A DNA stretch of 28,931 bases from a virus. Both the position numbers and the translations under genes were made by a program. How positions within the stretch are numbered: position 1 is the stretch's first letter; every line of letters starts with the position of its first letter. The notes beneath the pieces were generated by a model. The model worked only from the letters and a program-made list of their open reading frames with translations, did not search any database and was not told the DNA's origin. Shown one piece after another: positions 1 through 28,931 of the stretch. The stretch is taken from IMG/VR virus record IMGVR_UViG_3300025072_000029, positions 1-28,931 of that record; one strand, given 5' to 3'.

Positions 1-231
1 GAGAGATTGCTGTCATTAGTACCTATGTTTGCTAAGGGTGAGTTCTTTTTTAGACCCCAAGACACAGAAGCACAGGCAGAATTTCTTTCTTACCCCAAAG
101 GAAAGCACGATGATGTGATGGATGCGTTATGGACTTCTCTCGAAGGAGCAAGGCCTTGTAGGATTAAAAGTTTAGACCCAGATGAAAAAGTGTCTAAATA
201 TCAGAAAGTTCTTGATTGGATGACATTATAA
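1..231 (+). CDS. Terminase large subunit, C-terminal fragment (5' end outside window)
   Basis: This is the last 76 codons of a gene that begins before the window; the frame is open from base 1. The large terminase is the ATP-driven motor that pumps DNA into the prohead and cuts it with an RNase H-like nuclease. Only the end of the nuclease domain is present. The segment around partial residues 33-43 (K-G-K-H-D-D-V-M-D-A-L) is the usual final nuclease motif, in which an Asp of the H-D-D-x-x-D-A pattern binds the catalytic metal. The upstream stretch (F-F-F-R-P, then E-F-L-x-Y-P) also fits that part of the fold. The portal gene starts 49 bases downstream, which is the standard terminase-portal order. 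The ATPase part is not in the window, so the packaging type (cos or headful) cannot be judged. Confidence 0.85.
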   Translation, partial: ERLLSLVPMFAKGEFFFRPQDTEAQAEFLSYPKGKHDDVMDALWTSLEGARPCRIKSLDPDEKVSKYQKVLDWMTL

Positions 232-269
232 GTTTTAACTTTAAGAGAATGAGTGTATATACATTAAAT

Positions 270-274
270 AGAGG
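270..274 (+). promoter_or_regulatory. Shine-Dalgarno site that fixes the portal TTG start
   Basis: AGAGG lies 6 bases before the TTG at 281. An in-frame stop (TAG at 269-271) rules out any earlier start, so this site and TTG are the best solution. Confidence 0.6.
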
Positions 275-280
275 TTTGTT

Positions 281-2695
281 TTGGCAGTTTATGACGCTCC
301 TTTAGAGGGAGCACAAGAAGAAAATCTTAATCCTGACGACCTTGATGCAGGAAAAGGCGAATCTGGTTCAATAGAAGAAGAAACCCGTCGCCTCTTTGAT
401 CTTTATAAGAACAAGAGGTATGATTGGGAGGTTCAAGCCAGGGAAGACCAGGAGTATCGATTAGGCCGTCAATGGACGATAGAACAGGAAAAGAGCCTAA
501 AATCAAGAGGGCAGGCTCCGATTGTTGTTAATAGAATCCATCCAGCTGTAGAAACAGCAAAAGCACTCCTTACTTCTAACAGACCTTCGTTTAAGGTTTC
601 CCCAAGGGAAGATTCAGATACAAGAGTAGCGAATGTATTAAATGCTCTACTCACTTATATGTATGATATCTCCGACGGAAGGACTGAAGTACGTAAAGCG
701 GTTGATGATTACTATGTAGCAGGACTTGGATATCTATTAGTTTATCAAGATGGACAGGCTGATGGCGGTAAAGGGGAAGTAAAGTTTCGTTCAGTAGATC
801 CTTTCGATGTATACGTTGATCCTAACTCAAGAGACAGATTCTTTGAAGATGCAGAAAATATTATTGTATCACGTATTTTTACTAAAGCACAGGCTAAAAA
901 GTTATATCCATTATATGCAAATGCTATTGATTCAGCTTCTGGTGGGGAATATACTACTGATCAGATTGTAACAGGCAATACTGATAATACAGCAATAAAG
1001 TTCCCTGGAGATGAGAATACATTCGAATCAGATACTTATGTCAGAGGTTATGAAAGATACTATAAAATTCGTGAAATAGCATATCGGGTCCATGAAAAGT
1101 ATTCAGGTAAAGAATTAAGACTTAACCAAGAGGAGTATCAACAATACCTTGAAACGGAAGTTGGTGTACTTGGAGAAGGGGCACAGACTCAGGTATTTGA
1201 GGGCGAACAGATAGAAGCAAAGAAAGGACAAGTTGCACAGCAAAGAGACCAGGTACTTAAACAAACAGCAGATCAAATAGACGGTGGTATCGAGAAACAA
1301 GCGTCAGAGCTTGAGGTGCAGTATATTGAAAAAGAGAAAGAACTCAATGAGTTGTTGGAACTGGGTGAAATAGTCCCAGACAGGGCAGAGCTTGAACTTA
1401 GTAATTTAAGAGAGCAGATTGACAAACAAGTACAAGATGCTTATAATCAAGCCCTTGAGAGTGCAGGCCAGGTATCGGAGATACCTACTGTAAAAATGGC
1501 AGTTAAGGCTGGACTCATAAAGCTTGGTTTAATAGAAGCAATCCCCGTAACAATAACTAAAGTTAAGATGTGTGTTGTAATTGGCGAGACTTATGTGTTT
1601 GGAAGAGTACTTCCATCATCAACGTTCCCGATAGTCCCAATATGTAATTTACATACTCGTACTCCATATCCAATGTCAGATGTGCGTATGGTAAAAGGAC
1701 TACAGGACTATATTAACAAAACTCGTTCACTTATTATAGCACATGCAACTACTTCAACCAACATGAAGGTTATGATCCCAGCTGGTTCAGTCGATATGGC
1801 TGAATTCGAGCAGAAATGGGCACAGCCTGGTGTAGGTATTGAGGTAGATTTTGATATGGGGCAGCCTGTCGTAGCCAGTCCAGTACCTCTACCCAATGAA
1901 CTCTACCAAAACGAGCAAACAGCCAAAAGCGACATCGACCACCAACTTGGACTCTACGAAATGATGATGGGAAATTCCCAAGCTGCCCCACAAACTTACA
2001 AAGCAACTATTAGCCTGGATGAGTTCGGACAGAGAAAGATTAAGTCTAAACTTGCTGATATTGAAGCTGGGTTACAGATCCTTGCTAAGGTTGCAATCCC
2101 AATGATGCAAGAATTATATCAAATGGATAAGGTATTTAGAGTTGTTAATCCAAATAACTCTATGAGTGAATACGCTATAAATAAGCGTTTATATGACGAT
2201 AAAACAAAAGAGATACAAGTTTTTAATGATATTACTGTTGGAGCCTATGATGTTGTATATGTTTCAGGTTCGACACTTCCGTCTAATAGATATGCGGAAC
2301 TCGAATTCTACATGGAAGCATACAAAGCTGGGCTCATTGATAAACAGGAAGTTTTGAAGAAGACAGAGGTCTTCGACATGGAAGGAGTACTTCAAAGAAC
2401 CGATGTTATTGCTCAATTACAGCAACAACTCAAGTCAGCGACTGAGCAACTTAAGAAATTAAGTGGCGATATGCAGACGCTCACACGTGAGAATGTACAC
2501 TTGAAGCAAAAAGTAGAGGTTGAGAAGTTCAAGACTCAACTCGATTCAGTAGAAAACAAAGCGAAAGCTGCGGGAACACTGTTCGACAAGAGATTGGGCG
2601 ATCAACTATCATTGGTTGAAAAAGAAGTACGGGATGCAGCAAAAGAAGCCAGCAAACCTCCATCCGCATCTAATGGAGCTGCTAAAAGGAAATAA
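281..2695 (+). CDS. Portal protein, P22-like, with internal coiled-coil insertion
   Basis: The portal is the dodecameric ring at one capsid vertex through which DNA enters and leaves. At 804 residues it is larger than most portals. The N-terminal third has portal-type features: an early R-x-G-R-Q-W segment, I-V-V-N-R-I near residue 83, and a D-P-F-D-V-Y-V-D-P block near residue 180. The block near residue 560 (G-L-Y-E-M-M-M-G) and the following helical stretch fit the P22-type portal family (from memory, not a search). Residues about 280-410 are a highly charged Glu/Gln/Lys coiled-coil-like stretch that looks inserted. A second coiled coil (about 700-785) ends the protein and may form a barrel or interact with scaffold. 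TTG start; the next gene begins 3 bases after the stop. Confidence 0.85.
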   Translation: MAVYDAPLEGAQEENLNPDDLDAGKGESGSIEEETRRLFDLYKNKRYDWEVQAREDQEYRLGRQWTIEQEKSLKSRGQAPIVVNRIHPAVETAKALLTSNRPSFKVSPREDSDTRVANVLNALLTYMYDISDGRTEVRKAVDDYYVAGLGYLLVYQDGQADGGKGEVKFRSVDPFDVYVDPNSRDRFFEDAENIIVSRIFTKAQAKKLYPLYANAIDSASGGEYTTDQIVTGNTDNTAIKFPGDENTFESDTYVRGYERYYKIREIAYRVHEKYSGKELRLNQEEYQQYLETEVGVLGEGAQTQVFEGEQIEAKKGQVAQQRDQVLKQTADQIDGGIEKQASELEVQYIEKEKELNELLELGEIVPDRAELELSNLREQIDKQVQDAYNQALESAGQVSEIPTVKMAVKAGLIKLGLIEAIPVTITKVKMCVVIGETYVFGRVLPSSTFPIVPICNLHTRTPYPMSDVRMVKGLQDYINKTRSLIIAHATTSTNMKVMIPAGSVDMAEFEQKWAQPGVGIEVDFDMGQPVVASPVPLPNELYQNEQTAKSDIDHQLGLYEMMMGNSQAAPQTYKATISLDEFGQRKIKSKLADIEAGLQILAKVAIPMMQELYQMDKVFRVVNPNNSMSEYAINKRLYDDKTKEIQVFNDITVGAYDVVYVSGSTLPSNRYAELEFYMEAYKAGLIDKQEVLKKTEVFDMEGVLQRTDVIAQLQQQLKSATEQLKKLSGDMQTLTRENVHLKQKVEVEKFKTQLDSVENKAKAAGTLFDKRLGDQLSLVEKEVRDAAKEASKPPSASNGAAKRK

Positions 2696-2698
2696 AAA

Positions 2699-3682
2699 AT
2701 GGAAGCTAATAGCCAACAGGTTGAACCACAACAAGAAGCCCCCCAACAGGAAGTTACTCAGGATGTCCCAAGCTTTGAAGCTGCGATAGACAAAGAAATA
2801 GCTGAACCTCAAGGGGCTACCTTCGAAGAGATAATAGGGGTTACCGAGCAGGAACCAGGTCAAGTACCTGTACCTTCTGAGGTCGCACCCCAAGGTAATG
2901 ATCAGGTTAGGTATCAATACTGGCAGTCAGAGGCTGCCAAGCTCCAGAATCAATTAGCTGAAAGAGATGAGATTCTGAAGCAGCAAACTCCTGTGATAGA
3001 GTATGTTACCCAAAATCCACAAGTACTTAACGGAAGTGCTCCACCTCCTCAAGCTGGTCAGCCAGTGCAAGAGGCTAAGAAGGAAGAGGAATTTCCTCCT
3101 CCACCTCAAAAGCCCCAACCACCAGCTGGATACAGTAGAGAGGATGCGTATCAGGATGCAACAAGTGATAGTGCGAAGTATGATTCACAGGTAGAGCAAT
3201 GGAGAGATGATATGCAGACATATAATCAGCTCCACACATCCTACCAGGTAGCTACTATGCAGGAGACTCACGATAAGGAGATCTCAGAACTTAGGAAGTA
3301 TGAGCAAATGAGACAGCAAGATGCGAGACAACGATCAGAGCTTGACAACGCCACAAGATATGTTAAATCCAGGTATGATCTTGGAGGAGACCATAATCTT
3401 AATAGGTTTGTCAATGAAATGAATGATCCTAATTCAATTAACATGGATGATTTAGTAGGTTATTGGAAACATAAGAACGGGATAGTGGACTCAGGTCCAA
3501 TGCCAGTTCAGAATTCGCCCCAACAATCACAGCCAAGTCAGACATTTCAACAATTGAAAAGAGGTCAATCAGTTCCAACTCCGATGGGTGTTCAAACGTC
3601 TGCTGGTAATCAGGCAGCTGATCCTTCTAATAATTTCATGGCATCTCTTATCAATGAGGAGAAACGTAGTAATTTACTATAA
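2699..3682 (+). CDS. Probable capsid scaffolding protein
   Basis: A 327-residue acidic protein very rich in Gln, Glu and Pro, with low-complexity ends and a more helical, charged centre (about residues 150-240). No enzymatic motif is visible. The position between portal and major capsid genes is the classical scaffold position; scaffolds direct prohead assembly and then leave or are degraded. The composition (disordered Q/P-rich N-terminus, helical body) fits that role, but scaffolds share almost no sequence, so the call rests on synteny. The start ATG has AAGGA 8 bases upstream, inside the end of the portal gene, suggesting coupled translation. There is no sign of a fused Ser protease. It could alternatively be another head-assembly factor. 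Confidence 0.65.
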   Translation: MEANSQQVEPQQEAPQQEVTQDVPSFEAAIDKEIAEPQGATFEEIIGVTEQEPGQVPVPSEVAPQGNDQVRYQYWQSEAAKLQNQLAERDEILKQQTPVIEYVTQNPQVLNGSAPPPQAGQPVQEAKKEEEFPPPPQKPQPPAGYSREDAYQDATSDSAKYDSQVEQWRDDMQTYNQLHTSYQVATMQETHDKEISELRKYEQMRQQDARQRSELDNATRYVKSRYDLGGDHNLNRFVNEMNDPNSINMDDLVGYWKHKNGIVDSGPMPVQNSPQQSQPSQTFQQLKRGQSVPTPMGVQTSAGNQAADPSNNFMASLINEEKRSNLL

Positions 3683-3704
3683 CACTTAATGATGAGGTAT
3701 TGAT

Positions 3705-5201
3705 ATGGCAACATATACAGGTACTGGTCAGTATAATGTTACTACTACTCCAAATAGTCCTGGTTGGACAGGGCAGAGTATTGATAGTCTTAGACGAACT
3801 TTTGGAATCGGCGATACGGTTCATGAATTAGCTCCAGAGACATCAATTTTCTTTAGCTATTTGAGTAAGTTAGGTAAGAAACCTACTGACGAGACAGTTT
3901 GGAAACCGATGGAATATCGGTCTCAATGGCAACGTCGCAATTTTGAAGCGAAGGTAGCTAAAATCACAGGCGGGGATGATGCCCAAATAACAGGCATTGC
4001 TGACCCAACTGGTTCAGATGCTACTCACTTTATGCTATATTGTGACTACAATCATCAGGGGAAACAGGTAAAATCAACTGTTCAACCCGATGCGTCTTCT
4101 TATATAGGGTATGCTCCTATTTATATAACTAAGAATCAAGTTCTTAGAATAAATGGAATATCTTATAAAATAACCGCAGAACCCGACTATTTCACATATT
4201 CTTCTGGTAGTGTTGGCGACGTGTCAACTAAAGCCGCTGCTGGTGTAGCATACGGATATATTACCATCCCTATCGCGAATATGATAGTTGTTTCAACAGG
4301 CTCCGCATTTGCTCAGCCTGCTTCTGGTGGATGGGATGAAAAAGGTCAGGTTATCGGATCTCAATGGGGTGAAGCTACAGGTGCTCCTGAGGGCTGGAGA
4401 GATGAATTGAGTGATGTGGAATTTTTCACACAGATATTCAAGACATCTGTTCCTTTGATGAGTGGATCTATGCAGGCTACCAGGTATCGTGGCTATGCAA
4501 ATGAGTGGAAACGTATCTATGGAGAGCATGTCAAGTCCCATAAAATGGATCTTGAAAATGCTTTCTTATTTGGCTATGGTAAATATACCAGTGCTGACGT
4601 AAGAAACTCCTGGGGTATCGAACCGTTCATCCGAAACAAGGGTGGTAAGAAGTATGAATTAGCATATAATGGTACTGCTGCTGACTCAGCAGGGTATGAT
4701 GTTAGTGCTGGTTTTTCTTACGACGGAATGATTGACGTCATGGATGACTTTATGAATTATGAAGGCGGAAACAGTGGTCAAAAACTGTGTCTAACTTCAC
4801 GTAAGGTTATCAATGCATTACATAAAGTTGGAAGTGGAAACTTTCTACAGAACTCGTTTGATGCGACTACAAGTCAAATCTTTCAAGCTTCTTTGGAAGT
4901 TAAATCTTCGAGCTTCATGCCTATTGACATCACGTCTATATCTACATCATGGGGATCTATGAATTTCATAGCTCATCCATTGTTTAGACATGACATGGAA
5001 GATACGGCAGTATGCGTTGATTTAAGCCATGTGACAATGCGGCCACTTGCTGGAAACGGGCATTCACGGGATACATTCGTAGAAACGAATATTCAAGACA
5101 ATGATATCGACGGAAGAAAGGACCAGATTGTTACTGAAGCTGGTCTTGAGGTACTCTTCCCAGAGACTCATGCTGTTGTAGACTTCGTAGCTGGCGGATA
5201 A
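3705..5201 (+). CDS. Major capsid protein
   Basis: A 498-residue protein downstream of portal and scaffold with GAGG 7 bases before its ATG. The N-terminus carries a pattern I recognise from tailed-phage capsid proteins: E-L-A-P-E-T-S near residue 45, then F-x-Y-L-S-K, K-K-P-T-D and a Q-W-Q-R-R-N-F block. The C-terminus (R-K-D-Q-I-V-T-E-A-G-L-E-V, then P-E-T-H-A) is also typical of capsid subunits. It is expected to have the HK97 fold and form the icosahedral shell. There is no separate decoration gene directly next to it. A strong hairpin follows the stop codon, as is common after highly expressed capsid genes. Confidence is high from order and pattern; the exact family is not established. 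Confidence 0.82.
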   Translation: MATYTGTGQYNVTTTPNSPGWTGQSIDSLRRTFGIGDTVHELAPETSIFFSYLSKLGKKPTDETVWKPMEYRSQWQRRNFEAKVAKITGGDDAQITGIADPTGSDATHFMLYCDYNHQGKQVKSTVQPDASSYIGYAPIYITKNQVLRINGISYKITAEPDYFTYSSGSVGDVSTKAAAGVAYGYITIPIANMIVVSTGSAFAQPASGGWDEKGQVIGSQWGEATGAPEGWRDELSDVEFFTQIFKTSVPLMSGSMQATRYRGYANEWKRIYGEHVKSHKMDLENAFLFGYGKYTSADVRNSWGIEPFIRNKGGKKYELAYNGTAADSAGYDVSAGFSYDGMIDVMDDFMNYEGGNSGQKLCLTSRKVINALHKVGSGNFLQNSFDATTSQIFQASLEVKSSSFMPIDITSISTSWGSMNFIAHPLFRHDMEDTAVCVDLSHVTMRPLAGNGHSRDTFVETNIQDNDIDGRKDQIVTEAGLEVLFPETHAVVDFVAGG

Positions 5202-5213
5202 TCAAAAATCTGA

Positions 5214-5238
5214 GAGGGGGCTCTTTATGGGCCCCCTT
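5214..5238 (+). terminator. GC-rich hairpin after the capsid gene
   Basis: Bases 5214-5223 pair with 5229-5238 (ten pairs, two of them G-U, with a run of five G-C pairs) around the loop TTTAT. It begins 12 bases after the capsid stop. On the + strand no T-run follows, so it is a poor intrinsic terminator; it could be a partial terminator, an RNA-processing site or a 3' stabiliser of capsid mRNA. Read on the - strand it is followed by ATTTTTG, which looks more like a terminator for antisense transcripts. Confidence 0.5.
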
Positions 5239-5246
5239 AACGAACA

Positions 5247-5903
5247 ATGACAATAGCCACACACATACTTGCGAAGCTCTTCCCAGATCCTAACAACAAG
5301 GAAACGTTTGTTAGCGATCTAACTAACGAGGTTGCCCTTGTAAATCAATCCCTTTGGGAGGTTGCCAATATGCTTCCTGTCAAAGATCTTATTAAGGTCG
5401 CTCAAGACCCAAGAGAAGGTGGAGATGCTGGTACTTCGATTGGTGTAGATGAAAAAGTTCTTCTTGTTTTAAGAGATGATATAGCATGCAAGGAGATAAG
5501 CGTTGAAGATGCTTTCAGAGCAAAGGATAGTGCTAGTATCCACTATGCAACTGCTCGTTCTCCTGTATTTTGGATTACAAAGCACCCAACAGAAGCTTAC
5601 CCTTTTGTTTATGGGTTCCCTACTGGATGGACAAAGTTGAATATATTTACCTACAGGAAGGAAACTCTTAGTGATCTCTCTGGAACTGCCTTTGCATATA
5701 TACCTCCTACAGCTTATGAGGCAGTATATTTAATGTCAGCTATGAAGATTATGCAGCAGAAGCTATCTTATATGGCTAATGATGAAGAAGATGCTGAATT
5801 ATATCAGATATTTCAGGGTAATTTACAGCAGATAGAATTAGCCTTAAAAGACTCAATGAAACTCCTTTCGCCTAGAGAAGGGCATCAGGAGAGAGAAAAA
5901 TGA
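5247..5903 (+). CDS. Unidentified neck/head-completion protein
   Basis: A 218-residue protein that I do not recognise. It is mixed alpha/beta with no signal peptide or membrane segment. The middle contains a Pro/Tyr/Phe-rich stretch (around residues 112-128) and the C-terminus (about 170-210) is acidic and helical. It sits directly after the capsid gene and overlaps the adaptor-like gene by 4 bases (ATGA), so a head-completion or head-tail connector role is inferred from position alone. The ATG lacks a good Shine-Dalgarno sequence: the nearest purine run is locked in the hairpin at 5214-5238, so translation may depend on that structure. A longer in-frame start is not available. Confidence 0.5.
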   Translation: MTIATHILAKLFPDPNNKETFVSDLTNEVALVNQSLWEVANMLPVKDLIKVAQDPREGGDAGTSIGVDEKVLLVLRDDIACKEISVEDAFRAKDSASIHYATARSPVFWITKHPTEAYPFVYGFPTGWTKLNIFTYRKETLSDLSGTAFAYIPPTAYEAVYLMSAMKIMQQKLSYMANDEEDAELYQIFQGNLQQIELALKDSMKLLSPREGHQEREK

Positions 5904-6592
5904 CACTTAAAGAATTATTAGAAGTAGTACAACTGCACCATCCTGGGCAAGGCGAAACAATGATTCGCCAGGGTTTAAATAGGGCACAAGATAATTTTAG
6001 TGCTAAGACAGGAATACTCAAGGCTACTGCAAATGACACAACAGTAGTTGCACAAAGAGGATATACTTTACACGATGAAATGCTTGAGTTATACAGAGTA
6101 GAACTTGATACCGAAATGATTCCAAAATTAATGGGTGGAGCTCTCTCTATCCCAATTGGAGATGTAGACGATGAGGCAGGGGTCGGTTCTTCAGCAACAC
6201 CAATAACAGCTAAGGCAAAGGCTGATAAGTATGCCTGGTATCTCGATTGCAAGACGCTATATATAGTAGAAAAGTGTTCTGCTACTGCAGACTACCTTTA
6301 TGAATGGCAGTCAGTTAGTACTGCTGGGATGACAATTAAGGTATATTATACCAGAAAGGCAGCTAAATATAGCTCTGGTGATTTAACTTTAGTATCAGAA
6401 CTTCCTTCGCAATTTCACGAGGCATTAGCTTTTAAAGTGATCTCTGACTTTTATAAGTTACCTGGTGAAACATTCAATTTGCAAGTTGCATCATATTTTG
6501 ATCAGGAGTTTGAGAAGGAAGTTAGAGAGGGTAAAAAATACGCTAAACGAGGCCATCAGAGAACTGGCTTCATTCAACCTTGGAGTTACTAA
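5900..6592 (+). CDS. Probable head-tail adaptor (connector) protein
   Basis: A 230-residue protein starting inside the stop of the previous gene, with GGAGAGAG just upstream. The N-terminus is a short helical part typical of phage adaptors (L-x-x-V/A-R-x-x-L-like). The middle has a Y-x-L-x-D-E-M-L-x-L-Y-R-V strand pair. The C-terminus has the pattern often seen in such adaptors: L-P-x-x-F-H-E-A-L-A-F-K-V near residue 170, then a helix ending in F-x-x-E-V-R-E-G-K-K. Adaptors of this kind form a ring under the portal that receives the tail. Order (portal, scaffold, capsid, this gene) agrees. The family name is not certain. Confidence 0.6.
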   Translation: MTLKELLEVVQLHHPGQGETMIRQGLNRAQDNFSAKTGILKATANDTTVVAQRGYTLHDEMLELYRVELDTEMIPKLMGGALSIPIGDVDDEAGVGSSATPITAKAKADKYAWYLDCKTLYIVEKCSATADYLYEWQSVSTAGMTIKVYYTRKAAKYSSGDLTLVSELPSQFHEALAFKVISDFYKLPGETFNLQVASYFDQEFEKEVREGKKYAKRGHQRTGFIQPWSY

Positions 6593-6948
6593 TGGGATTT
6601 ACAAGAGATCCATCGAGCTTATCAGGCTTTTTAGAAGGCGGAGTAGAAATTAACACACCAGAGTTTGTATCCTGGGATAGAGATGTCTTAGCACAAGGCA
6701 CCGATTGGGGTCTTGGACAAGGATGGCAACTGAATATTAACGCAAGTGGATCTGAACTTTCATTTAAGTATGGTTCAGAAGTCCCTTTTGCAATAACTTC
6801 TGATGGTGAGGCTACACTAACTACTTTAGCTATGCCAACATTAAAATTAGATATATTAAGTTCATTACCTGAAGCCGCCTCATATCAATTAGGCGAGGTA
6901 GTGAATGTTTTGGGCTTCCTGTATGTTAATCAGGATGATCCTTCATAA
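6592..6948 (+). CDS. Small fibre- or decoration-like structural protein
   Basis: A 118-residue protein, predicted mostly beta. The segment F-A-I-T-S-D-G-E-A-T-L-T-T-L (about 63-76) is the 'state-then-value' beta motif frequent at the shaft of phage fibres. The ATG overlaps the preceding stop by one base (TAATG) and has GGAG at 6582-6585. A TTG at 6580 is in frame but lies upstream of that site, so ATG is preferred. It opens a set of repetitive virion genes and may be a short tail fibre, a decoration protein or an attachment factor for the next gene product. No enzymatic residues seen. Confidence 0.5.
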   Translation: MGFTRDPSSLSGFLEGGVEINTPEFVSWDRDVLAQGTDWGLGQGWQLNINASGSELSFKYGSEVPFAITSDGEATLTTLAMPTLKLDILSSLPEAASYQLGEVVNVLGFLYVNQDDPS

Positions 6949-6970
6949 ATAAAGAACAAGGAGAAAGAAA

Positions 6971-8425
6971 ATGGGCTGGAAAAGAATATTAACAACTTCC
7001 GATACCGAGTTCGTTGAAGATACAGTTGGAGCCATGTTCACTGGTAATACAGAAACTGGCATAACTGTCTCTTACGATGACAGTGCTAATGACATAAACT
7101 TAACGGTAGCGGATACAACGGTTGCAGGAGATACTGGTTCAACAGCAATGACTCCTGGCGATACTCTTACTATCGCTGGAGGCACTGGTGTCACGACTGC
7201 AATGAGTGGAGATACTCTAACTGTTACTGCGTCTACGCAATTGTCTACAGAGAATGTTGAGGATATAGTAGGTGGTATGTTAGATGGGACTGAGACTGGA
7301 ATTTCGGTTTCGTACGATGACGATGGTGGTGCTAATATAGACTTCGTTGTTTCTGATACAACCGTAGCTGGTGACAGCGGATCTACTGGTATGACACCAG
7401 GTGATACACTAACAATTGCTGGTGGTACCAATGTTACAACAGCTATGAGTGGGGATACCCTCACAATCACAGCGACTGATGCATCGGCAGCAACTACATT
7501 CCAAGTTGAAGATGACAGTGGAGATGAAGTTACTATTAGTCATGCAAAAGAATGGGCTATACTTGGAGGTACAGGTATTGGCACTAATTGGACAGATACA
7601 TCAACTGGAAGTGACGGCGACCCTTATGACTTGACTATTACTAATGATGGTGTAACTTCTAATGTAGCTGGATCAGGAATTAGTGTTAGTGGTGCAACAG
7701 GAGCGGTAACGGTTACAAATAGTGGTGTTACTTCTAATGTAGCTGGAACTGGTATATCAGTATCGGGAGCTACAGGTGCAGTGACAGTTACTAACTCAGG
7801 TGTTACCTCTGCCGTAGCAGGTAGTGGTATATCTGTATCTGGTGCGACAGGAGCTGTAACTGTAACTAATTCTGGAGTAACAGCTTTATCTGCTACTGCT
7901 AATGAAACAACAGTAAGTGGATCTACAGGTTCTATCAGTATAGGATTACCAGATGATGTAACAATTGGTGGTGTATTAACTGTTACTGGTAATTTAGTAG
8001 TAAATGGTACTACCACAACTGTGAGTTCGACAAACTTATCAGTAGAGGATGTATGTATCTCTCTTAATACAAACAGTGATGGAGATGACTGGGCAGGAAG
8101 TCTTTCTGCAGGTGACTCTGCCATATTGTTTGCTGGATTAAGTGCATCACCTGCTGTAGATGAGACCATAAAGTTGGTTTGTGATTTTGATGGTTTTCAA
8201 TTCGATACTGGTGATGCAAGAGCTTGCTTAGCGGTAACTCATGCAAATAGTACAACATTTGGTACTTCGAATTCTATTACTCAAGGTACTCTTGCTCATG
8301 TGAAAGCTGCAGCTTATGTCTATGATGACACTCAGGGTACTTTGATATATGACTCTGGTAATGGTGTCCCAACAGATGGAACAATAGTAGCAGCAGCCGA
8401 TGAGCTGTACATTTACTTTGCGTAA
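6971..8425 (+). CDS. Repetitive beta-rich tail fibre-like protein
   Basis: A 484-residue Thr/Ser/Gly/Val-rich protein with almost no Lys or Arg after the first 10 residues, and very few aromatics. It opens with the tag G-W-K-R-I-L-T-T-S shared with the gene at 8796. Two ~74-residue repeats follow (residues 15-88 and 96-169), then three tandem 25-residue repeats (226-300). Next comes a fibre-type block (about 330-365: G-G-V-L-T-V-T-G-N-L-V-V-N-G-T-T-T-T, then S-V-E-D) that is common in tail fibres. The C-terminal ~100 residues have a globular composition. A trimeric fibrous shaft is the natural reading, with the end as tip. The start has AAGGAG 8-9 bases upstream. A capsid-decoration role is possible. 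Confidence 0.7.
   Translation: MGWKRILTTSDTEFVEDTVGAMFTGNTETGITVSYDDSANDINLTVADTTVAGDTGSTAMTPGDTLTIAGGTGVTTAMSGDTLTVTASTQLSTENVEDIVGGMLDGTETGISVSYDDDGGANIDFVVSDTTVAGDSGSTGMTPGDTLTIAGGTNVTTAMSGDTLTITATDASAATTFQVEDDSGDEVTISHAKEWAILGGTGIGTNWTDTSTGSDGDPYDLTITNDGVTSNVAGSGISVSGATGAVTVTNSGVTSNVAGTGISVSGATGAVTVTNSGVTSAVAGSGISVSGATGAVTVTNSGVTALSATANETTVSGSTGSISIGLPDDVTIGGVLTVTGNLVVNGTTTTVSSTNLSVEDVCISLNTNSDGDDWAGSLSAGDSAILFAGLSASPAVDETIKLVCDFDGFQFDTGDARACLAVTHANSTTFGTSNSITQGTLAHVKAAAYVYDDTQGTLIYDSGNGVPTDGTIVAAADELYIYFA
7013..7477 (+). repeat. Two ~74-residue coding repeats in the fibre-like gene
   Basis: Residues 15-88 and 96-169 of the protein are clearly the same unit. Both contain T-E-T-G-I-(T/S)-V-S-Y-D-D, then D-T-T-V-A-G-D, then M-T-P-G-D-T-L-T-I-A-G-G-T and T-T-A-M-S-G-D-T-L-T. 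The offset is 81 residues. The likely origin is an internal duplication of a fibre shaft module. Confidence 0.85.
7646..7870 (+). repeat. Three tandem 25-residue (75-base) coding repeats
   Basis: Units are 7646-7720, 7721-7795 and 7796-7870. Each unit reads G-V-T-S-x-V-A-G-x-G-I-S-V-S-G-A-T-G-A-V-T-V-T-N. Adjacent units differ at only two of 25 residues, yet 14 of the 23 identical residues use a different codon. A partial fourth unit (S-G-V-T) follows. Confidence 0.92.
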
Positions 8426-8631
8426 TGTCTAAATATGCACGGGATGTAAAACAAATAGTAAAAGAAGCTGTAGTCAAAGAATCAGTATCAGGTCTTAAGC
8501 TAACAGTAAAGGATACTGATTTTTTGCTAAAGTTGATTATGCGTTCTCAATTTGAAGGTTCAGAAGTTGAGCAAGCGTATATGGTAATTAGTAAATTGGC
8601 CGAAAAACATAGGAGGAGCCTTGAAAGTTGA
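8425..8631 (+). CDS. Small hypothetical protein, paralogue of the next gene
   Basis: A 68-residue protein, basic at the N-terminus and otherwise mixed, with no membrane segment. It starts at TAATG, overlapping the fibre gene stop by one base, and has no clear Shine-Dalgarno sequence, so it is probably made by reinitiation. Residues about 23-60 (L-K-L-T-V-K-D, then F-E-G near 40 and S-K-L-A) line up without gaps with the next small protein. I do not know the function; similar tiny L-T-V proteins occur among structural genes of aquatic phages (from memory). An assembly chaperone or minor virion component is possible. Confidence 0.65.
   Translation: MSKYARDVKQIVKEAVVKESVSGLKLTVKDTDFLLKLIMRSQFEGSEVEQAYMVISKLAEKHRRSLES
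8611..8616 (+). promoter_or_regulatory. Consensus Shine-Dalgarno for a TTG-start small gene
   Basis: A perfect AGGAGG lies inside the end of the preceding gene, 4 bases before the TTG at 8621. It is the main evidence that the short frame at 8621-8794 is translated from TTG and not from the ATG at codon 12. Confidence 0.75.
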
Positions 8632-8794
8632 ATTAACAATAACAGAGTTATCAATGCTTAATCAAACACTGGAGAATACATCAGTTAAGGGAAAGGATAC
8701 TTTGCCTTTTTCTGTTTTATTTACCAAGATAGAGAAAGCACTAAATAAAGAGATAGAGAAAAATGGCGGACCTGATCAAGTTGTAGGAAAGTAA
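8621..8794 (+). CDS. 57-residue hypothetical protein (TTG start)
   Basis: A short gene with a TTG start, supported by a consensus AGGAGG and by an exact fit between the neighbours: it overlaps the previous gene by 11 bases and ends one base before the next ATG. The protein begins M-K-V-E-L-T-I-T-E-L and contains V-K-G-K-D and F-T-K-I-E-K-A-L-N. It aligns without gaps to residues about 22-60 of the preceding small protein (shared L-T-(V/I), a central Gly, a later Lys followed by an aliphatic residue). The pair is probably a tandem duplication. Function is unknown. No membrane segment or catalytic motif is visible. Confidence 0.7.
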   Translation: MKVELTITELSMLNQTLENTSVKGKDTLPFSVLFTKIEKALNKEIEKNGGPDQVVGK

Positions 8795-8795
8795 A

Positions 8796-9314
8796 ATGGC
8801 AGGCTGGAAAAAGATTTTAACTGCCTCTATGAATAATACTACATCAGATGTTAATATGATGTGGTCGGGTAATACGTATGGTACCAGATGTGGAGTTATA
8901 GGTAACTATTATGTTGGTAATCATAGTTTAGGATCAAGTCCAGATGAAACGGACTTTACAGCAGATGTCCTTGACATATCCTATTATCCATACTTTAGAG
9001 TCCAAAAGGGATGTAAAATAGTAACCATTGGTGGATGTGGTAATACTAATTATTCTACAAATGGCTGGGCAGCGTCATTCTGGCTTGTAGACTTTGATCA
9101 TAATGATAGTGATGCAGATACTGTAACTCAAATTGGTCATGATTTTACTTGGGCTGCTGGTATACAGGAAATGGGAAACTTTGAAGAAGATCTTGGAACC
9201 CCAGTTTCTGCAGCTGATGGGAATATTATAATCCATTCTGTAAGAGCAACATCTGGTTCAACTAATAAATACTTCTACTTCAATCCTTCTATAACGTATT
9301 TTATGGAACGATAA
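8796..9314 (+). CDS. Virion surface/fibre-tip-like protein sharing an N-terminal tag
   Basis: A 172-residue Gly/Asn/Thr/aromatic-rich protein predicted to be nearly all beta. It starts M-A-G-W-K-K-I-L-T-A-S, nearly the same as the start of the fibre-like gene at 6971, which suggests that both proteins dock on the same virion site. The remainder is Asn/Gly/Ser-rich with several Trp and Tyr residues, as in receptor-binding or carbohydrate-binding tips, but I cannot name a family. AGGA is 7 bases before the ATG. The stop overlaps the next start (TAATG). It could also be a capsid decoration protein. Confidence 0.55.
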   Translation: MAGWKKILTASMNNTTSDVNMMWSGNTYGTRCGVIGNYYVGNHSLGSSPDETDFTADVLDISYYPYFRVQKGCKIVTIGGCGNTNYSTNGWAASFWLVDFDHNDSDADTVTQIGHDFTWAAGIQEMGNFEEDLGTPVSAADGNIIIHSVRATSGSTNKYFYFNPSITYFMER

Positions 9315-9532
9315 TGATACGAAAAGTATACGTTACTGGAAGTGAAAAACTTGATGATTACTTTAGTGAACTTGTTGAAGCAGTTAATATTCTTACGGGA
9401 GATGTAAGAAGTGGAACACCAGGTGACAGTTGGACCATTGTTCAAATTAAGGCTTGGCTTGACCAAGAAGATATTGACTATAATGGGACAACTTTAAAGG
9501 CGGACTTATTAGAATTATGCCAGATCACATAA
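9314..9532 (+). CDS. Small protein with C-terminal HeH/SAP-like helical domain
   Basis: A 72-residue protein. Residues about 40-70 (W-T-I-V-Q-I-K-A-W-L-D, an acidic turn ending D-Y, then T-L-K-A-D-L-L-E-L) match the helix-extended-helix (HeH, LEM/SAP-like) pattern. That short fold is found in many phage proteins, often at a terminus, and can mediate DNA or protein binding. The N-terminal 35 residues are unidentified. It overlaps the next gene by 16 bases and the previous stop by one base. Here it probably works as a virion assembly or attachment module; DNA binding is not demonstrated. Confidence 0.65.
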   Translation: MIRKVYVTGSEKLDDYFSELVEAVNILTGDVRSGTPGDSWTIVQIKAWLDQEDIDYNGTTLKADLLELCQIT

Positions 9533-9717
9533 CAGCAGAAACTCATAGACGCGAAACCAAAGAGCGTCTTGTTCGTATTGAAACAATAGTAGATCGTATG
9601 GAAGGTCATCTTACAAGGCTTAATGATAGGACAAGAAAATTGGAAATCTGGAGGGGATGGTTGGCAGGAGCCATAGCAACAATGACAATAATAGGAACAA
9701 TAATAGGAGTAATATAA
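9517..9717 (+). CDS. XhlA-like holin-associated membrane protein
   Basis: A 66-residue protein with the XhlA (hemolysin XhlA) layout. It has a charged coiled coil at residues about 8-44 (R-L-V-R-I-E-T-I-V-D-R-M-E, then L-N-D-R-T-R-K-L-E) and one C-terminal hydrophobic helix at 47-66 (G-W-L-A-G-A-I-A then I-I-G-T-I-I-G). XhlA-type proteins act with a holin and a lytic enzyme at the cytoplasmic membrane at the end of infection. No endolysin is visible nearby, so the lysis role is inferred from architecture. It overlaps the previous gene by 16 bases and its stop overlaps the next start. Confidence 0.65.
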   Translation: MPDHITAETHRRETKERLVRIETIVDRMEGHLTRLNDRTRKLEIWRGWLAGAIATMTIIGTIIGVI

Positions 9718-9911
9718 TGGAAGGTTTAGGCGTACTACAGGAATTCCTGGAAGAGAAAGTATTCAACGATGAGACTAAAGCTAAGCTTGTTAAATCTTTA
9801 AATGATGCTGTTGATATACCAATCATTTCAGAGAAGACCGAAGGAAAGATTATCGACTCGATGATATCGATTGTATTTGAGGTATTTAAAAAGGTCCTAC
9901 TCGGAAAATAA
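9717..9911 (+). CDS. Unidentified 64-residue protein in the lysis-like cluster
   Basis: A 64-residue amphipathic helical protein. The ATG at 9717 is chosen because it overlaps the previous stop (TAATG) and has AGGAG 6 bases upstream; an earlier in-frame ATG at 9657 would add 20 Asn/Arg/Ser-rich residues that look like a shadow of the XhlA-like frame. The sequence has V-D-I-P-I-I-S-E-K-T-E (about residues 31-41) followed by an aliphatic helix to the end. I recall similar V-D-I-P-(I/F) small proteins beside holin genes in other phages, but no function is known. The C-terminal helix could associate with a membrane. Confidence 0.6.
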   Translation: MEGLGVLQEFLEEKVFNDETKAKLVKSLNDAVDIPIISEKTEGKIIDSMISIVFEVFKKVLLGK

Positions 9912-9913
9912 CA

Positions 9914-10243
9914 GTGGATACTCCAGACTCAGACGGAATGTCAGTTTATGCTGATCTTGTCTGTGACCCTAATGCTGGAGATTTGCTTGATAACCTTGGC
10001 ATAATAGGAAATAAAACTTATCCCGATGGGGTCGATAACTGCGTTAATTGCGGTTACGAAAAGTTAGCGAATCTTGAGGTTCTTGGGGCACACAGTAAAC
10101 CTCTTTTTTATATATGTAGGAAGTGCAGTCATTTGCATTTACGGTACACAAGACCGTATACTATGAAGTGTATATTAAAAGCTGAGTCACTCTATTCAGA
10201 TCCAGAGTCTTGGGATATGCCAAAAAGAAAGGATTACGACTGA
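9914..10243 (+). CDS. Zinc-ribbon protein of unknown role (GTG start)
   Basis: A 109-residue protein with two Cys pairs, C43-x2-C46 and C68-x2-C71, spaced as in a zinc ribbon. The region between them is short and the C-terminal part is basic. GTG at 9914 follows the previous stop by two bases and is preferred to the ATG at 9938, which has no room for a ribosome site. Zinc ribbons commonly bind nucleic acid or act in protein contacts. Position between membrane proteins and a phosphoesterase does not settle its role. The stop overlaps the next start (TGATG). Confidence 0.6.
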   Translation: MDTPDSDGMSVYADLVCDPNAGDLLDNLGIIGNKTYPDGVDNCVNCGYEKLANLEVLGAHSKPLFYICRKCSHLHLRYTRPYTMKCILKAESLYSDPESWDMPKRKDYD

Positions 10244-11223
10244 TGGATAAAGCTGATTTAGAAGGCGATACCAGTCACGGTAAAAAAAATAGGATCTATG
10301 AAATAGTTGCACATTACCTTGTACATGGTGATAAAGCAGCTGATATACTTGGTATAAAAACACAGACTCTTAGAAGGTATCTACGGAGAGCTAAAGCTCT
10401 CGGATTAGATGTAGAGAGAGGTAAGGTACTAAGTGATATAGAAGCTAACTATTCAAAAACAGAACTTTTAGCAATATCAAAAGGTGCTAGAATATTACCT
10501 GGACAACCTCCTACACCAGTAGTAGAATTTAATGGAGAAAGAACTCGTATAGGAGTAATGGGTGATATACACTTTGGCAGTAAGTACTGTCTCTACCCAT
10601 TGGTCAATAAAGCATTCAAAGAGTTTGAGAAGGAAAATGTTGATATAGTGTGCCAAGTTGGAGACTTAACAGAGGGAATGTCAAATAGGCCAGGACAGAT
10701 CTATGAACTTTCCCATTTAGGCTTTCATGAGCAAAAGAAGGTAGCTATTAAATATATGAAGAGATGTCCAAGGCCTCTTTATATGATAGACGGAAATCAT
10801 GATAGGTGGTTCATAAAGTCTAACGGAGCTTTAATAGTGCCTGATGTCTGTGATGCTATTGACCATGCTACCTTTTTAGGGCATGATGAAGGTAATCTTG
10901 CTTTAGGTGACAATGCTACTGTTAGATTGTGGCACGGTGAAGACGGGTCCAGTTATGCAGTATCTTATAGGATCCAAAAAATAGTAGAATCATTAACAGG
11001 AGGTCAAAAGCCTAACGTGATGTTTTTGGGGCATGTGCATAAAAGTACGTACCTTTATGATAGGCATATACACTGTTATAGTGCAGGTGCCTTTCAAAGG
11101 CAGACAGCTTGGATGCGAGGTAAAAGACTCTCATCACATACTGGCTTTTGGATAGTAGACATTTATGTAAACGAAACAGGCGTTAGTAAAACAACAGGAA
11201 CATGGTACCCATTTTATGCTTGA
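10243..11223 (+). CDS. Metallophosphoesterase with N-terminal helix-turn-helix
   Basis: A 326-residue calcineurin-like phosphoesterase with all the usual metal-site motifs: G-D-I-H (D108, H110), G-D-x-x-E (D141), G-N-H-D (N185, H186), H231 in W-H-G-E-D, and G-H-V-H (H264, H266). These bind two metals and hydrolyse phosphomono- or diesters; a nuclease or phosphatase role is possible. Residues about 19-50 (A-A-D-I-L-G-I, then T-L-R-R-Y-L-R-R) form a resolvase-type helix-turn-helix, so it probably acts on or at DNA. The ATG at 10243 has AAGGA 9 bases upstream and is coupled to the previous stop; an earlier TTG (10210) is rejected. The exact substrate is unknown. Confidence 0.85.
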   Translation: MDKADLEGDTSHGKKNRIYEIVAHYLVHGDKAADILGIKTQTLRRYLRRAKALGLDVERGKVLSDIEANYSKTELLAISKGARILPGQPPTPVVEFNGERTRIGVMGDIHFGSKYCLYPLVNKAFKEFEKENVDIVCQVGDLTEGMSNRPGQIYELSHLGFHEQKKVAIKYMKRCPRPLYMIDGNHDRWFIKSNGALIVPDVCDAIDHATFLGHDEGNLALGDNATVRLWHGEDGSSYAVSYRIQKIVESLTGGQKPNVMFLGHVHKSTYLYDRHIHCYSAGAFQRQTAWMRGKRLSSHTGFWIVDIYVNETGVSKTTGTWYPFYA

Positions 11224-11473
11224 AGTATTTGCGGAGTACGGGGCAATAGGTGTAATGATTATGCTTTTTGCAGGACAAATAGTGTTTTTACAGAAAACAT
11301 TGACCTCTAAATTGAATGAGATAGAGTCAATGGTTATCAAACTTATAGATAGATGGAATAAGTCAGACGATAGATATGAGAGACGCCACGAAAAGGCAGT
11401 TGGGGAAATGAATAGATTGACGGATGACCTGGCATTTTTGAAGGGCAGAATTAATGGTGGAACCAGGGGTTAG
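11216..11473 (+). CDS. One-helix membrane protein, holin-like (BhlA type)
   Basis: An 85-residue protein with one N-terminal hydrophobic helix (residues 8-25, G-A-I-G-V-M-I-M-L-F-A-G) followed by a long charged coiled coil (about 28-80) and a Gly/Arg tail. This is the layout of BhlA/UviB-like phage holins and related bacteriocin-linked proteins; a spanin-like or tail-associated membrane protein is an alternative. It begins 8 bases before the end of the phosphoesterase gene, so expression is coupled. Together with the XhlA-like gene at 9517 it suggests a lysis function split around the phosphoesterase. No lytic enzyme is seen close by. Confidence 0.55.
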   Translation: MLEVFAEYGAIGVMIMLFAGQIVFLQKTLTSKLNEIESMVIKLIDRWNKSDDRYERRHEKAVGEMNRLTDDLAFLKGRINGGTRG

Positions 11474-11476
11474 ACA

Positions 11477-14400
11477 ATGCCACGTCAATTAGCTGAATTA
11501 AAACAGTTTGGTACTGGGATAAAGAGTTCTCCGTCCGATACGGATATTCATCCAGAATCTGCTATTTACAGTAAGAATATAGATCCTATATCTGAGGCTG
11601 GAAAGTTAAAAGGTATTAAGGAACACTTGAAAGTTCTTCCTCTGGATGGTAATTTAAACTTTATTATTATACCGCCTTGGGATGGCTCTGCTAATGATGG
11701 AGCTGGTAACTCATTTCCAAATGGTACCACAAACGCTGAGGAAGAACTCATTATATCTATAAATAATGTTACTGTCACTGAAAAGGCACTGTTTGATACA
11801 TCTGCTAGATTAACTAATACAAACTTTTGGACCAGCCTTGAAACTAAGCTTGAGACTGCCTTTGACGATTTAATTGGTGCTACTTTAGGTAGAGCTGCTA
11901 ATGATCTAAACAATACATATACTGATGTTGACCATTATAGTTCAGATGGTACTGCATATTCATCTTCAGATGACTCAGTTGCAATAACGGGCACTGATCT
12001 ACAACCATATAGACAGATTGGTCTTGAGTTCGAGTCAACAGTTGCTACTGTTGATATGTATGTTACCTGGAATAAATATGATGCGAATGGAGTGTCAAGT
12101 ACGTATACATATTATGTTTCAGATCCATACACCTCCAGTGGAGAACTTATTAACTCATCAGTTACCTGGAATGTTGTATTAGATGATACTTCATATCTTG
12201 AGATGAATGCTACAGAAATGGAGTCGTTTAATGATGAAGCAAAGAATCATATTGCTTTCTATAGCATAACTCCTAATGATTCTACCAGCAGTACTGGAAG
12301 TGCTACTACGTATAGAATGAAAGTATTTAATGATGTTTATGGCGTTAAAACCATAGAAGACAAATATACTGCAGACGATGGGGGCACAGATGTCTATTAC
12401 GACATACCAGGAACTCCAGCAGATGTAAGCTTAGAAAAGAACAATGCACAGATATATATTGGGACAGGGAATACTCTTCAAGCGAAAAGTAAGTGGTTTG
12501 GAAAGATAAAGCATAAGCAATTTGGTAATGCTATTGATGGGTATAGACTTACTGATTCAGAGACACTTCCTATTGATAAGGGAAGATCAGTATTTAACCT
12601 TGATCATATTGACTATGCATATGATGGAGAATATAATACGACTAATTACGAAAGAAACTGGGATCCAAGGATAACCTACGGAATATCCCCTGGGATGTTA
12701 AAGTTAGTACTTTTTTTAAGTGACGGTACAGAAGATAGTGCCTCCAATACAAACTTAGGTATGCAGAAGCAACCTACTTCTATGCTTACTTTTTCTCCGA
12801 ATATGATTTATGGATCACGTTGGCTTTGGGATGAGTTAAGCGTATTTACTGGAGCAGGAGACCCAGGAGCTGGAGATGCCTGGACTCCTTCTGGATCAGG
12901 TGATACGGCATTAGCTGCATGGACACATAATGGAGCTGGGCATACTTACTTTTGGGCAACAGATAAAAACGCTAATAAAATTCACGTACTAAGCAGTGAT
13001 GCCTCTGGTTTTCATCCTCATGATCCTAATCAATATGTTTACGACCATACTGTTCCAATATCGCTTACAGCAGATTTTGCAAATAGTTCTCAATCTCCAG
13101 TTGAGGGATCGAGACCAACTGATATTATAGAAACTTATGGAGACCAGGCTACAACTGGTAATACTATAGTCTATGTTCTCTTTACGCAAAAAAGTGATAC
13201 AGCGTATACCTTTGATGAGGAGTTTTTATACTATTTTAATCCTGAGTCAGATATATCTTGGAATTCTTTAACAGTTACCTTACACGAATGTACACCCCCT
13301 ACTCCTAAATTAACACACTATGGAACGTGGAGAACAGGGACTGGTGGATATTTTAATGAACATTTTTATCCTAATTTTGGCAAGAGAACTCACGACTATT
13401 GGGCTGGCACTTACAATGTTAAAAGTAACTACTTTTATTGGAGATATAATGATAAGGTAAATGAGCCAGCCACTGGAGCTCCAGAGGAGCCTGGTGGTGC
13501 TGCCAGTGGTGATACGGCACATGAAGGCGTAAAAGGTAATGAGTGGAAACATAGTCGAATGCATACCCAACCAGCTAATACAGCACAAATTGGTAAGAAT
13601 TTAGGTTGGGATGGAGCTGAGGACTATCTCATTACTCCAAGAAGAAGAGGTCTTATAGATTTAAATGATGGGCATAATTCAATAGGTCTTATAGCACATG
13701 TAAAAGGAAAGTTTGTTACTAATGGTGGTTATTTTGGTAGTACCCAATGGAGTAATTGGACACCTCGTTATAAGTATATTTGGGCGAATGGTCATACAAC
13801 TGAACAATATGACGATGTATGTATGTTCAATATTAACCCTAATCATGTAGGAGTTAGACATAGACAAATTGCTGAAGGATTTAAAAGAATCAATTTTTAT
13901 AACGATGGGGAATCTCATACAGCAAGTATAAATCAAAGTGATAACACTAATGGGAATCATAGTGACAGTTATAACGCTGCTTGTGATAGAGGCATTTGGA
14001 TGGCTGGTTTTGGATATAATAATGGATACAGCGAATATGATCACTATATCATTAAGTTTGACAGTGCTTCTGCCTCTACTGGATTTGATGGTTCAAATGA
14101 GATAAATCAAATGCCAGATGAAGTAGCTGGTATAGCTTCTATGAGCAGAAGGATTTTAGATGTAGTCAATAGTGGGACTTCAGTCGCTCAGGGAGCACAT
14201 AAGTTTTGGGCTGTTCTCCAGGGGGATGATGGGACAGAAACAGTACTTGGTAGTTGGAATATGAATTTTCCTACTGGTACAAATGTTAATGCTGGAGAAG
14301 GTCGAGGGAACTGGACAGTAACAACTGAGGGATGGACTCCTATGATATTCAAAACACTTGGAACTCCAGCTATGGCTGTCGCTACACCGCATAACAGTGA

Positions 14401-15982
14401 AGCTTACAAGACAGAAGCTACAACAGTGACTGGTGTTGACTATGCAATGCAACTTAGTGCTACTCAAGGAGAGTATTTCATAGGAAGAGGTACATGGAAA
14501 AACGCTGGTTATACAGGTACATCTGGTTTTATCCCTCCAGCAACAGCAGATTTAAACGCAGCTACTCCCTATTTAAGTTATTATGAGAAAAGTGAGCTAC
14601 CTTATGGATTGTCTTTTACTAATGGAGACGTTGTTGATGATCCTGATGCTTCTGCTAATTTTGAGAATGGTGTTATTTATTACTATAAACTATCGCTTGT
14701 ATATGACGGATTCCAAGAAAGTCCATTAAATACTTTCTATTTTAAACATACTACAGGCGGCGGTAGATATGATACTACAGTTGTTAAGATACGATTAAGT
14801 CAGCCTCCAGAAAGATGTTCTGCTATAGTTGTATATAGAAAGAACAGCGTAGAAGAATTTTATAGGATGATTGGAGAGAAAAGTTTCAAAGGTGGATTTG
14901 GTAAAGTTGACGATGAATACTTTTCAGTTATGGTGGATGATGGGAATCTTGGTGCCACCTATGAAGCTATTACAGGAATGCCAGAATCATTAAGAAATAC
15001 AAGTGTAAATTATAAATTGAGTTGCTCTGCTGGTGGATATTTAGTGGTAGCTAACTGTTATCATAAGGACATTGTAAATGGTCAAAACTTTATCTTTAGG
15101 TCTATGCCTGGTAACTTTAGTGTATTCCAATGGTCAAAAGACTTTTGTATACTCCCGAATGAGCCAACAGCGATAGCATATTGGGCAGGAAGAATCTTTG
15201 CGTTTGACAAAGCTAATATGTATAAGATCGATTTAAATACACTTGCTATTGAGGATATACACGAAGGAGTTGGTTGTTTTGGAGAACAGTCATTTGTTAT
15301 AACTGACTATGGGATGTACTTTTGCGATGCTAATAATATGTACATGCATGACGGAACCAGGATAACTCCAATAGGTAACGATATATTAAAGAATTCTAAG
15401 TTTGATGATCTTGGTACTGAAACAAAAGCGTGGCACAATATAGAGCATGCATATGATCCTTATGTACAATATGACGCATTTAACCAAAATGTTATGTTTC
15501 AGTTTGAAGATACTGATGGAGAATACGGATCTTGGAATTACAATATTCCACGCAAAAGGTGGGATTTAATTGATATACCTAAGCCAAGGGCTTCTGTACA
15601 GGGCAATTTAGGCGAATTATGGCTATCTGACAGCGATTATATCTATAAATTAGGTGAAGGTTCGGGTAGGAAGAAATTCGACCATTATACGCCATCCTTG
15701 GACTTTGGTTTTGCTACAGTAGATAAGCGATTGAAACGTATGAAGATTGTTTTTAATAGTGATACTGACATTACAAAAGCAACTTATAACATTAAAATGT
15801 TTGCAGATGAAACTGAAGTTGACCTAACTGAGGCGACAATTAAAGATGAAGAGAATGTTAGAACGTACAGGTTGAAGGGTTCTGTAGTAAGACGTGCTAA
15901 AAAAGTGAGACTTGAGATAACAAACAGTAATGTAGAAATAGATTCAATAGGAATCTCATACAACACAAGAACGATTAAGTAA
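11477..15982 (+). CDS. Large tail nozzle/stabilisation-like protein (beta-propeller)
   Basis: A 1501-residue protein, Asn/Thr/Tyr/Trp-rich and mostly beta. The N-terminus (A-E-L-K-Q-F-G-T-G-I, then P-x-x-A-x-x-S-K-N-I) fits podovirus nozzle or DNA-stabilisation proteins. Residues about 1060-1180 look like a fibronectin-III-like fold (Y-Y-Y-K-L-S-L-V-Y-D-G-F-Q-E-S-P). Residues about 1185-1410 look like a propeller: A-G-R-I-F-A-F, then Y-G-M-Y-F-C-D-A-N-N-M-Y, then D-G-T-R-I-T-P-I-G-N-D-I. The last ~90 residues are beta. Known relatives (T7 gp12, P22 gp10) are roughly half this size or less, so large extra domains lie between about 100 and 1050. AGGGG is 8 bases upstream. The assignment is from pattern and position (no tape measure in the window). 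Confidence 0.6.
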   Translation: MPRQLAELKQFGTGIKSSPSDTDIHPESAIYSKNIDPISEAGKLKGIKEHLKVLPLDGNLNFIIIPPWDGSANDGAGNSFPNGTTNAEEELIISINNVTVTEKALFDTSARLTNTNFWTSLETKLETAFDDLIGATLGRAANDLNNTYTDVDHYSSDGTAYSSSDDSVAITGTDLQPYRQIGLEFESTVATVDMYVTWNKYDANGVSSTYTYYVSDPYTSSGELINSSVTWNVVLDDTSYLEMNATEMESFNDEAKNHIAFYSITPNDSTSSTGSATTYRMKVFNDVYGVKTIEDKYTADDGGTDVYYDIPGTPADVSLEKNNAQIYIGTGNTLQAKSKWFGKIKHKQFGNAIDGYRLTDSETLPIDKGRSVFNLDHIDYAYDGEYNTTNYERNWDPRITYGISPGMLKLVLFLSDGTEDSASNTNLGMQKQPTSMLTFSPNMIYGSRWLWDELSVFTGAGDPGAGDAWTPSGSGDTALAAWTHNGAGHTYFWATDKNANKIHVLSSDASGFHPHDPNQYVYDHTVPISLTADFANSSQSPVEGSRPTDIIETYGDQATTGNTIVYVLFTQKSDTAYTFDEEFLYYFNPESDISWNSLTVTLHECTPPTPKLTHYGTWRTGTGGYFNEHFYPNFGKRTHDYWAGTYNVKSNYFYWRYNDKVNEPATGAPEEPGGAASGDTAHEGVKGNEWKHSRMHTQPANTAQIGKNLGWDGAEDYLITPRRRGLIDLNDGHNSIGLIAHVKGKFVTNGGYFGSTQWSNWTPRYKYIWANGHTTEQYDDVCMFNINPNHVGVRHRQIAEGFKRINFYNDGESHTASINQSDNTNGNHSDSYNAACDRGIWMAGFGYNNGYSEYDHYIIKFDSASASTGFDGSNEINQMPDEVAGIASMSRRILDVVNSGTSVAQGAHKFWAVLQGDDGTETVLGSWNMNFPTGTNVNAGEGRGNWTVTTEGWTPMIFKTLGTPAMAVATPHNSEAYKTEATTVTGVDYAMQLSATQGEYFIGRGTWKNAGYTGTSGFIPPATADLNAATPYLSYYEKSELPYGLSFTNGDVVDDPDASANFENGVIYYYKLSLVYDGFQESPLNTFYFKHTTGGGRYDTTVVKIRLSQPPERCSAIVVYRKNSVEEFYRMIGEKSFKGGFGKVDDEYFSVMVDDGNLGATYEAITGMPESLRNTSVNYKLSCSAGGYLVVANCYHKDIVNGQNFIFRSMPGNFSVFQWSKDFCILPNEPTAIAYWAGRIFAFDKANMYKIDLNTLAIEDIHEGVGCFGEQSFVITDYGMYFCDANNMYMHDGTRITPIGNDILKNSKFDDLGTETKAWHNIEHAYDPYVQYDAFNQNVMFQFEDTDGEYGSWNYNIPRKRWDLIDIPKPRASVQGNLGELWLSDSDYIYKLGEGSGRKKFDHYTPSLDFGFATVDKRLKRMKIVFNSDTDITKATYNIKMFADETEVDLTEATIKDEENVRTYRLKGSVVRRAKKVRLEITNSNVEIDSIGISYNTRTIK

Positions 15983-18900
15983 TGCCTTTTAGACCGAAGC
16001 TTGGCGTTGTAAAGAAAAACGCTCCATCCGTATCAGATCCCGCAATGAAACGGGTTGTTGATACAATATATAAGGATATCAATTCTCTTTCTGACTCTCT
16101 TCATTTACCAAGTGGAACTCATACATTTCTTCCAAGAGAGGGTAAACCTGGTGATATAAGATTATACGAAGGTACTGGTAATGATGGGACATCAGGATAC
16201 TTCTTACAAGGCAGGGTAAAGGATGGTTGGGCTTCTGTTAAACTAACTCTTGAAACAAGGAATCCAGAAAATACTGATACTAGTGCTGTTGCGGGAGATA
16301 TGAACCCAGCACATATTACAAGATATGATGTTACTCGTCATAATATTGATTTCAATGGTGACATGGGAACAGGAGTTGGACAGGTTGCAAGAGGAGACCA
16401 TACACACACTCACTGGACGAATTCAAATATTGTAGGATTAAGTTTTAATGAGGGATCTTACGCATTCGGTGGTGACTTAGAACATCTTGGAACTATACAT
16501 TTTCCTCTTGCAGACACAACTGACACCACTAATGTAACTCAAGTAGATCTTGATAATAGTAGTGCTGGGACACTTGCTTTTGCTGCTCGCGTTGATCACA
16601 AACATAAACTTGATGAAGATATAGAACCTATTTGGACGGGTGGAGAAGGGCAAATACATACATTTGGAGAATCGGTTGGTGCAGGTACTGGAATGACAAT
16701 TAAAGTATTTGGGAAGGGACAGGGTCTTGATTCTGACCCAGCTATTGATGTTTCAGGAAATGTTTTAATAGATGGTGCATTAACCGTAGCATTTGCTGAG
16801 TCAAACACTGGTCAGACAGTTATGTCTGGAGATGTTTTTATGAATACTGCAGACAGTACCACGTACACTACAACTGTATATGGTGAAACTTTAGTAGAGG
16901 CTCCTGTTAAAATATATCCCTGGAAAGGAACTTCTCCGTATAATAAGACAGCTCTTGAGATTAGAGGCCCTGCTGATACTGGATATGGTCAACTTAGAAT
17001 AACGGATTATAGTGATGCGAACATGTACTTTGACCTAAAGGTTGATACAAGCGGAAATCTCCTTGTTGATACCATAGGTAACATACAGTTGTTACCTGAA
17101 GCAGGGACTGATACACCAGGGCAGGTACTACCAAAGCAGACTTTACTTACTGACCTTGGGGACTTTAACAGAATGTTTAGGTCCTTGTTTGTTGGTGAGA
17201 TATATGCTGAAACTCTTGTAGCACAAGATGTACTTGCAACAATCGGGGGAAGAATTAGCGTAGCTCCTACAACAATGCTGGAAGCCCCGATAGATATGGA
17301 AGCAACCTCCATTAGAGTTAGGCATAATATATTTGATACTGGAGACTTTGCTATAATGAAGTCTGCTCCAATGGGACTTCCACAGACAGAGATCTTTGAG
17401 ATAACAAATGATGGTGCATGGGCAAACGCTGATATCTCCACAGAAGATAACCTATTAAATCTGGAATACGGGACTGAATACGACGCATATCAAGACAGAG
17501 TAGAAGCAGACTGGGGTATAAGACCAAATGCAAGGATAACAGTAGATACTGGAGATCCAGATATATCTGGTATATTAGAAGATGGTCAATGGATACTTGT
17601 ATCTGGAACAGGTGGACATGCATACGATGATCCTCCTGGAATAAATGGTGCATATAAAGCACTAATAAAAACTGCAAATCCAGAAGGTATTGATACTGAC
17701 TATGATAAAGCACCTGATCTTGAATTAGGACAAATTGATCTTAGAGTTCCAACCGATGTATTTGAGACTCTTGAAAACAAAGCTTTTGCTGATATGGTAG
17801 TAAATATAGGACCGTACACATATAATGTGAATAGAAGTGTAGCTAATATTGGTCTTGCTAATCGTTGGCAATCTGGTGATGCTATAATGAACCTTGGTCA
17901 TGAGGAGGGAGATGGTTTTATAGAGCTTACATCTACTGAAACCGCCTATCAAGACCTCGGGCCAGCGATAACTTTGTATTCAAGAGATGATACTGAAGAT
18001 CAGGAATGGAACGATGCTATACCAGTAGTGTCATTTGGGCAATTAAGAAGTTTTGTTGATTATAATGAAGGTGATCTCTGTGGGATGGCGATCGGTAAGA
18101 ATCTTTATACAAGCCCTGCTGATGGGTTTCAAGGTATAACAGCTGACCCAGTTAAGGGTGTAAGGCTATTTAATACAGAATTGAAAATGTATACAGGTAC
18201 TGATTTAATGGTGCATCTTGAAACGGATGGTAATTTTAGGATAGGAACTGGTTTAAGTGTAAATGATCCGATAGTATATGATGCATCAGGTACAAAGTTT
18301 TCCTGGGATGGAGCAACCATACGTGTAAAGGGCAATATGGAGTTTACAGAGGGGGATCAATATGAGCAGTTATTTGGGGAGGATACTCTTTTTGACTCTT
18401 TATCAGTTACTTTAACAGGTGCTTATCAGTCTGCTGATGCTGCTGTCCAAGCTGATGCTGATGCTGCTCAAGAGGATGCAGATGCCGCTCAAAACGCTGC
18501 AGATGCCGCCGCTGCTGCTGCACTTGCAGCACAAGAAGATGTTGATGATATAGGGAACGATGATAAGGTTACACCAAGCGAGAAAGAAATTGCATATACA
18601 TTATATACTGCAATAACCAATGAATATGCTGGTTATACAGCTCAAGGAACAGATTTAAGCGTATCTACTACCGCTTATGATACCGCTTATAACGCATTAG
18701 TAGTTTACATAGGGACCACACTTGATCTGTTTGATGATATGGCTGCAACAACTACTATAGTTAGGGCTACTTGGAATACAACGTGGAATGACTATTATAA
18801 TGAAAGATCAACTCTTCTTACTGCAATAGCCGACGCTATACAGGCTAATGTAGATAGTGTGCAGGATAATGTAGACAGTGTAGAGAGTAATTTAGTAGAT

Positions 18901-21900
18901 GCTGAAAACTGGATTGGTAATAGCCTTACAAGTCAGATTCCACCTGGAATTGGTTGGGGAGGGACTCTTAAAATAGAGCCTCTTAGCAGTGCTGAAGACG
19001 ATGAGTTTGTATCTCGTGGTCATGTTAAAGCTGTAAAGAATAGCTTTGCGACAGGATTTGTATCATTACAAACAATGACACTTGATTCGGATGAGGATCC
19101 ACCAGAATTTACTGATGTTGATATAAATGCCAATAATACTCCCTCTGATCAGCAGACTTTTACTATTTTAAGACCAGATGTTGTTTTGCCTCTGTCTTCA
19201 TTTACAATACAGACCCCCTTCCAAGCTCCAGATAGTGAAGGAACAGACTTCTCTGATTTTGGAGTAATTGGTACAGATAACACAAATCTTACGATGTATC
19301 TAATGTGGTCTGTGGATACGAGAGATTCAAGATTTACAGGTGATGATAGTTTAGGGACCTATGTAGTTCAAGGTACTGATACTATAAGAGACCATATTGT
19401 AATGGTATTTCATAATTCTGTAACTGGCATTTGGTATGCAGTAGGAGGGGGATTTGGGATAGAAGGAGATGATGATAATCTTTATACAGCATTTACTCCG
19501 CTATCAAGTGATGTCTTATTATGTGCATTCAATCAAGCTTCTGATGATGGGGGAATAGAGTGGGCTGAATTCCTTTACCAAGCTGAATCACCACAATCTT
19601 CAGATTTACAATATGCTCAGGCTATTATACAAACAACTCTTGGAACTGTTGGGGCTGTACCAGCTGGAAGTCTTACTGGTATAGAAGGTGGAGGTGTAGT
19701 TCTCGATGGAGGAATGGAAGTTACAGCTCAGGTAACTGCTGCTGGAGATGATATAGAGGGTTCAGAAACATGGTTTTGGAATCATTCAACAGGAGGAGTA
19801 GATCCCGTTAAAACTGATGCTCAAAAATATAATGGTGACTATTCTTTACAACTAGACGGTGCTATATTACCATATGAGGTAAAAAATACAAGAGAGCAAG
19901 GGACTGAATTTAACTATATACCCTGTGTAACGGGTATGAAAGTAAATCTTTCAGCACGCGTATACCCTGGTGCAGCTGGTGGTGCCAGTATAGGGCTGAC
20001 CTTTTATAGTGCTAATAAAACTGTACTTGAGGTGGTATCTGACGCTGTTGGAGATGTCCCTTCATGGGGGACACCAGGGGAGGCTGGAGACTGGAGATAT
20101 AGAACTGGTGCTCACACTATTAGATCTGCTTACGATGGGACTGAGCCTGCATATTTTGTAGTGACTTTAATTTCAAAAGTTGGTACAAATGGAGTTAGTC
20201 ATTATTTTGATGACGTAAGATGTACAATGGAAGTAGGACTTGCTTTTCCTGTTATACCAGACCAAACAAGATCAGGATTATACACGGGTAGCGACTTCTT
20301 AGGATTTTGGAATAAAGAATCTACTATAGGTGGTGGTGATGGAGCGTGGAAAGTATACATGGATGACACTGGTGTATTCCAATGTGGTACAACTACAGCC
20401 CAAGGTGACAATTTTCTGCAATGGACTGGTTCTGCTCTAAATATAGGAGGAGTTGTAAATGTATTAGGTGGAGGAGTAACCGATGGTAATGATGGATTTA
20501 CATCATTTGATGATATACAGTCTGCTTCTGTAAACTTTAATAGTGGCAACGATATGAATGGCGATGTTCTGGGTGCTCCTGGAATTAATAATGATGGAAC
20601 TGCTATAGACCATACTACGAATACTGATTCCAGCTGTGATATATCTTTTGAGTGGACTTGGAACTTTAACGAAGACATTTTAGATGGATTTATAATTTGG
20701 GTTTATCGATCTACATCATCAAATGATGGTTATACTATAGGAGATTCGCCAGGATATGAAACAGCTTATTTTGTTCCGTATGATAGAAGATCTATTATAC
20801 TTCAAGGACTTCCACAGGATTTATACTATACTTTTGGAGTGCGAGCCTATCGAAGTGTAAATACTAACATTTCTTCTACTGGGTTTATATACTCAAATAT
20901 GGTTCAGCCTGTTGCTACTGATGAGAACCCTTATTATCCAGTTGGTGATGGTGTAGTTGAATTTGATGGTGATATTACTGGGACGATTGATGGAACAGGA
21001 GCTACTGCTGTTGTAACTGGTGCTGCTCTTGGTGATTCATCAAATCAGGATTCCACAGCAACTATATTAAGTGGGAATCATACTGGGACTGTTGGTAATG
21101 AGACAACAGCGAATCTTATTACTGGGATGAATAATGCGAATACTGCTCACGGCTGGGGAAATCATGCGAGTGCTGGATATGGAACTGGTACTGTTAGTAC
21201 TTGGGGAGATTTAGGAGATTTAACAGCGTCTAATAATGTATCTATAGACGGTGGCAGTGTTATACTTGGAAATACTAATGGCTCAGCTATATACTCATCT
21301 GGTCACAATACTTTTAATTCAGGGACTGCTGGCTTTTGGATGGGAAGAACTGGTGGAACTTTTAAGTTTGATATCGGATCAGCTGGAGTTGGAATGCAAT
21401 GGACTGGGAGTAAACTTAAAGTACAGGGAGTATTAGATGCCTCTTATTGGGAGGCTCCATCGCTTACTGCAGGTGGTACTGGTAATCGGATAAGAAGTCA
21501 TGGAGCTGCCAGTGACTCGACATCAAATTATATTTTTGTTCCTACGCATCACTCAAAATCAGCGTACTGGCATGATCAGCAATGTTTTGATATGGTTGAG
21601 GAAACTCCAGCTGCGACCTATGCTCAAGGTATGTTCATGAAAATTGAAGATGTTGCTTATGGAGCACAAATATATGTAAGAATGATACCGAAGCTTCAAA
21701 CCAATCTATATGGAGCATATTCATTATTTAAACCTCAACTGTGGTCAAGGTATGTTAATGGCAGTGGCTCAGTTACGGATTGGTATATGATAGGTGAAAC
21801 TATACCAGGTAACGGTAATAACTACGGTATACATGAGTTTCTTATGACACTTATATCGGGTGATATTACTGTATTACCTGATAATCTTAATGGTAGTGAT

Positions 21901-22059
21901 GGTTGTTATGTAGAGATTACAGTGACTGATGCTTATAGGAATCATGCCGATTATTATTGGGCAGATCCAGACAATGGAAGCGATGTACATTTTTGGGTAG
22001 CATGTTATCTTAGTGCTCAAATCAATAATACTTACGGAGCTACTACGGCTTCTTCATAA
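15982..22059 (+). CDS. Giant modular tail fibre / central fibre protein
   Basis: A 2025-residue modular fibre. Residues 1-45 are helical, probably the attachment end. HxH-type fibre motifs occur at 140-144 and 206-208. Residues about 813-855 are an Ala/Asp-rich coiled coil, followed at 863-970 by a conserved fibre domain (V-T-P-S-E-K, then Y-x-x-A-Y-N-A-L, then W-N-D-Y-Y-N-E-R) known from many tail fibres and host-specificity proteins. About 1236-1418 is a jelly-roll, carbohydrate-binding-like region ending Y-F-D-D-V. About 1505-1641 is fibronectin-III-like. Near 1720 is A-H-G-W-G-N-H-A-S-A-G-Y, frequent in fibres. Residues ~1835-2025 form a C-terminal globular region, probably the receptor-binding end. 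No terminal S74 chaperone is seen. Coupled start (TAATG). Confidence 0.75.
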   Translation: MPFRPKLGVVKKNAPSVSDPAMKRVVDTIYKDINSLSDSLHLPSGTHTFLPREGKPGDIRLYEGTGNDGTSGYFLQGRVKDGWASVKLTLETRNPENTDTSAVAGDMNPAHITRYDVTRHNIDFNGDMGTGVGQVARGDHTHTHWTNSNIVGLSFNEGSYAFGGDLEHLGTIHFPLADTTDTTNVTQVDLDNSSAGTLAFAARVDHKHKLDEDIEPIWTGGEGQIHTFGESVGAGTGMTIKVFGKGQGLDSDPAIDVSGNVLIDGALTVAFAESNTGQTVMSGDVFMNTADSTTYTTTVYGETLVEAPVKIYPWKGTSPYNKTALEIRGPADTGYGQLRITDYSDANMYFDLKVDTSGNLLVDTIGNIQLLPEAGTDTPGQVLPKQTLLTDLGDFNRMFRSLFVGEIYAETLVAQDVLATIGGRISVAPTTMLEAPIDMEATSIRVRHNIFDTGDFAIMKSAPMGLPQTEIFEITNDGAWANADISTEDNLLNLEYGTEYDAYQDRVEADWGIRPNARITVDTGDPDISGILEDGQWILVSGTGGHAYDDPPGINGAYKALIKTANPEGIDTDYDKAPDLELGQIDLRVPTDVFETLENKAFADMVVNIGPYTYNVNRSVANIGLANRWQSGDAIMNLGHEEGDGFIELTSTETAYQDLGPAITLYSRDDTEDQEWNDAIPVVSFGQLRSFVDYNEGDLCGMAIGKNLYTSPADGFQGITADPVKGVRLFNTELKMYTGTDLMVHLETDGNFRIGTGLSVNDPIVYDASGTKFSWDGATIRVKGNMEFTEGDQYEQLFGEDTLFDSLSVTLTGAYQSADAAVQADADAAQEDADAAQNAADAAAAAALAAQEDVDDIGNDDKVTPSEKEIAYTLYTAITNEYAGYTAQGTDLSVSTTAYDTAYNALVVYIGTTLDLFDDMAATTTIVRATWNTTWNDYYNERSTLLTAIADAIQANVDSVQDNVDSVESNLVDAENWIGNSLTSQIPPGIGWGGTLKIEPLSSAEDDEFVSRGHVKAVKNSFATGFVSLQTMTLDSDEDPPEFTDVDINANNTPSDQQTFTILRPDVVLPLSSFTIQTPFQAPDSEGTDFSDFGVIGTDNTNLTMYLMWSVDTRDSRFTGDDSLGTYVVQGTDTIRDHIVMVFHNSVTGIWYAVGGGFGIEGDDDNLYTAFTPLSSDVLLCAFNQASDDGGIEWAEFLYQAESPQSSDLQYAQAIIQTTLGTVGAVPAGSLTGIEGGGVVLDGGMEVTAQVTAAGDDIEGSETWFWNHSTGGVDPVKTDAQKYNGDYSLQLDGAILPYEVKNTREQGTEFNYIPCVTGMKVNLSARVYPGAAGGASIGLTFYSANKTVLEVVSDAVGDVPSWGTPGEAGDWRYRTGAHTIRSAYDGTEPAYFVVTLISKVGTNGVSHYFDDVRCTMEVGLAFPVIPDQTRSGLYTGSDFLGFWNKESTIGGGDGAWKVYMDDTGVFQCGTTTAQGDNFLQWTGSALNIGGVVNVLGGGVTDGNDGFTSFDDIQSASVNFNSGNDMNGDVLGAPGINNDGTAIDHTTNTDSSCDISFEWTWNFNEDILDGFIIWVYRSTSSNDGYTIGDSPGYETAYFVPYDRRSIILQGLPQDLYYTFGVRAYRSVNTNISSTGFIYSNMVQPVATDENPYYPVGDGVVEFDGDITGTIDGTGATAVVTGAALGDSSNQDSTATILSGNHTGTVGNETTANLITGMNNANTAHGWGNHASAGYGTGTVSTWGDLGDLTASNNVSIDGGSVILGNTNGSAIYSSGHNTFNSGTAGFWMGRTGGTFKFDIGSAGVGMQWTGSKLKVQGVLDASYWEAPSLTAGGTGNRIRSHGAASDSTSNYIFVPTHHSKSAYWHDQQCFDMVEETPAATYAQGMFMKIEDVAYGAQIYVRMIPKLQTNLYGAYSLFKPQLWSRYVNGSGSVTDWYMIGETIPGNGNNYGIHEFLMTLISGDITVLPDNLNGSDGCYVEITVTDAYRNHADYYWADPDNGSDVHFWVACYLSAQINNTYGATTASS
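18424..18552 (+). other. Ala/Asp-rich coiled-coil coding segment
   Basis: About 43 codons encode repeated A-D-A-A-Q and A-A-D-A-A units with Ala at core spacing, consistent with a trimeric coiled coil. GCT/GCA/GCC codons are interleaved. It divides the fibre into N-terminal and C-terminal arms. Confidence 0.7.
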
Positions 22060-22724
22060 TGGCCTATTATAAGAAAACGTCGACTGAACGTAAAAATCCA
22101 TTAACATTGGATTATTATATAAGGTATGAGAGTACAGATACTATGCCTACAGGGTTTCCTTTTACTGGATGGACTACAATTCTTAAGCCTGAATATGATA
22201 CTGGAGTAGCTTACAATGCTGCAAATCCAGATATAAAGCATTTCCTTGTAGCTCATCCTACCTATGGCTTGACTGAAGATGGGACAATAGCCACAAATGC
22301 ACTTAATACTATTTATGTTATGAGTCATCATCTTTCTTTTACTCCAACAGGTGGACTTGCGGGGAGAACATCTCGTTCATTACAGCCTAATAGAACTTCA
22401 AGTGACGCACATGTACTTGGTATATATAAAAACTATATTGATGTAGTTCCCCCATTAAAAGCGTTTTATAGCAGTACTCTTAGCAAGTGGATAGTGGATC
22501 ATCCACATGCTATAGAATATAGAGAGGCAGCTACAGATGAAGATGAAGCTATGCGATATGTTGATATGACAGATGCTGAGATTCAAAATACTATACTTGA
22601 AATGGTCTTATTATATAACACTGCTGATAGCACAGGTCTTACTTTAGATTTAAGTTCTTCGGATATTTCTGGACTAAAAGCTGAATCTGTTGCTATCAAA
22701 TCAACCTTAGATATTTTATTATAA
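22059..22724 (+). CDS. Unidentified fibre-adjacent protein
   Basis: A 221-residue protein, neutral to acidic, with no signal or membrane segment. It contains a Tyr/Pro/Thr-rich N-terminal half and a more helical C-terminal half (D-A-E-I-Q-N-T-I-L-E-M near 170-180). I recognise no family. It is coupled by TAATG to the fibre upstream and to the next gene downstream, without a Shine-Dalgarno site. This close linkage suggests a fibre chaperone, adaptor or minor fibre subunit; that is inference from position. Confidence 0.6.
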   Translation: MAYYKKTSTERKNPLTLDYYIRYESTDTMPTGFPFTGWTTILKPEYDTGVAYNAANPDIKHFLVAHPTYGLTEDGTIATNALNTIYVMSHHLSFTPTGGLAGRTSRSLQPNRTSSDAHVLGIYKNYIDVVPPLKAFYSSTLSKWIVDHPHAIEYREAATDEDEAMRYVDMTDAEIQNTILEMVLLYNTADSTGLTLDLSSSDISGLKAESVAIKSTLDILL

Positions 22725-23206
22725 TGCCTGCACCTACGCCAACTATTGAAACTTATATGTATGATGGGAGTAGTAACTTTACAATAGCTGAAGCAGATAG
22801 AAAATATATCCCAGTTTGGCTTAGAGCTGCTTGGGACCAGGTGTATACTGATTTAGTAGCTGAAAGTCTTTCTGATGTTACTCTTCTGGATCGTACTTTT
22901 ATCAGTAACCCTGAAACTGGATATGAGTATTTTCCTGGTTGGTTAAAGGACAAGCTTGATGATGATTATGATGACTCGGATAAGGATACATTATTAGTGT
23001 TTAAAGGCAGTCAAGAAGACAATCTTGTATATGTTGTATATAATGGAACTAAGGTGATAGATTTTGACGTGGAAAATGACTTTGACACTGCTGTTATATT
23101 AGCATATCAAGATTCAGCTATAAGAGCTCTTGATTACTATAGTGAAAGTACTACATACGCTGAGAATGCGTACAATACAACATTAAATGGCTGGTCAGGC
23201 CAATAG
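22724..23206 (+). CDS. Unidentified acidic fibre-adjacent protein
   Basis: A 160-residue acidic protein (D-D-D-Y-D-D-S-D near residues 74-85) with many Tyr and Trp residues. No catalytic motif, membrane segment or known fold pattern. It begins at TAATG overlapping the previous gene, with no ribosome site. It probably works with the 221-residue partner and the giant fibre, for example as an assembly or attachment factor; this is only a guess from gene order. Confidence 0.6.
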   Translation: MPAPTPTIETYMYDGSSNFTIAEADRKYIPVWLRAAWDQVYTDLVAESLSDVTLLDRTFISNPETGYEYFPGWLKDKLDDDYDDSDKDTLLVFKGSQEDNLVYVVYNGTKVIDFDVENDFDTAVILAYQDSAIRALDYYSESTTYAENAYNTTLNGWSGQ

Positions 23207-23210
23207 GAGG
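23205..23210 (+). promoter_or_regulatory. Consensus Shine-Dalgarno of a small coiled-coil gene
   Basis: A perfect AGGAGG starts at the last bases of the previous stop codon and lies 4 bases before the ATG at 23215. It supports translation of a frame of only 53 codons. Confidence 0.75.
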
Positions 23211-23214
23211 AACA

Positions 23215-23376
23215 ATGAATAAAGAAGAGATCAACAAGGAAATAGAGAACTTAGAAATGAGGAAAAAGCAGGCTGAAGCACTCTTTATAAGGTGTGAAGG
23301 AGGCATAGAGGTACTGCAAATGTTATTGGAAAAGTCCAATACCGAAGATAAACCTGTTGTTGATAAGAAAAAATAA
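23215..23376 (+). CDS. 53-residue coiled-coil protein
   Basis: A tiny Glu/Lys-rich protein, M-N-K-E-E-I-N-K-E-I at the start and a Lys-rich end, that reads as one long amphipathic helix over residues 2-40. The consensus AGGAGG and neat fit between neighbours make it a convincing gene. Small coiled-coil proteins of this kind are frequent in phage structural operons, but the function is unknown; a minor virion subunit or assembly factor is possible. Confidence 0.75.
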   Translation: MNKEEINKEIENLEMRKKQAEALFIRCEGGIEVLQMLLEKSNTEDKPVVDKKK

Positions 23377-23422
23377 CGTAAATTGTATCGGTGAACTTTA
23401 TATTATACGAAAAGGATAGAAT

Positions 23423-24136
23423 ATGGGCATAGCGGACTGGTTCGGGGCACCTAAGAAAATAGACCCTGCGAAGATCCAGGGAATGATGACCTCGGAATAT
23501 ACTACTCAGATGGGTGATCGTGCTCAGCAAATGGCGGATCCTAATTCTCAACTGATGCAAGGTATGTATCAGAATATGCAGAAACAAGGTGCAGATCAGT
23601 TATATGCCCAAAATAGAATGGCTCGAGCTGGTGCAATGCGTCAGAACATGGGTGGACAGAGTGGTATATTAGAAGCTCAACGACAACAGCGTGTAGGTGC
23701 ACAGGGTAATCAGAATGTTCAGAACTTTTCTAATATGCAACAGGGAAACCTAAATGCATCTAATCAGCTATTAAGTGGGGCAGCTACAAATGATATGACA
23801 GCTCGTAGTGCTGCTGCCTCTGCTTATGGTCAGAATATAACGAATGAGAATAATTATAACTCTGCTATGGGTGGAATGGTTACTCAGTTAGCTGGTGGTG
23901 CTATGATGGCAATGTGTGACCCTCGTACTAAAACAGGTATGAGAAAAGTTGGGATTATAAAGACTTCTAAGAAGCCTATAAATCTCTACTCTTTTAGTTA
24001 TAAAGGTTCTGGAGGTAAAAGATCAGTAGGGCTTAGCTCGACTAATGTTAAACAACAGTTTAAATCTTTTGTTCAGAAGGATAAAAAGGGACTTGAATGG
24101 ATTAACATGACCAGATTAAAGGACGTATTAAGATAA
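23423..24136 (+). CDS. Internal virion/ejection-like protein with degenerate S74-type C-terminal domain
   Basis: A 237-residue protein. Residues about 20-160 are Gln/Met/Asn/Ala-rich and helical, like DNA-ejection proteins. From residue 164 the sequence reads M-C-D-P-R-T-K, then V-G (about 176-177), then P-I-N-L-Y-S-F-S-Y-K (185-194), then S-V-G-L near 201, and a final segment with G-L-E-W-I-N-M-T-R-L. This follows the order of the intramolecular chaperone (peptidase S74) domain: S-D-x-R-x-K, then Y-x-F-x-Y, then G-V-x-A-Q, then an aromatic-N/D-x-x-x-L end. The catalytic Ser position is Cys165, with Lys170 kept. It is shorter than typical S74 domains. AAAGG lies about 11 bases before the ATG. 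Confidence 0.65.
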   Translation: MGIADWFGAPKKIDPAKIQGMMTSEYTTQMGDRAQQMADPNSQLMQGMYQNMQKQGADQLYAQNRMARAGAMRQNMGGQSGILEAQRQQRVGAQGNQNVQNFSNMQQGNLNASNQLLSGAATNDMTARSAAASAYGQNITNENNYNSAMGGMVTQLAGGAMMAMCDPRTKTGMRKVGIIKTSKKPINLYSFSYKGSGGKRSVGLSSTNVKQQFKSFVQKDKKGLEWINMTRLKDVLR

Positions 24137-24906
24137 TGGCTGGTGAAAATTTTATTAGTGCAGAAGCCTTAGAAGCTTTTAAACAAAGCGGGTTATATGA
24201 TCCTGCTGGTGCAGGTGCTTTAACTCAAATGATGAATGCTATGAACGCTGGTAAGGTTGATAGTAAAGGAATGACAGTTACTCCTGAAGCTAATACGGGT
24301 GCAACAGAAGAAGAGGGTGGTAATGACTTTAAAAAAGTTATACAAAAAGACCCTAAAACTGGACTACCTACAGGGGTTGCAGCCACACGGGAAGTAGGGG
24401 ATGATCATAATCAGACTTTTACTGTAGATGAGATTAATGATGCAAAAGTAACGTCAAGCTTAAGTGGTCAGAACATTAAGCCAAATGATTTAGCAGCTTC
24501 AGCTAATCAGGGTTCAAATATAAGTACAACTGATAACTCACAAGCTGTTGATCTAAAAGGACAACAAGCTGTTAATGACTCCAAAGAAGAAATGGAGAAA
24601 CTTCCTAAACCTCCTCAGACTTTATTTGGAATGGCTTCTAAAACTCTTGATAAGAGTGGTTTTACTGAAGGAGCTGACAAATTTGGAGATATGGCTGGAG
24701 GCTGGGGGATGGAAGGTTTAGGTAAAATGGGCATGGATGCTGGTGTTGGAGGTAACCTTGCTGGTGCTGGACAAGCAGCGGCTGGATTTGGTGGAAAGAT
24801 GCTTGGAATGGCTGGTAGTGCACTAAGCCCAATTATGGCAGGTATGGGTACTGCAATGCATGGAATAGGCAGAGGTATGATGGGCATACAAATGCCAAGG
24901 TATTAA
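24136..24906 (+). CDS. Gly/Met-rich ejection-type protein
   Basis: A 256-residue protein. The N-terminal half is acidic and disordered (Asn/Asp/Thr/Ser). From about residue 180 to the end it is dominated by Gly, Met and Ala with small-residue spacing (G-x-G-x-x-x-G-like, for example G-M-E-G-L-G-K-M-G-M), like a glycine-zipper helix that could insert into a membrane. No enzymatic motif. Coupled to the previous gene by TAATG, with AAAGGA 12 bases upstream. In this cassette it may form part of the channel for DNA entry; that is inference from composition and neighbours. Confidence 0.55.
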   Translation: MAGENFISAEALEAFKQSGLYDPAGAGALTQMMNAMNAGKVDSKGMTVTPEANTGATEEEGGNDFKKVIQKDPKTGLPTGVAATREVGDDHNQTFTVDEINDAKVTSSLSGQNIKPNDLAASANQGSNISTTDNSQAVDLKGQQAVNDSKEEMEKLPKPPQTLFGMASKTLDKSGFTEGADKFGDMAGGWGMEGLGKMGMDAGVGGNLAGAGQAAAGFGGKMLGMAGSALSPIMAGMGTAMHGIGRGMMGIQMPRY

Positions 24907-24907
24907 A

Positions 24908-25504
24908 ATGAACCCCTTTATGGAAGCATTTAGAAATAGATTATACGGTGGAATACTAAAAGGACACTATACAAAGAGAAAAGATGCTATTAGAGATGCA
25001 GGAGCAGCAAACGAATTGAAGAATCAAGAACACTATGATGTGAATAGTGAATTTGAAGAGAGAACAACTGATAAATCACGTAAGAAAAATACTATTCCGC
25101 CTGAATATAGTTATCCTGATGCTTATCAAAATGTTTATGGTATACATACTTTACCAATTAATGTTACTGGAAGTTCAGAAAATCCACAAGATTTTTCAAA
25201 TGTAAAGAGAGGAAGTAATGCAGCAGGTGGCAATATTGTAGATGCTTATGTCACAAATAACGGTACAAACAGTAATTATACGCGTACCGAAACTCCAACT
25301 GAATATGGTCCATATGTACATAGTCAATTAGAGCTAGAAGATGGAGATCCTCAAATGTACCAAAAATATCCAGAAGGGTTTGGAGGTTTCCCTGCACATG
25401 AGGGGTCTTATACTGAAAAAATAGGGCCTTTTGGATTTGGTTATCAAACCGCACAAGCTCCTAAAGACAGGAGTTTAATGTCTTTGATAAGAGAAAGATT
25501 TTAA
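24908..25504 (+). CDS. Unidentified virion-cassette protein
   Basis: A 198-residue protein. The first ~60 residues are basic and helical; the rest is Asn/Gly/Tyr/Pro-rich and probably disordered or beta. No known motif or membrane segment is seen. It starts two bases after the previous stop. Its position inside the ejection-type cassette suggests a virion protein. The only nearby untranslated sequence is the 28-base gap downstream. Confidence 0.6.
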   Translation: MNPFMEAFRNRLYGGILKGHYTKRKDAIRDAGAANELKNQEHYDVNSEFEERTTDKSRKKNTIPPEYSYPDAYQNVYGIHTLPINVTGSSENPQDFSNVKRGSNAAGGNIVDAYVTNNGTNSNYTRTETPTEYGPYVHSQLELEDGDPQMYQKYPEGFGGFPAHEGSYTEKIGPFGFGYQTAQAPKDRSLMSLIRERF

Positions 25505-25532
25505 ATTAAATTAACAAGTAAAGGAGTAAGCT

Positions 25533-26141
25533 ATGGCAGTTATGGATAAGTTACAACAAGCAGGAATGGTTCAGCAGATAGATCCTCAAGATGCGAGAGG
25601 TACTGGTGGCGGGTCAGCTGGACGTCGTGGAGGTATGAGAGGTTACGTACCAGATTGGTTACAAAATGCAGTTGCTGGTGGAGCTGATGCGTTAGGTTTT
25701 GATGATATGGCGGATTATATTCGTCCAGGCGGTGGTGGTAGACAAACACACGGCACTGGCTCAGGATTAAATCCAATGGCCTTTTCACAACCAGATTGGA
25801 TGATTCAGTCAGCGAATTTCAATCCAGCCGATAAAGATCAGGTTTTAAAAGCACAGCAGATGTTAAATCGCTTAGGCTATAAAGATGATGCTGGTGAACA
25901 GTTGCAAGAAGATGCACAGATGGGCCGTAAGACAGAATCGGCGTATCGCCAGTGGGTTAATGATACCAGGGCTACAGCAGGTGACGACACCTATAAATAT
26001 GACTATAACGAAGGGAATCCACGTAAAGGTTTTCTTGGAAGAGCATATCAGAATATTGATAAGAGACTTGGTGGTTGGTTACCTGGTGGTTACAAAAGGG
26101 ATCAGGCTGAGATGACAAGAGACGAATATAAAAACAGATAA
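25533..26141 (+). CDS. Virion protein with peptidoglycan-binding-like domain
   Basis: A 202-residue protein. The N-terminal ~90 residues are Gly/Arg-rich, with a short D-W-L-Q-N-A-V segment. Residues about 96-146 resemble a peptidoglycan-binding type 1 domain: D-K-D-Q-V-L-K-A-Q-Q-M-L-N-R-L-G-Y, an acidic loop, then G-R-K-T-E-S-A-Y-R-Q-W. The usual order is a first helix ending L-x-x-L-G-Y, then D-G-x-F-G-x-x-T-x-x-A-V-x-x-F-Q. Here the loop is E-D-A-Q-M-G-R-K-T. Such domains anchor proteins to cell wall. In an ejection cassette this would target the wall during DNA entry. No lytic domain is visible. AAAGGAG is about 6 bases before the ATG. Confidence 0.65.
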   Translation: MAVMDKLQQAGMVQQIDPQDARGTGGGSAGRRGGMRGYVPDWLQNAVAGGADALGFDDMADYIRPGGGGRQTHGTGSGLNPMAFSQPDWMIQSANFNPADKDQVLKAQQMLNRLGYKDDAGEQLQEDAQMGRKTESAYRQWVNDTRATAGDDTYKYDYNEGNPRKGFLGRAYQNIDKRLGGWLPGGYKRDQAEMTRDEYKNR

Positions 26142-27157
26142 TGGCAACTGATTTCGGGACATACGAGGGGCACAGAATTCTTTCTGATGCCGCTACGAAG
26201 CTTGCTGATAGGGTTCAGAGTGGATTCCAGTTCAAGGAGCAAATGCAACAGGATGAGAAGAAGCGAAAGGACCAGGCTAAAAGATGGGATCATCAAAACC
26301 TAGTTTCTGATGCTCAGGCAAGGAATATCCATAGTACTGCAAATAGGAGGGACCTATTAGCCCCTACTGAGTTATCAGAGATGCGGGCTGGGATAGACTC
26401 AACACGAGCTGGGACTGATCAAACACGGCATATAACAGATAAAAGTGAGCATAACTTTTTACGTCAGCAGATTAATGAAAACAAAGCTGATCTAACTGAA
26501 GATATTAGGAGACAATACTATGATGAAATGTCCACAAAGCTTAAAGACTTTGATCTCTATGATGAAGAAGCTGGTGAGATGCGTGGTGAAGCCATTCCGA
26601 TGTTACTTCAAGCGATAGAAAACACCTATCCAAAGGATATAATGGAACTTGATCCTGAAGGTAAACTTGATCTTCAGCAAATCAATGACATAGGAGGTGA
26701 CATCCATAAGCTTTACACTAACGAAGTGATGAGCAGGATGGTAAATGAGTTAAGCAAAGCTGGACTTGATAAATCTCAGATAGATCAATTAGTAGGTGAA
26801 AATCCCGAATTACAAGGTGCTTTAGATTCATTTTATCGAGAAGGAATGGGAGTTAACCCAGGTGACGATTCTTCTGGTCTTAATCCAATAGAAAAAGGCC
26901 TTTATGGCGACAATAGTGCAGCTGGACAATTAGGACGAGTTGAGAATGCTATAACTAATCTTCCAGACAAGTTTGATAATGTTGCGATAAGTCAAGATCC
27001 TGTTAGTGGAGTTGTTACTCTTGAGGAATCTGACCCTTTTAGTAATGATGAATATACTGTTAATTTCGATGGGAATAGGCCGTATATAATAGAGGATAAT
27101 AAGAAAGTATATCTTGATGACCATGATGGGCTATATGAAGCCTTTGAAGGCTGGTAA
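26141..27157 (+). CDS. Helical internal virion-type protein
   Basis: A 338-residue protein, strongly helical and Gln/Lys/Asp-rich over residues 1-150 (coiled-coil-like, H-R-I-L-S-D-A-A-T-K-L-A then K-E-Q-M-Q-Q-D-E-K-K), becoming acidic with an Asp/Tyr-rich C-terminus. No membrane helix, signal peptide or catalytic motif. Linked by TAATG to the peptidoglycan-binding-like gene. I infer an ejection or head-interior protein from context; sequence alone does not identify it. Confidence 0.6.
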   Translation: MATDFGTYEGHRILSDAATKLADRVQSGFQFKEQMQQDEKKRKDQAKRWDHQNLVSDAQARNIHSTANRRDLLAPTELSEMRAGIDSTRAGTDQTRHITDKSEHNFLRQQINENKADLTEDIRRQYYDEMSTKLKDFDLYDEEAGEMRGEAIPMLLQAIENTYPKDIMELDPEGKLDLQQINDIGGDIHKLYTNEVMSRMVNELSKAGLDKSQIDQLVGENPELQGALDSFYREGMGVNPGDDSSGLNPIEKGLYGDNSAAGQLGRVENAITNLPDKFDNVAISQDPVSGVVTLEESDPFSNDEYTVNFDGNRPYIIEDNKKVYLDDHDGLYEAFEGW

Positions 27158-27173
27158 AGAATAGGAAACTAAT

Positions 27174-28484
27174 ATGAATTATGACTTTTATAACACAGGT
27201 ACAGGAGCTCCTACAACAGAAACTACTGAAGAGAGGATGACCAAGAATGAGCGTAAGCGTGTTTTAGGTTATATACGTGCCTATGCAAAGAATCCTGATA
27301 ATCCAAGATGGTCTCCTCAGATGGTAATGAAGATTCAGCAGATGGCTGATACTTATGATATACCTTGGTCTCCACAAAAACCTGATCCAGGGTTTTTTAA
27401 GAAAGGTGCTGCTGCAATAGGTGGTGTTGTAGATGCCGCGTTATTAGATTTTATTCCAGACAAGGCATATACTGCTGCTGGTGCTGAAGGGTATGCAGAA
27501 GCTGGTAAATTAGCAAGTCTACCAATCCAGGTAGCTGCTGCTATATTGTCTGGTGGGACAAGTGCTGCTGTAACTGGTGCGAGTTGGGCTGCAACAAAGA
27601 AACTTGGTGCTGGAGCTTTAGCTCGTAAGGCTACAGGTTTAACCCTTGGTGGTGGGATTGCAAGAGCTGCAAAGCCTGCAATTGCTCCTTTGGCTGCAAG
27701 ATTCGGTTTAGGTCAGGGTGCTATAAAGAAATCTGCTGATCAGATTGTTAGGCAAGCAAGATCTCAAGGTGGTCAAATGAATTTATTCGGTGCTGCGGAT
27801 GACGTTGCTGAGCAAGTTGTAAAAGGCCAGACTAAAATGGGATCAAGGTTTAGTGAATATGTTCAAGAAGGCGTTAAGGGAGTTGCCAGAAAAGGTAAAA
27901 AAGCTGCTATCCAAGAATTACAAACACTTAGAGGTGGGGCAGATAACGCCAGAGTAGTAGAACTATTGAAGACTGGTCATTTTTCTCCGAGGGAAATAAG
28001 GGGTATAGCCTCTAGTATAATTGGAAAAGGTGGAACTAAAGCTGGTAGAAAAGCTGCTACAGATGCACTCTTAGAGCAAGTTCTCCCTGGTGGTGTTGGT
28101 GGAAAGCTAACTGGTTCTGTAATAAATAAACTCGCTAAAGCTCCTAAGAAGATTTTAGATGATCTTGCTAAAGGTGGTGGTCTCAATACTAAAAAGAAGG
28201 TAAAAGCTTGGGTTGATTCCACATTAAAAGGGACTTCAAGGCTTGATAAGGATGCTATAATAAAAGAAATTGTTGAAAGTGAAGCTAAAACAGTGAAAGA
28301 TTTACTTAAAATAGGGGCAAGAATGAGCGGTAAAGCTAAAACAGCTGCTTCTGTTGCACCAGATTTTGCAGGAGCCTTACCATCTACTCTTGGACTTGGT
28401 GCTCTTAGCACGATGGGTATGCAAGGTCAGGACCCAGATATAGATCCTTTAAGACCGTACTACTCCGCTACGACAGGGCAGTAG
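27174..28484 (+). CDS. Ala/Gly-rich basic ejection-type protein
   Basis: A 436-residue protein. An N-terminal helical unit (about 45-68: S-P-Q-M-V-M-K-I-Q-Q-M-A then Y-D-I-P-W) is followed by G-F-F-K-K-G-A-A-A-I-G-G (74-85) and a hydrophobic Ala-rich stretch (about 105-175). The remainder is Lys/Ala/Gly-rich and helical with no signal peptide. The mix of hydrophobic and basic helices fits a protein that passes through membranes with DNA. The same layout occurs at the start of the next gene. It ends 8 bases before the next start. Confidence 0.6.
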   Translation: MNYDFYNTGTGAPTTETTEERMTKNERKRVLGYIRAYAKNPDNPRWSPQMVMKIQQMADTYDIPWSPQKPDPGFFKKGAAAIGGVVDAALLDFIPDKAYTAAGAEGYAEAGKLASLPIQVAAAILSGGTSAAVTGASWAATKKLGAGALARKATGLTLGGGIARAAKPAIAPLAARFGLGQGAIKKSADQIVRQARSQGGQMNLFGAADDVAEQVVKGQTKMGSRFSEYVQEGVKGVARKGKKAAIQELQTLRGGADNARVVELLKTGHFSPREIRGIASSIIGKGGTKAGRKAATDALLEQVLPGGVGGKLTGSVINKLAKAPKKILDDLAKGGGLNTKKKVKAWVDSTLKGTSRLDKDAIIKEIVESEAKTVKDLLKIGARMSGKAKTAASVAPDFAGALPSTLGLGALSTMGMQGQDPDIDPLRPYYSATTGQ

Positions 28485-28492
28485 GAGCTTAA

Positions 28493-28931
28493 ATGCTCTC
28501 TCCCTATGACAAGTTAGATAGGGTTTTAGAATTTAGACCCAGGTATAGTCAGGGTCAGACCCAAAGGCTTGTAAAAAGTATAAGTCAGAATCCTCACTTA
28601 TACACTGAAAACACACTGAGCTCGATTAAAGATCATGCGGCTCATTTTAAAATCCCCTTTGAAGTTCCAGAAAAGGTCTCTATAGACCCAAAAGAGAATG
28701 AATTTCAATTATTACGTGGTTTAGGGGAGGTAGGAGAAGGATTCCTATCAGGATTTTCCACGTTTGAGGTAGGCGAACCCTCAGAAAACGAATACGAAAG
28801 AATACTAAGGAGCGTTGGCCATCTTGCTGGTTTTGTTGGCTATGTTCCTGGTATGCCTTTTACTGCTGCTGGTAAACTTATTGCTGCGGCATCTAAAGGA
28901 TCTAAAGGGCTGAATGCTGCAGAAAGAGTTT
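28493..28931 (+). CDS. Start of a probable large internal virion protein (3' end outside window)
   Basis: The frame is open from ATG 28493 to the window end (146 codons), with AGGAG 5 bases upstream. The N-terminus has a helical unit ending in F-K-I-P-F (about 52-56), then a Gly-rich hydrophobic segment L-L-R-G-L-G-E-V-G-E-G-F-L-S-G-F (about 73-88) and L-A-G-F-V-G-Y-V-P-G (about 111-120). This layout resembles the N-terminus of the preceding gene product. The gene is probably much longer; large internal virion proteins often end such cassettes. No enzyme motif is visible in the part seen. Confidence 0.6.
   Translation, partial: MLSPYDKLDRVLEFRPRYSQGQTQRLVKSISQNPHLYTENTLSSIKDHAAHFKIPFEVPEKVSIDPKENEFQLLRGLGEVGEGFLSGFSTFEVGEPSENEYERILRSVGHLAGFVGYVPGMPFTAAGKLIAAASKGSKGLNAAERV

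Follow-up and report, generated by a model that had tools for sequence, protein, structure and literature searches.

Self-cleavage in the S74/ICA family, as worked out so far in the work cited here, is carried out by a Ser-Lys dyad (PMC3828593, PMC8326128, PMC4690869). In endoNF, MrfA, MyRF and T5 pb1 the chain is cut just before the Ser, which is required, and cleavage of MrfA and MyRF also requires the Lys (PMC3828593, PMC8326128, PMC4690869). In fibres, S74 cleavage employs an Arg that the neighbouring chain contributes from its upstream beta structure (PMC4690869); MyRF cleavage needs no contact with upstream beta structure (PMC8326128). No report of a Cys variant of S74 was found in the open-licence papers searched, which is weak evidence of absence.

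Short S74 domains are also found in podoviruses. Rhizobium phage RHph_Y1_10 EVB56_081, Sinorhizobium phage phiM5 gp27, Microcystis phage Mae-JY35 and brucellaphage ORF23, the last listed in 2015 as 'Structural protein (peptidase_S74)' (PMC4422536), share with the protein described here its architecture, a domain of 62–83 aa and, apparently, a gene placed before those for internal or injection proteins. In RHph_Y1_10 the 'peptidase_S74 domain-containing structural protein' directly precedes two injection proteins and matches both PF13884 (Peptidase_S74, E 5.6e-7) and phrog_4287 (E 1e-42). For the phiM5 relative the database record states presence in virions. The small ejection proteins P22 gp7 and T7 gp14 have the same size class and, apparently, the same gene slot. 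P22 gp7, gp20 and gp16 are 229, 471 and 609 aa long, and the ejection-protein review describes no S74 tail on gp7 and contains no S74/endosialidase term (PMC8954989). An S74 match was not found in the DNA-ejection protein gp03 of Vibrio phage VvAW1.

Gene neighbourhood

The window, by which we mean the whole 28.9 kb stretch of DNA that was analysed, is a virus record. It encodes a P22-type portal and a capsid protein, and its tail and internal-protein genes form a block. Its features are listed in Table 1. The nearest relative, locus L048, is syntenic and encodes a Cys-type protein 50% identical to the 237-aa window protein over its full length.

Table 1. Features of the window, with positions, strand and supporting evidence
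Feature	Position	Strand	Evidence or remark
P22-type portal	281-2695		phrog_156, E 1.8e-69
2025-aa fibre	15982-22059		residues 1518-1638 are Pfam DUF7359 (E 3e-34)
53-aa gene	23215..23376	+	directly upstream of the S74-tailed gene; kept beside the L048 relative, blastp 44% over 36 aa
Small ejection-type protein, 237 aa, with short C-terminal S74-type domain	23423..24136	+	probable P22 gp7 slot; phrog_4287 and L048 relative
N-terminal part, residues 1-164	23423..23914	+	mostly helical as predicted, low confidence; AlphaFold2 full length, pLDDT mostly <75
Hydrophobic stretch YNSAMGGMVTQLAGGAMMAM, residues 145-164	23855..23914	+	directly before the predicted cut; top 1% hydrophobicity of its own protein
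Short S74/ICA-type domain, residues 165-237, 73 aa	23915..24133	+	profile HMM, AlphaFold2, structural match
Cys165, TGT	23915-23917	+	column of the catalytic Ser (S911 of endoNF, S587 of MyRF); alignments and MyRF ICA structural match
Asp166, GAC	23918-23920	+	next to Cys165
Lys170, AAA, predicted general base	23930-23932	+	equivalent to K916 of endoNF, K592 of MyRF
256-aa protein	24136..24906	+	directly downstream of the S74-tailed gene; position of the next internal/ejection protein, by gene order
202-aa protein	25533..26141	+	weak peptidoglycan-binding match (PF01471, E 0.0027), below cut-off
Two genes, 338 and 436 aa	26141..28484	+	same block; syntenic in L048, blastp 49% over 35 aa and 38% over 129 aa

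Among the relatives the S74 gene lies between tail or neck genes and larger internal virion proteins. The usual gene order around Cys-type members is a neck-type gene of ~470–530 aa, one of ~150 aa, the S74 gene, and genes of ~340–480 and ~550–620 aa. In several relatives the two genes that follow match P22 gp20 and gp16 in size, as in L038, where the sizes are 261, 442 and 611 aa. In the window and L048 the genes 3' of the S74-tailed gene are smaller than in these relatives and unassigned, up to a giant ORF in L048. A 249-aa ORF of L048 occupies the place of the 256-aa window protein, and the 202-aa protein is also present there (blastp 31% over 87 aa). The giant ORF of L048 (1-6923, >2300 aa, open at the locus end) closes the ejection block and is without a clear Pfam match; the window ends before the corresponding place.

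The 2025-aa fibre gave no S74 match in a Pfam search, as had been expected from its sequence. Its DUF7359 region is ~44% identical to YomG of Bacillus phage SPbeta and is present in Enterococcus phages, an odd partner for a phage with a P22-type portal.

Homology of the C-terminal domain to S74

The C-terminus of the window protein reads ...GGAMMAM-C165-D-P-R-T-K170-TGMRKVG...INLYSFSYKG...VGLSSTNV...GLEWINMTRLKDVLR. Used directly as a query, the protein found no relatives in phage records, IMG/VR or GTDB genomes, and searches with the other window genes led no further than capsid-bearing fragments that lack the S74-gene region. The relatives were entered through RHph_Y1_10, a phage with a distantly related portal. 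Starting from it, 11 phage homologues were gathered whose last 62–83 residues align with the last 73 of the window protein, and column by column the window residues keep the S74 order, as the original prediction had it. The codons at 23915-23932 likewise confirm its dyad motif, C165-D-P-R-T-K170. All 11 aligned phage-record homologues have Ser; the window protein carries Cys instead, and its core has diverged further. A match to an Acinetobacter phage was weak (E 5) and looks like chance.

A profile HMM built from 11 short S74 domains, the window excluded, scored the window protein at 21.9 bits; the best of 2000 shuffles reached 7.6 bits and the best other window ORF 4.6 bits. Against PF13884 itself the window protein had no match at E<=1. 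The profile search that had been suggested as a check thus succeeded with the short-S74 profile and with L048, which matches PF13884 at E 9.6e-10, and failed for the window sequence against the Pfam model. PF13884 is matched by all 67 other members of alignment A6, and by the more distant, Ser-type relative L201 (31% identity) at 1e-5. The window domain is the most diverged of the set, with an end branch of 4.28, SST in place of MAQ and Lys in place of a conserved Pro. It probably misses the Pfam model because its sequence has drifted, as the MAQ-to-SST change and the long branch indicate. Against the PDB, the subfamily profile recovered MyRF, the GA-1 appendage (3gud) and two tail fibres. By these comparisons, homology of the C-terminal domain to S74 is secure.

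Structure prediction, also proposed as a check, gave an S74/ICA-like fold. The AlphaFold2 model of the domain, made on 68 sequences, has a pLDDT of 89.7. Its top PDB match is the MyRF ICA domain 7dc3 (Z 4.4, rmsd 2.2, 58/78 residues), followed by unrelated rows at Z <=2.9; as support for the modelled fold these scores are moderate, not strong. Foldseek alone gave no significant match to the domain model, and MyRF ICA ranked first in the second structural comparison. Model residues 21-78 superpose on MyRF 602-679, and the offset of 422 puts Cys165 on Ser587 and Lys170 on Lys592. Profile score, Pfam match of L048 and fold together bear out the assignment to the S74 type, and the alignments and this offset place Cys165 at the catalytic Ser with the Lys kept, both as predicted. 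MyRF and MrfA differ from the window protein in being eukaryotic transcription factors with a Ser nucleophile and a longer domain, released from a membrane anchor. The CIMCD of endosialidase, T5 pb1 and the GA-1 neck appendage shares the homologous core and the pattern nucleophile-D/N-x-x-x-K, but is longer, has a C-terminal coiled coil, sits on trimeric beta fibres and uses Ser.

Carriers of short S74 tails

No trimeric beta-helical fibre or spike precedes the window domain; the part upstream is predicted to be helical and matches an ejection-protein profile. The match to phrog_4287 'DNA ejection protein' (E 7.2e-10, residues 19-233 on profile positions 165-387 of 392) agrees with the earlier view of the carrier as ejection-type. 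That view had also held a helical carrier to be unusual and the domain to be unusually short. Neither is borne out: in a large subfamily the two features are the rule. At least 441 relatives with a short S74 tail on an ejection-type protein were found among the first 600 candidate stretches of IMG/VR, and 23 relatives with such a tail, mostly from Alphaproteobacteria, in GTDB genomes. The carriers of short tails are helical and often Gln/Ala-rich, the N-parts of several Cys-type relatives match the 'DNA ejection' family phrog_598, and a helical, non-fibre carrier is common to many S74 members that Pfam recognises. The arrangement is common: in hundreds of phages and prophages the first ejection-protein slot (phrog_4287/598) is taken by a helical protein that ends in an S74 domain of 62–83 aa.

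Other carriers were seen as well. Uniform short S74 tails occur on beta-rich proteins of 650–850 aa in many IMG/VR contigs (L135, L151, L154, L158 and similar), a second big carrier class besides the ejection proteins. In three viral loci (L112, L113, L139) and two genomes (L263, L265) the S74 core is in mid-ORF, with an ejection-type N-part before it and ~650–930 residues after it; in L265 the segment after the core resembles a cell-wall hydrolase by eye. Self-cleavage in these cases would split a fused polyprotein. L137 and L274 are very small proteins that consist of little more than a hydrophobic stretch followed by a short S74 domain, the Ser being preceded by 77 residues; they are possibly membrane-anchored minimal forms.

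Ser and Cys at the nucleophile position

The nucleophile column was sampled without bias by using only the region after the Lys as query. Of 80 viral loci of IMG/VR, 78 have Ser and 2 have Cys in this column, and Asp (+1) and Lys (+5) are present in 80/80; all 23 prophage loci in GTDB genomes read S-D-K. Together these samples, which contain near-copies, are ranked by similarity to one query and could miss loci from which the entire motif has gone, give Ser in 101/103, Cys in 2/103 and no other residue. The Lys170 column is Lys in 67/67 aligned relatives. Cys in place of the cutting Ser is what is new here, and only a small fraction of the relatives shares it.

Three alignments of the family proved too diverse to support a pattern scan. 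A DNA pattern with TGT at the nucleophile codon matched 18 stretches in the whole of IMG/VR, a complete listing, and 18/18 are short S74 tails on ejection-type proteins; the same pattern with AGT gave at least 120 matches. The TGT scan demanded Lys and Asp, so retention of Lys in Cys members is an unbiased observation for the window, L054/L038 and L128 only. Cys was commoner on helical than on beta or long carriers (Fisher p 0.003); this comparison uses a crude composition rule and at least 120 Ser matches and is a lead only.

In a tree of 118 domains the Ser/Cys changes number 9 by parsimony, of which at least 4 are forced by supported branches; the tree has few columns and its deep forks are unsure. 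Locus L043 (CCT AGT TGT GAT) differs by three bases from the close L142 and L165 (CCT AGT GAY), so that Cys adjoins the Asp and Ser is retained one place upstream. At the sequence level this comparison shows what appears to be a recent gain of Cys. Cys165 is the sole Cys of the window protein. Of 70 Ser-type proteins, 64 contain no Cys, and in 12 Cys-type proteins every Cys lies within the domain. The pattern suggests that Cys may be a repeatedly evolved alternative nucleophile. Because Cys165 replaces the Ser, the window domain lacks the Ser nucleophile of the S74 family and cannot be called a serine peptidase, although it is homologous.

Proposed cleavage and alternative explanations

We propose that the window encodes a small ejection protein of a podovirus with a P22-type portal, whose 73-residue S74/ICA tail would cleave itself through Cys165, and put the probability of this reading at roughly 0.55. 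The domain would fold, probably associate with sister copies, and hold the upstream hydrophobic segment in check until assembly. After assembly Lys170 would activate the thiol of Cys165, and this thiol, in the part played by Ser in the relatives, would attack the carbonyl of Met164. Hydrolysis of the S-acyl intermediate would complete the cut of the Met164-Cys165 bond. A domain of ~8 kDa would then leave, and the ejection protein would keep a hydrophobic, possibly membrane-active C-terminus that may serve the ejection channel.

The cut is predicted between Met164 and Cys165 because in the known cases S74 domains cut on the N-terminal side of the nucleophile; the original prediction had placed it one residue later, before Asp166. 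A cut at this place would make the nucleophile residue 1 of the released piece, a position in which Cys is chemically reasonable, as in Ntn hydrolases and inteins. Across 82 non-redundant relatives the 20 residues before the predicted cut site rank highest in hydrophobicity within their protein (median percentile 0.99, Wilcoxon p 5e-15), and for this reason the domain may be a chaperone or mask of a hydrophobic tail. By analogy with the fibres, a helical partner presumably cannot supply a neighbouring-chain Arg in their way, which counts against self-cleavage by Cys. In MyRF, mutating the Gln of the motif that our alignment equates with MAQ disturbs cleavage (PMC8326128). Given this effect, and since it is the most diverged copy with both the MAQ and the Pro changes, the window protein could be impaired, and on its sequence cleavage activity seems less certain here than in L048 or L036.

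The original prediction had left open whether Cys is an alternative nucleophile or marks a loss of cleavage. Should cutting have been lost in the Cys variants, the domain would stay attached for good as a module for trimerisation or assembly, with Cys a tolerated one-base replacement of Ser. The strong divergence of the window domain fits such a loss, as does the rarity of Cys in the unbiased loci, mostly at tree tips in the manner of mildly harmful or relaxed changes; TGT is also one base from the Ser codons AGT and TCT. However, a free position should hold Ala, Gly, Thr or Asn too, which occupy 0/103 loci, and Lys and Asp are kept in the window and in L128/L038. Cys has also persisted, since L048 and the window both have it at ~50% identity, and in L043 it arrived by a 3-base insertion beside a retained Ser and was then kept. 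We consider loss of cleavage unlikely, though a serious competitor. A working Cys nucleophile is favoured over a dead domain because the column holds only Ser or Cys and the Asp and Lys never vary, so the first of the two options gains and the second recedes.

It is improbable that the Cys serves otherwise, in a disulphide between copies or as the lipid attachment site of a membrane-facing tail. As either role would have it, this Cys follows a hydrophobic stretch and most of the proteins contain no second one, but an N-terminal signal peptide is absent and the residue sits exactly in the catalytic column with Asp and Lys retained. A lipobox was rejected, the residue preceding the Cys often being Met, Leu, Val, Phe or Arg. 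That a short C-terminus merely resembles S74 by chance is more improbable by far. The window sequence lacks a Pfam match and the Foldseek E-values are weak, but the profile score stands far above the shuffles, syntenic L048 matches Pfam at 1e-9, the phrog_4287 match extends through residue 233, and the best structural match is an S74/ICA domain that is clear of the unrelated rows and agrees in offset.

Implications

Self-cleavage through Cys165 invites a wider proposal, which we hold tentatively and at somewhat less than even odds: that a Cys-Lys form of S74 occurs naturally, arose several times from Ser-Lys, processes ejection proteins within the phage head and unmasks a hydrophobic tail required to build the DNA-ejection channel. 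The alternative-nucleophile idea is directly testable. If true, part of the S74/ICA family would fall into another catalytic class through a natural and recurrent Cys-Lys version, which would also offer a thiol handle for trapping the intermediate. This version would further point to a step in the maturation of podoviral ejection proteins, one that is missing from the ejection-protein review (PMC8954989). With many short S74 tails on ejection proteins, the question of maturation is general and reaches beyond the window phage.

Follow-up and report, generated by a model that had tools for sequence, protein, structure and literature searches.

What would a peptidoglycan-binding domain that carries no enzyme be doing among genes whose products a phage probably injects together with its DNA? 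The question is raised by a 202-aa protein encoded at 25533..26141 (+) of the window, meaning the whole virus record of 28,931 bases analyzed here, which is classed as linear and is perhaps a fragment. The window contains the end of a terminase-like ORF, a P22-type portal, SU10-type coat and adaptor proteins (Pfam SU10_MCP, 92.8 bits; SU10_adaptor, 27.4 bits against a cut-off of 27), two very long ORFs of 1501 and 2025 aa, and smaller genes that run from 23423 to its end. These smaller genes lie on a single strand (+), are overlapping or closely spaced, and encode, in order, an ejection-type protein of 237 aa (23423..24136; phrog_4287 "DNA ejection protein", E 7e-10), cassette proteins of 256 aa (24136..24906; no family match) and 198 aa (24908..25504; no significant family match), the 202-aa protein, whose stop codon overlaps the start of the following gene (TAATG), further cassette proteins of 338 aa (26141..27157; no significant family match) and 436 aa (27174..28484; Ala/Gly-rich), and the first 146 aa of a giant protein (28493..28930) that is cut by the record end. 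The gene for the 202-aa protein is thus located in an ejection-type cassette, and its product is probably among the proteins injected with the DNA. Homologues of the 237-aa protein (e.g., L095:10422-11120) seem to end in a Peptidase_S74-like region, of the sort usually seen on tail fibers; one ORF of relative G005, read from its sequence as such a homologue, matches Peptidase_S74 at E 2e-10.

The original prediction placed a peptidoglycan-binding-like domain (PGBD) at residues of about 96-146 of the 202-aa protein. These residues correspond exactly to 25818..25970 (+), and both of the patterns behind the proposal are present, namely L111-N-R-L114-G-Y116 and T134-E-S-A137-Y-R-Q-W141. The expected resemblance to PF01471 was borne out over residues 102-137 (E 0.0027), but at 18.3 bits it stays under the curated cut-off of 23. 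The absence of a fused lytic domain also holds, since Pfam at thresholds up to E 10 gives just PF01471 and PF08823 (E 0.18); PF09374 is not reported within that limit. For the same stretch, PHROGs returns two endolysin families at E 0.014 and 0.036, and none at E 0.01. A local PGBD HMM, trained on 11 segments, of which seven came from relatives and four from endolysins and none from the window, scores the window protein at 31.2 bits, whereas no shuffle among 5,000 exceeds 13.7, and detects it at E 8e-9 among 1,021 ORFs; in Roseobacter phage CRP-810, the same model picks a protein annotated as GH108 (E 3.9e-5), which was outside the training set. When the profile of seven lineage domains (window included) was compared with that of the four endolysin PGBDs, hhalign returned 98.2% (E 5.4e-14), a figure that is flattered because these endolysins came from a scan with this family's own profile and so are a biased sample. 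In a sequence search of the PDB, the family comes closest to an endolysin (E 0.0024), followed by a protein named secretion activator (E 0.0043).

Related proteins lie on both sides of the Pfam thresholds. The PF01471 cut-off of 23 is exceeded in G026 (24.2 bits), L148 (30.1 bits), and L181 (27.8 bits), while the scores in G003 (16.0 and 19.4 bits, two proteins), G005 (14.2 bits), and L142 (20.7 bits) fall below it, and G007 reaches 21.8 bits as a protein and 23.6 bits in a six-frame search. Against PF09374 (cut-off 24.6), G003 scores 25.0 bits, with G005 (14.2) and G007 (17.9) below. The six-frame search with PF01471 gave matches in 6 of 40 records at E 0.1, two of them above the cut-off; the match in G040 has 11.5 bits. 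Between G003 and G004, 39 of 42 residues of the PGBD part are kept, and dN/dS, calculated from small counts, is 0.28 for the gene as a whole, with 0.18 in the domain and 0.23 and 0.54 in the parts that precede and follow it, respectively. In sequence terms, residues 96-146 are thus confirmed as a divergent peptidoglycan-binding-like domain.

Structure prediction backs the PGBD fold only weakly. In an AlphaFold2 model of the PGBD protein based on eight sequences, residues 92-154 have pLDDT values above 50, with 50 residues at 70-90, and nearly all of the rest fall below 50. The model neither contradicts the three-helix fold that had been anticipated nor displays it clearly: two helices form in the domain (101-113 and 132-149), together with a three-residue one at 93-95. 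The best Foldseek match has E 1.4. When Foldseek's matches were aligned with VIA, Sen1395 (Z 4.6) and TtsA (Z 3.0), each over 53 residues at 2.8 Å, came out ahead of Cre recombinase (Z 2.3), all of these values being in the range (Z below 8) that can mean a mere common arrangement. A viral fold library yielded one notable match, an uncharacterized 84-aa podovirus protein (probability 0.90, E 0.33).

Relatives were reached via the portal (70 loci), the 1501-aa protein (5 loci), and profile A2. Contig L009 is 99.98% identical to the window across 12,692 bases and represents the window species. Short exact patterns of the PGBD, 237-aa, and 436-aa proteins retrieved no relative from viral contigs, and a phage collection search gave no match to these proteins or to the 1501-aa protein. 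A genome-collection scan returned a single locus (L210), on contig QCPL01000010.1, titled Prochlorococcus sp. AG-436-M02, which we take to be a single-cell genome. The ORFs of this contig and of G042 (L116) are identical, a hint that the G042 branch has a cyanobacterial host (Prochlorococcus), and from the same match the uncultured phage lineage is probably marine. Its coats are distantly similar to those of the cultured phages Mel-JY34 and CRP-810, in which the PGBD HMM has one match in total, the GH108 protein of CRP-810 noted above. Elsewhere in the window, a protein encoded amid the structural genes (10210-11223) matches the calcineurin-like phosphoesterase family PF00149 (40.3 bits) and has weak helix-turn-helix matches close to its N-terminal end, and a 484-aa protein (6971-8425) contains internal repeats such as G-D-T-L-T-I-A-G-G-T and T-N-S-G-V-T-S-x-V-A-G.

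The position of the PGBD gene recurs in relatives. In G003, G004, G005, and G007, the gene for the ejection-type protein is followed by one small variable gene, the PGBD gene, genes for proteins of 328-436 aa and 400-433 aa, and the giant gene; G041 has the same plan, with proteins of 316 and 402 aa. Counterparts of the window's 338-aa protein adjoin the PGBD gene downstream, and those of its 436-aa protein adjoin the giant gene upstream. In the window, the PGBD gene is preceded by two small genes (256 and 198 aa) instead of one. Homologues share a conserved C-terminal stretch, which in the window protein covers residues 166-187 (26028..26093, +) and ends in D-K-R-L-G-G-W-L-P-G-G-Y. The proteins that carry a PGBD near the giant vary, those of 200-260 aa being one kind. 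A second PGBD occurs in a small protein of 130-141 aa in G003 (the 19.4-bit match, below the cut-off), G004, and G041, where it was seen in the sequence and had been a row of the HMM training set. The domain lies near the end of a 270-aa protein adjoining the giant in G026 (L100:9168-9980) and at the end of a 424-aa protein, likewise adjoining the giant, in L148. By eye, three copies of the LPGG stretch (I-D-x-x-x-G-G-x-L-P-G-G) precede the PGBD of G026, and a 336-aa protein (L183:3761-4771) has one copy and no PGBD hit. In G042 (L116:6789-8013), the PGBD gene is located between two ORFs that resemble, by eye, halves of the adaptor, which is a single ORF in the window (5900-6592). Two ORFs of G005, probably L097:12696-12965 and 12965-13351, match SU10_adaptor.

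Only a minority of relatives carry a PGBD near the cassette. A scan with the giant core gave 142 relatives, the best 80 of which were kept, corresponding to 77 loci. Among the 48 of these loci that have more than 3.5 kb ahead of the giant ORF, nine include a PGBD ORF (eight of the 37 clusters formed at 90% identity), and in two of the nine (L181 and L182) it precedes a fiber-like gene outside the cassette. Since the PGBD HMM had been trained partly on members of the scanned loci, the cases newly found are L141, L142, L148, and L181/L182; L181 scores weakly with the local HMM (16.3 bits), yet exceeds the cut-off in Pfam. PF01471 has no match in G034 (which ends before the giant), G030, or G027, and no PGBD was seen by eye in their cassettes.

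A transglycosylase encoded further downstream had been suggested as a possible partner, and Pfam recognized no lytic domain in the downstream genes of the relatives examined. Pfam likewise identified no wall hydrolase in 9 + 6 window proteins (a set that leaves out the 2025-aa ORF), or among 43 chosen G005 ORFs at E 0.01. Across the cassettes, Pfam listed no transglycosylase, lysozyme, amidase, or wall peptidase at E 0.01 in 173 of the 188 non-redundant ORFs of 75-1000 aa (the other 15 being long and mostly fiber-like). The Pfam families with more than one member in a cassette set were PG_binding_1 (4 and 3 members in the two sets), Peptidase_S74 (3 and 3), PG_binding_3 (3 and 1), and Gp53-like_C (0 and 2). 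No wall hydrolase was found by Pfam in 19 giants, two of which were scanned at E 1, one within the G005 scan, and 16 at E 0.05, with the G003 giant cut by its contig end; LysM, another wall-binding domain, appeared in one giant at E 0.22, far under the cut-off. As a positive control, the gp20 transglycosylase of phage SU10 (SLT) is detected by Pfam at E 1.1e-23. Pfam misses the small endolysin of the lineage at E 0.1, and its silence therefore leaves room for a hydrolase. Matches to YkyA, a "putative cell-wall binding lipoprotein", and to a colicin pore domain were seen in one cassette ORF each (E 1.4e-4 and 2.3e-4, respectively).

Downstream of these genes a giant protein is encoded, of which the window retains a fragment that aligns over 136 aa with the beginning of the L145 giant, at 54% identity. 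Giants of the lineage measure approximately 2,900-3,500 aa where complete (e.g., L126:1319-10657, L107:697-11097, and L110 from 13210). The motif D-x-D-G-D is found in giants at 76 of the 77 loci drawn from the best 80 of 142 relatives; the remaining locus, L149, is cut before the motif, and L138, from the opposite end of that record, contains it. A model of the G041 giant core (921 residues, 37 sequences, mean pLDDT 88.3) resembles the virion RNA polymerase of crAss phage phi14:2 (Foldseek E 1.2e-7; VIA Z 12.1 over 646 residues), QDE-1 (VIA Z 18.1 over 504 residues), and the P23-45 polymerase gp96 (VIA Z 10.2). A PDB sequence search with the giants returned nothing relevant, tblastn of the core region against phage records gave no match at E 0.001, and Mel-JY34 and CRP-810 have neither D-x-D-G-D in ORFs longer than 400 aa nor a match to the polymerase HMM. 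The lineage giants are thus predicted, from the modeled fold, to have a two-barrel RNA polymerase core. Because the window ends after the first 146 aa of its giant, the core of that protein lies beyond view, and for the window species a two-barrel polymerase is predicted from the similarity of those first 146 residues.

What the sequences themselves show is the domain, the gene setting in which it lies, the fact that it recurs in relatives, and the lack of a Pfam-detectable hydrolase in the cassettes examined. The reading that we prefer, tentatively and with slightly less than even confidence, is that the PGBD protein is ejected and serves as a docking subunit in a conduit across the envelope; its virion location, ejection, and wall binding are what we infer. 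The protein would be packaged inside the virion of a short-tailed phage and ejected together with the giant polymerase and the rest of the cassette proteins. Its single PGBD would then dock the forming conduit on peptidoglycan, positioning or steadying it during the passage of polymerase and DNA, while the disordered flanks and the C-terminal LPGG stretch might contact other conduit proteins. Several observations count against docking: the domain occurs in nine of 48 loci only, L181/L182 and G042 place it elsewhere, the window copy has lost part of its signature, the fold evidence is weak, and a hidden hydrolase may have diverged too far for Pfam to recognize. A bolder form of the docking reading, which we consider rather improbable, is that a non-catalytic peptidoglycan dock, accompanied by a giant two-barrel RNA polymerase that is ejected as well, replaces the wall-cutting enzyme of the ejection machine; such a conduit would grip the existing wall mesh, or pass through it, while the polymerase draws the DNA in.

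The same domain might instead persist as a virion protein-protein or assembly module whose peptidoglycan binding has been lost, an explanation that we take seriously although it is unlikely. Of the signature D-G-x-F-G-P-x-T, the window copy keeps D127, G131, and T134 and lacks 3 of the 6 residues, and L142 has also lost part of it; together with the absence of the module from most clusters, this leaves room for an assembly role without wall binding. The weak fold matches point the same way, as do the shifts in the place of the PGBD proteins, above all in G042, where the gene lies between the apparent adaptor halves. However, D-G-x-F-G-P-x-T is conserved in the seven remaining proteins of alignment A5, and several relatives exceed the Pfam PGBD cut-offs, both of which are more easily reconciled with retained binding. 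The L142 protein (MLNRLGF...) has the same longer loop as the window copy (MLNRLGY...), so that the loop appears to be a family variant rather than an assembly fault.

A role in trans with a hydrolase, either the small endolysin or a divergent virion hydrolase, would make the PGBD protein the targeting subunit, in effect the binding half of a split lysin at entry. This is also unlikely, though a candidate partner exists: the window species encodes a 135-aa endolysin (L009:547-954; E 3e-73 to the G005 protein) in which the local HMM finds no PGBD, and its homologues match the endolysin family phrog_465 at E 3e-42 (G005) and 5e-39 (G042). From its sequence, we read this small endolysin as a putative M15-type peptidase; PF13539 gives 11.4 bits in G042, against a cut-off of 25, and nothing in G041 or G043. 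The notion of a cofactor for a lytic protein encoded downstream is partly supported in that a separate small endolysin exists, but its gene precedes the terminase-like gene, at a long distance from the cassette. Moreover, the endolysin family was not found in G041, and no hydrolase was recognized in the 173 cassette ORFs or the 19 giants, both of which argue against a division of binding and cutting between two proteins.

That the protein is a lysis-stage accessory merely located in a structural operon is very improbable: its best sequence matches are indeed endolysin PGBDs, but neither Pfam nor PHROGs assigns the neighboring cassette proteins to a lysis family, and the position between ejection-type genes recurs in relatives. 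Chance resemblance, which the window score below the Pfam cut-off might suggest, is hardly credible in view of the shuffle control, the window-free HMM, the profile comparison, and the relatives above the cut-off.

If the docking reading is true, a stand-alone wall-binding subunit would mean that finding the wall and cutting it are separable, which could be tested with one small protein, and would hint that some phages may grip the bacterial wall while threading DNA through it. The same operon encodes the giant predicted two-barrel RNA polymerase, a region to which the phage records searched contain no close match. Taken singly, PGBDs and ejection cassettes are well known; what is unusual is an enzyme-free PGBD at this place, in several forms, in a lineage without a recognized enzyme there. 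A literature search combining PGBDs with ejection or virion terms gave no such report among the titles and abstract openings of the matches listed, and the term peptidoglycan-binding is absent from the available text of a review of ejection proteins (PMC8954989).

Among known domains, PF01471 and PF09374 share with this family a helix, a loop with D-x-x-x-G-x-x-T, and a second helix, and relatives score above the cut-off in both; in contrast, there is no catalytic domain here, and the window copy scores below the cut-off and has a longer loop. The GH108 muramidases TtsA (PDB 6v40) and Sen1395 (6v3z) are the top structural second-look matches of the ordered segment. In TtsA, a discrete C-terminal domain is described as recognizing edited peptidoglycan (PMC6996933), and from their residue numbers the matched residues are inferred to lie in that domain, although both enzymes differ from the PGBD protein in having a catalytic domain of their own.

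Entry of short-tailed phages into Gram-negative bacteria is often described with an ejected wall-cutting activity, as for T7 (PMC8954989) and SU10 (PMC9509320), although, according to a review of ejection proteins, the T7 domain is missing from P22-like phages (PMC8954989). Escherichia phage SU10 resembles the present lineage in its related coat and adaptor families and in a series of ejection genes of which the last is the largest. Its gp20-24 are reported as five ejection proteins, of which gp20 is a transglycosylase (PMC9509320); the SU10 ejection operon thus contains the type of enzyme for which Pfam recognized no counterpart in the cassettes examined here. In bases 1-45000 of the 77,327 of SU10, no ORF matches the PGBD or polymerase HMM. 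The polymerase of phage N4 is a T7-like enzyme. A giant polymerase is described in the ejection operon of the Schitoviridae (N4 and DEV; PMC10925440), as is predicted here, whereas the predicted fold in the present lineage is of the two-barrel type found in crAss phi14:2 and in gp96 of P23-45 (PMC10770324).
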